Of a stretch of 64,000 nt of DNA, positions 1 through 64,000 are shown one piece after another (position 1 is the stretch's first letter; each line of letters starts with the position of its first letter). The translations under genes were made by a program, and so were the position numbers. Origin of the DNA: Spirulinaceae cyanobacterium SM2_1_0 (GTDB lineage: Bacteria; Cyanobacteriota; Cyanobacteriia; Cyanobacteriales; Spirulinaceae); assembly GCA_012031265.1 (NCBI GenBank), contig JAAUTY010000001.1, positions 1 through 64,000 of the forward strand, in the 5' to 3' direction. Below the pieces are notes generated by a model. The model worked only from the letters and a program-made list of their open reading frames with translations. It had not been told where the DNA came from and ran no database searches.

Positions 1-153
1 TGCCTTTTTGGCTTCGTTCCTACTTCTACAGCAGGTTTCGGGAGTCCAAAAACCTTATCCAGCCTGATTCTCACTTGGTTAGGTAGACCACAGTTCGGTC
101 AGTAAGAATCTCAACTTATGTGTACACGGTAGCCCAAGCTGGGCGAAGGGGAG

Positions 154-534
154 CTAGAAGTCCCTCTCCCAGCTTGGGAGAGGGATATAGCGATTATCTT
201 GGTTGTCAACCTCCTCGTCGAGGGCTTTGACCCGCTGCTTGAGCCAGTCAATTTGGGCTGTGCGGTTGCGAGCACTGTGGCAACGACGCTGCTCGATCAT
301 CGCCACCGCAAGCTCATGGCGCTGCAAGACCTGAACCACGCCCCGCTCCATCCCACCCGTGGATTTCACTACCACCAGCGCGACGGTGACAGTCTGTGAA
401 TCTGTCAGCAGGGTCTGCTATCCCGCTTCGTCATTGGCGACTTGCCAACAGCACCCCGATGGCCGCAACGCCATGTCCAACTTGGCTTGACTGACATCAA
501 TGCCCACCCATTGCCGCTCTTCATTCGTCCCCAT
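154..534 (-). pseudogene. IS110-family transposase remnant
   Basis: The reading frame starts at the ATG at 534 with EERQWVGIDVSQAKLDMALR, the RNase-H-like DEDD start of IS110-family transposases (GIDVSKxxLD). It continues through a VANDEAG motif, meets an in-frame TAG at 418-420, and resumes in the same frame with ALVVVKSTGGMERGV, the family's second acidic block. After about 110 codons it jumps to IDWLKQRVKALDEEVD, which normally lies far downstream between the catalytic and C-terminal domains. An internal deletion has therefore removed the middle and the C terminus is gone. The last residues are encoded by a REP palindrome. Clearly dead; the family assignment rests on motifs read by eye. 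Confidence 0.75.
162..184. repeat. REP-like palindrome
   Basis: A near-perfect hairpin: CCCTCTCCCA (162-171) pairs with TGGGAGAGGG (175-184) around a 3-nt loop. Related sequences built on the CCCAGCTTGGG core occur near 43225-43255 and, more divergent, near 46482-46550. It lies inside the tail of the decayed transposase frame, so it arrived after that gene was broken or formed its end. This is a dispersed palindromic repeat of the kind common between cyanobacterial genes; no function can be read from it. Confidence 0.75.
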
Positions 535-1271
535 AATGCACCTCCGGTTGGGGCGATCGCCCTCCTCTGGAGCCTCGCCCGCGCCTTCGGTCGCCGCCTG
601 CCTGTCGCGATCGACACGCCCCTCGGTCGCCTCGACCTGTATCTCCTTGTACTATTCTGTATGCGTTTACCCCGACATGTTGGGGCTTGAGGGCGCGTCT
701 GAGGTTGATCTCAGAAAGACTAAATTCATGCCAGCCATCAGCAAAATCCCACTTTTGTGACCGAGATTACCGCTAGCTGAACGGTTTGTATCCTTGCTAA
801 CGCCCCAGGCGATACATTCCAGTTGGTGGTATTGGGAGATTTTTTGCAGTGGCACTGGGTACATTTAGTGTTTAACTTTTGCAAACAAATATTGCCGCAA
901 TTAACAGTAGTTGACCAGTCGCTGACATTGGTTAAAAGAATCTAAGTATCAGTTCTGCCCCTTCCAGAGCAGTGCCATGATGAAATGTGTAGCGCCACAA
1001 GTCCTAATCCCGTCCTGATTTTGAGGAGTCAAATGCCTTATATCGCTGATCAGGCCAGTAATATCGGCGCAGAATTACATTATGCCAACGGCGACGACAA
1101 GGACAACCCGTTCGTTGTTAAATCGCACTCAATCAACAGCCTGAACGCGATTGTAACCTTGAGAACCTTGTGAAAATCTAGTGATCGCTGGTGGCACTGA
1201 CCGCAGCGCAGGACTGATTTTTCCTCGGTATCAATCTGTATTGAGCACTTTTCTTAGACAGGCTTTGCACT
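535..1271. other. Intergenic region, no gene seen
   Basis: About 740 bases between the IS110 remnant and nifJ. Short open frames exist on both strands but none has recognisable motifs or a convincing ribosome site. The left part (535-660) is GC-rich with HIP1 sites; the part from about 850 to 960 is AT-rich and could hold the nifJ promoter. I could not identify a good -35/-10 pair. Confidence 0.5.
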
Positions 1272-4844
<3,573 letters not shown>

Positions 4845-4854
4845 CGTCTGATTC

Positions 4855-4899
4855 GCTCACACCGATTCCTGGCGACCTCAGTCGGGCGTCGGTGTGAGC
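4855..4899 (+). other. Intercistronic stem-loop after nifJ
   Basis: GCTCACACCGA (4855-4865) is perfectly complementary to TCGGTGTGAGC (4889-4899), an 11-bp stem with a 23-nt loop in the gap between nifJ and the next gene. No T run follows, so it is not a classical intrinsic terminator. It could stabilise the nifJ mRNA 3' end or partly reduce read-through; both roles are inference. Confidence 0.6.
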
Positions 4900-4937
4900 C
4901 GTTCCGCTTCAGTATCCCCATCGGAATTTTGACAATT

Positions 4938-5954
4938 ATGGACATCAGCACTACCTACTTGGGTTTGGACTTGCGATCGCCCCTCATTCCCTCCGCCGCT
5001 GCCCCGCTTTCGGAGAACATCGACACCATCAAACAACTTGAAGATGCCGGCGCGGCAGCAATCGTTCTGCACAGTGTTTTTGAGGAGCAGCTCAAACAGG
5101 AGCAATACGAACTCGAACATCACTTGAGCTACGGCACTGAGAGTTTTGCGGAAGCACTCACCTATTTTCCTGAACCCGAAACCTTCCATGTTGGCCCGGA
5201 AGTGTACTTAGACCATATTCGGGAGGCGAAGCAAGCCATCGATATTCCCGTCATTGCCAGTTTGAATGGCTCGTCACTAGGCGGTTGGACTCATTTTGCC
5301 AAGCTGATCCAGGAGGCGGGTGCGGATGCCTTGGAGCTGAATATTTACAGCATCCCCACCGACATGCACAAGACGAGCGCCCAGGTCGAACAAGACTATT
5401 TGGATATTGCAACGGCGGTGCGATCTGAAGTCACCATTCCCGTTGCGCTCAAGCTCAGCCCCTTCTTCTCGAATATGGCCTATATGGCGAAACGTCTCGA
5501 TGATTTAGGGATCAATGGCTTGGTGCTCTTCAACCGTTTCTATCAGCCCGATATTGATTTGGAAGAGCTGATCGTGCGGCCGAATATTTTGCTTAGCTCG
5601 GCCCAGGATATGCGCCTGCCTATGCGTTGGATTGCGATTTTGTACGGTCGCATCAATGCCGATCTGGCGTCAACCAGCGGCGTCATGCACGGCCGCGATG
5701 TCGTGAAGATGCTGATGTCGGGGGCGAAAGCAACGCAGGTTTGTTCAGCATTGCTGCGGCACGGTATCCCCTATTTGCAAACGCTGGAAGCCGAGCTGAA
5801 ACACTGGATGGAGGAGCATGAATACGAGTCGGTACAGTTGATGCAGGGCAGCATGAGCCAGATCAATTGCCCCGATGAAAGCTCGTTCGAGCGGGTGCAG
5901 TACATGAAAGGTATTCAGTCTTACCAGCCCGAATCGTTTGCCTTTGCACCCTAG
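4938..5954 (+). CDS. Dihydroorotate dehydrogenase-like flavoprotein
   Basis: A 338-residue TIM-barrel protein of the dihydroorotate dehydrogenase family. It begins MDISTTYLGLDLRSPLIPSA, the family's opening strand. FMN-site elements include ASLNGSSLGGW, ALELNIYSIP and VALKLSPFFSN. I chose the ATG at 4938 over the TTG three codons upstream. This subfamily, found beside nifJ in many cyanobacteria, is distinct from the housekeeping PyrD, so its substrate is not certain; the neighbourhood suggests a role linked to NifJ electron flow. The gap from nifJ is 93 bases and contains a stem-loop, so cotranscription is likely. The DHOD fold is confident; the reaction is not. Confidence 0.85.
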   Translation: MDISTTYLGLDLRSPLIPSAAAPLSENIDTIKQLEDAGAAAIVLHSVFEEQLKQEQYELEHHLSYGTESFAEALTYFPEPETFHVGPEVYLDHIREAKQAIDIPVIASLNGSSLGGWTHFAKLIQEAGADALELNIYSIPTDMHKTSAQVEQDYLDIATAVRSEVTIPVALKLSPFFSNMAYMAKRLDDLGINGLVLFNRFYQPDIDLEELIVRPNILLSSAQDMRLPMRWIAILYGRINADLASTSGVMHGRDVVKMLMSGAKATQVCSALLRHGIPYLQTLEAELKHWMEEHEYESVQLMQGSMSQINCPDESSFERVQYMKGIQSYQPESFAFAP

Positions 5955-6028
5955 ATTTGCCTCACACAAGCCGCTACGCTTTACCCAAAAGTCGGGCGAA
6001 TGCCGTCCCAGCTTGGGTTCCAATCGCT

Positions 6029-6083
6029 GAACCCGTTGAAACGGGTTTCGCGCTGAGCCTGGGGTTTGCATCCCAGGCTCAGC
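6029..6083. repeat. Twin palindromes downstream of the DHOD-like gene
   Basis: Two adjacent hairpins: AACCCGT (6030-6036) with ACGGGTT (6041-6047), then GCTGAGCCTGGG (6052-6063) with CCCAGGCTCAGC (6072-6083), a perfect 12-bp stem with an 8-nt loop. They lie 75-130 bases after the stop codon. No T run follows. This is either a dispersed intergenic repeat or a 3'-end hairpin for the nifJ transcript. Confidence 0.6.
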
Positions 6084-6227
6084 AGGGGTTTCAGCCACTT
6101 CTGGGTAATGCATAGCACGATCAGAGGGTGTACCTGTGATGGCGCATGATACACGGGGCGATCGCCAAAGGCGATTGTCGGGATCTGACTGATTGCATCT
6201 CTACGGTCAAGTCCCCAGTTGCACCAG

Positions 6228-6633
6228 TCAACCCTGCTCTTTCTGGAGATAAGCTAAGCGGATACGGCGCTTGAGCGAGACCGACCAGACCACAGCGGTG
6301 TAGAGAGTCACCCCATCCTCTAGGGTTCCAACCAGCGGGAAGCGACTGGGGTCAGCCAGATTCAGCTTGCCATCATAGCGACGGCGGTTGCCCCGCCGCT
6401 TCTGGGGATCGTGATAGAGAAATTTGAGGTTGGCATCGCTACGCAGCCGCCCAATGGCGTGGAAGCCCAACTGCCCCCCCGCTCACCCACTGGTACTTGC
6501 TGTAGAAGCCGTCCGCCACCACATAGCGAATCCCGGCAGGAAAGAAGGCGGTGCAATAAACCAGTTGTAGAACCAGTCTAAAGAGTGCTAGCGCTGAATT
6601 AGCGCTGCCGTTCGTCACTCCGAGCCACAACAT
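6228..6633 (-). pseudogene. DDE transposase remnant, frameshifted
   Basis: Two overlapping minus-strand frames together read as the catalytic region of a DDE transposase. The first (from 6633) contains GIRYVVADGFYSKYQWVSGG; the second continues in another frame with GFHAIGRLRSDANLKFLYH and then RRGNRRRYDGKL, as in IS4-like enzymes. The frame change falls at a run of Cs near 6472-6478. The N-terminal part and C-terminal end are missing, and no terminal inverted repeats were found. Dead remnant; the exact IS family is uncertain. Confidence 0.65.
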
Positions 6634-6689
6634 CCTCCTGCCCGATTGCGCTCGGAAGACATCTGCGGTTCATCGCAACAACGTTCGGG

Positions 6690-8816
6690 TTACAGTCGGT
6701 TAGCGGTTGCTAATAGTTGCACAATGGCGGTGTCGTCACAATCGTTGGCAAGCTGAATAATACGATCGCAAAAAGCCCCATAGATCAAATTTTGTGCTTT
6801 GATGTGGCGAGCTTCGTCGATCGCGCCTTCGATATCGCCGATTTTGGCAGCGCGCCATAATGCTTGAAGGTCGGCAGGTTCTGGGAACGTTAGCTCAGCA
6901 TTCTCCAATCGATCTTCGGAAGCGACTTCAATAATTTCAAAAAGCCATTCTAAATGGAGATGGCGCTGTAGACTAGCCAGCATCATTTCGACATCAACAG
7001 GCTTGGGCACAAAGTCATTGAAGCCAGCTTCTAGCGCGCGATCGCGATCGCTGAGCGCGACGCTGGCTGAGGAGGCAATTAGAGTTAAATCGCGGCTAAT
7101 CGTCTGGCGAATCTGGCGTGCCATTGTATAGCCGTCCATATCCGACATGACAATGTCAGAAATGACAGCGTTGGGGTGAAAAGTAGCGATCGCTTCCACT
7201 GCCTCGGTTCCCGTTCCTGCTTCCGCCAGAATAAAGCCAAGGTTGCCGAGAATTTCCATCAAAATCAGGCGATTAGTCGGCTCGTCATCAACGAGTAAAA
7301 TGCGCTGGCGATCGCCACGATAACCAACAATTCGACCGCGATTTTCAGCAACTAGAGCGGCCGATTGTTCCTCAGCAACGTGCGGCAAGTCGAGTTCAAA
7401 CCAAAAAGTACTACCCGCTCCTAAAGTGCTGCGAACTTGAATTTGGCTGCCCATCATTTCAACAATTTGACAGCAGATCGCGAGACCGAGGCCGGTTCCT
7501 TGCGATCGCTTCGCCTGCGCACCCACCTGCTCAAAGGGAAGAAAAATTTTCTGCAACTGTGCCTCGGTCATGCCAACACCCGTATCTTGAATCTCAAAGC
7601 GGAGTCTAACCGTCGGCGGCGGAGTGCGAGTTCTTCCGGCTGGTATCGCTTCGCCAAGCCAGATAACTGACAAGGTTACGCTGCCATCATCGGTGAATTT
7701 AACGGCATTTCCCAACAGATTAGTTAAAACTTGACGCAGGCGCTTTTCGTCAGCGAGGACGTAGCTGGGTAGGCTAGGGCTTGGGCAATAGTTAAAGTCA
7801 ATGCCTTTACCTTGAGCGCGAATGCTAATCAGTTCAATGACACTCAGCAGAAAGGAAGGAACGTGAATCTCGTGGGGACTGAGTTCGAGCTTGCGGGCTT
7901 CGATCTTGGCAAGGTCAAGAATATCGTTAATGAGAGTCAGAAGGTGATTGCCTGCTTGCTGAATAATGTCAACGCCTTTGCGGTACTGATTGAGATCGCT
8001 AGCACGCTGCAAAATTTGAGCATAGCCGAGAATGCCATTGAGCGGCGTTCGCAGCTCGTGACTCATGTTAGCCAGGAATTCGCTCTTAGCTTGGTTTGCT
8101 GAGTCAGCGGCACGCTTTGCTTCAGCAATTTGCCGCAACATTTTGTCAACTGTTGCTGCTAAGTTTGAGAATTCATCTTGTCCAGAGAGAGTGATGGTTT
8201 GCGTTTCTGGATTATCAATATCGACGCCGAGAATTTGCCCAACCAGTCTATTCAAACGCATTAAGACTAACCGATCGAGCAATATTAATGTCAGAATGCT
8301 AAATGCTATGCTAATACCTAGCATGGCAAACAAAAGTTATCGGCTATTCGCTAGAGCTTGCTGGTACAGTGTCCGCCGTCGTTGCAGTTGGAGTAGGGCG
8401 AGCGGTTGCCGATCGATATCCCGCAGTAGTGTATAGCCATACACTTGCTGCTCGTTGATGGGTTGAACGCGGATTGGTTCCGCCGTCGAGAGCGATGTGG
8501 CGATCGCCTGCAGCTCAGGAGAATTATCTGGCGAGGTCAAGCCAGCAGGCAATCGGTGTAAGGTTAAGTTTGTTTTGGTTTGTTCGGCAACGCGATCGAT
8601 GTCTAACACTGCGCTAAATACCATCGTGCCGCGAAGTGGACCTTGGTTATTGCTGGTAACAATAGGATGCGATGCCAGCTTGAGGATATGTGTTGAGGAG
8701 GCGACTAAACTGCCGAAGCTCGATTCAGGTTTAGAGTGGGCAAAAAGCGGCGAATCAACCGCAGAAAAGTTCTGAAATAACGGCTCTCCAGGATCTATGG
8801 TGATAATCTGGAGCTT
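6690..8816 (-). pseudogene. CHASE4 hybrid sensor histidine kinase, broken
   Basis: A membrane sensor kinase with an attached receiver. From the 5' side the frame shows the second half of a CHASE4 sensory domain (LKLASHPIVTSNNQGPLRGT), then an in-frame TAA at 8337-8339, then a transmembrane helix, HAMP, a HisKA site (MSHELRTPLNGILGY), an HATPase domain (GTGLGLAICCQIVE) and a receiver (ILLVDDEPTNRLIL, with IVMSDMDGY around the acceptor Asp). The CHASE4 frame runs back to a stop at 8817-8819 without a start codon, so the first transmembrane helix and half the sensor are absent. Downstream of the TAA a 547-residue product could begin at a TTG (8333) and would be a membrane-anchored kinase lacking its sensor. 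I call the gene broken; a residual kinase fragment may still be made. Confidence 0.8.
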
Positions 8817-8878
8817 TCAGAGCTGAAATCCCCGCCTGATAAGGTATTCAGGAATTCGCCTTGAGGAATTCTGTATCA

Positions 8879-9520
8879 TCAATACACTTCCCCCACCACA
8901 ATTCCTGGAGAGCCATGTTTTAAGGAAAAACGACGTACTACTGCGGTATCAATTAAGTTATGAACGTTTGTAATACCGAATAAAACCAACTTCCTTGTAG
9001 AAGATGGATGCAATCTGTCAAGCTCTAATATCAAAGTTGTCATTGCTCGACGTATAGCATCATGTTCCTGAGTACGGCTACGACTCATGCAGAAGGAATC
9101 CAATTCATCTAACACTAAAAATGCGGATGAACCATTTGAGCAAACTTTTCGTAGATCTTCAAATGCTTGCTCCAAATTACGAGAGGACTGTCCTAAAGCA
9201 GGATCAAGCATGTTCCCAATATCAATGGTATAAAAATTAACGTCGTTGGTAACTTCCTTCTTAAGCCGATCAAAAAGCAGATGGCACAGGGTTGTCTTAC
9301 CCGTATTTGGTGATCCATAAAGAAGTATCGAAGGGACTAGATCATAAAAAATAAAATCTTGTACTCTCGATCCATCTGCTGTTATCACAGCCTTGCAAAA
9401 TCTAAATAGCTGTTCTTGAAGGGAATCTAACCCAAACAACTTGTGCTGAAAAATACGCTTTTCTATCTCAGCATGAGGGATTTGCAATAATCCGCTAGTC
9501 TCTTGGGCATAACCAGCCAT
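8879..9520 (-). pseudogene. AAA+ ATPase, C-terminally truncated
   Basis: The 213 residues contain a complete AAA+ core: Walker A GSPNTGKT, Walker B FLVLDELDS, a sensor-1-like FGITN, and VVRRFSLK around the arginine-finger region. The family normally continues with a helical lid and often another domain; here the protein ends about 12 residues after VVRRFSLK with an unrelated-looking tail. The gene is visibly more AT-rich than its neighbours and lacks HIP1 sites, which suggests recent transfer. The missing 3' end abuts the missing 5' end of the CHASE4 kinase, so one deletion may have removed both. AAA+ proteins of this type sit in defence and protein-quality modules, but no partner gene survives, so its role is unknown. 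Confidence 0.65.
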
Positions 9521-9788
9521 ACAGATTCTCTTTGTTCTAAGTCAATGCTTTGTTTCCCTATAGCACAAGGATGCAGGTAAGCAGCATCGCATTAACACTG
9601 ACTATTGGCAGAACTCCTTGATAAGTACCCAACCAGAACTCATCGTTACCCCACTCTTTTGAGTCCAACAGATAAGATTCGATTGCGCCCTCACCCAAAA
9701 CTAAGCGGCATAACTATCGTTTATACTGCCAACAACCTACCAGCAAGCCCGAAAACCGGTACTGATCCCAGGAGTCGCTCGTCAAGAT

Positions 9789-9998
9789 TCAATGACTCGA
9801 TACCAGTTTAATGCGACCGGCATCCATCTCCGACATGAGCAACTCAAGGGCTTCATAATCTACATCAGAAATGTACCCGAGACGGGTCAACTCGCTATTG
9901 ATGGCGTTCTCGATCTCGGGCGTCAGGCGCTTGATGTACAGCGCCTTCTCCACTAATAACCGAATGATACGAGTTGTTTCCACAGTTTCGACCGTCAA
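9789..9998 (-). CDS. Small conserved cyanobacterial protein, unknown function
   Basis: A 69-residue protein with the compact, charged-helical look of a genuine small gene: RLLVEKALYIKRLTPEIENA and then LGYISDVDYEALELLMSEMD. I recognise this as a pattern of short cyanobacterial proteins (LTPxxExAINxELTRLGYISDVDYEAL), but know no function. No membrane segment or catalytic motif is visible. Translation starts at the ATG at 9998. Neighbours give no clue: a truncated AAA+ gene on one side and a histidine kinase on the other. Confidence 0.65.
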   Translation of the reverse strand: MTVETVETTRIIRLLVEKALYIKRLTPEIENAINSELTRLGYISDVDYEALELLMSEMDAGRIKLVSSH

Positions 9999-10440
9999 CT
10001 GGTGTTCGTACTACAATAATCCGCCGAACGTCCACGGATAAAAGTGATCCAATTGCTAGTGCGGTTGTGATCTTGATCACAGCCCGACTCAAACATTGAC
10101 TAGAAATAGTTTACACCCGACACCCTATTTCTTACCCAAGGTAAAAATACGGAGTATAACCAGTGGTACGGCGGGTTCGGCGATCGCCCCACAGCCCAGA
10201 CTTTTCCGTTTAATCTCCGTATTTTCACGTCCTGGTTTTGTCCTCACCATCCAATCGCCTGTGATCTCACTGAGACTGGTTATGGCTTCAGCGGCAACGT
10301 CGTCTGTTGTAGTACAGGCAGTACAATGACTCGTGGCATTTAAAGTCAGTTGTGGGGCGTGCCCATGCCTAACAGCCGCGCTGGAGTGAACTGACCGGTT
10401 ACATCCAGGCATCCTCCCAGATTCACCGTGACACGCTTCT
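9999..10440. other. Intergenic region, no gene seen
   Basis: About 440 bases between the small protein gene and the 3' end of the PAS histidine kinase. Open frames on both strands lack motifs and show no coding-like composition. One HIP1 site is present. I see no repeat, terminator or RNA gene. Confidence 0.4.
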
Positions 10441-11850
10441 TCAAGCCACCAAAATTGGTAGGCGGATGATGAACTGAGTTCCAGCCCCGGCTGCCGACTC
10501 GCACTCCAGCTTGCCGCCATGCTGCTGGGTGATCACCTCATGGCTGATCGCGAGGCCCAGTCCGGTTCCTTTGCCAGCCGGTTTCGTGGTGAAGAAGGTT
10601 TCAAAAATCTGTGCCCGGACTTCAGCCGTCATCCCCAAGCCGTTGTCACCAATATGAATGCAGCCCCAGTTGCCATCGCGATGGGTGCGAATCTGGATCT
10701 CGGGGCGATCGCCCGACGCCAAGCGCGACGACGCCCAGGCTTCTTCGAGTGCGTCAATGGCGTTGCTGAGCAGGTTCATAAAGACTTGGTTCAGACGCCC
10801 GCTATTGCCCGCGATCTCGGTCGGGAAATCGCCGTAGTCTTTCACCACCTTTACACCCGGAAAGTCGCCACAAGGCTTCAGTCTTGGGTTGAGGATCGCC
10901 AGGGTGGAATCGAGTCCGACCCGGACATCCACCACACTCATACAGTCACAATTGCCATGGGAAAAATTGCGGACTGAGCGCACAATCTGGCTGATGCGCT
11001 CGGTGCCCAATTGCATGGAGGTCAGGGTTTTGGGCAAGTCCTCACGGATAAAATCGAGGTCGATGTCTTCAATGAAGTTGGCGATCGCCGCCGGTGGCTG
11101 CGGCGAATGCTCAGCGTAGAGATCGACGAGCGCCAGTAAATCCTGCACGTAGTCCAGGGCGGGGGTCAGATTGCCGCAGACAAAGTTGACGGGGTTGTTG
11201 ATCTCGTGAATGATCCCAGCCACCAGCTCGCCGAGGCTGGATAGCTTATCGCTCTCGATCAATTGGGTGCGGGCTTGCTCGAGCTGCGCCGCAGCGGTCT
11301 CTAGGGCAGCGGCTTGCTCGTCAACACGCTGCTCGAGCTGGCGCAGGGCTGCTCCGGTGGCTCGGCGCTCGGCAATCTCGGTCGCAAATCCTTCGTAGTA
11401 GAGTAGTTCGCCCTCCGCATCCCGCACGACCTCAGCCGATTGGGCAATCCAAGTCCGGCTGCCGTCGCGACGATACACCTCGGACTCAAATCCTTGCACA
11501 CAGCCTTGCTGCGCGACTTGGGCATAGAAGCGCTGTCCCTGATCAGGTTGGACGTAAAGTTGGTTTGTGTCTGTTTGCAGATCTTCAAGCAATTGTTGCG
11601 GCGCATCGTAGCCATAAAGACGGGCGAGCGCTGTATTGACTTCCTGATACTGACCGCATCGGTCAGCGCGAAAAATGCCCATCGCGGCATTCTCGAACAA
11701 GCGTCGGGGCGACTTGCCAATGGTTTCAATCGAACCGTTGCAGCGTTCTGGTGTCTCGGTGCATCCCTCAATGTCGCGTGCCGATTGCCGTCGATGCACG
11801 GTCAGACTGTGATCACCCTCGCGATTCGCCAACATAGCTGCTTCGCCCAA
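10441..11850 (-). CDS. PAS sensor histidine kinase
   Basis: A 469-residue soluble histidine kinase that would phosphorylate an unidentified response regulator. After about 50 variable residues there is one PAS domain (LFENAAMGIFRADRCGQYQE to EIAERRATG, about residues 50-165). A glutamine/alanine-rich coiled coil follows (about 165-210). The phosphoacceptor region is SSLGELVAGIIHEINNPVNF, and the HATPase domain carries GDNGLGMT and GKGTGLGLAISHEV with an N box at FMNLLSNAIDAL. There are no membrane helices, so sensing is cytoplasmic. The HEINNPVNF box matches the giant multi-PAS kinase at 50.9-55.0 kb, so both belong to the same kinase subfamily. No cognate regulator is adjacent. Confidence 0.9.
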   Translation of the reverse strand: MGEAAMLANREGDHSLTVHRRQSARDIEGCTETPERCNGSIETIGKSPRRLFENAAMGIFRADRCGQYQEVNTALARLYGYDAPQQLLEDLQTDTNQLYVQPDQGQRFYAQVAQQGCVQGFESEVYRRDGSRTWIAQSAEVVRDAEGELLYYEGFATEIAERRATGAALRQLEQRVDEQAAALETAAAQLEQARTQLIESDKLSSLGELVAGIIHEINNPVNFVCGNLTPALDYVQDLLALVDLYAEHSPQPPAAIANFIEDIDLDFIREDLPKTLTSMQLGTERISQIVRSVRNFSHGNCDCMSVVDVRVGLDSTLAILNPRLKPCGDFPGVKVVKDYGDFPTEIAGNSGRLNQVFMNLLSNAIDALEEAWASSRLASGDRPEIQIRTHRDGNWGCIHIGDNGLGMTAEVRAQIFETFFTTKPAGKGTGLGLAISHEVITQQHGGKLECESAAGAGTQFIIRLPILVA

Positions 11851-12165
11851 TCATAATCCTACTGATTCTATTGTTAGGATTTGGACACTCTGCGGGGGTG
11901 ATGACTCTCGCCTTGCGGCTGTGATCCCGATCGGAGATCGACGCGATCGCGCGTCAGAAGTTGCCACCCCGTTAAAAAAAGTTATTGACTGTCGCTAACG
12001 CTGCGCCTGAAGCCAGGAGGAACGGCGGTTTGGCGGGTGAGGAAACCTAAGACTCACCAACCGTCGGCTGTTTTCGGCACAATTTGAGATGGCAGTGGCG
12101 AACCATCCTGATGGTGTGGTCGTCTCCAGAAAATCAGTGGCAGCTTTTGCATGGAGGAATGGCTT
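11851..12165. other. Divergent intergenic region
   Basis: About 315 bases separating the PAS kinase (-) from the lipoprotein (+), so it should carry both promoters. I see no convincing -35/-10 pair. The only clear signal is a GGAGG eight bases before the lipoprotein ATG. Confidence 0.4.
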
Positions 12166-12612
12166 ATGGTTCAGATCGGGGTCTACCGGCTGGCACTCAC
12201 TAGTCTCGGGCTGGTGCTTTGGCTCAGTGCTTGTGCTGGGCTGCCCTTGGCGAGTCCGGCGATTGACGATGCGCTCCCCGCCCCACCTATCGAGCTGGTC
12301 GAGGCGGCGTCTCGCTCAGCACCGGTGACGGTCGAAGCGGTGCGGGTGAATGTTTTGGAATCACAGCCTCTGCAACTGGTTCTCGAAATCGACGGCTACA
12401 TTCCCGATGGCTGCCAGGTGCCGGTGACCGTGAGCCAGACACGGGTGGGCAATCAAGTCAGTGTCGCACTGGCGCGTGAGTTGCCGGTTGATACGTTGTG
12501 CCCGGCGGTTGTCCAGCCCTATACGCAGCAACTCCGCCTCGATGGCGGTTTTGCACCCGGCACGTACCAGATCGAAGTTAATGGCTTGACGCTTGCGCAA
12601 GTCTTGCCCTAG
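12166..12612 (+). CDS. Putative lipoprotein, unknown function
   Basis: A 148-residue protein with an N-terminal hydrophobic signal ending in a lipobox (LSAC, about residues 18-21), so it is probably lipid-anchored after export. The mature part is mostly beta-strand-like, with VRVNVLESQPLQLVLEIDGY and three cysteines, and resembles a small beta-sandwich. I chose the ATG at 12166 over 12151 because a GGAGG lies eight bases upstream. Its TAG stop codon (12610-12612) is part of the CTAG end of a small repeat element. I recognise no family. Confidence 0.7.
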   Translation: MVQIGVYRLALTSLGLVLWLSACAGLPLASPAIDDALPAPPIELVEAASRSAPVTVEAVRVNVLESQPLQLVLEIDGYIPDGCQVPVTVSQTRVGNQVSVALARELPVDTLCPAVVQPYTQQLRLDGGFAPGTYQIEVNGLTLAQVLP

Positions 12613-12719
12613 TACAGGACGGCGGAAATGAGATGCCCATTCAAAATCCCCAAGATTCCCGTATTGCAGGCACTCAGAACTCAAAACTCAGAACTCAAAA
12701 TTCCGCGTAGCGGTACTAG
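12609..12719 (+). mobile_element. CTAG-bounded MITE-like element, copy 1
   Basis: A 111-bp element starting CTAGTACAGGACGGCGGAA and ending TTCCGCGTAGCGGTACTAG. The ends are imperfect inverted repeats (14 of 19 positions, including the outer CTAGTAC/GTACTAG). The interior has a direct repeat based on CTCAAAACTCAGAACTCAAA. The sequence is identical over all 111 bases to the copy at 55242-55352. The left CTAG supplies the TAG stop of the lipoprotein gene. The right end lies nine bases from the fmt stop codon, so the element fills the convergent gap. There is no coding capacity; any mobility would need a transposase in trans. Confidence 0.85.
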
Positions 12720-12727
12720 CGGGTCGG

Positions 12728-13723
12728 CTAGCCCCACTGGCTGCCGACGGCGAGGCGTAGCCCGTTGACCAGATCCCAGCCGGATTGGGGACGCTTGCCC
12801 GCCGGCTGGGCTTGTTGGATGAGCAGTAAGCCATTGCCGGTTTGCATGACCGGGCCGAGGTTTTTCAGGATGGCAGTGATGGTGCCGGGAGTTTCGGCAT
12901 GACCGAGGCGATCGCGCCAAGGGGCGATCGCCTCGCCCAGGTCAGCCGGGAGTTGCGATGCAAGTTCAGCCGCCAGCGGCACCGTGGCTAAAATTTTCAC
13001 CGGCTTGTCTTGGAAAGAGGTAGTGCAGTTGGGATAAAAGGCGCGGATTTGATTGTGCAGCGCCAGCGCCGCTCGCTGCCAGTCGAGGGCGTAGTCGCTC
13101 TTGGTGATCAGGCGCGCGTAGCTCGCCTGCGGGTCATCCTGCGGTCGGGGTTGGAGTTGACCGGTCGCAAGCTGTTGCAGAGTAGTCGGAAAGAGAGCCG
13201 CACTCATTTGCGCCAAATCATGGGTGAGCTGCTCGGCATTGTCAAGCAGGCCCAAGGGGCGGCGACGCTCGAGCAGCATCGGCCCAGTGTCGAGATCGGC
13301 ATCCATCTGCATCATCGTCACCCCGGTTTCAGCCTCGCCGTAGTATAAGCTCCACTGGATCGGGGCCGCGCCGCGATAGGCAGGGAGCAATGAGGCATGA
13401 GCATTGACGCACCCCAGACGCGGCATGGCGAGGATTTCCGAGGATAAAATTTGACCGTAGGCGATGACGGCGAAGGCGTCAGCCTCGGACTGAGCGAGGG
13501 CAGCGAGGCTGGCGGCATCTTTCTTGAGGCGGCGGGGCTGCCAGACAGGGAGAGCGGCGGTCAGAGCGAGCGCCTTAACTGGTGAGGGCTGCAAGCGCTT
13601 GCCTCGCCCACGCGGCTTGTCGGGCTGGGTGACGACGCCAACGACTTCAAAGTCCGGATGCGCGAGCAAGGCCTGGAGGCTAGGAACTGCGTATTGGGGG
13701 GTGCCGAAGAAGACGATTTTCAC
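12728..13723 (-). CDS. fmt: Methionyl-tRNA formyltransferase
   Basis: Transfers a formyl group from 10-formyltetrahydrofolate to Met-tRNA(fMet) for translation initiation. The 331-residue protein starts VKIVFFGTPQYAVPSLQAL, the conserved first strand of the family. The catalytic region includes NAHASLLPAYRGAAPIQW (SLLPxYRGAAP signature) and ETGVTMMQMDADLDTGPML. The C-terminal OB-like domain follows, from about residue 205. I chose the GTG at 13723 because the homologous region begins there; the ATG nine codons upstream would add an unconserved leader. The stop codon lies just beyond MITE copy 1. Confidence 0.95.
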   Translation of the reverse strand: MKIVFFGTPQYAVPSLQALLAHPDFEVVGVVTQPDKPRGRGKRLQPSPVKALALTAALPVWQPRRLKKDAASLAALAQSEADAFAVIAYGQILSSEILAMPRLGCVNAHASLLPAYRGAAPIQWSLYYGEAETGVTMMQMDADLDTGPMLLERRRPLGLLDNAEQLTHDLAQMSAALFPTTLQQLATGQLQPRPQDDPQASYARLITKSDYALDWQRAALALHNQIRAFYPNCTTSFQDKPVKILATVPLAAELASQLPADLGEAIAPWRDRLGHAETPGTITAILKNLGPVMQTGNGLLLIQQAQPAGKRPQSGWDLVNGLRLAVGSQWG

Positions 13724-13932
13724 GGGGGGCGATCGCGGTTGCACATGCAACCATAGATTGAGCAGGCTGAGTCATCATCGTCATAACAGAAGTAACTTAC
13801 AGCACTGCATTGACAGCACTGCCGCAATCACCTCCTGGTTTGAGGCGTTTACTCTTGAGCACGAGCCGCTAAGATACTAGATAAATTCCAAGCGTTTTGC
13901 GCCCCAATGGTTGTCGTTTGTTCGATACTGCT

Positions 13933-14883
13933 ATGTCCTACGATTTGACCATTGCCATTCCCACTTTCAACGGGGCCGCACGCCTGCCCCGCTTGTTGGC
14001 GTGCCTGCGTGCTCAAGTTGACACAGACAAGCTGAACTGGGAAATTATCATCGTCGATAACAATAGCACCGATAATACGGCTGACGTAATTCGCGAATAT
14101 CAGCAGGATTGGCCCACAGACGTACCGCTTCATTACAGCTTTGAGCCTCGCCAAGGTGCGGCGTTTGCCCGTATCCGCGCTGTTGAAGAGGCAAGGGGTC
14201 AGCTCGTTGGTTTTTTGGATGACGACAATCTTCCGAATGAACGCTGGGTTGCCGCAGCCTGTGATTTTGCCGACCAACATCCCCAGGCAGGAGCGATTGG
14301 TAGCCAGATTCATCCCGAATACGAGGTGCCACCGCCCGAAAACTTTGAGCGTATCGCCTCCTTTCTCGCAATTGTTGAGCGTGGCGAGCAATCGCAATTG
14401 TATCAGCCTGCGATGAAGATGCTGCCTCCATCTGCCGGTTTGGTCGTTCGGCGCGAAGCCTGGCAGCGCCATGCGCCTAATCCACCCTTCTTGCAGGGTC
14501 GCTCAGGCAAAACAATTCTCAATAGCGAGGATTTGGAATCAATTCTCCACATTCAGAATGCGGGTTGGCAAGTTTGGTATAACCCAGCGATGGAGATCTA
14601 TCATGTGATCCCCCGCAACCGTCTAACACGCGACTACTTGCTCTACATTGTGCGGAGTACCGGCTTAGCAAGACACTACATCCGTAGCTTACGTTGGCGA
14701 CCGTGGCAACGACCATTCTTAGCCCCGGCCGGTTGGCTCAGAGATGTCAGTCGGGCAGCTATTTACTTTTTACAGCATCACCAAGAATTGGATAGTGATA
14801 CAGTCACCGCCTGTGAAATGGAATTTCTCAAAAGCAGTGTTCTGAGTCCGTTCTATCTCTGGAGGAAGTATTCGGGATTATGA
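13933..14883 (+). CDS. hpsE: HpsE-like family 2 glycosyltransferase (first copy)
   Basis: A 316-residue GT-A glycosyltransferase that would add a sugar to a lipid-linked or growing surface polysaccharide at the cytoplasmic membrane face. It starts YDLTIAIPTFNGAARLPRLL, has VDNNSTDNT for nucleotide-sugar binding, QGAAFARIRAV, and the metal-binding LDDDN. The WYNPAMEIYHVIPRNRLTRD block recurs in its neighbour. This layout matches HpsE of hormogonium polysaccharide loci, and hpsA, hpsB and hpsC lie on the other strand downstream. It overlaps the next gene by four bases (ATGA), so the two are translationally coupled. The ATG at 13933 is preferred over the upstream alternative start. Donor sugar unknown. 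Confidence 0.8.
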   Translation: MSYDLTIAIPTFNGAARLPRLLACLRAQVDTDKLNWEIIIVDNNSTDNTADVIREYQQDWPTDVPLHYSFEPRQGAAFARIRAVEEARGQLVGFLDDDNLPNERWVAAACDFADQHPQAGAIGSQIHPEYEVPPPENFERIASFLAIVERGEQSQLYQPAMKMLPPSAGLVVRREAWQRHAPNPPFLQGRSGKTILNSEDLESILHIQNAGWQVWYNPAMEIYHVIPRNRLTRDYLLYIVRSTGLARHYIRSLRWRPWQRPFLAPAGWLRDVSRAAIYFLQHHQELDSDTVTACEMEFLKSSVLSPFYLWRKYSGL

Positions 14884-15902
14884 CAGACTTCAGCGTTGTA
14901 ATTCCTACCTACAATGGCGAAAAACATTTACCAGAAATCTTAGAACGGCTGCGATCGCAGGTTGAGACTGAAGGGTTTTCTTGGGAGATCCTCGTAGTCG
15001 ATAACAACAGCAGCGATCGCACACCCGAGATTATCCGCCAAGCTCAGACCAATTGGCATGGTCGAGGTTCACTGCGATATGTGGTCGAAACTCAACAAGG
15101 TGCGGCTTTTGCTCGCCAGCGCGGTGTAGAGGAAGCGACAGGGGCATGGGTTGGTTGCCTGGACGACGATAACTTACCCGCACAAGACTGGGTAGCCCGT
15201 GCCTACGAATTTTCTCAAAGCCGACCGCAAATGGGGGCATTTGGCGGTCGCATTCACGCAGATTTTGAAGTCGAGCCACCCGCGAATTTCGAGAAAATCA
15301 TCGGTTTTTTGGCCATTCGAGAGCGTGGCGATCATCCCAGTCCTTACAAGCCCGAAGTTCTCAGTCTGCCGCCTGGAGCCGCCATGGTAGTCCGACGCCA
15401 AGCCTGGCTTGATCATGTTCCAGCTCAGCCGAGCCTTGGTGGCAAAATCATTGGTGGTTCAATGGTACAAGGCGATGATTGGGAGCCACTACTCCATATG
15501 TACAAAGCTGGCTGGAAAATTTGGTACAGCCCAGATTTACATACTCATCATCAGATTCCTGCCTGGCGATTGGAACGTGAATATCTCCTAAGGCTAATTC
15601 ATGGTTCTTGTTTAGCCTTTTGTCCCCTGCGGATGATCGTCGCTGAGCCACTACAGCGGCCCCTGATTATGGCACGCACTGTACTTGGTAATACTTATAG
15701 AGCGCTCAGCTACTGGTTACGCCATCGCACCAGCATTCGCCATGACACAGTTGCGGCTTGCGAACTGCAAATTTATCTTAGTCGGATTGCCAGTGTTTTT
15801 TATTTCTTGAAGGGTCGCTGGCAAGGGAAATTTCAATTTACCCCGCCGGTTGAGCGGGCCAAAGCAGCTGCCGTCCACTCTTCAAAAGCATCACAAGAAT
15901 AA
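14880..15902 (+). CDS. hpsE: HpsE-like family 2 glycosyltransferase (second copy)
   Basis: A 340-residue paralogue of the preceding gene with the same motif order: DFSVVIPTYNGEKHLPEILE, VDNNSSDRTPEII, QQGAAFARQRGVEEATGAWV, LDDDNLPAQDW, and a matching block IWYSPDLHTHHQIPAWRLER. A C-terminal extension of about 25 residues is not seen in the first copy. The start codon overlaps the previous stop. The 3' end overlaps the oppositely directed glycosyltransferase by 65 bases. A tandem duplication followed by divergence is the simplest origin; the two may make successive linkages. Confidence 0.8.
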   Translation: MTDFSVVIPTYNGEKHLPEILERLRSQVETEGFSWEILVVDNNSSDRTPEIIRQAQTNWHGRGSLRYVVETQQGAAFARQRGVEEATGAWVGCLDDDNLPAQDWVARAYEFSQSRPQMGAFGGRIHADFEVEPPANFEKIIGFLAIRERGDHPSPYKPEVLSLPPGAAMVVRRQAWLDHVPAQPSLGGKIIGGSMVQGDDWEPLLHMYKAGWKIWYSPDLHTHHQIPAWRLEREYLLRLIHGSCLAFCPLRMIVAEPLQRPLIMARTVLGNTYRALSYWLRHRTSIRHDTVAACELQIYLSRIASVFYFLKGRWQGKFQFTPPVERAKAAAVHSSKASQE

Positions 15903-16767
15903 ACTTTAGTTCCCGAATAGTTTCTGGTTCGTAGCGAGCGTACTGAATAATATAGTGAATAGCTGCCCAACTGCTTGCGCGCGAGGGCGGGCTACCTAGA
16001 GCTTTCCAAGCTAAGTACTTGTAGAGATTGGCGGTACTACGTCCTCGTAGGGCCTGAAATTCGGCGGGCAGTCGTTCAAAAGCCCGATTCAGCACACGTT
16101 GACATTGATTGGCTTGTAGAGCCAAGTTGGCGGAGCTTGACGTTGATGATAGCCGATAGAGAATCTGTGGTTTGGGAACGGCTGCGAAAGGATAGTGGTC
16201 AGCCAATCGTAGCCAGTAATCCCAATCCTCGGCGGGCGGCAGCGAGGCTTCAAATTCGCCGGTTGCCTCGATAGCGCTACGACGAACTAACGGATTCGAG
16301 CCATTCTCAATGAAATTGTTGGCTAAAAGTGCGGCCCGAGCATCGCCATTGATGGTCTGATGCCGTCCGGCTTGTACGAAGCGATCGCCCTCATCGATGT
16401 AATCTGTCCAGCTATAGGCTAGACCCGCTTCTGGGTATGCCTGTAGAGCGGCTAATTGATCAGCCAATTTATCGGCTGTCCAGAGATCATCAGCGTCTAA
16501 GAAAGCGAAAAAATCACCCTGTGCGTGCCTGATACCACGATTGCGGCTCGTCGCTTGGCGGGCGTTGGGATAAGAGTAGAGCTGAATGCGAGGATCGGTA
16601 ATGCTAGCAACGGCTTCGACCGTGCGATCGCGTGACCCGTCATTAATGACAATAATTTCAAAGTCAGTAAATGTCTGTGCCAGTACCGAGTTAATAGTGG
16701 CGCTAATGGTTCGCTCGCCGTTGTAAACCGGAATAATGATTGAGATTACGGGCCTAGTGGTTGTCAT
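15838..16767 (-). CDS. Family 2 glycosyltransferase of the hps locus
   Basis: A 309-residue GT-A enzyme: VISIIIPVYNGERTISATIN, VINDGSRDRTVE, the loop ATSRNRGIRHAQGDFFAFLDADD carrying the DxD-like LDADD, and a downstream acceptor region with ENGSNPLVRRSA and LPPAEDWDYWLRLAD. It is the last gene on the minus strand of the hps block, separated from the pseudopilins by MITE copy 2 and about 270 noncoding bases. It probably corresponds to an HpsF- or HpsG-type transferase, but I cannot decide which. Its last 65 bases are antisense to the end of the second hpsE-like gene. Confidence 0.85.
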   Translation of the reverse strand: MTTTRPVISIIIPVYNGERTISATINSVLAQTFTDFEIIVINDGSRDRTVEAVASITDPRIQLYSYPNARQATSRNRGIRHAQGDFFAFLDADDLWTADKLADQLAALQAYPEAGLAYSWTDYIDEGDRFVQAGRHQTINGDARAALLANNFIENGSNPLVRRSAIEATGEFEASLPPAEDWDYWLRLADHYPFAAVPKPQILYRLSSTSSSANLALQANQCQRVLNRAFERLPAEFQALRGRSTANLYKYLAWKALGSPPSRASSWAAIHYIIQYARYEPETIRELKFILVMLLKSGRQLLWPAQPAG

Positions 16768-17037
16768 ATCCGGGAAGTGTAGACCAGGTTGAAATCAAGA
16801 ATCACTTGGCTCAAGCGCAAGTAACGAGGAGAAAAGCTGTCGCCATGGGTTGTGTCGGTCAATTGCTGAGGCTGGGAAGTCATGGTCGCCCAGAAAACTG
16901 CTCGACTCAGTTTGAAATCATTGGCGATCGCATCACGAAGGGATTATTTAGCACGAACATCGTCATTCTAGGGGCTAGAGCCACTGCTCAGGTTTGAGTT
17001 GTCTGAAAGTTAATGGCTACTCACAGCCAATAACCCA

Positions 17038-17148
17038 CTAGTACCGCTACGCGGAATTTTGAGTTCTGAGTTTTGAGTGATGAGTGCAGACAATACAGGC
17101 ATCCTACGGATCCTGAATGGGCATCGCATTGCCGCTGCCTTGTACTAG
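17038..17148 (-). mobile_element. CTAG-bounded MITE-like element, copy 2
   Basis: An 111-bp copy in inverted orientation relative to copy 1. The inner 40 bases next to the GTACTAG end are identical to copy 1; the other half is diverged at scattered positions. The CTAG at 17145-17148 supplies the TAG stop codon of the upstream minus-strand pseudopilin. It lies between this pseudopilin and the next glycosyltransferase on the same strand. Confidence 0.85.
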
Positions 17149-17801
17149 TAACAATAGTAATCGCTGCTGTTGGGAGTGCTATGCTCTTGCCCGGCACGCG
17201 TGGCACCCGTGAGTGTTGAGACAATGACACAACGGCGGTAGCGCGGTGAGGTTGGATCGTGATCTCTGAGACGGAGTGTAATGCGACCGAGGGCCCAAAG
17301 GGAGGTTTGGCCGCAGTCATCGCTAGAATTGTAGACCGGACAGCCGAAAAAGTTAATCCGAACACGCCAGATAGTTTGACCATCCACCACTTGGCTACGC
17401 ACCGAGGTTTCAACCTTGTTGCGGTCATTGGTTGCCAGATCGAGCACCACACCAGCCTCAATATCCTGCCAAAGGGCGGCGTTATTGAGGACAGCCGCTG
17501 GAATGAATACGTTGCCCTCGGAATGGTCAGCCGGATGAATCGCCCATTGCAGCTGAGCGTCCTGCTGTCTCAAACTCAATTGCCAGGTGAGTTTGTCACG
17601 AGTTGCATTGCTGCGAACCCGACGCAGGGCAGTATGAAGTTCGCCGCGAGCAGCATTGAGTTTCTGACGATTGAGGAAATCGAGCCAGGTTGGTAGGGCG
17701 ATCGCCGCTAGCAGACCAATGATCACAATGACAACAACAAGCTCAATCAGCGTGAACCCTGACTGAGAGCGAGGCAACCGCTGGCCAAACATAGGATGCA
17801 C
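17145..17801 (-). CDS. GspH/FimT-like pseudopilin (second of two)
   Basis: A 218-residue minor pilin-like protein. The prepilin peptidase site is SQSGFTLIELVVVIVIIGLL: cleavage after Gly leaves Phe+1 and Glu+5, followed by the hydrophobic assembly helix. LNAARGELHTALRRVRSNAT matches the GspH/FimT N-terminal helix. The C-terminal globular part has a cysteine pair. It follows the other pseudopilin after 70 bases in the hpsA-B-C operon direction. The extreme C terminus (SSDYYCY) ends at a TAG contributed by MITE copy 2, so the last residues may be affected by that insertion. Probably a minor subunit of the Hps secretion pseudopilus. Confidence 0.85.
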   Translation of the reverse strand: MHPMFGQRLPRSQSGFTLIELVVVIVIIGLLAAIALPTWLDFLNRQKLNAARGELHTALRRVRSNATRDKLTWQLSLRQQDAQLQWAIHPADHSEGNVFIPAAVLNNAALWQDIEAGVVLDLATNDRNKVETSVRSQVVDGQTIWRVRINFFGCPVYNSSDDCGQTSLWALGRITLRLRDHDPTSPRYRRCVIVSTLTGATRAGQEHSTPNSSDYYCY

Positions 17802-17871
17802 CGAAAGAGTGTACCAATCCCTTCTGATGTTACCTGATTATTCTAGAGAGAGTAGCCCCGATCAAGCGAAT

Positions 17872-18561
17872 TTAGACGCCACACTCGGCATCAATACCAG
17901 CCGTGAACGAACCCAGCAAGGTCATCACCCGCACACAACGTACAGTACCGACAGTCGGCTGTCCGCCACTATCAGGGAGTGCTGTGATCACGAGCAGCTC
18001 ACTCATATCGTCACCATCAGGATCAAGTTCAGGCACGGTATCGGGATCGAGTGTTCCTGTGTAATCGAAGGAAATAGTCTGATGCTCGCTGTTATTCGCC
18101 GGAGTCGCGAGATTGAAGACCGGTGCCAGCGTGGTTGCCTGATTCGCGCCAGCAATACTGGCTCCGATGATCACTTGACCAGGTCTCAAACCAAGCTCAT
18201 TTCCCATGCTTTTCCAAACACCTGGATTAGTGTAAGGATCAAAATCTACAAAGTCACCCGCATTGGGACCGGTCGAGGCAAGTTGCTGAGTTCTGTAGAC
18301 AGCAATTTCAGGGATCTGATTTTGGGTACGAATGCTGACGCTGTAGCCCCGCTTGTCGCGTTTGGCGTTGCTTTGGGCTTGGCGTAGCGCTACCAGCACA
18401 TAGTCATTCACAGCATTGACACGGCGTTGGTTGAGAAAGCGTAACCATCCCGGCCCAGCGATCGCCGCTAGAATGCCAACGATAATGATGACAACCAGAA
18501 CCTCGATCAGGGTAAAACCTGCCTGAGAACGATTTTTAGAGAATAGACGGTTTGGTTTCAT
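17872..18561 (-). CDS. GspH/FimT-like pseudopilin (first of two)
   Basis: A 229-residue pilin-like protein with the type III signal SQAGFTLIEVLVVIIIVGIL and the helix VNAVNDYVLVALRQAQSNAK. It shares the layout and several motifs with the next gene (a WLRFLNQRR versus WLDFLNRQK pair), so the two are paralogues. It sits 38 bases after hpsC. In the described hps loci the fourth pseudopilin-type gene is hpsD; either paralogue here could be its counterpart, so I give no symbol. The ATG at 18561 places the signal correctly. Confidence 0.85.
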   Translation of the reverse strand: MKPNRLFSKNRSQAGFTLIEVLVVIIIVGILAAIAGPGWLRFLNQRRVNAVNDYVLVALRQAQSNAKRDKRGYSVSIRTQNQIPEIAVYRTQQLASTGPNAGDFVDFDPYTNPGVWKSMGNELGLRPGQVIIGASIAGANQATTLAPVFNLATPANNSEHQTISFDYTGTLDPDTVPELDPDGDDMSELLVITALPDSGGQPTVGTVRCVRVMTLLGSFTAGIDAECGV

Positions 18562-18599
18562 GACACTCAGCGAACACTACAGGATGAATGGAGAAATAC

Positions 18600-19817
18600 T
18601 CACTGCGCTTGGCTGAGCGCACCAGTTCCTTGAACCTCAATACGACCTTCGGGGAAAAAAGTGGTTTGGGTCGTGAATAGGCGTTCGTAAAGAGTGCGAT
18701 CGCCAGCATCAGCAAGATTCAGCTCTTGAACCCGCTGAAAAGCATTGCCACGCAAGAAAACGCGCGCCGTATTCCGCGCTGTATTCACACAAGCATAGAA
18801 GCTGTAGGTTTGAAACTCAGGCGGAACGGCCGTAATGTTGACGCCGACAGTCACATCGTTAGCCGTGCTACCACTGAGCGCTTGATACGCCGGAACCTGC
18901 AACCACTCTGGATCGCCGTCACCTTGATTGGCTGTCGCTTGAGTCGGACAGGCTTCAACATTCGTACTGCCGCCCGTAGCTTGGAAGAAATTGGGTATAT
19001 CTTGATTGGTCGCAAAGTCAACGTAGTCAATCAAAACATCCGGCCCAGTTCCAGTCGGATAGGGGGTCGCCATATCTTTTTGCCAACGGTTCAACTTCTG
19101 AGCCAAGCTGCCGGAAGCGCTCAAGTCAAAAGGAGCAAAACCAGCGTCAGGCTCGAAACTTTGCACATAGGTTTCATTACCAGGATTGGCATTAACCTGA
19201 TACTTGTCCAAAACACCGCCACTGAGTTCCCAGCGACCAACCCGTGCGGCACTGGACCAAGTAGCACTGGCGTCGCGCATCAAGTAGTAGACAACGAGCG
19301 AGTAAACAAAGCTATCGTCACACTCATCGGGATTAGCAGGACAGTTAGAACCGGTACCCGTCGCTGCAATCGGCAAAACATTGCGTCTCAGGGTACGCTT
19401 CCAGAAAGCGAGTACTGGAACTTGACCAGCCGCAATCGGAATCTGGCTACAGGTTCGTGTCGGCGGATAGACTTGGTTGGCCGCATCGGCAGCCGTGCAG
19501 ATGGTTGCACTGTTATTACCCGTCAGGATTGACATTCCCTCAGCGTCATAGATATAGGCAGCCTGCTGGAGATCGCGGCTAATGAAGTCCATCGCGGCTT
19601 GGATCTCTTCATCCGTAGTAGTCTTGGCGTCTTCGCGGCGGTTGGTGTTCAGCAAGTCAATCGTCACGCCCAGCAAAGGAGTAATCACCAAAACAGCGAT
19701 GATTAGGGCCGCCAAAATTTCAATCAGCGTAAAGCCCGCTTGGCTACCATGAGCTTGGCGGGAGGAACGCCGTGGTGCTGCATAGAGCAGTTTGTAGACG
19801 GACGCTGGCATAGTCAT
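18600..19817 (-). CDS. hpsC: Hormogonium polysaccharide secretion pseudopilin HpsC
   Basis: A 405-residue pseudopilin: a short basic leader, SQAGFTLIEILAALIIAVLV with Glu+5, then EEIQAAMDFISRDLQQAAYI, which resembles PilW/GspJ-type minor pilins, and a long periplasmic domain. The ATG at 19817 is preferred because AGGAG lies six bases upstream; the TTG codon before it would add one residue. Position after hpsB and before two GspH-like genes matches known hps loci, in which HpsB, HpsC and HpsD build a pseudopilus for polysaccharide export and motility. Confidence 0.85.
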   Translation of the reverse strand: MTMPASVYKLLYAAPRRSSRQAHGSQAGFTLIEILAALIIAVLVITPLLGVTIDLLNTNRREDAKTTTDEEIQAAMDFISRDLQQAAYIYDAEGMSILTGNNSATICTAADAANQVYPPTRTCSQIPIAAGQVPVLAFWKRTLRRNVLPIAATGTGSNCPANPDECDDSFVYSLVVYYLMRDASATWSSAARVGRWELSGGVLDKYQVNANPGNETYVQSFEPDAGFAPFDLSASGSLAQKLNRWQKDMATPYPTGTGPDVLIDYVDFATNQDIPNFFQATGGSTNVEACPTQATANQGDGDPEWLQVPAYQALSGSTANDVTVGVNITAVPPEFQTYSFYACVNTARNTARVFLRGNAFQRVQELNLADAGDRTLYERLFTTQTTFFPEGRIEVQGTGALSQAQ

Positions 19818-19863
19818 CAATAACTCCTGGGCTAGCTTTCAGAATCTAAGGTTGCTCTGGCAA

Positions 19864-20565
19864 CTAATTACAACCACCTAACCGATTGCATAAATCTTGA
19901 TAGTTGGTACTGTCGGCAACAATTTCCGTTGTTGACTCGAACTGGGGTGCATCCCCGTCAACAGCACCCCCGAAGGTGCGCGCTGTCGCATCGGTACCCG
20001 TAGCCGCAACACTTTTCTCGAGTGTCCCGGTCTCTGCGAAAGACGCAGCACGGTAGACCCGCAAGCCCAGCGTATAGCCAAGATCAGCCTGGTCAACATC
20101 ATCGGTGAGTGGAGTCGTCAGATTTGGCGGATCTTGAAAGCCCATCGCCTGCACAATCATGTCGCGGTTGCTATCGACCGTACAGGCATTATCCCCGTCG
20201 CCATCAATACAGAAGAGGTCGAAGGCAGTACCACCGGTGGGTGCCGTACATTCTGCATTCGCCGCACAGGTCAATGCCCCTGCCGTTGGTGCTGGAATGT
20301 CAACAATCGGGGTGTTGCCAATGGGCGGCACATATACGGCCGGTGGCGTCGTCCGAACGTAGTTGATGTAGGACTTTGCGGCATTGACACCGCGCTCAAC
20401 CCGCTTGGCTTGGACACGGGAGCCGACCGAAAAGGCGATCGCCGGTGCGAAGGCAACCATCATAATGGTCACAACCATAACCGCGACCAGAGACTCAATG
20501 ATCGTGAAGCCGCGATCATTGGGTGGTTTTGGCGCGAGCAAGCGCAGGACAAATTGGTATTTCAT
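19864..20565 (-). CDS. hpsB: Hormogonium polysaccharide secretion pseudopilin HpsB
   Basis: A 233-residue pseudopilin with signal DRGFTIIESLVAVMVVTIMM (Phe+1, Glu+5) after an 18-residue leader, then SRVQAKRVERGVNAAKSYIN and a periplasmic domain with several cysteines. The ATG at 20565 lies only four bases after the hpsA stop, a tight coupling that decides the start against a much longer open frame extending into hpsA. Order and features match HpsB of Nostoc-type hps loci. Regulation cannot be read from the sequence; it probably shares the hpsA transcript. Confidence 0.87.
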   Translation of the reverse strand: MKYQFVLRLLAPKPPNDRGFTIIESLVAVMVVTIMMVAFAPAIAFSVGSRVQAKRVERGVNAAKSYINYVRTTPPAVYVPPIGNTPIVDIPAPTAGALTCAANAECTAPTGGTAFDLFCIDGDGDNACTVDSNRDMIVQAMGFQDPPNLTTPLTDDVDQADLGYTLGLRVYRAASFAETGTLEKSVAATGTDATARTFGGAVDGDAPQFESTTEIVADSTNYQDLCNRLGGCN

Positions 20566-20569
20566 TGGT

Positions 20570-23500
20570 TTAAGGGCGTGACTTGCTGTTACAGAAAGCG
20601 GTTGGTCGTTGCTCAGTATTGAGAGCATTGATAGTGGTGGGGTTACCGGCGGTGTCCAATTGCTTAGCGCACAACAGCGTCTGCACCCACTCGTCGGTAC
20701 GACTGACCTCCCGGAAGAATTCGTTGGGCGTGTCAGCCGGCGGCGACGTGAACTGTTGCGCAAACAGGTCAGGCATCTGCGAGAGGATACCGACATCAAA
20801 ACCAAAGTCACGACCTGGCGCGTTGTAGGCGGGGAGGCGGGTTGAGCTACCTAGATTCGTATCAGTAAAGGCATAGCCCTGGGTATAACCAAACAAACCA
20901 CCGGTTTGATTCCCGTCCCTGACCGGGGGCCAACTCGCATCCCAGTTCGCAACATTGGTCAAACCATTGGTCGGGTTCCAAGCCCCAGTTCCCAGCTCCA
21001 CCAGAGGATAGAAAACAGCCGTGGCATACTGGCTACGACCCAGTTGGATGAGGGAACCGAGAATCTGAACATTGCCGCCCTGCCAATCCTCCAGGAAGCG
21101 AGGCAAGTTAGCGACACCGCCATTGTATTCGGACTGATCACCGGCTCCAGTGGGGTCAGGGTGCATCGGCAAATCCCGAGTACCAACTGCGAGGTTGAAA
21201 ATGCCAGTCCCCGCCGCTGGTTTCAGTTGCCAGAAGGTGCTGTTAATCAAGATACCGCCATTATCTGGCTGATTAGTGGTGGAGCCGTCAGCACCGGGGT
21301 TGTAGGGGAACTGAAACTGGAGTACCGGCACCAGCAGCGGCTGATTCACCGAGGTAATGGCTGTAAAGGTGATCGGGGTGTTGAATGCACCCAGCGAGCT
21401 TTGGGGATTTTCGGCTGTGATCACACCAGCACCATCATCCAGAAACTGTTTGAGATCCTCGAAGCCGAGCCAGCGACCGCCACGCACGGTTAAATTGCCA
21501 GTAGGTGCCGCTGTTTCGCGAACGGCGACGTCGCTGAACCCCCCATTGCCCATGAAGTTGCCCGCAACGGTAATGTCTTGGGTGCGGGTATCAAAGACAA
21601 GGTCTTGGTTGTCTTCTAACACCCAGTAAACGTTGTTGGGATCAACGCCCTGTAGGTCAAGCGTGAAGCCAACTGTGTCGTTACCGAAGGTTAGAGGCGT
21701 GGTAGCAGGGCCTGGCGATCGCAGGATGAAAATATCATCAGCGCCACCAATCAGCGTCATCGTCCCCGTCAGAACATTACCACCCAGTTGCAATGGGTAG
21801 AGATGGCTCGCGATGGCTGTCAACAATGCCGCATCGGCGGTGCCGTTAGCCGCAGCAATGGTTGCGACGGGAGGAAACGCGCGCAATTGACCGACCGTGC
21901 CCCGTGCCGCGCCTACCGCTCCACAACCGGGATCTAAGGCATCCACGCTGTAATCACGGCGGGAGCGAGTGACGAGGCAGACCGAAAAGTCAGCCGGATC
22001 ATTGTTCTCGGTAAAGGTCGGTGAGCCAGCTACGACAGCCTCAGAGGCACCATTGAGCAGATTAGCGACATTATTGTTGAAGTTGAAGAAATCCCCCGTA
22101 TTTAAATCCTGAACGCGCTCTGCCTTCAGCGGTGACACATCCGGTAACAGAAGTTCGTGCGTTTCGGATAACTCCTTGGGCCAGTAGTAGTGGAGATTGT
22201 GCGTCCCAGCCGTGTTGTAGGAGTGGTTGGTGCGGGCCTGATTAGTCGGATTCGCCGGGTCAATGACCGTCCGGAACCAGAGCGCATTCCGTTGACTATC
22301 TCGTGGCAAGCCAGTACCGCCAATTGGCAATGCCCGGGCTTCGCCGATCCCGCCCCCCTGGATCCCAATCGGGATGGGGTGACCATTAGCAGCCAAAATC
22401 AGCTCGCCCCCTTCGTTACGGAGGAAGGCAACCCGATGGGCAAAGCGCTGATAAGCCTGACCTTGATTGGCAACAGCCGGGGTAGCAGTCGTGACCGGAA
22501 GCTGTGGAGCCGCCAGCGATGCCACTGCAGGAGTCGGTAGAGTATGCAACTGATCAAGCGCGACGCCAGCACTACCGTCAGCAGGCAAGTTGAGGTCACC
22601 GATGCGGAAGGTCTGAGCGCCCGTGGGGCTACCGTCGTAGGTGATATACCAGTCGCTCGCCTTACATTCCGAGATCGGCAGCTTCGGACAGACCTCCATG
22701 AGATATTCATAGAAGCGATCCGCCCGCCGCTGGATTGGCGTCACGAAGTTGTTGAAGTAGCTGCTGTTCCGAGCGACGGTGCTAGTGCCATTGCGGTACT
22801 CGCTATCAGTTGGCGCAATATTGACTGGGCTTGTATCAAAGGCGGGATTGTTCCAGTTTGGCGATGCCCCGCTGCTGTAGCTGGTCACGTTGCCAATACT
22901 GAAAGTAGTGCCGCTGGACAGACCGTTGGTGACAAAGTTGTTATTCCAGAAACCATTGCGGATGCGCTTCTGTTCTACTGACTGGTAGGACTCCAGGTAG
23001 GCTGCGTTCGGGTCATTCCGGTTGAGGATGCCACTGAGGTCAGCAAAATCATCGACGCGATCGCCATCCACATCCTCTAGGCGCGCCAGATCGTTCAAGG
23101 GAGATGGTGCAACCTGACCTAGCGTGTTCAAGCCCAGTGGAGCACTGGAGATGAAGTCAAAGAAGTTATCGGTCTGGTTATTCCGCAGGTCATAATCGCC
23201 CTCGTTGCGGTATCCCGGTCGGAAGTTAGCGGAGAGTAACGATATGGCATCGGACAGTACGGTCGCTGCCCGCCATTCATCGTCATTTTGCGAGCCAGCT
23301 CCGCCACACTCACCCGGCAAGCGCGTGTCACCACTACGGCACGCAAATAGAGGATCAAGGGTGACCCGGCCGTAGAACTCAGTGTCCGTTACCGTTGGGT
23401 TGGGGTTAAACTCAGCGCGTTGCGTCCCGGTTCCGGATAAATGGCGGTTGAACGGCGCTTTGATGTAGGCCGGTAGGTTGGTCGCGAGCGTCAAACCTTT

Positions 23501-26500
23501 CTCGACCTCGAGGAAATCATTAGACACGCCGTTGCCAGGGAGTGAGCGACCGAGGCGATCGCCATTGACCAGCATGATGGCGTCCGGCCGCCGGGTGATA
23601 TCGAGCTGATAGTCAGTCGCAGCCACATTCACCGCGCTATCCGCTTTGGCTAGCGAACTGGCCAAAGTTGCAGCGTTGGCGCGATCAATATCAATGTCGC
23701 TGGCATCCGGCAAGGCACTGTCGCGGGTCGCGTAAATAATGCCACTGTTGGGGAGCATGTACTCTTCGGGCACATTGCCGGAGTCAGCCCGCGAGTTACG
23801 CAGCTTGTCCAAATCAATAACCGTTGCGCGTATCTCCAGCGGCTCACGCTGCTCAATGGCAAGGTTATGGAGATCAAAATCCTCAGCCAGACCCAGAGGG
23901 TTGAGTAGTGGGTCGTAGGCAGTCGTCTGCTTGTTGGGATCGTAAATCCCTTCTGTCGCTTTGACCTGACGTGCATCCAAGAAGGAAACTTCCATGATGC
24001 TGCCATTCGGCAGTGTGTAGCCCGGTCGGGGTGTCGTCGTAGGGCCAACACTGGCAACACCACCCGCACCAACTGACAGGATTTGGAGGGCACACATGGT
24101 TGAGTCAATGGCAGCCTGCTGGGACAAATTGCGATCAGTAGCAACCGGAATGGCTAGGGCCTCCTGCAATTTAGGATTAACAGGACGTCCATTGGGGTAG
24201 ATCAAACTCGCTTGATAGTTCAGCCGAGCCAAGTCAATACCCGGTACAAAGTTGTAAGTAATGCCATTGGCGAAGGCGTTCGACTCTTGGGCGGTCGTTG
24301 CGTTGGTGGGGTCGTAGTAGTTGGCAACGCAAGCAATCGGTGGAGCCGGCGTCTGGGAGTCATTGTCGTCATCGAAGCGATAGTGATAGACCGCTGAAGC
24401 CCGCATTTTCAGGAACGGGCGATACTTACCCTGGCCGTCCCGAGGATAATCCTCGCCCAGCCAAGCCTTCTTCGGATCAGTCCAGGCACTACCCGCCGTA
24501 GGGCGAGCCTGCCACGACCAGCCACCAGGTGCCGTAGCGATATTGTCCGGCGGAATCATCGGCATGGAGTCAGGCCAGATAATTCGTGATGCAGTGGTGG
24601 TGCTAATGTCGTTGTTTTGAGACAGATAGACACCCGCTGTGGTGACAATCCGCAAGCCGCCAACGCTATCGAGGTCGTTAACCGGTTCCTCAGCCGCTTT
24701 GTTCTCCCAGAACTGGTCGCGGCCTGTGCCGCCGAGGTCGCTCAGCTCCTCGACGCGGGTACGGCGCTTGCGAGGATTATTAGCCGTGCCGGGTGCGTCC
24801 CAATTGACGCCTTGGATGTCCTGATCCTCTTCATTGCCCACAAACTGATTGGTATCTGGATCCCACCAGAGGAAAGGCAAGTTGTTGCCCGTGAGGAGGC
24901 GATCGCCCAGATTCTGCTCACGATCACTCGCTTCCTGAGTTTCAAACTCTGTCGCTGGCGGCTGTGCCAACGAACCGGCAATACGCATCGGCACTTGTGC
25001 AAAGTTATTCTCGGTCGTACCGTTTGCCGGATCGTAGGGATAAATCCAAGCATTTGGCGGGCGCATCGTATCAGCATTGCCGCCATCGATCTGAAGTGTT
25101 GCCGTTGCTAGTTCGGGATCAGCCGTATTAAATGCCACTTCCGCAAAAGGTACGCGGCGAGTACGGCGACGGAAATAGCGATCAAGAAGGTTACGGCGTT
25201 CGCGCTCCAGGTTGTCAGGGCCGGTCGGCGGGTTCGGGCCGCTGAGCAGGTCTTCCATCCCGTCCTTAACTTCTGAGGGATCCTGGCTGAAGTCAGATGG
25301 GTTGCCAACACGAGCAACCGCCAGATTGACCAGTCGCTCAATCCGACGTTCGTATACCAGCGTGTTGTAAGCAATCTGTTCGGGATTACTGTTTGCCGAA
25401 TCATTCGTCTGCTTCTGCAATTGCTGGTTCAGAACTGGTTGCACACCAGACCCATTGAACAGGTGAACCGGGGCTGCCGTGCTCGGACTGACACTACCAA
25501 TCGGTTGACCATAGACATTATGGCCGCCGACAATCATCTTGCCGTTCTCAGATTCATAGAAGCAGGACTCAGGGCTGCTAATTTGCCGAAAACGTACAGA
25601 ACCATTACCCGTTGCCCGATAAAATAAATTGCTGTTCGTGAAGATCCGGCCGTTGAGCGTGATCGTAAACCCATCAACCGCAGTACCACCTGCACCGATC
25701 TCAAGGTCATCGTTGTACAACACTGAGTTGTTCGCCAGCGGGATTCGGGCTTGGTCTTGTTGATACTCCAGAGCCGAAAAACCGCGATTCCCTTGATAGT
25801 TTTCGTAGTCGCTAAGCTCCCCAGGGGGAATCAACTGCGATTCACTAGCATTCGTGATTGGCACTGTCGCCACATAGACAAAAAAGCTCTTTTTGAGCTG
25901 ACCACTGACGTTGAACCAGCCATTAGTCCCAACCAAACTGGCACTAGTACCGACGGCAGAAGGGCAGTTCGGATTGACCTCGCCATCTTCCTGAGGCAAG
26001 GCGCGAGCATCTAGCGGATTGCGCTTGCGATCCGGGCCTGTAGTCTGAATCGGCGGTGTACGATAGGTAATCGTGTAGAGAGTGAAACTATCAAAGCGAC
26101 CATTGTTATCCGTATCAACCGGAAAACGCCACGCATTCTCAAAAGATTCTGTCCTGGAAACATCAGTAACTGTTTCAATATTGCCGTTCGGAGATGGGTT
26201 GGCGGTCGTCGTGCCATTGCCCCAGTCATAGGAAACTTCTAAGCGCATCTCGTCGCCCAGCGTATATTTCGGGCGATCTAACACATCGGTCAAGGCAATC
26301 TCGGACGGTGTACCCTGAGGCAAGTTGGGATCCCGGAATAACGCCTCAATCTTCCGCTTAGCTCGCTCTAATGCAGGTAGCGAAGCGTTCAACACCTCTT
26401 GGTTCACGCGATAATTGCTGATATTCTTCGACCGCTCCGTCGAACGCAGCACGATTGCACTCGTAACCAGGATAGTGACGAGGATCACCATCGTTACTGT

Positions 26501-26641
26501 CGGCAGCACAAAACCAGCTTGGGTTCTCCGCCGTCTCGACCACATTGGCGAAACAAACGTCAGTAGTGCTTGCCGGAGTAGCCGTGATAGCACCTGAAAT
26601 AGAGCCTGGAAGCTTCGAGAGAGCCGTTTTAGAGCTGGCAT
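20570..26641 (-). CDS. hpsA: Hormogonium polysaccharide protein HpsA, giant form
   Basis: A 2023-residue exported protein. After about 40 basic residues it has a pilin-like segment, QAGFVLPTVTMVILVTILV, which lacks the usual Glu+5 (Thr instead). RSTERSKNISNYRVNQEVLN and LPALERAKRKIEALF follow; this N-terminal block identifies HpsA. The remaining roughly 1900 residues are Asn/Asp/Thr/Pro-rich and look beta-rich. Near residue 1667, VDPNNVYWVLEDNQDLVFDT resembles the strand pattern of DUF3494/ice-binding-like folds; this is a weak resemblance. HpsA is required for hormogonium polysaccharide in Nostoc but its biochemistry is unclear. It is the first gene of a minus-strand operon with hpsB, hpsC and two pseudopilins. 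The ATG at 26641 fits; a weak AGG precedes it. Confidence 0.87.
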   Translation of the reverse strand: MPALKRLSRSFQALFQVLSRLLRQALLTFVSPMWSRRRRTQAGFVLPTVTMVILVTILVTSAIVLRSTERSKNISNYRVNQEVLNASLPALERAKRKIEALFRDPNLPQGTPSEIALTDVLDRPKYTLGDEMRLEVSYDWGNGTTTANPSPNGNIETVTDVSRTESFENAWRFPVDTDNNGRFDSFTLYTITYRTPPIQTTGPDRKRNPLDARALPQEDGEVNPNCPSAVGTSASLVGTNGWFNVSGQLKKSFFVYVATVPITNASESQLIPPGELSDYENYQGNRGFSALEYQQDQARIPLANNSVLYNDDLEIGAGGTAVDGFTITLNGRIFTNSNLFYRATGNGSVRFRQISSPESCFYESENGKMIVGGHNVYGQPIGSVSPSTAAPVHLFNGSGVQPVLNQQLQKQTNDSANSNPEQIAYNTLVYERRIERLVNLAVARVGNPSDFSQDPSEVKDGMEDLLSGPNPPTGPDNLERERRNLLDRYFRRRTRRVPFAEVAFNTADPELATATLQIDGGNADTMRPPNAWIYPYDPANGTTENNFAQVPMRIAGSLAQPPATEFETQEASDREQNLGDRLLTGNNLPFLWWDPDTNQFVGNEEDQDIQGVNWDAPGTANNPRKRRTRVEELSDLGGTGRDQFWENKAAEEPVNDLDSVGGLRIVTTAGVYLSQNNDISTTTASRIIWPDSMPMIPPDNIATAPGGWSWQARPTAGSAWTDPKKAWLGEDYPRDGQGKYRPFLKMRASAVYHYRFDDDNDSQTPAPPIACVANYYDPTNATTAQESNAFANGITYNFVPGIDLARLNYQASLIYPNGRPVNPKLQEALAIPVATDRNLSQQAAIDSTMCALQILSVGAGGVASVGPTTTPRPGYTLPNGSIMEVSFLDARQVKATEGIYDPNKQTTAYDPLLNPLGLAEDFDLHNLAIEQREPLEIRATVIDLDKLRNSRADSGNVPEEYMLPNSGIIYATRDSALPDASDIDIDRANAATLASSLAKADSAVNVAATDYQLDITRRPDAIMLVNGDRLGRSLPGNGVSNDFLEVEKGLTLATNLPAYIKAPFNRHLSGTGTQRAEFNPNPTVTDTEFYGRVTLDPLFACRSGDTRLPGECGGAGSQNDDEWRAATVLSDAISLLSANFRPGYRNEGDYDLRNNQTDNFFDFISSAPLGLNTLGQVAPSPLNDLARLEDVDGDRVDDFADLSGILNRNDPNAAYLESYQSVEQKRIRNGFWNNNFVTNGLSSGTTFSIGNVTSYSSGASPNWNNPAFDTSPVNIAPTDSEYRNGTSTVARNSSYFNNFVTPIQRRADRFYEYLMEVCPKLPISECKASDWYITYDGSPTGAQTFRIGDLNLPADGSAGVALDQLHTLPTPAVASLAAPQLPVTTATPAVANQGQAYQRFAHRVAFLRNEGGELILAANGHPIPIGIQGGGIGEARALPIGGTGLPRDSQRNALWFRTVIDPANPTNQARTNHSYNTAGTHNLHYYWPKELSETHELLLPDVSPLKAERVQDLNTGDFFNFNNNVANLLNGASEAVVAGSPTFTENNDPADFSVCLVTRSRRDYSVDALDPGCGAVGAARGTVGQLRAFPPVATIAAANGTADAALLTAIASHLYPLQLGGNVLTGTMTLIGGADDIFILRSPGPATTPLTFGNDTVGFTLDLQGVDPNNVYWVLEDNQDLVFDTRTQDITVAGNFMGNGGFSDVAVRETAAPTGNLTVRGGRWLGFEDLKQFLDDGAGVITAENPQSSLGAFNTPITFTAITSVNQPLLVPVLQFQFPYNPGADGSTTNQPDNGGILINSTFWQLKPAAGTGIFNLAVGTRDLPMHPDPTGAGDQSEYNGGVANLPRFLEDWQGGNVQILGSLIQLGRSQYATAVFYPLVELGTGAWNPTNGLTNVANWDASWPPVRDGNQTGGLFGYTQGYAFTDTNLGSSTRLPAYNAPGRDFGFDVGILSQMPDLFAQQFTSPPADTPNEFFREVSRTDEWVQTLLCAKQLDTAGNPTTINALNTEQRPTAFCNSKSRP

Positions 26642-26981
26642 GATAACCTACTTGGGATTGCGAGATGCAAATTCAGAGAGCAAATAAACTTTAGCAGGAG
26701 AATAATGCCCTTGATAGGGTCGGCACTGCCACCGAATACTACAACTGTGATAGCTACTACAGTGGCGAAGCGTCAACCGTGAGGTTCGGCAGGGAATGGG
26801 TAACTGACAGTTTCTGCCTGTCCGCGAAATCCCTTAGAGCCGTTTGTGATCGCCGTTTCAATATCTTCTGCTGATGGCACTGGAGACGCCAGTTCACCTT
26901 TAGTCTACCCACAGGTTAATGGAGACATATCACCGAGGTAACGACCATATGGCGTTTCTCAAGATCGCGTAGTACGCCGAA
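26642..26981. other. Upstream region of hpsA, no gene seen
   Basis: About 340 bases upstream of hpsA, ending in the HsdM remnant. It must hold the hpsA promoter on the minus strand but I find no clear consensus. The part nearest the HsdM tail (from about 26910) can be read as a frameshifted continuation of that gene. Confidence 0.4.
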
Positions 26982-27164
26982 ATGCTTATGAAGAATGATT
27001 ACAACCTGAATATTTCCCGCTATGTCAGCACTGCCCAGCCAGAAGAGCTGATTGATATACAGGCCGTTCATGGCGAGTTGGTTACCTTGGAGCAAAAGAT
27101 CAAAACCGCACAGGACAAGCACAACGACTTCCTCAAAGAGTTGGGCTTGCCGACATTGCCCTGA
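26982..27164 (+). pseudogene. Type I restriction HsdM, C-terminal remnant
   Basis: The frame reads KNDYNLNISRYVSTAQPEEL followed by a coiled coil and ends KELGLPTLP. This is the characteristic C terminus of type I DNA methyltransferase subunits, where (E/K)NDYNLNIxRYV is conserved. In-frame stops lie just upstream, and another frame reads HITEVTTIWRFSRSRS, compatible with the preceding stretch, so the gene is frameshifted as well as truncated. All catalytic motifs are absent and no hsdR or hsdS is present. A fossil of a lost restriction system. Confidence 0.8.
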
Positions 27165-27165
27165 T

Positions 27166-27300
27166 ATGAACCTTGTGAGAGTCCTATCGAGTTGGCTTAA
27201 AGGTACGTCCAAAGTCGATATAGAACGGGAGGTTGAATCATATCCAATTTCACGAAATCTGAAGTTGAAGATCAAGGATTACCTCCGAACAATGGCATAG
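27166..27300 (+). CDS. Small ORF after the HsdM tail
   Basis: A 44-residue open frame (MNLVRVLSSWLKG, then SKVDIEREVESYPISRNLKL) whose ATG directly follows the HsdM stop codon (TGATATG). The spacing fits a translationally coupled gene of the former restriction operon. Composition is amphipathic and basic. No family recognised; it may itself be a fragment. Confidence 0.35.
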   Translation: MNLVRVLSSWLKGTSKVDIEREVESYPISRNLKLKIKDYLRTMA

Positions 27301-27311
27301 TAATAGATTTA

Positions 27312-27555
27312 GGGCGTGTCATCAATTAGGTTAGGGTGGGAGAGTAATCCTTATCAGCAAAACTCACCGGTAATGACAACCCGACGCTATGCGCTGCGCG
27401 ATGACCAATGGGAACGCATTGAGGATGTACTCCCAGGCTCCAAAGGCTGGGTCGGCGTGACGGCTAAGGAGAATCGGCAGTTTGTTGAGGCCGTGCTGTA
27501 TCGCTATCGCGCTGGCATTCCCTGGCGAGACCTCCCTGAGCGCTTTGGTTTTTGA
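27312..27555 (+). mobile_element. IS5-family element, left-end remnant
   Basis: The start GGGCGTGTCATCAATTAGG looks like the left terminal repeat of an IS5-family element. Sixty bases on, an ATG (27373) opens a 60-residue frame, RRYALRDDQWERIEDVLPGS to AGIPWRDLPERFG, the DUF4096-type N terminus of IS5/IS427-group transposases. The frame ends just after ERFG, where the conserved continuation stops matching, so the rest was deleted. I find no right end within the next kilobase. Confidence 0.8.
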
Positions 27556-27794
27556 GTCTACGGGATCTGCTTATGCCCGTGGGAAAAATTGAGCTTTGAA
27601 TGGCTGGTATTTACTTACACAGAATTGGGATTACCTGCTTTTGCAAGATATTTGTGCAATCAAGGTTGTACCAATATTCGCTACACACTTGTGGATTTTG
27701 ATCTGGTTCGTGGAGATTGAGATATTGACGGTCGAAATTGTTTCATACACTGAGTATGGGTCGTATTTGAACCCAATTCACCACATCAGCAACC

Positions 27795-27953
27795 ATGGCA
27801 CAAATCACCATCGAAATCCCCGACGAACTCGCGCAGCGCCTCACCCCCTTGCAAGCCCAATTGCCGCAATTTCTAGAGCTTGGTTTACAGAAATTCCAGG
27901 CATGGCAGCGAGCAACTACTTGCCTAGATGAACGTGAGTTCGACGAAAATTGA
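27795..27953 (+). pseudogene. Antitoxin-like protein truncated by an IS end
   Basis: A 52-residue frame beginning MAQITIEIPDELAQRLTPLQ and continuing LPQFLELGLQKFQAW, the N-terminal pattern of small cyanobacterial antitoxin-like proteins. Normal versions continue for some further residues. Here the last residues (REFDEN) are encoded by the inverted-repeat end of an IS-type element starting at 27932. The original C terminus and any toxin gene are lost. It may still be translated as a chimera. Confidence 0.6.
27932..27944 (+). repeat. IS/MITE terminal repeat, single end
   Basis: ACGTGAGTTCGAC occurs here and, as both perfect inverted ends, in the 101-bp element at 58878-58978. The following bases (to about 28000, including GTTTCGGGTTTC) partly resemble the interior next to the left end there (GTTTCGGGTCTC). 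No matching right end is present within the next 200 bases, so this is one end of a partly deleted element. Confidence 0.6.
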
Positions 27954-28075
27954 CAAGCTGAAATGCTTGTAGGGAGGGCGTTTCGGGTTTCAGATCGTGA
28001 GTACTTACGTTTCCGCCACCCTGCGCCGTCAGGTGAATGAGTGTGCTGGTGATTGCCATTCTGATTTAATGCGAG

Positions 28076-28963
28076 TTAAGGGCTGACTTGGATATCGACA
28101 ACCCACGGGTGAAAGTCCTCCTTCATGGCATAATCACCACCTTGTCTGATCACACCTTGATCACCATTCACGGCGGCCGCGTTGATGAAGAGAATCCCGA
28201 GTTCTTCATCAAAGCTGAACCCGCGAGAGTCATGCTCGTGACCGAAAATATGGAGTCGAGGCCGCTCAGCGGGTCGCATCCGCCGCAAATGATCCCGCAG
28301 CGCCGCGCTGCCGATGGCAATCGGTGTTTTTCGTACAACTCCACCATATTGGATGCTGGTGTCGAGAATTCCTAGCGGTGGGCTATGGGTAATCAGCACA
28401 TCTAGACCACTTGGAATATCCGCATATAGCTCTGTCAGGCGTTGGCGATCGCGAACGAAACCCTCACAGCGCCGGGGATTTTCTGGTTCCATGGCTTGTC
28501 GTCGAGGCGTCAGACCCACGTAGGGCGAACCAAAAAATTTCAGGCCCGCGACCTCTGCCGCCGCGTGCTGGAGGAGGCGACATTGAGGATCCAGTGCTGG
28601 GTTCTCGAACAGCCCGTGTACAGTGTTCATCAACTCACGGTTCCACGGTTCTCCGGGCTGCGAAAAGGGAGCCGCTTGGAGCCAAGTCTCGGTGTCCAGC
28701 GGTCGGTCATGGTTACCGGCGATCGCGACTACGCCGTAGGTGAATCGGGCTGCCAGCGAACGGAGCCAAGCCGCTGCACTCGTCAGCTCAGCCAAAAGTC
28801 CATTCTTGGTATGGTCTCCTGCATGAATAAGGAGGTCACCTTCTGGGAAGAGAGAGAGCGGAATATCGACATTGTGTGTGTCCGATACGAGCACCAGTCG
28901 CAACCAGCCTGGTGTCCGGGGTGTACCAGCAGACGCCACCACGACATCTCTTATCTCGACCAT
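28076..28963 (-). CDS. Metallophosphoesterase
   Basis: A 295-residue calcineurin-like phosphoesterase with the dinuclear metal motifs in order: LVLVSDTHN (D-x-H), HAGDHT (GD), IAGNHDRP (GNHD), ITHSPPLG, and the C-terminal FGHEHDSRG (GHxH). This is the arrangement of the MPPED-like subfamily. Substrate unknown; family members act on phosphodiesters. The ATG at 28963 precedes about 20 residues before the first motif. No operon partner. Confidence 0.9.
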   Translation of the reverse strand: MVEIRDVVVASAGTPRTPGWLRLVLVSDTHNVDIPLSLFPEGDLLIHAGDHTKNGLLAELTSAAAWLRSLAARFTYGVVAIAGNHDRPLDTETWLQAAPFSQPGEPWNRELMNTVHGLFENPALDPQCRLLQHAAAEVAGLKFFGSPYVGLTPRRQAMEPENPRRCEGFVRDRQRLTELYADIPSGLDVLITHSPPLGILDTSIQYGGVVRKTPIAIGSAALRDHLRRMRPAERPRLHIFGHEHDSRGFSFDEELGILFINAAAVNGDQGVIRQGGDYAMKEDFHPWVVDIQVSP

Positions 28964-29159
28964 ATTTTTTCATCCAGCTAGGAGTTCAAATATCGCCACT
29001 GTATGGAGGGTACGGATGGCTCAACTCAAGATTAGCGCAGTGTTTTGGTCAAACCTTTTTTAATCACCGGACGCGGTTCGTTGGCCTTCATTGGTCTCAG
29101 TTTCCGACTAGGGTTGCTTGCTTGGCTGAACGGAGCAAAGCCAGTCAGCCGTAGCAGAC

Positions 29160-29549
29160 TCAAAGCTGCCGAATGTCGTAGATGTAAAAGTGTTGCAGGA
29201 TGCCGACCGTCTGAAATTCGTAAATCGGCGTCAGCGTACTGAAGGCGAGGCGTGTGCGGTAAGTGCTAAATAGAACGTAGTTCTGACGCTCAGTCTGCTC
29301 GAAAATGAGCTGCTCGAGTTGGGGTCGGCCGGTGTCGATCAGTGTCTGGCCTAACGAGCGACATTCTGACCCCAGATGCTGAAATTCTTCGGGGAGTTGG
29401 TTGCAGACACTCTGGCGCAGGTAGTGCGATAACTGCTGTACAGCGTACTCTTCATAGTCGTGCTGGCTGGGATTGGTGACTATCAGCCCGCCGCCGAGGA
29501 CAATGAGGATGGCGCTACTGCTGCCTGCAATGACTTGCCAGGCTTTCAT
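29160..29549 (-). CDS. DUF4359 membrane-anchored protein
   Basis: A 129-residue protein with one N-terminal transmembrane or signal helix (AGSSSAILIVLGGGLIVTNP), then YEEYAVQQLSHYLRQSVCNQ, LGSECRSLGQTLIDT, and a beta-rich end with YVLFSTYRTRL and FQTVGILQHFYIYDI. This matches the cyanobacterial DUF4359 family, whose function is unknown. Two cysteines may pair. I chose the ATG at 29549; the longer frame would add 26 unconserved residues overlapping the tRNA promoter. Confidence 0.8.
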   Translation of the reverse strand: MKAWQVIAGSSSAILIVLGGGLIVTNPSQHDYEEYAVQQLSHYLRQSVCNQLPEEFQHLGSECRSLGQTLIDTGRPQLEQLIFEQTERQNYVLFSTYRTRLAFSTLTPIYEFQTVGILQHFYIYDIRQL

Positions 29550-29582
29550 GATGACGTTACCTACGATGACGAAATGGCAACC

Positions 29583-29612
29583 TTGAAAAAATGGGGTTCC
29601 TGGTGTTATAAT
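29583..29612 (+). promoter_or_regulatory. Promoter of the tRNA-His gene
   Basis: TTGAAA (29583-29588) and a perfect TATAAT (29607-29612) are separated by 18 bases. The predicted start near 29619 is about 10 bases before the tRNA. This is the clearest sigma-70-type promoter in the window. Confidence 0.75.
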
Positions 29613-29629
29613 TGTCGATTGATGCACAT

Positions 29630-29703
29630 GGCGAGTGTAGCCAAGAGGTCAAGGCAGTGGATTGTGGTTCCACCATGCGTGGGTTCGAATCCCATCACTC
29701 GCC
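29630..29703 (+). tRNA. trnH: tRNA-His (GTG)
   Basis: A complete cloverleaf: acceptor GCGAGTG pairs with CACTCGC, and an extra G at 29630 faces C73 (29703), the G-1 identity element of tRNA-His. The D arm is GCC/GGC, the anticodon stem GTGGA/TCCAC with anticodon GTG (29664-29666), and the T arm GTGGG/CCCAT around TTCGAAT. CCA is not encoded. Confidence 0.97.
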
Positions 29704-29947
29704 CTCATTTATTTGCTACTGATGGACGGTGCTGCGGGCGGCTAGAACTAAATGGGTGAGTCAGCTCCGCGAGCACCAAGCGATTCTATGCTGCAAGCCT
29801 GGTCTCTACCAGACAGTATAGTTCGGACGCTCCGTCGCTAACGGGCGATCGCCCGAAGCTCGGCAAAATTTCTGAAAGTGGCGTGCATGATTGGCGATCG
29901 CCGCTCAGTGAGCCATTGCTGACCGGGTTTTGCGAGGCTGCGTAGCG

Positions 29948-31339
29948 TCAATTAGTGATCGTGATCGCCGCCGTAATTTCAGCGAGCGAGACCGGGGCAT
30001 CACTGCCGGGCACTTCCACTGCGACGAGGTAACCTTCGATCGAGCCGCCTCCCGCCGCATTGAGGGCGGTTAGAATCTTGGGCATATCGGCCCGCTGCAA
30101 CCGGCCGCTGTCGTCATAGAGTTCGACCGCCGAAAAACAGCCAATGGTCGGGTTCCACTGATAGCTTTCCGGAAAGCGTTCGTTATTGGCAAAGAAGTCC
30201 GGTGGTTCGCCGCTGCCGTGGATGCGGATCAGCGATCGCCCCAGCCGCCCCGCCCAGTAGGTTTGCTGCATGGGGAAATGATCGCGCCAGCTCGGTGGCA
30301 GCAGGGCGCGATAGGCGTCGGGCGTGGCTGTCCAAGTGCCGCGCTGACCGGGGAGAAACTCGGTCGTTCCGCGCTCGTAGGGCATGAACACTTTGACCAG
30401 AGGAAACTGCCCAAAGGCACGAAAATAGCCGGATTCCAGGCGTGGCATCGTGCCCTCGATGCGGTAGATGCCTTGGGGCGACTCGCCGCGCGTGAAGTTC
30501 CAGGCTAGACCGTGGTGCAAGGTGCGTGAGAGCAGCTCGACTGACCAGAGCGGTGCATCAGGGTCAGCGCTCTCGCGGACGAAGCGGCCGTTGCGGTCTT
30601 TCAAGACAGCGCGGCAGAGGATGCTGCGGTCGGGTCGGCAGAAAATGTAGAGGTGAGCCTGCTGCGGCACCACTTGCCAGGCGAGCAGATCGCGGAGCGG
30701 CGGCAACGGCTCCGCTTGCAGGCGGGTCTCTAGGTCGTGAAGGGTGATGTCGAGGCGCATCGTGCCCTGCCGCGCAAAGCGCAAACGGATTTGCTGGATC
30801 TGCGCACGCAGGTTGTCGGGTGACTCGCCGCCACGGGCTAGGGCTGAGAGCGCCATCGCTACCCAGTCGGGCTGTGGGCTATCAGCCACGACTTGGCGCA
30901 GGCGATCGCCCAGTTCGCGAAAAAATTGCGGATCACTGATGTAGAGTTGTGTGCCGACTTGCAGTGCCATCTGCACAGAGCGCTGCTGGCTGGGGGTGAG
31001 ATTTGGTTGGGCGGCGTAACCGGTCAGCGTGGCGATCGCCGTGGCGATTTCCGGCTGCTTCGGCTCGAGCACGGCCGTTGCCCAGAGGGTCTGTCGCCAG
31101 TGAGTTTCGTGGCGATCGCCCAGTGGATAACGGCTGAGGTCGTAGCGTTGGGGCTGGATCAGATTGACTTGCTGCTGGCGCTGCTGCACCCGCGCGGCGG
31201 CCGTAGCTTCTGGCAACTGCTGCACCGTCAGATCGCCGGGGCGCAGGGGCCAGTCAGCGGCGTGGGCAGTCGAGTGAGCGGCCAGGAGACTACTCGCCAG
31301 GATGAGGCTAAAAAGTTGCGATCGCCGCCCTCTCTGCAT
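29948..31339 (-). CDS. Exported protein with L,D-transpeptidase-like signature
   Basis: A 463-residue protein with a signal peptide (LFSLILASSLLAAHSTAHAA). Residues 30-200 are helical and repeat-like; residues 220-300 look beta-rich. Near the C terminus, SLIRIHGSGEPPDF is followed after about 20 residues by TIGCFSAVELYDDSG. The spacing of His, Gly-Cys and Ser recalls the H...(S/T)HGC motif of YkuD L,D-transpeptidases, but the His before Gly-Cys is replaced (IGC). It may be a divergent catalytic or binding fold acting on the cell wall; this is inference. A conserved cyanobacterial hypothetical is the safe label. No operon partners. Confidence 0.75.
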   Translation of the reverse strand: MQRGRRSQLFSLILASSLLAAHSTAHAADWPLRPGDLTVQQLPEATAAARVQQRQQQVNLIQPQRYDLSRYPLGDRHETHWRQTLWATAVLEPKQPEIATAIATLTGYAAQPNLTPSQQRSVQMALQVGTQLYISDPQFFRELGDRLRQVVADSPQPDWVAMALSALARGGESPDNLRAQIQQIRLRFARQGTMRLDITLHDLETRLQAEPLPPLRDLLAWQVVPQQAHLYIFCRPDRSILCRAVLKDRNGRFVRESADPDAPLWSVELLSRTLHHGLAWNFTRGESPQGIYRIEGTMPRLESGYFRAFGQFPLVKVFMPYERGTTEFLPGQRGTWTATPDAYRALLPPSWRDHFPMQQTYWAGRLGRSLIRIHGSGEPPDFFANNERFPESYQWNPTIGCFSAVELYDDSGRLQRADMPKILTALNAAGGGSIEGYLVAVEVPGSDAPVSLAEITAAITITN

Positions 31340-31438
31340 TCCTATTCACCGTCCCTATCGCGCTCTGCTGCCCCATCGTAGCCTAACGGCTGGCGAGTGA
31401 CACCGCATCCCCAGGGGTTGAGAAGAATGCCGCCTGAG

Positions 31439-31468
31439 TGATACAACTCTACTGCTCACCGCTATAAT
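31439..31468 (+). promoter_or_regulatory. Possible promoter upstream of sbcD
   Basis: A perfect TATAAT at 31463-31468 lies 18 bases after a weak -35 (TGATAC, 31439-31444). The predicted start near 31475 would give a 5' leader of about 50 bases for sbcD. The -35 is poor, so the call rests mainly on the -10. Confidence 0.45.
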
Positions 31469-31524
31469 AGCCGAGAGCGAGAATATTCCTGATTTTGACC
31501 ATCAGCACCGCCAGAGCCTAGAAA

Positions 31525-32901
31525 TTGACGCATCCAACTTCCCAGCGGCTCAAGATCCTGCACCTCTCCGACATTCACCTCGGCAGCGGCTTCAATCACG
31601 GTCACATTGACCCGGAAACGCGCCGCAATACGCGCCTAGGGGACTTTTTGCGGAGTCTGAGTGCTTGCATCGACCGGGCGATCGCCGAACCCGTCGATCT
31701 CGTCCTCTTCGGTGGCGACGCCTTTCCCGACGCCACACCGCCGCCCTATGTGCAAGAAGCCTTCGCACAGCAATTTCACCGCCTCGCCGCTGCCCAGATT
31801 CCGACAGTCCTGCTGGTCGGCAACCACGATCAACATTCCCAAGGCGAAGTCGCCAGCCTCTGCATCTACCGCACGCTAGCGGTGCCAGGTTTCGTGGTGG
31901 GCGATCGCCTCGCCACCCATCGCATTCATACCAACAACAGCCCCGTGCAGATCGTGACGCTGCCCTGGCTGACCCCTTCCAGCTTGCTCGAGCGCCCAGA
32001 AACAGAGCAACTCAGCGTCGTTGAAGTCCGCGAACTGCTCTTGCAACGGTTGCAAGTGGCGCTGGAGGGAGAAATTCGCCAACTCGACCCGGACGTGCCG
32101 ACGGTGTTGCTCGCCCACGTCATGGCTGATCGTGCCCAATTGGGAGCCGAGCGCTTCCTAGCGGTGGGCAAGGGGTTTACGATTCCGAGCGAATTGTTGG
32201 CGCGGCCAGAATTCGACTACGTGGCGCTGGGTCATGTCCACAAACATCAAAATCTCAACCCCAGCAACGATCCGCCGATCGTCTATCCCGGCAGTATCGA
32301 GCGGGTTGATTTCAGTGAGGAAAAGGAAGCGAAGGGCTATGTCTTGATTGAGCTGGCGAAGCAACAAGTCGCGTGGGAGTTTTGCCCGCTGGCGACGCGG
32401 CCGTTTCACACGATTCGAGTCGATGTGACACAAAGCGAGGAACCCCAAGCGGCACTGCTGGCGGCGATCGCCAAGACGCCAATCAACGATGCAGTCGTGC
32501 GCCTCCTCTACACACTCCGCACCGACCAGCTCGACGCGATCGATCCCGCTGCTCTGCACACGGCGCTCAGCCCGGCTCACAACTACGCGATGCGCGCGGA
32601 GCTAGCGAGCCAAATGCGATCGCGCCTCCCCGAACTGGGCGCAGGTAGCCAGCTCGCACCGTTGGAGGCATTAGAGCTATATCTCAACGAGAAATCTGAC
32701 CTCAAGGATCTCCGCACCGATATGCTGACGGCAGCTCAACAGTTGCTCAACGGCGAGTCGATCGAGTTCAGCCTCGACCATGCCGACACCGGCAAGAAGA
32801 ATACAGGCAAGCAGAAACGAGCGCGGGAAGCAGCCACTGAGTACGCAGCGACAGAAAAGAAGGTGGTGCCGATCCATGGCGCGCAGTTACGGCTGCTCTA
32901 G
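31525..32901 (+). CDS. sbcD: Exonuclease SbcD/Mre11-like
   Basis: A 458-residue DNA repair nuclease of the Mre11/SbcD family, which with SbcC/Rad50 processes hairpins and broken ends. Metal-site motifs run in order: LHLSDIHLGSGF near residues 12-22, LFGGDAF, LLVGNHDQHS, LLAHVMAD and LGHVHKHQ. A capping domain follows from about residue 260, and a charged, lysine-rich tail ends the protein. The start is a TTG at 31525: an in-frame TAG lies two codons upstream and no ATG or GTG occurs before the first motif. No sbcC is in the window; cyanobacteria often keep them apart. Confidence 0.9.
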   Translation: MTHPTSQRLKILHLSDIHLGSGFNHGHIDPETRRNTRLGDFLRSLSACIDRAIAEPVDLVLFGGDAFPDATPPPYVQEAFAQQFHRLAAAQIPTVLLVGNHDQHSQGEVASLCIYRTLAVPGFVVGDRLATHRIHTNNSPVQIVTLPWLTPSSLLERPETEQLSVVEVRELLLQRLQVALEGEIRQLDPDVPTVLLAHVMADRAQLGAERFLAVGKGFTIPSELLARPEFDYVALGHVHKHQNLNPSNDPPIVYPGSIERVDFSEEKEAKGYVLIELAKQQVAWEFCPLATRPFHTIRVDVTQSEEPQAALLAAIAKTPINDAVVRLLYTLRTDQLDAIDPAALHTALSPAHNYAMRAELASQMRSRLPELGAGSQLAPLEALELYLNEKSDLKDLRTDMLTAAQQLLNGESIEFSLDHADTGKKNTGKQKRAREAATEYAATEKKVVPIHGAQLRLL

Positions 32902-33091
32902 TCTGAATTATTCATGCGGAAATTGACGGCTCTCGCGACGGTGCCGCTTGTAGGTCAACGGTAGCGGGATGAGGAGCAACGTGATGACCGCCGCCTAACC
33001 TGAAGAATCGCCAAGCGGATTGTGGGGTGATCGCGGCCCACCCGGCTTCTCCGCTCGGCAATCTGACGGTGGCTCATAGCGTTGGACGACT

Positions 33092-34489
33092 CTAACCGTC
33101 CGACGCCAACTGGCGACAGAGGCGGCGGAAATGTTCGCCGCGCTGCTCAAAGCTTTGGTATTGGTCAAAGCTGGCGCAGGCAGGTGAGAACAGAACCGTC
33201 TTTGCGCCCAGCTCGTGGGCACGGGTCAGGCTGCGGGGAACCGCTTCATCCAAGGTTTCCAAAATCTCCCAATCGCTGTAACCAGCGCGGTCAAGGGCTT
33301 GGGCAAATGTAGGTGCAGCCGCCCCGATGAGCATCACAGCCGCCGCGCGCTGGCGAATCGTCGCTAGCCACTGGCGATCATCCCCCGCCTTAGCCTCGCC
33401 GCCGGCAATCAAAATCGCACCGGGGGGGACGGCGGCGAGACCAACCTGGGCAGCGTCGTAGTTGGTGGCTTTGCTATCGTTGACAAACTCGATGCCCTGT
33501 TCAACCGCAACCAGTTCTAGGCGGTGCGGCACGCCGGGAAACGCCGCGATCGCCCGGGCAATCGCCTCAGCATCAATCCCCGCCAGACGCGCAGCGCCGA
33601 CCGCGAGCAGCAGATTTTGTTGATTGTGTACGCCCAACATGCGCAGGCTCGCCACGGGGGCGATCGCCTCCCCAAAGGCAACAATTTGACCCGCTTCGAT
33701 GTAAACACCGCGTTCGGGCGGCACCAGCAAATTTTCCCGGCCTTGCACGCTCGTCCAATAGGCATCCGGCCAAGTGGCGCAGCCCGCCTGGCGCAGGTGA
33801 GGATCATCGCCATTGAAAATTTGTTGCCGCGATCGCTGCAACAGCGAGGCTTTGATCGCCTGATAGTTTTCGAGGGTATAGTGGCGCTGGAGATGATCCG
33901 GCGAAAAGGTCGTCCAGATGCCAATTTGGGGGGCGAGTTCGCGGCTGGATTCGATTTGGTAACTGCTGATCTCAGCGACAATCCAGTCATAGACCGGCGG
34001 TTGCGGCGGGTGTTGTTGGATCGCCAGCTCGCAGGCTGCATAGCCGATGTTGCCGCAGGCGGGGGCCTGGAGTCCAGCGGCTTGGAACATCGCCGCCGTC
34101 AGGGCCGTGGTTGTCGTCTTGCCGTTGGTACCGGTAATCGCCACCCAGGGAACCGTCTGCAAGTGCCGCCAGGCCAACTCCATCTCGCCCAAGGTATCGA
34201 TACCGCGATCGCGCGCCGCCACCAAGACCGGTAAATCCCAGGGAACCCCTGGACTGACGATGATCGCATCCGGCTCGCAGCCGGGCGACAACACTAGAGA
34301 ATATCCGAGCTTGACCATAATGCCTGCGGTTCGGAGCGACTGAGCCAGCGTTTGGAGTGTCGCGGTGTCGTTGCGATCACTCAACTCAACGTGCCAACCC
34401 GCTTGCTGGAGGAGACGAGCAGCGGCAACTCCCGAACGGCCAAGTCCAACAATCTGTGCCCTAGGCATAGCTTGCAACGATTGCGTCAT
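33092..34489 (-). CDS. murD: UDP-N-acetylmuramoyl-L-alanine:D-glutamate ligase
   Basis: Adds D-glutamate to UDP-MurNAc-L-Ala in cytoplasmic peptidoglycan precursor synthesis. The 465 residues show a Rossmann start (IVGLGRSGVAAARLLQQAGW), the ATP P-loop GTNGKTTTTALTAAM near residue 120, EISSYQIESS, and the C-terminal ligase motifs VPHRLE and FVNDSKATN. ATG at 34489. Length and motif order are normal. Adjacent genes are unrelated in function. Confidence 0.96.
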   Translation of the reverse strand: MTQSLQAMPRAQIVGLGRSGVAAARLLQQAGWHVELSDRNDTATLQTLAQSLRTAGIMVKLGYSLVLSPGCEPDAIIVSPGVPWDLPVLVAARDRGIDTLGEMELAWRHLQTVPWVAITGTNGKTTTTALTAAMFQAAGLQAPACGNIGYAACELAIQQHPPQPPVYDWIVAEISSYQIESSRELAPQIGIWTTFSPDHLQRHYTLENYQAIKASLLQRSRQQIFNGDDPHLRQAGCATWPDAYWTSVQGRENLLVPPERGVYIEAGQIVAFGEAIAPVASLRMLGVHNQQNLLLAVGAARLAGIDAEAIARAIAAFPGVPHRLELVAVEQGIEFVNDSKATNYDAAQVGLAAVPPGAILIAGGEAKAGDDRQWLATIRQRAAAVMLIGAAAPTFAQALDRAGYSDWEILETLDEAVPRSLTRAHELGAKTVLFSPACASFDQYQSFEQRGEHFRRLCRQLASDG

Positions 34490-34580
34490 ATCCTACCAAT
34501 CCTACCGTGCAGGCGGTCATTGCCCGGCAAATTGTCCGGCAATACCCCGGCAACTTCCCGCGAGATGGCGGTGGTGTGGC

Positions 34581-36146
34581 TCAGCGACCGCGCAGGATCG
34601 GTTGTTCTGCTGGGGGGCGATCGCCAAGTGCCGACGACTCAGCCTGCACAAACGTGGCCACCTCCGTCTGCAAGCGCTGCCGCTCGCTCGCCGGTAAGTA
34701 GACCATGTGGCCTGCTGCGTAGTAGCGCAGTTGGACGCGATCGCTCTCACCATCCGGTAAACCAAGGCGATTGAGCGAGTAATGCACCGCCGCAAACGGA
34801 ACCACTAAATCGTAGTAACCCGCGGCAGCGAACACACGCAACTCGGACTGGCGGCGCAGGGTATCACCCAACTTCGGCGCAAGATCGAGATTAAACGGCA
34901 GATTATCCCATTGCCACTGCTGATTCACCGGCCGGGAAAAGATCACATACTCGCCATCAATCCCGAGATTTTCCGCCGCGTAGTCCGACCAAGCGGTCAG
35001 CATCGCCTGCTCGAGCCGCTCTGACGGCGAGATCGTGGTGTAGGTGAGGCGACTGTCCCAACGGTCGAGCTGTCGCCCCGCCAGCAGCCGCTGCCGAAAG
35101 CGCTCGCTAGTCAGCCGCAGATCGCGCTCATCGAACCAACGGGCCGGTAGACCCGTGTAGCGGGACAGTTGCCGGGCGATCGCCCGGCGCGGAGCGGGCG
35201 CGAGGCGATCGCCCTGTACCAGCGCTGGCAGATAGCTGCGAATCGCCCAGGACTCGACATTCGCCAGCCACGGCTCCCAACCGCCAGCCGGTGGAACCGG
35301 TAATCGGTCGTGGTAGCGTGCCGTTGCCGCTAGCGTCGGCAGAGTCAAGGTCAGCTTCAAGTTGCCGCTGGCACGCGGGTCGAGGAATTGGTAGTCGAGC
35401 ACTGGCGAGATCAAGATCAACCCCTTGAGGTTGAGGTCACCGCTCTGCGCTTGTTCCGCCGCCAGCAAGACAGCGCGCGTACCGCCATAGCTTTCACCAG
35501 CGAGGTAAACTGGGGCGTCCACCTGCTCGGTTTGCTGCAAGTATTGGCGGACGAACTCGCCGATCAACTGAGCATCGCCGCGCAAATCGAAGTGGCGCTT
35601 GGCCTGGTTGGGGCGACCCACCGGACTGAACCCCGTACCCGGTGGATCAACAAAGACGAGATCGGTAAACGTCAGCCAGGTATCAGGATTCTCAACCAAC
35701 TGTGGAGCATCGGGCAGGGGCATCCCGTCCTCTGCCAGGGCAAGGCGGTGGGGGGCGAGACCAAGCAAGTGGAGATAAAGCGAGGATGCCCCCGGCCCGC
35801 CGTTGAAGGCAATCGTGATCGGCCGGGGCGGGGCGTCGGCCGGTTGCTCGCGGCGGTAGGCGGTGTAGTAGATCGAGGCCGCTTCATCGTCATCGTCAGG
35901 ATTGAGGGCCACGAAGCCCGCCGTCACCTCGTAATCCAGCTCACCCTCGGCGATCGCCACCCGATCCTGAAACCGCGTGGTCGGGAATTGGGGACTCGGA
36001 TTCGCCAAGACACGGGGCGATCGCCCGGTCATGAGGCTAGGCGCAAGCAGCGCCGTCAGGGCGAGAGTGGTAGCAAGGAGGCGCGATCGCCGTCGCCGAT
36101 GGCTGACCGATGAAACAGACAAGGGCATTCTCCGCAAGGTTGCCAT
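34581..36146 (-). CDS. Exported serine carboxypeptidase-like protein (S10)
   Basis: A 521-residue secreted hydrolase of the S10 serine carboxypeptidase family. A signal peptide (LLATTLALTALLAPSLMTG) is followed by the oxyanion region AFNGGPGASSLYLHLLG. The nucleophile Ser lies in LAGESYGGTRA near residue 219, and the catalytic His in AAGHMVYLPASER near 481. DPPGTGFSPVG is another family signature. It removes C-terminal residues or hydrolyses related substrates in the periplasm or outside. It is the first of four peptidase genes on the same strand between 34.6 and 42.4 kb. Confidence 0.88.
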   Translation of the reverse strand: MATLRRMPLSVSSVSHRRRRSRLLATTLALTALLAPSLMTGRSPRVLANPSPQFPTTRFQDRVAIAEGELDYEVTAGFVALNPDDDDEAASIYYTAYRREQPADAPPRPITIAFNGGPGASSLYLHLLGLAPHRLALAEDGMPLPDAPQLVENPDTWLTFTDLVFVDPPGTGFSPVGRPNQAKRHFDLRGDAQLIGEFVRQYLQQTEQVDAPVYLAGESYGGTRAVLLAAEQAQSGDLNLKGLILISPVLDYQFLDPRASGNLKLTLTLPTLAATARYHDRLPVPPAGGWEPWLANVESWAIRSYLPALVQGDRLAPAPRRAIARQLSRYTGLPARWFDERDLRLTSERFRQRLLAGRQLDRWDSRLTYTTISPSERLEQAMLTAWSDYAAENLGIDGEYVIFSRPVNQQWQWDNLPFNLDLAPKLGDTLRRQSELRVFAAAGYYDLVVPFAAVHYSLNRLGLPDGESDRVQLRYYAAGHMVYLPASERQRLQTEVATFVQAESSALGDRPPAEQPILRGR

Positions 36147-36255
36147 CCTTTCAAGTTAACCGATCCCCATGGTGGCGTGCAGTTATTGCGTCTAGTGGGT
36201 CATTTGGCAAGAACATTTGAAACTGCCGACCCAGCGAGGGACGACCCGTGCTTTT

Positions 36256-38909
36256 TCAGCCCGACTGCATCCGGGCGTCGAGGGTTTTGGCGATGCGATC
36301 GCGGCTCTCCTCCAGATGCGCCCGCGTGTAGAGGTCGAGGCTGCCGCCGTGGCGATCGACGGTGCGGGCGATCGCTTCGTTGAGTTGGCGCAACTGATAC
36401 CAGGCAAGGGTACGGGCATCTTCGGGCACCGACACCTCTCGCAGCACCATGTCGATCAGCAGGTCAAGATGCTCCCGTTGCAGCGATCGCCGCACACTGG
36501 AGACATTGATCCCCGTAGTTTCGGCTACAAATACCTCTTGCCAGATGCCATTCGCCAGCGACTCGTAAAGTTCTGGCAACGTCAGCGCTTCCGTCGGCGA
36601 CTTTAGCTCCAGGTCGCGGAGCGCGCTCAGGCGATCGCTCGCCAACAGCGATCGCAAGATCAGTCGTTGCACACCGAAGATGCTGTCATGCACCGGATAG
36701 TCCAGCGCCGCCAGCGGTGCCGATTGTCCCCAGTGCCACCAGCGCGAGGGCGCGAGTTGATTGAGCAAGTCAGGGGGAAAGTCGAAGGCATCAGCGGCAA
36801 AAATATAACGCTGCAAGACTTGCAGGGCTTCGCGCTGTTTCGTCAGTGGCACAGACTCAAAAGGCAAACGACCGCCAGGATCACCGGGGCGATCGCGATT
36901 GAAGGAGCGCCCGCCGATGTAGTCGGTGATCAGCAAGGCCTGGCGTACGTAGTAGGAAAAAACCTCATTGAACTTCTGGCGAATCTCGTCGTAGCTATCA
37001 CTAGGAATCGGGTAGCGGGTTCGCAGCCGCGCCCACATCTGGCGGGCGTTTTCCATCTGCAACTGAGCATATTGCAGGACATCGCTGCTGAGATCAAAGG
37101 CGTTTGCACCAGGATCACGGAAGCCCCAGAGATCCTCGTCAGTGGCGTAGGCTAACTCACGGGTTGGGGCACGACTAGCGATCGCCTCTAGCCAGCGTCG
37201 CTCTGCTGCTGGTACCGGTGCGCCCGTCCACTTGTAGCCGTACTCAATCGCCCAGCGGTCATAGGGGCCGACGACGACCGGAAAATAGTCGCCCTGTTCG
37301 ACCCCCGGTGGTGCCAAGTTCACGCCGATATAATCCATCACCGAACCCGACAAACCTTGAGTCTGGGTGATGCTGGTATCGTTCAATTCTTCTGGCGAGA
37401 GCAGGGTGCTGCCGTGGAAATTGTGCCGCAGACCGAGGACATGACCGACCTCATGCGCCACCAGAGTTTGAATGTATTGGCTAGTGTACTTCGCCATCGC
37501 TGCCCCTCGAGGGGCGACATTGTGCAGTAGCGACATCCCCAGCGCCCCGGTGCGGAATTGCTCCAGAGCCGCCATACCAAAACAGAGGTCGCTGTCGCGA
37601 GCGACTTGGGTTTGCAGACTAGCGAGGCGATCGCCCGTCTCGGTCGTAGTGGTTCCTTCGGGGCGATCGTGGTTGCACCAGGCAGTCAGTTCGGAGCCAT
37701 TGGGTGTGCCCAGCTCGACCAGATGCCGGTACTCCTGCTGCTGGTAGCGCACCACCTCACCGTTGATCACCACATCAGCCGCCAGGATTTCGCCGGTCAG
37801 CGGATTCACTTGCGAGGGGCCGATGCCGAGGATGCCAGAGCTGAGCGTACTCGACCAGCGAATCATGTTGTAGCGCACATCAGCCGGATCCCAATCAGCA
37901 TCATCGGGCATCTGCTCGACGACGATCGCATCTTGGAAGCCAGCCTGCTCAAAAGCACGGTTCCACATCAGGACGCCAGCACGCACATCGTCGCGATATT
38001 CGTAGGGAATCGTATTTTCCAGCCAGAAAACGAGTGGCTTTTTGGGCGGCGAGAGTGCCGCCGTGGGGTCGCTGGGTTCGAGTCGCCAGCGCTCGACGTA
38101 GCGCACGAATGGCTCGCGCGATCGCGTGTCGGACAAGTCTTTGTAAGCGCTGACAAAATAGCCGACGCGACTATCAGCGAGGCGGGGAACATAGCGATTG
38201 TCGCGGGGCAGTTCAGAAAAGCTGTAGTGAACGGCAAGGTTGAAGGCGCGGGCATCGGGGATCGGCACGTCAGAGAACTGGTCGCCGCTATTGCGAGCAC
38301 CGAAGCCGTAGACAGCTTGCACCTCAACATTTTTCGGGAAGGTCTTGACGCTGGCAAGGTAGGACGTCGCGAGATCGATACTGTAGGCGTTGCCAAAGAA
38401 ACTATTGATGCCCGCCAGGTCGTCTTTCGCCAGAATTAATTCAGTTGCATCTACTTCTAGCGTCCCGGCTTCGGCAGACTCAGACTCAATCGGCAGCGAG
38501 TAGAGCACCGAGTCACTAAAGGACTGGCGAAGATTGCGGCTGAGCGGATCGTCCGGTTGGACGCGCAGATTGAGGTTGGGGAGGACGAAGCGGATGCTAT
38601 CGTCGATGCGCTGAAAGCGAAACACGAAGCTGTCGAGCGGGAAGCCATTCACCAAGTCAGCGACACCCAAGCCGCTAGCGAGGGAGGTGATGCAGAGGTA
38701 GTCGCGGTTGAGCTGGCCAGCGCGCAGAGCAAGGATGAGCGATCGCCCCGCTGGCGCAAGGTAAAAATTTGTTCGGTGTCCGCAACCTGAGCGAGTTCAG
38801 CGGGTGCCGTCGGTGCCGTCATGACCGGCCGCAGGCCGACAGTCAACCAGATGCTCAGGGTACAAATCAGTCCCAGTCCAAACCAAAGCCAAAATGCGCG
38901 CCGCTTCAT
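36256..38909 (-). pseudogene. Exported zinc metalloprotease (DUF5117 type), frameshifted
   Basis: The long frame from about 38770 to 36256 encodes a metzincin-like protease with HEVGHVLGLRH (nucleotides near 37424-37456), the extended zinc site, and family regions FPLDSFVFRFQRIDDSIRF and YEYRDDVRAGVLMWNRAFEQ. The signal peptide (WLWFGLGLICTLSIWLTVGL) starts at an ATG at 38909 in another frame. The two frames join at a T5 run near 38764-38768: restoring one T gives EQIFYLAPAGRSLILALRAG, which fits the family. The intact protein would be about 885 residues. This is either a recent inactivating deletion or a homopolymer sequencing error. Confidence 0.8.
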
Positions 38910-39243
38910 CGCTAAAATCCCTTCGATTGCTAATGTTATGCGCTCACCAATGGCTGCTCAGCAGCGATCGCCAGCACCATACCGCCTCAATTGGCGCGAT
39001 CCGCCCTCAAATCCCGGGCTAACCTCTCATCCTCCTGCGGCAGTGATATCCATCTCCTGGCAACCGTTCGATCCACTTCCTTCCTGGCAGTGAGCGAGCG
39101 AGCGGTGGGCGCAACGATTAGCGAGTGTCAGCAGCAGGGTGCCACAGTGAACTTAGCATGAGCATCCCCATCGGCGATTGTAGCAAAGCAGTTCTGCGCC
39201 TAGTTTGGGGTGGGGGCAGCCGAGACGCACCCAGTCCAGTCCC
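38910..39243. other. Intergenic region, no gene seen
   Basis: About 330 bases between the metalloprotease start and the end of the M16 pair. It should contain the protease promoter. One HIP1-like GCGATCGC site; no repeat, terminator or RNA structure that I can support. Confidence 0.4.
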
Positions 39244-40737
39244 TCAACCGGCGGGTGGGCCGGGAATGGCGATATCGACCGTCTGCACCTCACCAGCAAG
39301 TTGTGAGAGCGGTGGTTGGATTTGCTCAGCGCTACCCACGACTAAGGTGGTGACGCGATCAGGCTGGAGATAGGTCTCAGCGACCCGCAGCACATCGGCG
39401 GCTGTGGTCGCTTTGACACCGCGCTGGTAGGTAAAGATGAAGTCTTCCGGATAGCCGTAGTACTCGTAGCGCATCAGCCGCGAGAGCGTTTGGCTGGGGT
39501 CTTGGAAATTGAAGACAAAAGAGTTGAGGATCGAGTCTTTGGCATAATCCAGTTCCTCAGCGGCAATTGGCTCGCGGCGAATCCGCTCCAGTTCGCCCAG
39601 GATCGACTCGACAAAAGGAACCGTCGCATCTGAGCGCGTCTGCCCCCCAGCGACAAACATCCCCGGATAGTCGAAGCGAGGACTCCAGACACCGTAGACG
39701 ACGTAAGCAAGACCTTGGCGCGATCGCAAGTCATTGAACAAACGCCCCCCAAAACCATTGAGCACGCCGTTGAGCACACTCAGCGCCGGGTAGTCGGGGT
39801 TATCCAGTTGCCCGCCGAGGTGGCCGAGTTGGATGTAGCTCTGGGTCAACTGCGGTCGTTCGATGAAGTAGACGCCGCCCGGGGGTTCGGCGGTCACCTC
39901 GGGCGGCTCCGGCAGTTCGGGAACCGCCGCTCCCTGCCAGTCGCCGAAATATTCGGCGAGCAGGGGCTTGATCGCCGCAGTGTCAAAATCACCGGAGAGG
40001 CCGAGAATCGTGCGCTCCGGTCGCACCGAGCGCTGGTAGAAGTCAATCAGATCCTGACGCTCAATGTTGGCGAGGGTATCGTACTCGATCGTGCGCGCGT
40101 AGGGGCTGCGATCGCCGTAGATCAGTTTGTTAAACTCCCGCGAGATGATCGCATCTGGCTCGTCATTGCGGCGCTCAATGCCGCCTTGGGCTTGATTCTT
40201 CGCCAGCACCAGCTTGTCGGCGGGGAATACGGGCGATCGCAACACCTCGGCGAATAGCTCCAAGACCAGGGGCAGATCCTCACTCAGCGCCTCGAAGCTG
40301 GCGCTCCCGGAGGTGGTGTCGATCTCGGTTTCAACCCAAGCCGCGCGACTCTCGAGCAGTTGATTGAGCTCGTCAGCCGGATACTGCATCGTGCCACCGC
40401 TGCGCATAACTGTGCCGGTGAGTGCCGCCAAGCCAACTTGTTCCACCGGCTCCAATCGCGACCCCGTGCGGATCAGCGCCGTGCCGCTGACCAGCGGTAG
40501 CTCGCGGTCTTCGACCAGATACACCGTCAGACCATTGTCGAGTTGGTAACGCTCGTAGTCGGGCAACTGCACCTCGGCGAGCGGCGGAAATTCCAGTTCG
40601 TCGTAGGGTTTCGGGGTGGCGGCGATCGCCTGCGAGGTCGTCAATACCAAGACCAGCGCCGCGACAAACAAAGCGAGGCTACGTCCGAGGCGAAAGTGCC
40701 AGCGATGAGCGGATTGCGAGCGAGGGGAGATGATCAT
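39244..40737 (-). CDS. M16 peptidase-like subunit lacking the zinc motif
   Basis: A 497-residue exported protein with signal peptide RSLALFVAALVLVLTTSQAI, then the M16 fold: LPLVSGTALIRTGSRLEPVE and later LAYVVYGVWSPRFDYPGMF. The position where active members have HxxEH reads GLAALTGTVMRSGGT, so zinc binding is absent. It is the usual inactive partner of an active M16 subunit. The active gene lies 57 bases upstream on the same strand, so a heterodimer is expected. The ATG at 40737 puts the signal peptide at the N terminus; the longer frame from 40791 is less likely. Confidence 0.87.
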   Translation of the reverse strand: MIISPRSQSAHRWHFRLGRSLALFVAALVLVLTTSQAIAATPKPYDELEFPPLAEVQLPDYERYQLDNGLTVYLVEDRELPLVSGTALIRTGSRLEPVEQVGLAALTGTVMRSGGTMQYPADELNQLLESRAAWVETEIDTTSGSASFEALSEDLPLVLELFAEVLRSPVFPADKLVLAKNQAQGGIERRNDEPDAIISREFNKLIYGDRSPYARTIEYDTLANIERQDLIDFYQRSVRPERTILGLSGDFDTAAIKPLLAEYFGDWQGAAVPELPEPPEVTAEPPGGVYFIERPQLTQSYIQLGHLGGQLDNPDYPALSVLNGVLNGFGGRLFNDLRSRQGLAYVVYGVWSPRFDYPGMFVAGGQTRSDATVPFVESILGELERIRREPIAAEELDYAKDSILNSFVFNFQDPSQTLSRLMRYEYYGYPEDFIFTYQRGVKATTAADVLRVAETYLQPDRVTTLVVGSAEQIQPPLSQLAGEVQTVDIAIPGPPAG

Positions 40738-40794
40738 TGCAACAGATTGAAATGGGCAGCAGTTGAGGCAGTTGGGAAGGAATGAGCGCAATTA

Positions 40795-42357
40795 TCAGGA
40801 CTGGGGAACCACGCGACCGATCGTGCGATTCTCAGGCGTGAACGTAGCCCGCGCCACTCGCTGAACATCTTCCGGGGTGACAGCAGCGATCGCCGCCAAC
40901 TGAGCAAAGAGATTGCGCCAGTCACCCGTCTTCGCTTCGTACTCCGCCAGCAGGCGCGCCATACCGGTGTCGGAGCGCAGCGTCCGCAGCAGACTCGCCC
41001 GCGCCTGGGTCTTGACCCGAGTCAGCTCGGCTGCCGCAACAGGTTCATCTTTCAAGCGGTCGATTTCCGCCCGCAGCGCCGTCGCGACTTCATCGAGATC
41101 CCGACCCGGAGCCGTCATCGCATAGAGCAACACCAGATTGGGATGCTTATCGCCCGGAAAGCCACTGAAGCCCTGCGCCGTCAGAGCAACCTGCTGCTCC
41201 TCCACCAGGGAACGATAGAGGCGCGAGGTACGGCCATCACTCAACAAGGCCGAAATAATATCGTAGACGGCATTGTCAGGATGGGTCAGTGCCGGGCGAT
41301 GGTAGCCCTCCAAGTACCAGGGCTGCGAGTCTAGTGCTAGCGTGACCTCGCGCGTTTCCTGTTGTGGTGGCTCCGCTGCATCCAGGGGAGGTGGAGCCGG
41401 TCGCGCCGGGTAGCGTCCGAAGTAAACTTTGGCCAGTTCTTGCACCTGCGCGGCCTCGACATCACCGACGATCGCCACGGTCAGATTACTCGGAACATAG
41501 TAGGTCTCAAAAAACTCACGAATGTCGTCGCGACTGAGGTTACGGATGTCCTCGTCGTAGCCGATCACCGGGCGGCGGTAGGGGTGCGTCGTGTAGGCTG
41601 CATCGAGAAAAGCTTCGATCGTTTGACCAATCGGGGAATTGTCCGTCCGCATCCGGCGTTCTTCCAAGATCACTTGCTGCTCCTGGAAAAACTCGCGGAA
41701 AACAGGATCGAGGAAACGCTCTGACTCCAGCGACATCCAGAGTTCCAGCTTGTTGGACGGGAAGCTATAGAAGTAAATCGTGAAATCCGCCGAGGTCGCC
41801 GCGTTCAAGCCGCTGCCGCCCTCGCGTTCGACGATCTGCCCGTACTCGTTTTGGATCGAGAGGGCGGTCGCCTCGGCTTGTAAATCCGCAAAGTCCACCG
41901 CCAGTTGGGCGGCTTGCTCGGTGTCACCGGCGCTTTCCGCCGCTTTCAACTGCATGGCGAGGGCATCGAGTTGGTCGAGGAGTTGCTTCTCAGCCTCATA
42001 GTTGCGGGTGCCGATGCGGGTTGTGCCTTTGAAGGCAAGGTGTTCTAGAAAGTGGGCCGCCCCGGTTTTGCCATCTTCTTCATCGACACCACCGACATCG
42101 GCATAGGTGACGAAGGAGATGACGGGAGCGTCGTGCCGCTCGAGCACGATGAATTTCATGCCGTTGTCGAGGCGAAACTCGGTGACATCATCGAGGACGC
42201 GATCGAGATAGGGTTGGATCGACGGCACCGCCCGCTGCGCCCAGGCGAGCGACGGTTGCAGCGACCCCATCACCAGGAGGGTGGCGGCGAGAAGGAAGCA
42301 TCGCCGACTCCAATCCAGCCAGCTTACCTGCGATCGCCCCTGTCGCCGCTTCGTCAT
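40795..42357 (-). CDS. M16 zinc peptidase (active subunit), exported
   Basis: A 520-residue insulinase/processing-peptidase-like enzyme. A signal peptide (CCFLL-type hydrophobic stretch ending near SLAWAQ) precedes the fold. The zinc motif is AAHFLEHLAFKGT (HxxEH, nucleotides near 42038-42055), with the downstream Glu expected in the following helix, and GFSGFPGDKHPN and YVPSNLTVAIVGDV as further family landmarks. The ATG at 42357 is chosen because the upstream 72 codons overlap the divergent gene and precede the signal peptide. It forms a pair with the inactive M16 gene downstream. Likely cleaves peptides in the periplasm. Confidence 0.9.
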   Translation of the reverse strand: MTKRRQGRSQVSWLDWSRRCFLLAATLLVMGSLQPSLAWAQRAVPSIQPYLDRVLDDVTEFRLDNGMKFIVLERHDAPVISFVTYADVGGVDEEDGKTGAAHFLEHLAFKGTTRIGTRNYEAEKQLLDQLDALAMQLKAAESAGDTEQAAQLAVDFADLQAEATALSIQNEYGQIVEREGGSGLNAATSADFTIYFYSFPSNKLELWMSLESERFLDPVFREFFQEQQVILEERRMRTDNSPIGQTIEAFLDAAYTTHPYRRPVIGYDEDIRNLSRDDIREFFETYYVPSNLTVAIVGDVEAAQVQELAKVYFGRYPARPAPPPLDAAEPPQQETREVTLALDSQPWYLEGYHRPALTHPDNAVYDIISALLSDGRTSRLYRSLVEEQQVALTAQGFSGFPGDKHPNLVLLYAMTAPGRDLDEVATALRAEIDRLKDEPVAAAELTRVKTQARASLLRTLRSDTGMARLLAEYEAKTGDWRNLFAQLAAIAAVTPEDVQRVARATFTPENRTIGRVVPQS

Positions 42358-42481
42358 AATCTTCACCGTACCGTTTTGTAAAAACTCTTTCACCAAAATA
42401 GCGCTTTTCACCAACATTGTCGGCAGCCGCGAGTCGGCTACCCATCTCGTTAAAATCAGGTCAGCGCGCTGCATCACTCCC

Positions 42482-43183
42482 TTGCCCCCGACCGCCGCTG
42501 TGTCCTTCCCCCTGCTCATCCCGACCATTCTCAGCCAGATCATTTTCGACACGCTGGAGGCATTCCAGCGCAACCTTCTGGTATTGGTCGTCTACCTGGC
42601 GATTGCTGCCTTCGTCTTCTACAAGATTTACGAAGATGTGTCCGATTATGTGAGTGTCGAGTTCGACCGCGACAGCCTAGAGCAGCAGTTGGCAGCAGCG
42701 GACTTGACAGCCGCCCTGAGTTTGAAGTTTAACTTTGCGGATCGCTACAAGCCCCAGGATTTCTGCGTCTTGAATATGACCGCCTTCAATCATACGGAGA
42801 TGCAACCGCTCTATATCAACTGGGAGCGGAGCACACTTGCTAATCTCCAGGGGGAGTCGCAGCGCTTGATACGGGTCGTGCCGGGAGGAATCAATCTGGC
42901 GCAACCGCAAGTGCCCGGAATTGTCGCACCAGGGCGCAAGCTGATCGAGCAATTGACGACGGAGGAAGCGTTGCAATCAGATTTAGAAGGGAAACTGGTG
43001 GCGGGTGGGCCGCTGCTCGGTGCTCAGGCTGTTCGTGTGGCGATCGCCAGTCAGAAGCCATTCACGCTCCGCCTCATCGTTGAGCTACCCAGTTCTCCCG
43101 CCCAAGCCGGACAGATTCACGCCCTACTCTGCCATTTTCGGCTGAGCCAGACGCCGCTCCCGCGTGCTCTGTACTGGAATTGA
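42482..43183 (+). CDS. Membrane-anchored protein, unknown function
   Basis: A protein of about 230 residues with one strong N-terminal transmembrane helix (NLLVLVVYLAIAAFVFYKIY) followed by a soluble domain with ADLTAALSLKFNFADRYKPQ and YINWERSTLANLQGESQRLI. It resembles conserved cyanobacterial hypotheticals but I recognise no named domain. The start is uncertain: a TTG at 42482 or a GTG at 42500 fit best, because the longer open frame runs into the divergent M16 gene. No catalytic motif seen. Confidence 0.7.
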   Translation: MPPTAAVSFPLLIPTILSQIIFDTLEAFQRNLLVLVVYLAIAAFVFYKIYEDVSDYVSVEFDRDSLEQQLAAADLTAALSLKFNFADRYKPQDFCVLNMTAFNHTEMQPLYINWERSTLANLQGESQRLIRVVPGGINLAQPQVPGIVAPGRKLIEQLTTEEALQSDLEGKLVAGGPLLGAQAVRVAIASQKPFTLRLIVELPSSPAQAGQIHALLCHFRLSQTPLPRALYWN

Positions 43184-43214
43184 TACTAAATCCGGTACTG
43201 ATGCCCCCAAAATC

Positions 43215-43255
43215 CTAGCCCTCACCCAGCTTGGGAGAAGGGCTGGGGATGAGGG
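43215..43255. repeat. REP-like palindromic repeat
   Basis: CCTAGCCCTCACCCAGCTTG continues into a near-complementary half with GGGAGAAGGGCTGGGG and GAGGG. It is the same family as the hairpin at 162-184, with the shared core CCCAGCTTGGGAGA. It lies in the gap between the membrane-protein gene and the cyclase gene, which converge. Confidence 0.6.
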
Positions 43256-43341
43256 GACAATTCTTGAGTTCCGAGAACAGGATTTGGTATGAGTCCCCAT
43301 GGGCGCGCTTTTTTAGAGCTTTATCATTCTATCAATGAGGC

Positions 43342-43368
43342 AAAAAAAGAGAGCCACCGCAGTGACTC
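43342..43368 (-). terminator. Intrinsic terminator of the adenylate cyclase gene
   Basis: Read on the minus strand: GAGTCAC, loop TGCG, GTGGCTC, followed by TCTTTTTTT. The seven-base-pair stem has one G-T pair and leads directly into the T run, about 70 bases after the cyclase stop codon. Confidence 0.75.
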
Positions 43369-43434
43369 CCCCAATCATCAGGGTGCATCTACTTGAATCA
43401 ATATATCATGAGGGGTGAGGGGTGTCACCCCCTA

Positions 43435-46221
43435 TCAGAGAACTGGTGCTGAATCCGCTGGGGCAATCGGCATCTTTTTCCCCAACAACCAGTAGGTCAA
43501 CATCCGACCGCGACCCTTGACTTCCAGCTCGCCCCGTTGCTCGAACTGGAAATGATCGCACAGCCGCGCGTAGGTCGCCGCTGTGACCTGGATGCGACCG
43601 GGTTCGCCCTGCGACTCCATACGCGAGGCGACATTCACAGTGTCGCCCCAGAGGTCGTAGATGAACTTGTTGATGCCGATTACCCCCGCGACGACCGGCC
43701 CCGTGTTGATTCCCATGCGTAAGTTGAGCGGTCGGTTGAGTTCTTGCTGAACATCGACGATTGCCGCCTGCACTGCCAGCGCCATAGCGGCGATCGCCTC
43801 GGCATGATCAGCCTTGGGCACCGGTAAGCCCCCGACGACCATGTAAGCGTCGCCGATGGTTTTGATTTTCTCGAGGCCATAATCCTCCGCAAATCGATCA
43901 AACATGGAAAAAACGCGGTTGAGCAACCGCACCAACTCGATCGGCGATAGCTCCGCTGACAGGGGTGTAAACCCAGCAATGTCAACGAAGAGAATCGTCA
44001 CCTCATTGTGGTGCTGGGCGATGAGCGCTTCTTGGCCGGGTTGATTGACTGGGCCGCGGGTTTGCTTGAGTTGTTCGGCGATCGGTTTCGGTAGGATGTT
44101 CAGCAGCAACCGCTCCGACTTCTCCTGCTCCAACCGTAAGGCTTCCTCCGCAGCACGGCGCGCCGTAATGTCATCGATGACGCCGAGCAGGCCGATGACG
44201 CGCCCATTGGCGTCTTGGATCGGGATCTTGCTGATATCGAGCCAACGCCGCTCACCATTGGGGGCTGGGGTCTGTTTGGGGGCGATGTGGTGGAGAAGTG
44301 GCTGGCCGGTTTCGATCACCTGGCGATCCTGCTGACGGAAGCACTCGGCGCTCTCGGCATCGACGAGCAAGTCGTAGTCGGTGAGGCCGATCAAAATCTC
44401 CGGTTCGTCAATACCAGCGGCGATCGCCCAGTTGCGATTACAGCCCATGAATACTGAGTTGGTATCCTTCCAAAACACCTGCTGCGGGATATTGTTGACG
44501 ATCAAGCGCAGGTATTGCTCCTTCTCACGCAGAGCCAGCTCGGCGCGTTTCCGCTCGGTGGTGTCATCGATCGCCGCCAGCACGCAGGTCGTGCCCCCAA
44601 AATCGACCAGTTCGGCCGACAGCCGCACAAAGCGCACGGTGTCGTGAGCCGTCCAAAAAGCGGTCTCCCAGTCGTAGAGAATACCGGCTGCATGCAAGGT
44701 TTCTTTAAATCGGGCGCGATCGCGACGGTCGTACCAGAAATGGAGATCGTCGATGGTATAACCAATAGTCGCTTCCAAGCGATAATCCAGCATCTGCAAA
44801 AAGCTGTCATTGACCTCGATCATGCAGCCATCCTCGAGCGACCAGATCGCCAGCGGCACGGGACTGACCCGAAAAATCTTCGCAAAGCGCTCCTCAGAAT
44901 GGCGCAGTTGTCCGGCTCGCTGCTCGACCTTGGCTTCCAGCGTTTCATTTGCCTTCTCCAGCTCCGTGAAGGCGGTGCGTAGCTGGGTGGTCATGCGATT
45001 AAATGCTTCGGCGAGGGTCGCCAGCTCGGCGATCCCGGCCGCTGACACCTGCTGGTGGAGATCGCCCGCCGCGATCGCCCGCGCCGCTTGGCTGAGGCGA
45101 CGCACCGGCTGCGCCAACCAGCGGCTCGTACAAAAACTCGAAAGGGTCGCCACGATCAGAGCAACAGCACAGATCAGCACCGTGGCGCGAACATTGGCGC
45201 GGCTCTGGGCAGCGAACTCCTGCTCCGGCAGCACGATCACCAGCCGCCAGTCCAACCCCGACAGCGTGGCGATCGCCGTGATCTGCACGAATAAACGCTC
45301 ACCCTGTTCGGTAGTGACGATAAATTGGTGCGGCGACTGCCAATCGGCCTGGCGATCCTCAAGATCCTGCGCTACAGCACGAATCAGCGGCTCCTCGCTG
45401 GCGATCGCTGGGAGCCGCTGCGTCTCACCGGCCGCTGCGGTCACGAGCGGCACCGCTTCGGAGCTAGCGACCAACTCGCCCGAGGCTTCGACGATGAAAG
45501 CTGCACCCGAGCCGCCAATTTCCAAGCGGCTGAGGAAATCGCTAATCTGCCCCAGCGTCAGATCGATCGCCATCACGCCCTGAAGCGCGCCACTGGGATC
45601 GCGGATCGGGATGGCGGGCGTAATGCCGAGGACGGGCGGCTCGGTGAAAGTATAAATAGGCGACCAAGTGAGGCGATCATCACGAAGTGCCGCTTGGTAC
45701 CAGGGACGCTCGCGTGGCTCGTAGCGTCCGCTCTGAAGGCGATCGCCCCGCTGCCCCTCGGCGTCGAGTGCATAGATCTCCCAGTTAGGTGCCGTCGCCG
45801 CCGTGCGAATCGAAACCGTCGGCCGTTCCCCCTGCTCGATTTGCAGAAAATCCCCCGTCGTACTCCCAAAGTAGAGCGTCGTCATATCCGGGGTAATCTG
45901 GGTCTGCTGCCAGAAGTAAGCCTCCAACGCCGCAAAGTTGCTGACATCAAGCTGACCCGTTTGCACCGCCGCCGCATTGATTTCCAGGAAAAGCTGCGAG
46001 GTGCTGAGATAGTGCTGAACATTTTGCCGGATGTGGTCACCAGCCTCCTCGCTCAGACGGCTCGCCAGCATATTCACCGCGCGCTGACCATTGCGAAAGG
46101 AAAGCCAGCCCGCGATGCCGACGGCCAGCAAAATTTGCAGCGCCAAGGGGACGACAATCGCCAATTGCAGGGGCACACGCCGCGAGCGAGCGAGCTTGCG
46201 TCGTCCGAAGCCTAGGAGCAT
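43435..46221 (-). CDS. Receptor-type adenylate cyclase (dCache-HAMP-PAS-PAS-cyclase)
   Basis: A 928-residue membrane cyclase that would make cAMP in response to an external ligand. In order: an N-terminal helix (LQLAIVVPLALQILLAVGIA), an extracellular dCache sensor (RPWYQAALRDDRLTWSPIY and VLGITPAIPIRDPSGALQGV), a second helix (VLICAVALIVATLSSFC), HAMP, a coiled coil, two PAS domains (about residues 440-560 and 570-690), and a class III catalytic domain. The metal-binding Asps lie in VTILFVDIAGFTPLS and in KTIGDAYMVVGG. Lys before TIGDAY and Asp in LWGDTVNVASRME are the adenine-selecting pair, so ATP is the likely substrate. A strong terminator follows. Confidence 0.92.
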   Translation of the reverse strand: MLLGFGRRKLARSRRVPLQLAIVVPLALQILLAVGIAGWLSFRNGQRAVNMLASRLSEEAGDHIRQNVQHYLSTSQLFLEINAAAVQTGQLDVSNFAALEAYFWQQTQITPDMTTLYFGSTTGDFLQIEQGERPTVSIRTAATAPNWEIYALDAEGQRGDRLQSGRYEPRERPWYQAALRDDRLTWSPIYTFTEPPVLGITPAIPIRDPSGALQGVMAIDLTLGQISDFLSRLEIGGSGAAFIVEASGELVASSEAVPLVTAAAGETQRLPAIASEEPLIRAVAQDLEDRQADWQSPHQFIVTTEQGERLFVQITAIATLSGLDWRLVIVLPEQEFAAQSRANVRATVLICAVALIVATLSSFCTSRWLAQPVRRLSQAARAIAAGDLHQQVSAAGIAELATLAEAFNRMTTQLRTAFTELEKANETLEAKVEQRAGQLRHSEERFAKIFRVSPVPLAIWSLEDGCMIEVNDSFLQMLDYRLEATIGYTIDDLHFWYDRRDRARFKETLHAAGILYDWETAFWTAHDTVRFVRLSAELVDFGGTTCVLAAIDDTTERKRAELALREKEQYLRLIVNNIPQQVFWKDTNSVFMGCNRNWAIAAGIDEPEILIGLTDYDLLVDAESAECFRQQDRQVIETGQPLLHHIAPKQTPAPNGERRWLDISKIPIQDANGRVIGLLGVIDDITARRAAEEALRLEQEKSERLLLNILPKPIAEQLKQTRGPVNQPGQEALIAQHHNEVTILFVDIAGFTPLSAELSPIELVRLLNRVFSMFDRFAEDYGLEKIKTIGDAYMVVGGLPVPKADHAEAIAAMALAVQAAIVDVQQELNRPLNLRMGINTGPVVAGVIGINKFIYDLWGDTVNVASRMESQGEPGRIQVTAATYARLCDHFQFEQRGELEVKGRGRMLTYWLLGKKMPIAPADSAPVL

Positions 46222-46922
46222 AGTGATGGCCTAAAACAGAAATTCAGAGCGATCGCACCAGGAAGGAAGGCAGATGCCCACTGCAGGAAAGGTTGAGACC
46301 CGTAATTTTTCTCTACTCAATTCTAAGCGAGCGCTTCCGGAACTTAAGCCGTAAGAATACGAATTGTGACCCGCCAATACATCCTAAGAAGTAGCACGGA
46401 GAACCGGCAAGGAGGTTTGGGAACATCCCAAGATTGGCGCTGCTTTTGCCCACTCCGCGAGAAACTGCTACCGGTCTACATCCCCCAGCCCCTTCTCCTC
46501 AGCAGGGCGAAAAGGAACTAGAAGCCCTTCCCCCAGCCGGGGAGAGGGACTTAAGGTGTCGGCAAAGCCTGATCCGTAGGAACGTAGAACTGCCAATCTG
46601 GAATGCGCCTGAGAAATTTGCCTGAACTTCACGATAAATCTACTTTGAATTCAGCAACAAACCGCTTTTTTGCTGACTGAATCAATCCATCCCAGGAGAT
46701 ACACCACGGCAAAAAATACTGCCTCCTAGGGCCAATGTGCTCTCCGCTGACAATCAATTAGGATGATTTCACACCAAGTAATCCAGTCGATAGGATGCAT
46801 CTACTGTCAGGTCAGTCTAAACTTTCCAGGACATTGATACTTCAGCGTATTGACGCAAATTTTCTGCTAGTTCGTATGGCCTCATTCGCTTTAATCCGCC
46901 TTCATACCTAAGCCCAATCAGT
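46222..46922. other. Long intergenic region with a REP-like repeat
   Basis: About 700 bases upstream of the cyclase. A degenerate REP-type repeat lies at about 46482-46550 (CCCCCAGCCCCTTCTCC and CCCCCAGCCGGGGAGAGGGA). The rest is AT-richer, with no motif-bearing frame and no RNA gene I can support. Confidence 0.5.
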
Positions 46923-47057
46923 GGCGACTATGTTGCCTGGTTGGTGACGCCGACGCAGCGTTGGCCGTTGCCGGAGGAATTGCGGGGACAGGGCGATCGC
47001 GATTTTCGTCACCCCTATTTCTGGAGCTCATTCATGCTGATTGGCAATCCTTGGTAG
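46923..47057 (+). pseudogene. CHAT-domain protein, C-terminal remnant
   Basis: An open stretch reads DYVAWLVTPTQRWPLPEELR and then FRHPYFWSSFMLIGNPW before TAG (47055-47057). The ending (H-P-Y-xW-xx-F-x-LIGNPW) is the hallmark C terminus of CHAT caspase-like domains in cyanobacteria. The catalytic His and Cys regions are missing and there is no start codon, so only the last exported tail of a lost gene remains. Confidence 0.65.
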
Positions 47058-47352
47058 ATTCACAGTCAGTCTCCGGACGGGGATCGCTAAACATATACGC
47101 TGTTCGCCCTCGTATCGCGCCCCCATTAGCACTATCGTCTACTACACCAAAACATTGCCACAATATCTTGGTGTGAGTTGCCCTCTAGACCTTGGGGATG
47201 GGATTGTTCTGAGCCTGGTTAAACATCCAAGCTAAAGAGCTGGCTAAATCAGGGATAGAGCGTGCCAATCATGCTGACAATAGAGGCGTTTATGGAGTTT
47301 GAGCGCGATCAGTCATCCAGTTGTTGCTCCAACTTTTAGCGTTGGTATCTCC

Positions 47353-47670
47353 CTAGCCCTGCCCAAATTGGCGCTCGTAAATTTCGTCTTCCTTGTCCGA
47401 CACTAGCTTCAAATCCGAGCGAGGATAAGCCACACAGAGTAAAGCATAGCCCTCCGCCTGTAGCTCATTGGAAACGCCCATCGCTTCTCCTTGATCGACC
47501 GTGCCTGCTAGGATCTGACCTGCACAGGTAGTACAGACGCCTGCCGTGCAAGAGGAGGGCAAATCGATGCCCGCTTCGAGCGCGACTGCTAGCACGGTGC
47601 GGTCGGCGGGCACTTCGATCGTCCGCACGTCGCCGCGATGTTGAATCTCAACCTTGTAGGTATTTGTCAT
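47353..47670 (-). CDS. Plant-type 2Fe-2S ferredoxin
   Basis: A 105-residue ferredoxin with the cluster motif SSCTAGVCTTC (C-x4-C-x2-C) and a fourth Cys in YALLCVAYPRSD. It carries single electrons between photosystem I or other donors and reductases. A C-terminal extension (EDEIYERQFGQG) of about ten residues goes beyond the classic PetF and marks a divergent paralogue, so its partner may be specialised. ATG at 47670. No operon partner; nifJ, a possible donor, is 42 kb away. Confidence 0.93.
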   Translation of the reverse strand: MTNTYKVEIQHRGDVRTIEVPADRTVLAVALEAGIDLPSSCTAGVCTTCAGQILAGTVDQGEAMGVSNELQAEGYALLCVAYPRSDLKLVSDKEDEIYERQFGQG

Positions 47671-47838
47671 TAGTTCGCCGTCAACAATCAGCAGTGAATT
47701 AGGACTCAGTCAATCGCAAGCCTGGGTCAGTCCGTCGCACCGAGTCTCCTGGAGTGATTAGGATTCAGACGGCTAGCCATGGATCGCTGCTCTCTGACTT
47801 CTGGACTCTACTAGCGTCTTATGTCAGGTCGGCAGCTG

Positions 47839-48999
47839 TCAATCATTGGTTGCAGTTGCGGTGACCTCCTCAAGGATTAAGGCGCGGTAAAAGAAGGCTT
47901 TGTCTTGCTGGGTCAGGGTTTGGGCAAGGTCGGTGAGTGGTCGCAGTGCCGCCGCCAGCTCCAAGGGACGTTGACGCGGCACAAACAAATTCCAATAAAC
48001 CAGGCGACTCCCCGGTCGGCTGCTCTGAATAATCTGGCGCAGCAACTGTTGGTAATTGCTCAGCGACATATATTCAAAAATGTTGCTGAGGTTGAAGCAA
48101 TCAATGGCGGGGCCTGACCATTGGGCAAGGAAGTCTTCTAGCGCCAGACCGTGCCATTCTAGACAGTCGAGGTTGGCGCGAATGGCGGCAAAGTTTTCGG
48201 GGCGCAGGGCGTAGGGCAACGCCGTGAGATGTTGCCCAGTGCCAATCCATTGCAGATAGGGGTTTTCTGCTGGATTCAGAACCGTGCAGGCATAGCGGGC
48301 GCGGGCGAGCAGGTGATCGGCGACATCGGTATCGGCGTAGCGAAAAAAGCTGGGATCGCGACCGAGGCGACCGAGCAGCGGCCGGGAAAAAAAGAGGCGA
48401 AACAGCGATCGCCAGCGCCAGGTGTCCCAAACCTCGGCATAGAAGCGATCGCGCTCAGCTCGCGACCCCCCTCGTAGCATCCGCCGGATCGCCGCAGCAG
48501 AATGCACTTGCGGCAGGATGAAGCGGCGAAATAGCGCCAGGTAGCGCTCGAATTTACCGATGTGTCCCAAGCCTTGTTGGAGCAAGGGGAGGCGCTGATC
48601 CCAAAATTGCTGGGCACTGAGTGAGAGGTGCGGCCGACAGCGTTGGTAGAGCAGCCAGCGGGGATGAGGCTTGTCAGCGCGTACCAGTGCGGGGCGCGAG
48701 CCGAGCAAGAGCAACAACTCCGGGTGCGCCAAAACTCGGTAAGCCGCAACGCGCAACTCGAGGCTGGCAATTTGCGCGGGGTTGAAATCGACGGCAATCA
48801 ACCGGCTGGGGGCGCGGCTGAGCATGGCCATCACATTGTCACCGGCGGCGGCGATCGCCAAGCCGACTTGCCCCGGTTGCAGCTCGAGCGCGGCGAGCAA
48901 CAGGTCGGCATCCTCCCAACACTGGGCGTAGCGCAGTTGGGAAAAGTCGGCAATCTGGGCGATTTCGCTGGGCATACAAGCGGCAGAAAGGACAGACAT
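47839..48999 (-). CDS. DUF3419 (BtaA-like) SAM-dependent transferase
   Basis: A 386-residue protein of the DUF3419 family. It has LRYAQCWEDADLLLAALEL, a SAM-binding Rossmann core (IAAAGDNVMAMLS, LIAVDFNPAQIASLELR), and a conserved end with FNLSNIFEYMS and SRLVYWNLFVPRQR. BtaA members transfer the 3-amino-3-carboxypropyl group of SAM to diacylglycerol to make betaine lipid. In cyanobacteria DUF3419 proteins are widespread without proof of that activity, so the substrate is uncertain. Start at 48999, with a possible alternative Met nine codons in. Confidence 0.85.
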   Translation of the reverse strand: MSVLSAACMPSEIAQIADFSQLRYAQCWEDADLLLAALELQPGQVGLAIAAAGDNVMAMLSRAPSRLIAVDFNPAQIASLELRVAAYRVLAHPELLLLLGSRPALVRADKPHPRWLLYQRCRPHLSLSAQQFWDQRLPLLQQGLGHIGKFERYLALFRRFILPQVHSAAAIRRMLRGGSRAERDRFYAEVWDTWRWRSLFRLFFSRPLLGRLGRDPSFFRYADTDVADHLLARARYACTVLNPAENPYLQWIGTGQHLTALPYALRPENFAAIRANLDCLEWHGLALEDFLAQWSGPAIDCFNLSNIFEYMSLSNYQQLLRQIIQSSRPGSRLVYWNLFVPRQRPLELAAALRPLTDLAQTLTQQDKAFFYRALILEEVTATATND

Positions 49000-49104
49000 C
49001 GGACGGCGATCGCCACGATCTCCTGTATCTTAAGAGCAGCGCGCCGAGACAAGCATGTGGGGTGGTCGCGCGTCAGATTGTCCTTAAGCCGCTGTCAGTT
49101 GCCT

Positions 49105-50646
49105 GTGAGATTCGTCCTGCGTTGCTGTTGGGTGCTGCCCTTGATGCTGCTGGGCGGGCGCTTGCCCGTGGCTCAGGCCCAGGCAACTCTATCGCTCTGT
49201 ACGGCTGACTTGCCCGCCGCGATCGAGACCGTGACCGAGCGACCCGAATGGGCGCGATCGCGCTGGGGCCTGTTGGTACAAACCCAGGACGGCGACGCCA
49301 CGCTCTACGCCCGCGAGGCCGAGGCCTTTTTCTTACCGGCTTCGGCGACAAAATTGCTCACCACCGCCGCGATCCTGCACCGCCTCGGCCCCGACTTCCG
49401 CATCCGCACGCCGGTCAGCGCCATCGGCACCGCACCGACCCTCGACCGTTTGCAGTTGGATGGGCGCGGCGATCCCAGTATGCAGCGGGGACAGTTGCGA
49501 GCACTGGCACAAACATTGCAATTGCAGGGCGTCGAGCAGATTCGCGAGCTGGTGGTCACTGACCGCTATTTCCAGCACGACCCCCTCCACCCGACTTGGG
49601 AATTGGAAGACGTGCTGTTTTACTACGGCACAGCCGTCAATAGCCTGATTCTGGACGACAATGCTGTCGCCCTCACCCTCTATCCGCAAGCGCTGGGCGA
49701 GCCGCCGCGTCTAGTTTGGGGCGACCGCCTCGCGGGACAGCAGTGGCAGATCCGCAACCAAGCGGTGACGGCGGCCTCGGGCACTCCTGACAGCATCGAG
49801 ATGAGCGGTGGCTTAGGAACGTCCGTGTTAAATCTGCGCGGGGCGATCGCCGCTGATGCCGAGCCGGACAAATTCTCCATGGCGATTCCGAACCCGGCGC
49901 GCTATTTCCTAGACACGTTGCAAGCCGAGTTAGCTGATTTTGGGATTACCGTGGCGCAGGCGCAGATTGTCCCATCGCCAGCCTTGGCGGGTGAACTCCT
50001 CGGTCACCTAGAGTCGCCGCCCCTCGCCGATCTGATCCGTGCCACCAACCAACCCAGCAACAATGTCCACGCTGAGGCGCTCTTGCAGACACTAGGTGTC
50101 ACGACCGGCCAACCGGAGGCAGCTCTGACCGCTCTGCAAACGGCCTTGACAGAATTGGGCGTCGAGTCAGCAGCTTATCAATTGCGCGATGGCTCAGGAC
50201 TGTCGCGACACAATCTGCTCAGTCCGATGGCGGTCGTGCAGGTCTTGCAGGGGATGGCGCGATCGCCCCACTTCGACACCTATCGCGCCTCGCTACCCGT
50301 GGGCGGCGTCAGCGGCACATTACGACAGCGCTTCCAGGACACCCCGCTCGCGGGAGTTGTCATCGCCAAAACGGGGACGATGACCGGTGTTTCCACCCTG
50401 TCCGGTTATCTGAACCCGTCCGACTACGAACCGTTGGTCTTTAGCATCATGGTCAACCGCTCGGAGCGCTCGGTGACAGAGCAGCGGGCAGCCATCGATG
50501 AAATTGTCTTGCTGCTCGGTCGTGTACAGCCTTGCGAGGACAAGGCGGCGTCAGTTCCGTGGTCAATGCCCCCTCATGCCCCAGCCTCTTCTCCCAAAAT
50601 GGCTACCGTGTACACACAATATGGAATGATCAAACGCAATAATTAG
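49105..50646 (+). CDS. dacB: D-alanyl-D-alanine carboxypeptidase/endopeptidase (PBP4, S13)
   Basis: A penicillin-binding protein of about 513 residues that trims and opens peptidoglycan cross-links in the periplasm. A signal peptide (LRCCWVLPLMLLGGRLPVAQ) precedes the active-site motifs PASATKLLTTAA (SxxK, near residue 80), QPSNNVHAEALL (SxN, near 318) and VIAKTGTMTGVST (KTG, near 422). This order and spacing are typical of family S13. The start is ambiguous (TTG 49099 or GTG 49105); the longer upstream frame is antisense to the DUF3419 gene and unlikely. Confidence 0.92.
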   Translation: MRFVLRCCWVLPLMLLGGRLPVAQAQATLSLCTADLPAAIETVTERPEWARSRWGLLVQTQDGDATLYAREAEAFFLPASATKLLTTAAILHRLGPDFRIRTPVSAIGTAPTLDRLQLDGRGDPSMQRGQLRALAQTLQLQGVEQIRELVVTDRYFQHDPLHPTWELEDVLFYYGTAVNSLILDDNAVALTLYPQALGEPPRLVWGDRLAGQQWQIRNQAVTAASGTPDSIEMSGGLGTSVLNLRGAIAADAEPDKFSMAIPNPARYFLDTLQAELADFGITVAQAQIVPSPALAGELLGHLESPPLADLIRATNQPSNNVHAEALLQTLGVTTGQPEAALTALQTALTELGVESAAYQLRDGSGLSRHNLLSPMAVVQVLQGMARSPHFDTYRASLPVGGVSGTLRQRFQDTPLAGVVIAKTGTMTGVSTLSGYLNPSDYEPLVFSIMVNRSERSVTEQRAAIDEIVLLLGRVQPCEDKAASVPWSMPPHAPASSPKMATVYTQYGMIKRNN

Positions 50647-50923
50647 CGATCAGATCGCCGAGCTGAGGAACCGAGTCGGTCGCGATCGCCGCACAATCCA
50701 CTGCCAGCGTCGGGGAACTGAAGGGGATCGTTCAGCCGCTGTACTTTTGCAGGCGTCTGGATCATTGACTGCTTGGATCACTCTCAGCCATCGATCGAGA
50801 CACCAACTTTTTAGGTCGTGTATTGTGTCGTCGTCGTGATCCTGGTACGTCACGAGCCAATCGTCGGCGTCTCTTGATGGTTGCCGCTAGAAAATGCCGG
50901 AGCGAGCGCAACCATGCTCCCGG

Positions 50924-53900
50924 TCAGGTCATCTCCGGCTGACATTGAGGAATCTCGATCACGAATTCTGTGCCCCGACCGAGTTCAGATTGGCAATCGA
51001 GGCGACCGCGATGATTTTCGGTCACGATTTGGTAGCTAATCGACAAACCTAAGCCCGTGCCTTTGCCGACCGCTTTGGTCGTGTAGAAAGGGTCGAAAAT
51101 ACGGTTGAGTTTGTTGGCAGGAATCCCCGTGCCATTATCCTTGATGCGGATGTGAACACGATCGCCCACCGCCGCCGTTCCAATTGTAATCGTCCCAGGC
51201 TCGGCGGCGATTTCATCAGCCGCCCGCCGTTTATTTTGCTCGTCGATCGCATCAATAGCATTCCCGATGAGATTGATAAATACCTGGTTGAGCTGACCCG
51301 CGTAGCAATCAATTTTGGGCAATTGCCCGTAATTTTTGATCACTTGTACAGCCGGACGTTCTGGCTTCGCTTTGAGGCGGCTTTGTAAGATCATCAAGGT
51401 GCTATCCAAATTCTCGTGCAGATCGATCGCCTTCATGTCTGCTTCATCGAGACGCGAGAAGGTTCGCAGTGATTTGACAATTTCCTTGATCCGGTCAGCG
51501 CCAAACCGCATCGACTCAAAAAGCTTCGGTAAATCGCTGAGCAAGAAGTCGAGATCGATCGCATCGATCGCCTCCACAATTTCGGGTGTCGGGTCGGGGT
51601 AAGCGGTGTTGTACTGTTCGAGTAAATCGATCAAATCTGCTAAGTATTCATTGGCATGACCGATGTTGCCGTAGATGAAGTTGACCGGATTATTGATTTC
51701 ATGGGCGACACCGGCCACGAGCTGTCCGAGTGACGACATCTTCTCAGACTGAATGAGCTGGGTTTGGGTCTCCTGCAACTCGCGATAGGCCGCTTCGAGT
51801 TCGCGCGTTTTGGCTTGCGCCTGTTCGTAGAGGTCGGCTTGGTTGAGGGCGATCGCCATCTGGTTGGCGATCGTCTCGACCAACTCAATTTCGGTGTCCG
51901 TCCAAGGTCGCGCTCCCGTGCAATGCCCTGCGCCCCAAACCCCACAGCGACCGCCTCCCGTCACCAGCGGCACCGTGAGAAAGCTGGTGTAGCCAAGACT
52001 CAGTAGGAACTGTTGCATAATTGGCTCCGGGCAGCTGGTCACCTCGTCAATCCGCACCGTCTCGCCCCGGAGCACAACCTCGGTCAGTGATCCAACCTCA
52101 CTCGTCGGATAGCGGCCCAGCAAACTCGGCAGATCCTCGCGCTTACTCTCCTTAGTGGTCTCCCAGTAGGCTTCTGGCTCGGCGTCGTGATACCAACTGA
52201 TGTTGGCCCGATCGATTTCGAGCAGGTCGCGGAGCGCATGAACGGCGGTGTCGATGATGGTCTCGACATCGAGGGAGTTACGGATTTGGTTAGTCAGGCG
52301 GTTGAATAGCGCCTCGCGCTCGACGCGATCGCGCAGATCCTCCTCAATGGCTTTGCGCTCAGTGATGTCGTCATAGACCCCCAACACACCAATGATCTCG
52401 CTGTCCGCGTTCGTGAGCGGGACTTTGCTAGTTTGCAGCCAACCGCGCCTGCCATCGGCAAGCGTGATCGGTTCTTCGACATTGATCGAGCCTCGACCCA
52501 ACTCCATGACGCGGCGGTCATGTTTGCGATAGTGTTCGGCTGCCTCTTTGTGCCAGGGCAGCTCGCGGTCATCCCGACCGACTAGCTCTGCTGAGTGTCG
52601 GTAGCCCGCGTCGCGCGCGAAGCGCTGGTTGCAGCCGAGGTAAATCCCAGCGCGGTCTTTCCAGAAGACGGCCTGGGGAATGCTGTCGAGCACCGCGCGC
52701 AGGAGAATAGTTTGCTCCCGCAACTGTCGCTCCGCCTGTTTGTTCGCCGCAATATCGCGGACGATGGTGGAGATGTACTGGGCAGCACCACTTTCGTCAT
52801 AGTGGGCGATGATCGCTTGTGAGACCGGGATGGTGCTGCCATCAGGGCGCAGTAGCTCCGTCTCACCGAGCCAGGTGCCATGGGCGATCGCGCTCGGAAT
52901 CCCGGTTTGGGTGAGCAGCTCAACGCTGGTCGGCGGGTGCAACTGAACGAGTTGCAACTGGTCAAGGTTCGCGTCAGGGTCGATGCCCAGGAGCTGGTGC
53001 CCTATGGGGTTGAGGTAAGTCATATACCCTTCTAGAGTCGCGGAGCCAATGAAGTCGGGAGCCGCTTCTAAAATCGCCAGCAACTCGCGGGCACGTTGTT
53101 CGGCAGCGCGGCGATCGCTAATATCCTCGATCGCACCGATAAAGAAGCGCGGCTCGCCGGTATTGGCGCGCACGACCGAGACTGAGACATTCGCCCAGAC
53201 CCAGTGACCGTCGGCATGGCGATAGCGTTTTTCAACCACGAAGCGGGACATCTCACCGGCAAAGATGCGCTCAAAGTAAGTCCAATCGATCGCTTGGTCG
53301 TCGGGATGGGTGATGTCTTGGAAGTTCTGTTGCAGTAGCTCGGCCTCGGAGTAGCCGAGGATTTCGCACAACTTGCCATTGACCCGACTGATGCTAGCAT
53401 CCGGCTCGACATAGCAAAGCCCAATTGCCGCTTGGTCGAAGATGGCGCGGAAGAGTTCGGCATTATCCTGGAGCGTCTGTTCCGCTTGTTTGCGCTCGGT
53501 GATGTCCACCGTCGTGCCGACGTAGCGTACATGCCTGCCATCCAGCCCCAAAACAGCTTCCGCCCGGACATTGAGATAGCGCCGGTCACCGCTTGGCTGC
53601 ACGATGCGAAATTCGACTTCCGTTGGGCGTCCGGTCAGTAAACTCGTGAAAGCGCGTTGGTGATGCTCGCGATCCTCGGGGTAGATTTGTGCCGCGTGTT
53701 CCTCCATGGTCGGCGTGCCTTGCTGGGGGTCGAGGCCAAAGATGCGGAACATCTCGGGCGACCAAGTCATCGCTTGGGTTGCGGCATCTAGCTCCCAGTG
53801 ACCGAGGTGAGCAATGCGCTGGGCTTCTTGCAGGCGCTCGGTGGTTTGGCGTAGCTCGGTCTCGACGCGCTGGCGCTCGCGCAGGTCACGGATCACGGTG

Positions 53901-55030
53901 GAGAGGTAGGCCAACTCGCCCTGCGCGTCGCGGTGCGCCATGACCACTTGTGACACCGGGATTTCTTCACCCGTGGCAGACAAGACCGCTGTTTCACCCT
54001 GCCAGGAGCCGTGTTGCAGGGCGTGGGGAATGGCTTCGCCTTGGATGCGATCCAGGGCCCAGCGCGGATGCAATTGCTCGGCGGCGAGGTCTGAGAGGGC
54101 GCGATCGCCAATCCCCAATAATTCACGACCGGCGCGGTTGAAGTAGAGGATGTTACCGTTGACTTCGCAAGTGCTGACCAGATCGCTGGTCGCTTCCAGG
54201 ATGGCGACTAGGCGAGCTTGTTCCTGTTCGCTACGACGGCGCTCGGTGATGTTTTGTCCAACGGCGAGGCCGCCCATCACCTGATCGAACTCGTCGCGGA
54301 TCGGTACGCAGTTGATCGAGTAGAGGCGATCGCCCAGGACAAACTCGGCCTCAATGGGCTGACCTTGTAAGGCCTGCTGGTAGATGGCTACCAGTTCCGT
54401 CGCCGCTGCTGTAGGCAAGATGTCGTGGGGCGTTTTGCCCTCGAGCTGGGACTTCGACATTCCCAGAACGGCCAATTCTGACTCGCCATCGACTAGGGTG
54501 TAGCGACAGTCACGATCAAACATCAAAACGACGCCGTTGGGGAAGTTGCGGGCAAGGGCATGGTAAAGCTGCTCGTTGCGATACCGTTGTTCTTCGGCTT
54601 GCTTGCGATCGCTAATGTCGAGAAAGATGCCATCCCAAACAATGCTGCCGTCCGCTTGGCGCTCAGGCTGGGCAATCCCCGAGACCCACTTGAGCTGACC
54701 CGATGGTGTCACAATTCGCCACTCCACCTGCCAACGGGTGAGTTGTTGGGCCGATTGTGCCAGTGTCTCAGTCAGTTTATCCAAGTCTTCAGGATGCAAG
54801 CATTTCCAGAGCAACTCGGCATTCCGCATCACGGCTGCTGGCTCAAGTTCGTAGATCTCGCGCAGATTATCACTGACGTAGGTGAATGCATCGCTGCCAT
54901 CGGGGCGCAGCACGTAGCTGTAGATCGTGCCCGGAATGTTGGCGACCAGTTTGCGAAAACGCTGCGCGTCTGCCACTGTGGCAGTCCGTGCTGAGAAGTG
55001 ACCCGCTGATGAGGTTGGGGAAGAAGCCAT
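50924..55030 (-). CDS. Giant sensor histidine kinase, seven PAS plus GAF
   Basis: A 1368-residue soluble kinase. Seven successive PAS domains occupy about residues 25-900, each ending in a (D/E)IxxRxxAE-type linker (for example TVDITERKQAEQ). One GAF domain follows at about 900-1080, then a coiled coil, the phosphoacceptor block SSLGQLVAGVAHEINNPVNF, and an HATPase with FINLIGNAIDAI and GKGTGLGLSISYQIV. PAS 3 and PAS 6 share a long similar stretch (LLGI... PxAIxHGxWxGET), pointing to internal duplication. No transmembrane helices, so the inputs are cytoplasmic. Same kinase subfamily as the gene at 10.4-11.9 kb. No adjacent response regulator. Confidence 0.93.
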   Translation of the reverse strand: MASSPTSSAGHFSARTATVADAQRFRKLVANIPGTIYSYVLRPDGSDAFTYVSDNLREIYELEPAAVMRNAELLWKCLHPEDLDKLTETLAQSAQQLTRWQVEWRIVTPSGQLKWVSGIAQPERQADGSIVWDGIFLDISDRKQAEEQRYRNEQLYHALARNFPNGVVLMFDRDCRYTLVDGESELAVLGMSKSQLEGKTPHDILPTAAATELVAIYQQALQGQPIEAEFVLGDRLYSINCVPIRDEFDQVMGGLAVGQNITERRRSEQEQARLVAILEATSDLVSTCEVNGNILYFNRAGRELLGIGDRALSDLAAEQLHPRWALDRIQGEAIPHALQHGSWQGETAVLSATGEEIPVSQVVMAHRDAQGELAYLSTVIRDLRERQRVETELRQTTERLQEAQRIAHLGHWELDAATQAMTWSPEMFRIFGLDPQQGTPTMEEHAAQIYPEDREHHQRAFTSLLTGRPTEVEFRIVQPSGDRRYLNVRAEAVLGLDGRHVRYVGTTVDITERKQAEQTLQDNAELFRAIFDQAAIGLCYVEPDASISRVNGKLCEILGYSEAELLQQNFQDITHPDDQAIDWTYFERIFAGEMSRFVVEKRYRHADGHWVWANVSVSVVRANTGEPRFFIGAIEDISDRRAAEQRARELLAILEAAPDFIGSATLEGYMTYLNPIGHQLLGIDPDANLDQLQLVQLHPPTSVELLTQTGIPSAIAHGTWLGETELLRPDGSTIPVSQAIIAHYDESGAAQYISTIVRDIAANKQAERQLREQTILLRAVLDSIPQAVFWKDRAGIYLGCNQRFARDAGYRHSAELVGRDDRELPWHKEAAEHYRKHDRRVMELGRGSINVEEPITLADGRRGWLQTSKVPLTNADSEIIGVLGVYDDITERKAIEEDLRDRVEREALFNRLTNQIRNSLDVETIIDTAVHALRDLLEIDRANISWYHDAEPEAYWETTKESKREDLPSLLGRYPTSEVGSLTEVVLRGETVRIDEVTSCPEPIMQQFLLSLGYTSFLTVPLVTGGGRCGVWGAGHCTGARPWTDTEIELVETIANQMAIALNQADLYEQAQAKTRELEAAYRELQETQTQLIQSEKMSSLGQLVAGVAHEINNPVNFIYGNIGHANEYLADLIDLLEQYNTAYPDPTPEIVEAIDAIDLDFLLSDLPKLFESMRFGADRIKEIVKSLRTFSRLDEADMKAIDLHENLDSTLMILQSRLKAKPERPAVQVIKNYGQLPKIDCYAGQLNQVFINLIGNAIDAIDEQNKRRAADEIAAEPGTITIGTAAVGDRVHIRIKDNGTGIPANKLNRIFDPFYTTKAVGKGTGLGLSISYQIVTENHRGRLDCQSELGRGTEFVIEIPQCQPEMT

Positions 55031-55241
55031 GAGGAGATGCGGAGAATAGCCAAGCGGTGACGGTCTCTCAAATTATATTGTGAAGCCACGGATGCTGTCA
55101 GACGCGGAATTACGGGAAAGTGGGTTAGCACCGGCATAAATTGCGCCCAAAGCTGCTCAGCACTGAGTGAGTCTGCCCAAAGGGGTCTGAGGCCCTGCCG
55201 GGTTATGGGCCGCTGTGGAATGCCCCAATCTTGCCGGGTGG

Positions 55242-55352
55242 CTAGTACAGGACGGCGGAAATGAGATGCCCATTCAAAATCCCCAAGATTCCCGTATTGC
55301 AGGCACTCAGAACTCAAAACTCAGAACTCAAAATTCCGCGTAGCGGTACTAG
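55242..55352 (+). mobile_element. CTAG-bounded MITE-like element, copy 3
   Basis: This 111-bp copy is identical to copy 1 at 12609-12719, so one moved recently or they are being homogenised. The right CTAG (55349-55352) supplies the TAG stop of ruvA, which approaches from the opposite side to the gene at copy 1. It lies between ruvA and the giant kinase gene, both on the minus strand. Confidence 0.88.
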
Positions 55353-55975
55353 CGACTCAGCCAGGTGATCGCCCCGCGAATCCACTCTTCGGCCTGGGGG
55401 TTTTTGAGCAGTTGTAGATCACTGCTGAGCGCGGATAGGGCTTGTTCGATCTCGTCTTTTGTATAGCCTAGCGCGAGTAACGTCACCTCGACATCTTCCT
55501 GAAGCTCTGGCGACGGGGCGGCTCCTAGGGTGGCGACAGTGATGCCGACTTCGTGCCGCCACTGCGAGAGTTTGGTCTTCAGTTCGAGGGCGATGCGCTC
55601 GGCGGTCTTTTTGCCGACGCCAGCGGGTTTCGAGAGGGTGCGGATGTCGCTCTTGACAACGGCGCGCACGAGGAGTTCGAGGCCGAGGGTATCGATGGCG
55701 GCGATCGCCATTTGGGCACCGACGCCACTGACCGTCAGCAGATGGCGAAACAGATCGCGTTCGGCAGCCGTGCTGAAACCATAGAGGACGGGCTGATCGT
55801 CGCGCACGAGCTGATGCGTGAAGATTTGCACCCCCTCGCCGAGCGTGAAGCGGCGCGCCAGACTGGTGGGGATCTGGATCTCGTAGCCAATGCCGCTGAC
55901 CTCGAGGATCAGCAGCGTGCGTCCCGCCAGCGTCCGCACGACTTCGATGGCTTGACCCTTGAGATAGTTAATCAT
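55349..55975 (-). CDS. ruvA: Holliday junction branch migration protein RuvA
   Basis: Binds Holliday junctions and loads RuvB for branch migration. The 208 residues show the OB fold start INYLKGQAIEVVRTLAGRTL, helix-hairpin-helix regions (LLTVSGVGAQMAIAAIDTLG and LSKPAGVGKKTAERIALELK) and the C-terminal RuvB-binding helices (TLLALGYTKDEIEQALSAL). Normal length. Its TAG stop lies in the CTAG end of MITE copy 3. ATG at 55975. Confidence 0.96.
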   Translation of the reverse strand: MINYLKGQAIEVVRTLAGRTLLILEVSGIGYEIQIPTSLARRFTLGEGVQIFTHQLVRDDQPVLYGFSTAAERDLFRHLLTVSGVGAQMAIAAIDTLGLELLVRAVVKSDIRTLSKPAGVGKKTAERIALELKTKLSQWRHEVGITVATLGAAPSPELQEDVEVTLLALGYTKDEIEQALSALSSDLQLLKNPQAEEWIRGAITWLSR

Positions 55976-56314
55976 CTGGCGATCGCCTGCTGCCGTCGCA
56001 AAAGCTCAATTGTAGACGGCTGGGCAGTTGGCGAGCCGGGGTTGACAAAAGATTGCGAGTAGTTATGAACAAGCAGATTAACAATTGCAAAAAATTATGG
56101 CGAGCGATAGGGCCGACTTAACTGCGCGCACAGTGGCTCGGCACAAAATGCTTTTCTAGACTAGGTTTTGGCGATTGGGGGTGAGGCAATGAGTGGGGAT
56201 AGTGTAGAGAAATTTAAAATTAAATGAGAACTACTTGCAACAGTGCTAAAATGCGATTGAGCTTGCGGTGTGATCGCGCCGCGCCATCCCTTTGAGAGAT
56301 TCAACAGAACCGTA
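55976..56314. other. Divergent promoter region of ruvA and futA
   Basis: About 340 bases between two divergent genes. The half next to futA is AT-rich. A TGCTAAAAT (extended -10 type, near 56244-56252) lies about 60 bases before the futA ATG, and AATGAGAACTACTTGCAA just upstream is a loose match to Fur-box-like sequences. Neither call is strong. Confidence 0.4.
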
Positions 56315-57361
56315 ATGAAAATCAGCAGACGACTATTTCTAGTCGGTGGCACGGCTGTCACCGCTATTGTCTTGGGCGACCTCAACAAGCCCCGCCGCAG
56401 TTGGGCACAGGCGAGCAGCGTCAATCTCTACTCCTCACGGCACTACGACACCGATGACGCTCTCTACGACAGCTTCCAGAGTGGACGGGTCAATCTGATT
56501 GAGGCGGGAGCTTCAGAATTGATCGAGCGGATCAAGAGCGAAGGCTCCAACAGTCCGGCAGATCTACTCCTGACCGTTGATGCTGGTAATCTCTGGCAAG
56601 CTGACCAAGATGGGCTATTCGCCCCCGTTGATTCTGAGATTCTCAAGCAACGGATTCCGGCGAATCTTCGCCATCCGGAAGGTCACTGGTTTGGCTTCTC
56701 GAAGCGGGCCCGGGTGATTTATTACAACCGCGATCGCGTCAACCCCGCCGAGCTTTCGACCTACGAGGATCTCGCCGCTCCCAAGTGGGAAGGTCGCGTC
56801 CTGATCCGCTCGTCTAGCAATATCTACAATCAGTCGCTGGTCGCCTCCATGATCGCCGCCGAGGGACTCGACGCTGCCGAAGCCTGGGCAGAAGGTATAG
56901 TTGCCAACTTCGCGCGGCAACCGGAAGGCAACGATACGGCGCAGATCCAGGCCTGTGCCGCCGGTCTGGGTGACGTGGCGATCGCCAATAGCTATTACTT
57001 CGCGCGCCTAGCGAAGTCCGACGACCCGGCTGACCAAGCGGTAGTCGAAAAAGTCGGTATCTTCTTCCCCAACCAGCGTCGCAACCAGCGGGGCACTCAC
57101 GTCAATATCAGCGGCGGCGGCGTCTTAGCCAATGCCCCCAATCGTGACGCGGCGATCGCCTTCCTCGAACACTTGACCAGCGACCAATCGCAGACCTACT
57201 TTGCGGAGGGCAATAATGAATACCCCGTCGTCGAGGGCGTGGAACTTGACCCCGTACTGACCAGCTTCGGGCAGTTCCGGGAAGATGAACTCAGTGTCGA
57301 AGAGTACGGCAAAAATCAAGCCGCCGCGATCCAGCTCATGGATCGGGTCGGTTGGCCGTAA
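56315..57361 (+). CDS. futA: Iron(III) ABC transporter substrate-binding protein
   Basis: A 348-residue periplasmic or thylakoid-associated iron-binding protein of the FutA/IdiA family. The N terminus (KISRRLFLVGGTAVTAIVLG) has a twin-arginine motif suited to Tat export. The mature protein begins VNLYSSRHYDTDDALYDSF, typical for the family, with conserved tyrosines for Fe(III) in VIYYNRDR and IANSYYFARLAK. The ATG at 56315 starts the Tat signal; the longer frame is not needed. No permease or ATPase genes follow, as is common for scattered fut genes. Likely iron-repressed, but I see only a weak Fur-box-like sequence upstream. Confidence 0.92.
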   Translation: MKISRRLFLVGGTAVTAIVLGDLNKPRRSWAQASSVNLYSSRHYDTDDALYDSFQSGRVNLIEAGASELIERIKSEGSNSPADLLLTVDAGNLWQADQDGLFAPVDSEILKQRIPANLRHPEGHWFGFSKRARVIYYNRDRVNPAELSTYEDLAAPKWEGRVLIRSSSNIYNQSLVASMIAAEGLDAAEAWAEGIVANFARQPEGNDTAQIQACAAGLGDVAIANSYYFARLAKSDDPADQAVVEKVGIFFPNQRRNQRGTHVNISGGGVLANAPNRDAAIAFLEHLTSDQSQTYFAEGNNEYPVVEGVELDPVLTSFGQFREDELSVEEYGKNQAAAIQLMDRVGWP

Positions 57362-57462
57362 CTGCCCCTTCTAGTAAGTGGCAATGCACCGCTACTCATC
57401 AATCTCATGGGTATGGAAGGAGACGATCTAGGTCGCTCCTTCTTACCTTGTTCATTGCCTTC

Positions 57463-58236
57463 ATGACTGATCCCAGTTCCGCACCATCGCCGATGTCGGC
57501 CCTGCCCTCGCGATCACCGCGATCGCCCACACCCCGTCCTTACCGACTGCGCCCAGCCTTCTGGCTCGCCTCTCTGCTCCATGTCGGTCTGCTCTGGGTG
57601 CCATTGCCCCCAGCACCCCCGCTTCTACTGAACGCTGAATCGGAGCGCATCCAAGTCAGACGCCTGGTTAACCCGCCTCCCTCACCGACACCCGCACTCC
57701 CCAGTCCCTTGCCGAGCCTTTCTCCTGTCCCTGTCACACTACCCCCCCCAACCCCACCCCAGCCCGTAGCGGTTGCGGAGCCGCCGATCCCATCTCGCCC
57801 CCTGACCACCCCACCGAGCCGCCCCGCACCATCGCCAACCCTGACCCCGCTGTCGTCGCCGACTCCGCCCCCCACACCATCACCAGACATGACGCCAACG
57901 CCAGGAGAGATGATTCCCGACTTTCCCCATCTCACCACCGTGATCGAAGCGGGCTGTTTTAATCGTGATAGCTGTCACCGCGTACCCGGTTCATTACGCA
58001 ATGTCAGAACCGATTTATTGGTCAGTTTGGAAGCCCGAGGCTGCGATCCACCTCGGGAGCGGGCTGATCTGAATGATGATGATCAAAGTGGTCGGGTCTA
58101 CGAACTTTCTGGCTGTCCGGGTCAGACGACCCCGATCGTTTTCCTCAGTGTGATGTCGAATTTTGCGCTCGGTGAGACGGTCTATGTTTTGACAGAGAAT
58201 GAAACCGATGTGGTGCGGAAATGGGAGGATTTGTGA
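57463..58236 (+). CDS. TonB-like proline-rich protein
   Basis: A 257-residue protein with a short cytoplasmic head, one transmembrane helix (FWLASLLHVGLLWVPLPPAP), a long Pro/Ser/Thr linker (about residues 65-150), and a C-terminal domain with four cysteines (EAGCFNRDSCHRVPGSLRNV and LEARGCDPP). The layout matches TonB-type energy transducers, although the C-terminal domain does not show the usual TonB YP motif. The gene lies 100 bases after futA, suggesting a link to iron uptake across the outer membrane. Start ATG at 57463. The alternative is a non-TonB cell-envelope protein. Confidence 0.65.
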   Translation: MTDPSSAPSPMSALPSRSPRSPTPRPYRLRPAFWLASLLHVGLLWVPLPPAPPLLLNAESERIQVRRLVNPPPSPTPALPSPLPSLSPVPVTLPPPTPPQPVAVAEPPIPSRPLTTPPSRPAPSPTLTPLSSPTPPPTPSPDMTPTPGEMIPDFPHLTTVIEAGCFNRDSCHRVPGSLRNVRTDLLVSLEARGCDPPRERADLNDDDQSGRVYELSGCPGQTTPIVFLSVMSNFALGETVYVLTENETDVVRKWEDL

Positions 58237-58252
58237 TTTTGAGGACAGAGCC

Positions 58253-58804
58253 ATGTTGACTGTAGCGGTGAGTCTATGCCAGTGGAGACCAGCACGGGTG
58301 AAAAGGTACAGGATGGTTTTCGCCGTAGCGGCGATGGTGGCGATCGCCGCCTGTAGCACCGGGGACAATGCCGCCAGCAGCAACCCCCTGCAACAGTTGC
58401 AAACGACCAATGAATGCCTCGGTTGCAACTTGCAGGGGACGGATTTGAGTGGCCTAGACCTGACTAGCGCCAAGCTGAATCAGGCGAATCTCAGCGGTGC
58501 CAATCTCAGCAGTGCCAACCTGCAAGGGGCACTGCTCGACCAAGCCAACCTCAGTGGTGCCGATCTCAGCGGTGCCGATCTGTCGCAGACGGCGCTGACG
58601 AGTGCCAACCTCAGCAATGCAAACCTCAGTCAGGCGAAGCTGGTCGGCAGCTATCTGCGCGATGCCACGCTGACGGGAGCCAATCTAGAAGCCACCGATC
58701 TGACCGATGCCAATCTGAGCGCGGTCAAGGTAGATGAGGCAGCCCTGGCGACAGCCACTTTGAAGAACGCGATCTTACCGGACGGCACGATTCAGCCCGA
58801 GTGA
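58253..58804 (+). CDS. Pentapeptide-repeat lipoprotein
   Basis: A 183-residue exported protein. The N-terminal stretch RMVFAVAAMVAIAAC contains a lipobox ending at Cys. A short linker then leads to about 20 pentapeptide repeats of the A(D/N)LxX type (TDLSGLDLTSAKLNQANLSG). Such repeats form a right-handed quadrilateral beta helix. CLGCNLQGTDL at the repeat start holds two cysteines, as in several cyanobacterial secreted members. GAGG lies before the ATG at 58253, which is 16 bases after the TonB-like stop, so the three genes from futA may form one operon. The role is unknown. Confidence 0.8.
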   Translation: MLTVAVSLCQWRPARVKRYRMVFAVAAMVAIAACSTGDNAASSNPLQQLQTTNECLGCNLQGTDLSGLDLTSAKLNQANLSGANLSSANLQGALLDQANLSGADLSGADLSQTALTSANLSNANLSQAKLVGSYLRDATLTGANLEATDLTDANLSAVKVDEAALATATLKNAILPDGTIQPE

Positions 58805-58877
58805 TTTAGCAATGGGTTGCTCAGAGATTGGTGCTGAAGGAGTGAGACTTGTTTTGAGTTTTGGGTTTTGAGTTTTG

Positions 58878-58978
58878 ACGTGAGTTCGACAAAAATCCTC
58901 GTTTCGGGTCTCTCAACGAAAGAATCAGACTTTCAGCCCACGAAAGAATCAAGGTTTCTGGCTCCGTCGAACTCACGT
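58878..58978. mobile_element. 101-bp element with perfect 13-bp inverted ends
   Basis: ACGTGAGTTCGAC (58878-58890) and GTCGAACTCACGT (58966-58978) are perfect inverted repeats enclosing a 75-bp interior with a short direct repeat (CGAAAGAATCA occurs twice). It is inserted in a tract of TTTTGAG-type repeats: the flanks read GAGTTTTG and TTGAGTTTTGAG. The same 13-bp end occurs at 27932-27944, next to other IS debris. No coding capacity, so it is a MITE-like nonautonomous element. Confidence 0.75.
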
Positions 58979-59041
58979 TTGAGTTTTGAGTAAGCTCTGC
59001 CACCCAAAATTCAAAACTAAGAGCTTAAAACTCATCCATTC

Positions 59042-59641
59042 CTAAGGCGACTCGGCGAGCGATCGCCCATAGCGCGGCTTGCAGGGATTGCCCCAGGCGA
59101 CTTGCTGCGCCGGGATGTCGCGGTAGACGCTGCTGCGTGCCCCGATGACCGCATTCGCACCAATCGTCACCCCCGGCCCTACAAAACAGTCGGTAGCGAC
59201 CCAAGCGCCATTGCCGATGTGGATCGGGGCGGTGATCAGGCTAAAAGCCGGATCATCGATTTTGTGGCTGCCTGTACAGAGATAGGTCTTCTGCGACACA
59301 ACGCAATCGCGGCCAACGCAAATCTCCGCCAAGCTGTAGAAAACGACATCATCACCAATCCAGCTCTGGTCACCGATCGTCACTTTCCAGGGGTAAGTGA
59401 AGCGGGCGGTGGGACGAATCAAAACATTCTTGCCAATCCGCGCCCCGAACTGTCGCAGCAACCCCACGCGAAAACTGCTGAAGTTGTGGAGTGAAAGGGG
59501 AAAGGCGATCGCCTGCACCAGCCACCAGAGCAGCACATACCAGCCCGGCCGCCCCCGCTGGAAGCCAGACTGGTCGTAGCGGCTGAGATCGACCAGCGGC
59601 AGTGCATTCGTATCGGGAGTGCCAGACGGTTCGAGCGTCAC
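59042..59641 (-). CDS. hpsU: HpsU-like acetyltransferase of polysaccharide synthesis
   Basis: A 199-residue left-handed beta-helix (hexapeptide repeat) acyltransferase, WcaF/HpsU-like. Repeats run through FGARIGKNVLIRPTARF, VTIGDQSWIGDDVVFYSLAE and IHIGNGAWVATDCFVGPGVT; the catalytic His lies in CTGSHKIDD. It would O-acetylate a sugar of the exported polysaccharide using acetyl-CoA. The start codon overlaps the stop of the upstream glycosyltransferase by four bases, showing coupled translation. Symbol assigned by resemblance and context. Confidence 0.78.
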   Translation of the reverse strand: MTLEPSGTPDTNALPLVDLSRYDQSGFQRGRPGWYVLLWWLVQAIAFPLSLHNFSSFRVGLLRQFGARIGKNVLIRPTARFTYPWKVTIGDQSWIGDDVVFYSLAEICVGRDCVVSQKTYLCTGSHKIDDPAFSLITAPIHIGNGAWVATDCFVGPGVTIGANAVIGARSSVYRDIPAQQVAWGNPCKPRYGRSLAESP

Positions 59642-60600
59642 GAGCCAGTCGAAACCTGGGATTCAGTGGGCTGAGGAGCCGCCGGGGTGGCTTGGGCCGT
59701 TTGCTGAGCTTCGACGTTCAAGTGACCGCCAAACTGACGCAATTCATAGAGCTTGACACCAATTTGGTACTCGTATTGGCTGAGCAGGCGACCATAGATA
59801 TAGCCTGCCTGACCATCGAGAAAACCAAGACGGAGAATGTAGAACAACACAAAGCGCAGCAAAGGCTTAAACGGCAAACGCACCCAAATTTTCTTCAAAA
59901 AGCGCTTGCGCTGCACCGCATCGCCAAATAGATTCGCCTCGATTGTATTGCCACTGCCGCGACCGGTGAGGATGTTGTAGTAGACGCGGGCTTCCCAATT
60001 CGAGTAGCGATTGTGGCGCGCGAGCCATTGATAGATGTCGCGGAAGTCGATGTGCAACATATCTTCTTTGAGATAGCCAATCTCGCCCTCGAGAATGACG
60101 TGCTCATGCACCTCGTTATCACCTGTGTTGCGAATTTCTTCAGTCCCCAGGTTTTCGTAGCGACCTTTGGCGTGTTTAAACAGGCGGAGATTCCAGTCGG
60201 GGTATTTACCGCCGTGGCGAATCCATTTGCCGAGGAAAAAGACGCGCCGATTGAGAAAATAGCCGTTGTATTGGGGGTCGTGGATGCGCTGGGCAATTTC
60301 GTCCCAAAGTTCGGGAGTAATGCGTTCGTCGCAATCGACAATCAGCACCCAGTCGTTGCGAAAAGGAAGAGTATCCAACGACCAGTTCTTTTTCTTAGGC
60401 CAGCGGCCGTTGAAATGAAATTGGAATACCTTCGCACCGTAGCGCTCGCAGATGGCTTGCGAGTCATCCTCGCTCTGAGAATCCACCACAAACACCTCGT
60501 CGGCCCGGGCAACGCTTTCGAGGCAGGCGGGCAGGTTCAGTTCTTCATTCTTAGCGGGAATGAGCACTGAAACGGGAATTTTCTCTGGCGTAGAAGTCAT
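59638..60600 (-). CDS. Family 2 glycosyltransferase (WaaE/KdtX-like)
   Basis: A 320-residue GT2 enzyme: VSVLIPAKNEELNLPACLES, VVDSQSEDDSQAICERYGAK, WVLIVDCDERITPELWDEI (metal-binding DxD-type region), then LNRRVFFLGKWIRHGGKYPD and DWNLRLFKHAKGRYE. This motif set is that of lipopolysaccharide-core-like (WaaE/KdtX) transferases, often part of cyanobacterial exopolysaccharide loci. It is followed directly by the HpsU-like acetyltransferase and preceded by another GT2 on the same strand 53 bases upstream. Confidence 0.88.
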   Translation of the reverse strand: MTSTPEKIPVSVLIPAKNEELNLPACLESVARADEVFVVDSQSEDDSQAICERYGAKVFQFHFNGRWPKKKNWSLDTLPFRNDWVLIVDCDERITPELWDEIAQRIHDPQYNGYFLNRRVFFLGKWIRHGGKYPDWNLRLFKHAKGRYENLGTEEIRNTGDNEVHEHVILEGEIGYLKEDMLHIDFRDIYQWLARHNRYSNWEARVYYNILTGRGSGNTIEANLFGDAVQRKRFLKKIWVRLPFKPLLRFVLFYILRLGFLDGQAGYIYGRLLSQYEYQIGVKLYELRQFGGHLNVEAQQTAQATPAAPQPTESQVSTGS

Positions 60601-60653
60601 GCGCTTTGCGGCTGTCGGTTGGTAGGGAGGGCAGTTAGCAACGGTGCGGATGC

Positions 60654-61595
60654 TCAGGAATGCGGTTTGGTGGGCGAGAGAATCACCATCAAGACAGCTC
60701 TAAGATAACCAATCTGACCGTAAGCATAAACCAAATTATCGAAGCGAGTCGCAGGATCGTGGAGATTCTTTAAAGATTTGTAGAGTCCACGGGCGATGCG
60801 TTCGCCGCCACGCCCAAACTGTCGCCAGCCCGCGCGACCCGCCAACTGCTCGCGGTAGCACTCGCTGACCCCCTGCCACCAGCCCCGCTTGAGAAACCAG
60901 CTTTTGGCCAGACGTTCCGGGGCGACATTATGAGCCACGAGGGCAGCGGGGAGATAGGCAACTTGCCAGCCGCGTTTGAGTGCCATTTCGGTCACGAGCA
61001 GTTCTTCATTGGACAACAAGTTTTTGCCGACGCGGCCGAGATTGGGGTCAAAGCCACCGATCTGTTGCCAAAACTCACGACGAATCCCGTAGTTTAGCCC
61101 GCGTGGGGTGAGGTTGGGGTTGGTAATCAGGCGGTCATGATCCCCTAAATCATAAGCGCCTAGATTGCCGGCCAGTCCTGGTGATAGCCAGGGAGGCGGC
61201 CCGGTGACGCCTGGGGGCCAGAGGAGCGTGACTTTGCCCCCGGCGATCGCCAGTTTTTCATTAGCCGCGAAACCGGCGTGCAGCGCCGTCAACCAGCCGG
61301 GTGAGGCTTCGGCATCATCATCTAGGTAGGCGAGCAGCTCACCGCGAGCTTGTTTCGCGCCCGTGTTGCGAGCGACCGAGAGGCCGGTAACGGGTTCGTA
61401 GCAATAATGCAAGCGCGGGTGGGGCTGCCGCGCCTCGACCACAGCACGGGTGCCGTCGCTGGAGGCATTATCTACAACTACGATTTCAAACTCGGGATAG
61501 TCCTGAGCGAGTAGGCTATCGATGGCTGCACCGAGGTACTGCTCGCGGTTGTGCGTGCAGATGATGGCAGAAATCGGCAGGGAGTCACCGCGCAT
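60654..61595 (-). CDS. Family 2 glycosyltransferase
   Basis: A 313-residue GT-A enzyme: ISAIICTHNREQYLGAAIDS, VDNASSDGTRAVVEA, GLSVARNTGAKQARGELLAY and LDDDAEASPGW. An acceptor-side region contains PRGLNYGIRREFWQQIGGFD and EELLVTEMALKRGWQ. First gene of a three-gene minus-strand cluster with another GT2 and an acetyltransferase, so probably polysaccharide assembly. Two adjacent MITE-like elements lie immediately upstream and could carry or disturb its promoter. Confidence 0.88.
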   Translation of the reverse strand: MRGDSLPISAIICTHNREQYLGAAIDSLLAQDYPEFEIVVVDNASSDGTRAVVEARQPHPRLHYCYEPVTGLSVARNTGAKQARGELLAYLDDDAEASPGWLTALHAGFAANEKLAIAGGKVTLLWPPGVTGPPPWLSPGLAGNLGAYDLGDHDRLITNPNLTPRGLNYGIRREFWQQIGGFDPNLGRVGKNLLSNEELLVTEMALKRGWQVAYLPAALVAHNVAPERLAKSWFLKRGWWQGVSECYREQLAGRAGWRQFGRGGERIARGLYKSLKNLHDPATRFDNLVYAYGQIGYLRAVLMVILSPTKPHS

Positions 61596-61621
61596 GGGTT
61601 TAGGGGGAGGAAGTGGGCTGG

Positions 61622-61734
61622 CTAGTAGCGCTACGCGGAAGTCAGAAGGTAGAAGTCAGAAGGTAGAAGGCTTTGGTTTTCAAGGCTTTCAGTCGCTTCA
61701 AATGGTGTCCTTAATTTCCGTCTCTGTGTACTAG
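61622..61734 (-). mobile_element. Divergent CTAG-bounded element, copy 5
   Basis: It begins CTAGTAGCGCTACGCGGAA (18 of 19 positions as in the other copies) and ends TGTGTACTAG at 61734. Next to that end, on the minus strand, CTAGTACA...GGAAAT and a CACCATT stretch resemble the CTAGTACA end of copies 1-4. The interior differs, with an AGTCAGAAGGTAGA direct repeat. Its right CTAG is shared with copy 4. Confidence 0.65.
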
Positions 61735-61827
61735 TACCGCTACGCGGAATTTTGAGTGATGAGTGCAGACAATACAGGCATCCTACGGCTCCTGAATGGG
61801 CATCTCATTTCTGCCGCCTTGTACTAG
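61731..61827 (-). mobile_element. CTAG-bounded MITE-like element, copy 4
   Basis: A 97-bp copy closest to copy 2, but lacking 14 bases of the internal CTCAAAACTCAGAA repeat. The CTAG at 61824-61827 directly abuts the TGA stop codon (61828-61830) of the minus-strand gene. The other CTAG (61731-61734) is shared with copy 5, as if one element had inserted into the end of the other. Confidence 0.85.
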
Positions 61828-62553
61828 TCAGTCATCAAAGCGGCTGCGGATCTGCACCAGGCTCTCGGCGAGTTGGACCAGCCGCTGTTCAAGCACTGAT
61901 TTGCGTTCGAGCAACTGACGGAGTTTCTGATACCGGGCGATCGCCATACTTACTCCTGGCACTTGATCCGGTGGGCAGGACTTCGACCAGACGCGGCCGT
62001 CGGCATCAAAACCGCAGAGCCGGTAGCCGGTGCGCGCTGCCAGCTCCGAGTTGTACTGCTTGGCGATGTGGGCGACGAGCTGGGGATCGGTAGATTGCGG
62101 CTGCGATTCGAGCCAGCCTTCGACAATCGGTCCTTCGAGGTAGATGCCCTGAATATCGAGCAGCACCTGCTTGAGATCTTGCTGCCAGCGGCTGGCTGTG
62201 GCGTGCATTTCAGTCAGTAAGCCGGTGACGAGGGTGGGATTGATGCTGTGGCGGTGGCGGCTGAAGCGGAGCGGCTGGCGGGGGGCGGCGATCAAGCTCG
62301 GTGGCGGGGTTTGGCGGGTAGTCCGCTGGGGGGCTAGCGACGGCGCTTGTGGCAACCGGGAGCGCGGCATCAGGCTGGACGCAACTGGTGGGGTGGGAAT
62401 GCGCGAGGCCGCAGGATATTCGCGGCTCGGCAGCACCGACTGCCGGGCTGCGACGGCAGGCCGGTTTCCCATCGCGTCTAGGTGCTGGAGGGCGATCACA
62501 ATCTGTTGCAGCTTCGATTTCACGGTGGTTTCTCGCCTTGCGGCCAAGCCCAT
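61828..62553 (-). CDS. Conserved cyanobacterial protein, unknown function
   Basis: A 241-residue protein: a short N-terminal segment (KSKLQQIVIALQHL), a Pro/Ser/Arg-rich linker (about residues 35-95), and a C-terminal globular part with LLTEMHATASRWQQDLKQVL, IVEGWLESQ, and GFDADGRVWSKSCPPDQVPG, ending in a coiled coil. It looks like a structural or regulatory protein; no enzymatic motif. A GTG nine codons after the ATG (62523) is a plausible alternative start. Its TGA stop touches MITE copy 4. Confidence 0.65.
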   Translation of the reverse strand: MGLAARRETTVKSKLQQIVIALQHLDAMGNRPAVAARQSVLPSREYPAASRIPTPPVASSLMPRSRLPQAPSLAPQRTTRQTPPPSLIAAPRQPLRFSRHRHSINPTLVTGLLTEMHATASRWQQDLKQVLLDIQGIYLEGPIVEGWLESQPQSTDPQLVAHIAKQYNSELAARTGYRLCGFDADGRVWSKSCPPDQVPGVSMAIARYQKLRQLLERKSVLEQRLVQLAESLVQIRSRFDD

Positions 62554-62631
62554 TCGCGTTTTACGACTTTATTGTAAAGGCTGATTTTGATTTGTTCACT
62601 CGGATTTAGCAACGGCTGGGCAGTCAGCCGC

Positions 62632-62832
62632 CTAGGGGCGCAGCAACACCCACTCGACGTTTTGGGTCAGGCGATCGCCATCTTGGACACCACTGGCGCG
62701 CACTGTGGGGCAACGACGACTGGGTTTACGGCTAATGGGCCGGATGACGCGATCGCCTTGTCTTAGAATGAGGAATGCTGGCTCTCGCGGCAGCGCGAGG
62801 TCAGGGAGCGGCGCAACGTTGGAGACTTCCAG
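62632..62832 (-). CDS. Short ORF upstream of cysC, possible remnant
   Basis: A 66-residue minus-strand frame reads VSNVAPLPDLALPREPAFLI, then RQGDRVIRPISRKPSRRCPT and ends LTQNVEWVLLRP. The composition looks coding, but there is no ATG, GTG or TTG: only a CTG at 62832 follows an upstream stop codon. It may be the end of a gene whose 5' part is lost or frameshifted. Unrecognised. Confidence 0.3.
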   Translation of the reverse strand: MEVSNVAPLPDLALPREPAFLILRQGDRVIRPISRKPSRRCPTVRASGVQDGDRLTQNVEWVLLRP

Positions 62833-62881
62833 CCGACCCCCGCGCGATCATTGCGACTCATTTGACTCAGTAGGATATCTC

Positions 62882-63415
62882 ATGGAGCAACGCGGCGTTA
62901 CCATCTGGTTCACTGGTCTCAGTGGAGCAGGCAAAACCACGATCAGCAAATCCCTAGCCGAGGACCTCAGAGCCGCAGGCTACAGGCTCGAAGTGCTGGA
63001 TGGCGACATTGTGCGCACGAATTTGACGAAAGGTCTCGGCTTTAGCAAAGAAGATCGCGACGAAAACATTCGCCGTATCGGCTTTGTTTCCCATCTCCTC
63101 ACTCGCAACGGTGTCATCGTCATCGTCTCCGCGATTTCTCCCTACCGCGCCGTTCGCAACGAAGTGCGTCAGCGCATCGGCGATTTTGTCGAAGTGTTTG
63201 TGAATGCGCCGCTCAGCGTTTGCGAAGATCGGGATGTCAAAGGCTTGTACAAACGGGCGCGGGCCGGTGAAATCAAACAATTTACTGGCATCGACGACCC
63301 CTACGAAGCTCCCGAAAATCCCGAAGTCGAGTGCCGCACCGATCTAGAGGAGATGGCCGACAGCAAGGCAAAAGTCATCGCCAAGCTCCAGGAACTAGGC
63401 TATCTGCCGACCTAG
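62882..63415 (+). CDS. cysC: Adenylylsulfate kinase
   Basis: Phosphorylates APS to PAPS in sulfate assimilation. The 177 residues have the P-loop FTGLSGAGKTTISKSLAEDL, the APS-binding region RLEVLDGDIVRTNLTKGLGF followed by DRDENIRRIGFVSHLLTRNG, and the lid KGLYKRARAGEIKQFTGIDD. Length and motifs are normal. The ATG at 62882 follows a TATCTC sequence without a strong ribosome site. No cysD or cysN nearby. Confidence 0.96.
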   Translation: MEQRGVTIWFTGLSGAGKTTISKSLAEDLRAAGYRLEVLDGDIVRTNLTKGLGFSKEDRDENIRRIGFVSHLLTRNGVIVIVSAISPYRAVRNEVRQRIGDFVEVFVNAPLSVCEDRDVKGLYKRARAGEIKQFTGIDDPYEAPENPEVECRTDLEEMADSKAKVIAKLQELGYLPT

Positions 63416-63531
63416 GTCGGCCGTCGTGCCCTAGCGGCTTTTGGGCTACTGTGTGAATCCCTCGATAATCCCAGCCGCAAAACGCCGCGATCGCCCCCCT
63501 GATCGCGGTCTTGAAACTGCCCTGTTGGTCA

Positions 63532-64000
63532 ATGGCACTCCTCTCAATTCCCTGGCCCGAAATTCCCGCTTGCGCTTGGCGGCGTCCGCTCGGGCGCGGT
63601 TGGGAAAAACCTGCGACAGCGCTGGCGGGTTGCCTGGATACCGGTCCCTGGCAGGGAATGCCTCTGGGCGGCTTGGGAGCGGGGTGCATCGGGCGATCGC
63701 CCGGGGCGACTTCAATCGCTGGCATCTCGACAGCCGCGAGCCGATGGCTCGCTCTTTGCCGGCTTGCCAATTTGCCGTCTTTGAACAACCGGCTAGTCGT
63801 GAGGCGCAAGCCTATGCGCTCTGTACCGCGCCGCCAGACGATGGCAGCCTGAAGCGCTGGGCCTGGTATCCCCCGGAAAAAGGAACCTACGCCGCCCTCT
63901 ACCCGCGTAGCTGGTTCCACTACCAGGATGTGTTCGCCACCGAGCTGATCTGCGAGCAGTTTTCTCCCGTCTGGGCGCAGTGCTATCAAGAATCCAGCTA
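63532..64000 (+). pseudogene. GBA2-like glucosylceramidase, partial and frameshifted
   Basis: The first frame starts at the ATG at 63532 and carries IPACAWRRPLGRGWEK and GMPLGGLGAGCIGRSP, the N-terminal signature of non-lysosomal glucosylceramidases (GBA2, GH116). The matching continuation, RGDFNRWHLDSREPMARSLP, is in another frame, with WAWYPPEKGTYAALYPRSWF further on. The shift falls at a CCCGGGG run near 63698-63704; one extra C would restore GRSPRGDF. The gene runs off the window end. Either a real frameshift or a homopolymer error; in the intact state it would cleave beta-glucosides. Confidence 0.75.

Follow-up and report, generated by a model that had tools for sequence, protein, structure and literature searches.

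The window, by which we mean the whole 64,000-nucleotide stretch of DNA analysed here, carries four copies of a short element bounded by CTAG, each lying at the 3' end of a gene (Table 1). The stop codons at these boundaries were read directly, three as TAG within a terminal CTAG and one as TGA adjoining it, and the coincidence of element ends with gene stops pointed out by the first-pass annotation is real at all four places. A Pfam search (E 0.001) identified the gene at copy 3 as RuvA and found an N-methylation motif of the pseudopilin type in the gene at copy 2, with no match for the ORFs ending at copies 1 and 4. At copy 3 the insertion site is the ruvA stop itself. A convergent formyltransferase gene also ends on a CTAG stop (12728-12731), which lies 9 bp beyond the right CTAG of copy 1 and is empty. 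Sampled DNA of the two genomes considered below holds just two relatives, both partial, of the different CTAG-bounded stretch next to copy 4 (CTAGTAGCGCTACGCGGAAG...GTGTACTAG). The octamer GCGATCGC, a cyanobacterial mark, is present in many repeats of the window and, with the Snowella RuvA match described below, suggests that the DNA is cyanobacterial.

Table 1. CTAG-bounded elements of the window and the gene stops at their ends
Feature	Position	Strand	Length and structure	Gene stop at the element end
MITE copy 1	12609..12719	+	111 bp, CTAG to CTAG	TAG of ORF 12151-12612 (+), provided by left CTAG 12609-12612
MITE copy 2	17038..17148	-	111 bp	TAG of ORF 17145-17801 (-), provided by CTAG 17145-17148
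MITE copy 3	55242..55352	+	111 bp, same sequence as copy 1	TAG of ruvA 55349..55975 (-), inside CTAG 55349-55352
MITE copy 4	61731..61827	-	97 bp, two heptads shorter	TGA of ORF 61828-62553 (-) (TCA at 61828-61830), adjoining CTAG 61824-61827
Different CTAG-bounded stretch	61622..61734	+	113 bp, back to back with copy 4, CTAG 61731-61734 common to both	

A MITE-like element bounded by CTAG

The element is a MITE-like, non-coding transposon, usually 111 bp in length and bounded by CTAG. Its B end reads CTAGTACCGCTACGCGGAA and its A end approximately CTAGTACARGRCGGCGGAA, giving terminal inverted repeats that are perfect over CTAGTAC and continue imperfectly to about 19 bp. Searching for both end types with up to two mismatches returned 523 matches, compared with 11 for a reversed control pattern, and exact CTAG-bounded B ends number 131 (84 + 47), spread over many contigs. 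After 19 partial hits had been left out of 155 merged element hits there remained 136 full copies, of which 99 are 111 bp, 23 are 104 bp, nine are 97 bp, two are 118 bp and three have other lengths; length varies in steps of one internal heptad (97, 104, 111 and 118 bp). A search that varied the first base found only three B ends with NTAN that begin with a base other than C, compared with the 131 with CTAG, and A ends, on which the sampling was not conditioned, carry CTAG in 129 of the 136 full copies.

A family-level search gave matches in three of 13 genomes, the window's genome included. G007, which belongs to another genus, has at least 42 among the matches listed (of 127 candidates, 40 were scored), which show 69-77% identity and mostly the same boundaries; of the 45 hits in its stretches, 36 are bounded by CTAG on both sides. 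G006 has one short match, and the plasmid records searched for the element had none. The viral contig IMGVR_UViG_3300002922_000001 carries an exact B end (L211 361-379, - strand), but the interior next to it is a different one. The MITE-like family is real and cleanly bounded.

Evidence for transposition into CTAG comes from empty sites, for which flanks were joined across the element and compared with the sampled DNA, and seven of the filled sites that had a possible paralogous empty site were then read. Three of the seven (L052, L121, L130) have a paralogous empty copy with a single clean CTAG where the filled site reads CTAG-element-CTAG; L052 and L121 are both located within copies of a single further repeat and may not be independent. 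The empty copy of L061 also shows a single CTAG, one flank matching more weakly; that of L043 aligns without gaps but reads CCAG, and the alignments of L136 and L138 are uninformative on the empty site. Another GTA-CTAG end immediately precedes five of the 131 B ends, as would be the case if the CTAGs at element ends could serve as targets in turn. Duplication of TA (2 bp) and of CTAG (4 bp) would leave the same junctions, the targets being nearly always CTAG. The ends and the empty sites bear out the proposal of the first-pass annotation that this is a CTAG-targeting element, and its further point that insertion rebuilds the TAG holds as well.

No transposase with matching ends was found among the matches to PF13358 in the window's genome and G007, or to PF01609 and PF13546 in the window's genome. 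More specifically, none of the DDE_3 matches (four in the window's genome and five in G007) is framed by the MITE ends, and neither the one PF01609 match below the cut-off nor the one PF13546 match in the window's genome has MITE-type ends on both sides. Since no full-size element with the same ends was found, the element is filed as MITE-like; many described MITEs have no known parent. L204 was the one lead to a partner transposase and was rejected, since its MITE copy (1204-1314) is of the ordinary kind and the IS982-like remnant next to it scores under the PF01609 cut-off; within L204 1204-1776 a second CTAGTAC end (1311) comes directly after the copy, and with it the IS982-like transposase fragment on the - strand. 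L141 holds at 1219-2039 a decayed IS630-type element of the window's genome, with a MITE copy nearby at about 749-859. Like the MITE, this IS630-type element has CTAG at both ends, but those ends (CTAGTGCTCAGTCAAG / CTAGTGTTCAGTCAAG) differ from the MITE ends (CTAGTACCGCTACGCGG / CTAGTACARGRCGGCGG).

Several known systems resemble the element in target or structure. The IS5 and IS701 families use 4-bp CWAG and YTAR targets, CTAG included, and are in this respect like the present element. IS630 itself reportedly targets TA in CTAG, a finding said to go back to Tenzen and Ohtsubo in 1991. For ISY100, of the IS630 / Tc1-mariner family, targeting of TA within CTAG is described in the excerpted account (PMC2170065). 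MITEPsy1 of Pseudomonas syringae is, according to the excerpted paper, a 100-bp non-autonomous element with imperfect terminal repeats and a duplicated 4-nt target, CTAG (or YTAA), for which ISPsy2 is the suggested source (PMC3189936). It is like the present element in being short and non-autonomous, in its imperfect terminal repeats and in inserting at and duplicating CTAG, whereas its terminal repeat sequence differs and no stop-codon pattern is seen for it in that excerpt (PMC3189936). Among the literature titles and abstract openings listed, none mentions that an element targeting CTAG is biased towards stop codons.

Element sites relative to genes and their stops

The first-pass annotation had attributed the position of the copies to the rarity of CTAG in coding sequence, which is false here. 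The window has 141 CTAGs where dinucleotide frequencies predict 140.9, with a density of 1.70 per kb in called genes and 3.58 between genes, and these figures rule out rarity in genes as the explanation. TAG accounts for 230 of 575 called stops, and the base preceding these 230, filled sites included, is C in 106 (46%), T in 70, G in 43 and A in 11.

Creation of the stops by truncation was likewise considered and rejected. Insertion at a CTAG within a gene (two frames seen) would read on into the element, from which it follows by sequence logic that an exact TAG must already have been the stop, and RuvA relatives agree in length to within 0-3 residues. The RuvA of the window ends in ...AITWLSR; of 12 family relatives, seven end at the same residue and five are one to three residues longer, their ruvA stops being TAA in five, TAG in four and TGA in three, and none of the 12 has an element end in the 40 nt past ruvA. 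Scanning genome contigs for RuvA gave five relatives, the best of them from Snowella (59% identical). From these sequence comparisons, the ruvA copy most likely went into a CTAG stop that was already there, with which the loss of up to three residues would still be compatible.

Full copies were excised in silico to one CTAG, and genes were called with a 3-periodic Markov caller of our own making, for which the sample served as training set and which marks 73-79% of the window's-genome sample as coding. Elements were sampled by their exact B end, independent of position, and control CTAGs were drawn from the same stretches and the window, leaving out 15 that were element-like. The 135 element sites comprise 32 exact TAG stops, 101 intergenic sites and two genic ones, which lie at the 3' tips of their genes, 26 nt and 4 nt short of the end, compared with 58, 523 and 820 of 1,401 empty CTAGs. 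Varying the calling thresholds gave 28-38 stop, 90-105 intergenic and 2-7 genic element sites in the window's genome. G007, with two of its 45 hits left out for not covering model positions 3-108, has eight to nine stops among 42 element sites and none in genes. The idea that the element is tolerated mainly at stops therefore stands in one half, genic copies being almost absent, but not in the other, as about three-quarters of the copies are intergenic.

The same classes qualify the original four out of four, which holds in the window but not beyond it, where about one site in four is an exact stop. Finding at least three exact stops in four has p ~0.045 at the sampled rate of ~24% (32/135) and p 0.004 if the rate is instead set to 10%, the proportion of stops among empty CTAGs outside genes; the four coincidences are a lucky local sample of a pattern that is present beyond the window. 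The annotation had named a lack of stop excess over CTAG sites as the result that would count against it, and an excess over empty intergenic CTAGs does exist (odds ratio ~2.8). Over the thresholds it was 2.6-2.9 (p 4e-5 to 4e-4) in the window's genome and 2.5-3.1 (p 0.035-0.086) in G007, values pushed up by missed genes, which enlarge the empty intergenic class: of ten window genes used as a check, two go uncalled at thresholds 14 and 8 (15838-16767 and 14880-15902, each with a glycosyltransferase match in Pfam). The within-gap test and the short-gap cut described below are less exposed to this effect.

The main contrast in occupancy is between the 3' side and the 5' side of genes, and it is found in both genomes (Table 2). 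With stops set aside and a gap limit of 600, filled sites amount to 39/155 on the 3' side and 24/196 on the 5' side in the window's genome (p 0.002), and to 17/42 and 5/44 in G007 (p 0.003).

Table 2. Filled CTAGs among all CTAGs by position relative to genes (window's genome, gaps <=600 bp; CTAGs lacking a called gene on both sides or lying over the gap limit were left out)
Side	Distance	Window's genome	G007
3'	stop	32/84	7/16
3'	1-15 nt	7/25	7/10
3'	16-50 nt	17/61	6/12
3'	51-150 nt	11/52	3/18
3'	>150 nt	4/17	1/2
5'	0-50 nt	8/77	2/20
5'	51-150 nt	12/95	2/20
5'	>150 nt	4/24	1/4

Target choice, survival and a possible RNA role

We consider it probable that CTAG targeting combined with selection against harmful insertions, rather than targeting of stop codons or a role at mRNA 3' ends, explains this pattern. 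A putative transposase would join the ends of the non-autonomous MITE to target DNA within CTAG, with the central TA as the most likely point of joining, so that each junction reads CTAG; we infer both the family of this enzyme and the position of its cut. Selection would eliminate insertions within genes, sparing those at the very 3' tip, and the survivors would be found at CTAGs between genes or at CTAGs containing a TAG stop, where insertion would rebuild C-TAG and leave the protein unchanged. Upstream of genes survivors would be scarcer still, and they would be mildly enriched where a gene 3' end is no more than ~50 nt away. Target and survival filters of this kind would yield the stop-codon coincidence, with no need for recognition of stop codons, and it would be selection and not insertion preference that lies behind the genic depletion and the 3'-side bias. 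Against this reading count the negative outcome of the transposase search described above, a residual excess of stops over other CTAGs in some cuts of the data, and the single orientation of elements at G007 stops, which targeting plus selection does not predict; the last two are taken up below.

It appears improbable that stop codons are themselves the target, or that selection favours them over and above their position as 3' sites. Besides the excess over empty intergenic CTAGs in the window's genome, this idea can call on the comparison of stops with other 3'-side CTAGs there, which gives odds ratios of 1.8 (p 0.04) at a gap limit of 600 and 2.1 (p 0.008) at 5000, and on same-direction gene pairs (2.4, p 0.03, limit 600); convergent pairs give 2.8 (p 0.015) at 5000 and 1.9 (p 0.18) at 600. 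At a limit of 300, however, the 3'-side comparison falls to 1.56 (p 0.23), and stops compared with CTAGs 1-50 nt past the stop give 1.59 (p 0.19) in the window's genome, 0.54 (p 0.51) in G007 and 1.28 (p 0.48) pooled. Reshuffling elements among the CTAGs of their own gap gave 35 stops seen against 32.1 expected in the window's genome (p 0.14; 0.13 and 0.15 at other thresholds), where only 24 of 128 gaps are informative and a modest stop effect could go unseen, and 8 against 7.4 in G007 (p 0.46). The excess at stops thus exists but is not stop-specific, since it shrinks against 3'-side CTAGs, against those at 1-50 nt and under own-gap reshuffling. It is possible, if on the doubtful side, that the transposase or the state of the target DNA favours the 0-50 nt downstream of genes, stop included, for instance as transcription-termination zones, so that the 3' bias would reflect insertion preference and not only survival. 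Own-gap reshuffling points this way, with 62 elements in the 0-50 nt zone against 56.7 expected in the window's genome (p 0.05; 0.056 and 0.058 at other thresholds) and 26 against 21.6 in G007 (p 0.008), and there may indeed be a mild preference for sequence immediately downstream of genes. Occupancy at 1-50 nt also exceeds that at 51-150 nt in G007 (13/22 vs 3/18, p 0.01) and in a Mantel-Haenszel comparison over both genomes (odds ratio 2.1, p 0.045), but in the window's genome alone the odds ratio is 1.4 (p 0.42), and unannotated features farther out, acted on by selection, would mimic the pattern. A wider version, in which the transposon truly prefers to insert into the 0-50 nt at and just past gene ends, by way of termination or DNA state, and stop CTAGs thereby become a safe landing place across genera, seems to us rather doubtful.

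The first-pass annotation had offered selection for use as an mRNA 3' end as its alternative. Retention of the element as a former of mRNA 3' ends, whether terminator or RNA-stability element, is very improbable, and finds little support in orientation or folding. It would account for the 3' bias of the copies, the element ends are able to pair as a 7-bp stem, and all eight gene-element pairs at G007 stops have the same orientation (A end facing the gene in 0, B end in 8). At stops in the window's genome, however, the two ends face the gene equally often (A 18, B 18), and at 1-60 nt the counts are A 23 and B 10 there and A 8 and B 13 in G007, leaving no orientation at gene ends common to both genomes. 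Folding of one copy, that at ruvA, gave weak z-scores of -1.95 and -1.28, and the consensus fold of 24 chosen and aligned copies reached -7.5 kcal/mol with changes on both sides in one of 14 pairs, that is, almost no covariation. Rfam had no match at 55000-55500, which spans the ruvA copy. The stem is moreover formed by the transposon ends and the target site, which is enough to explain the conservation of its bases.

On the favoured reading of CTAG targeting with selection, a strict 4-base target and selection together can mimic the targeting of stop codons. With CTAG sites by the hundred in each state, filled or empty, across two genomes, it is also a countable case for telling insertion preference from survival. 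For annotation, it means that gene ends in such genomes may fall exactly on the boundary of a repeat and yet be unaltered by it.
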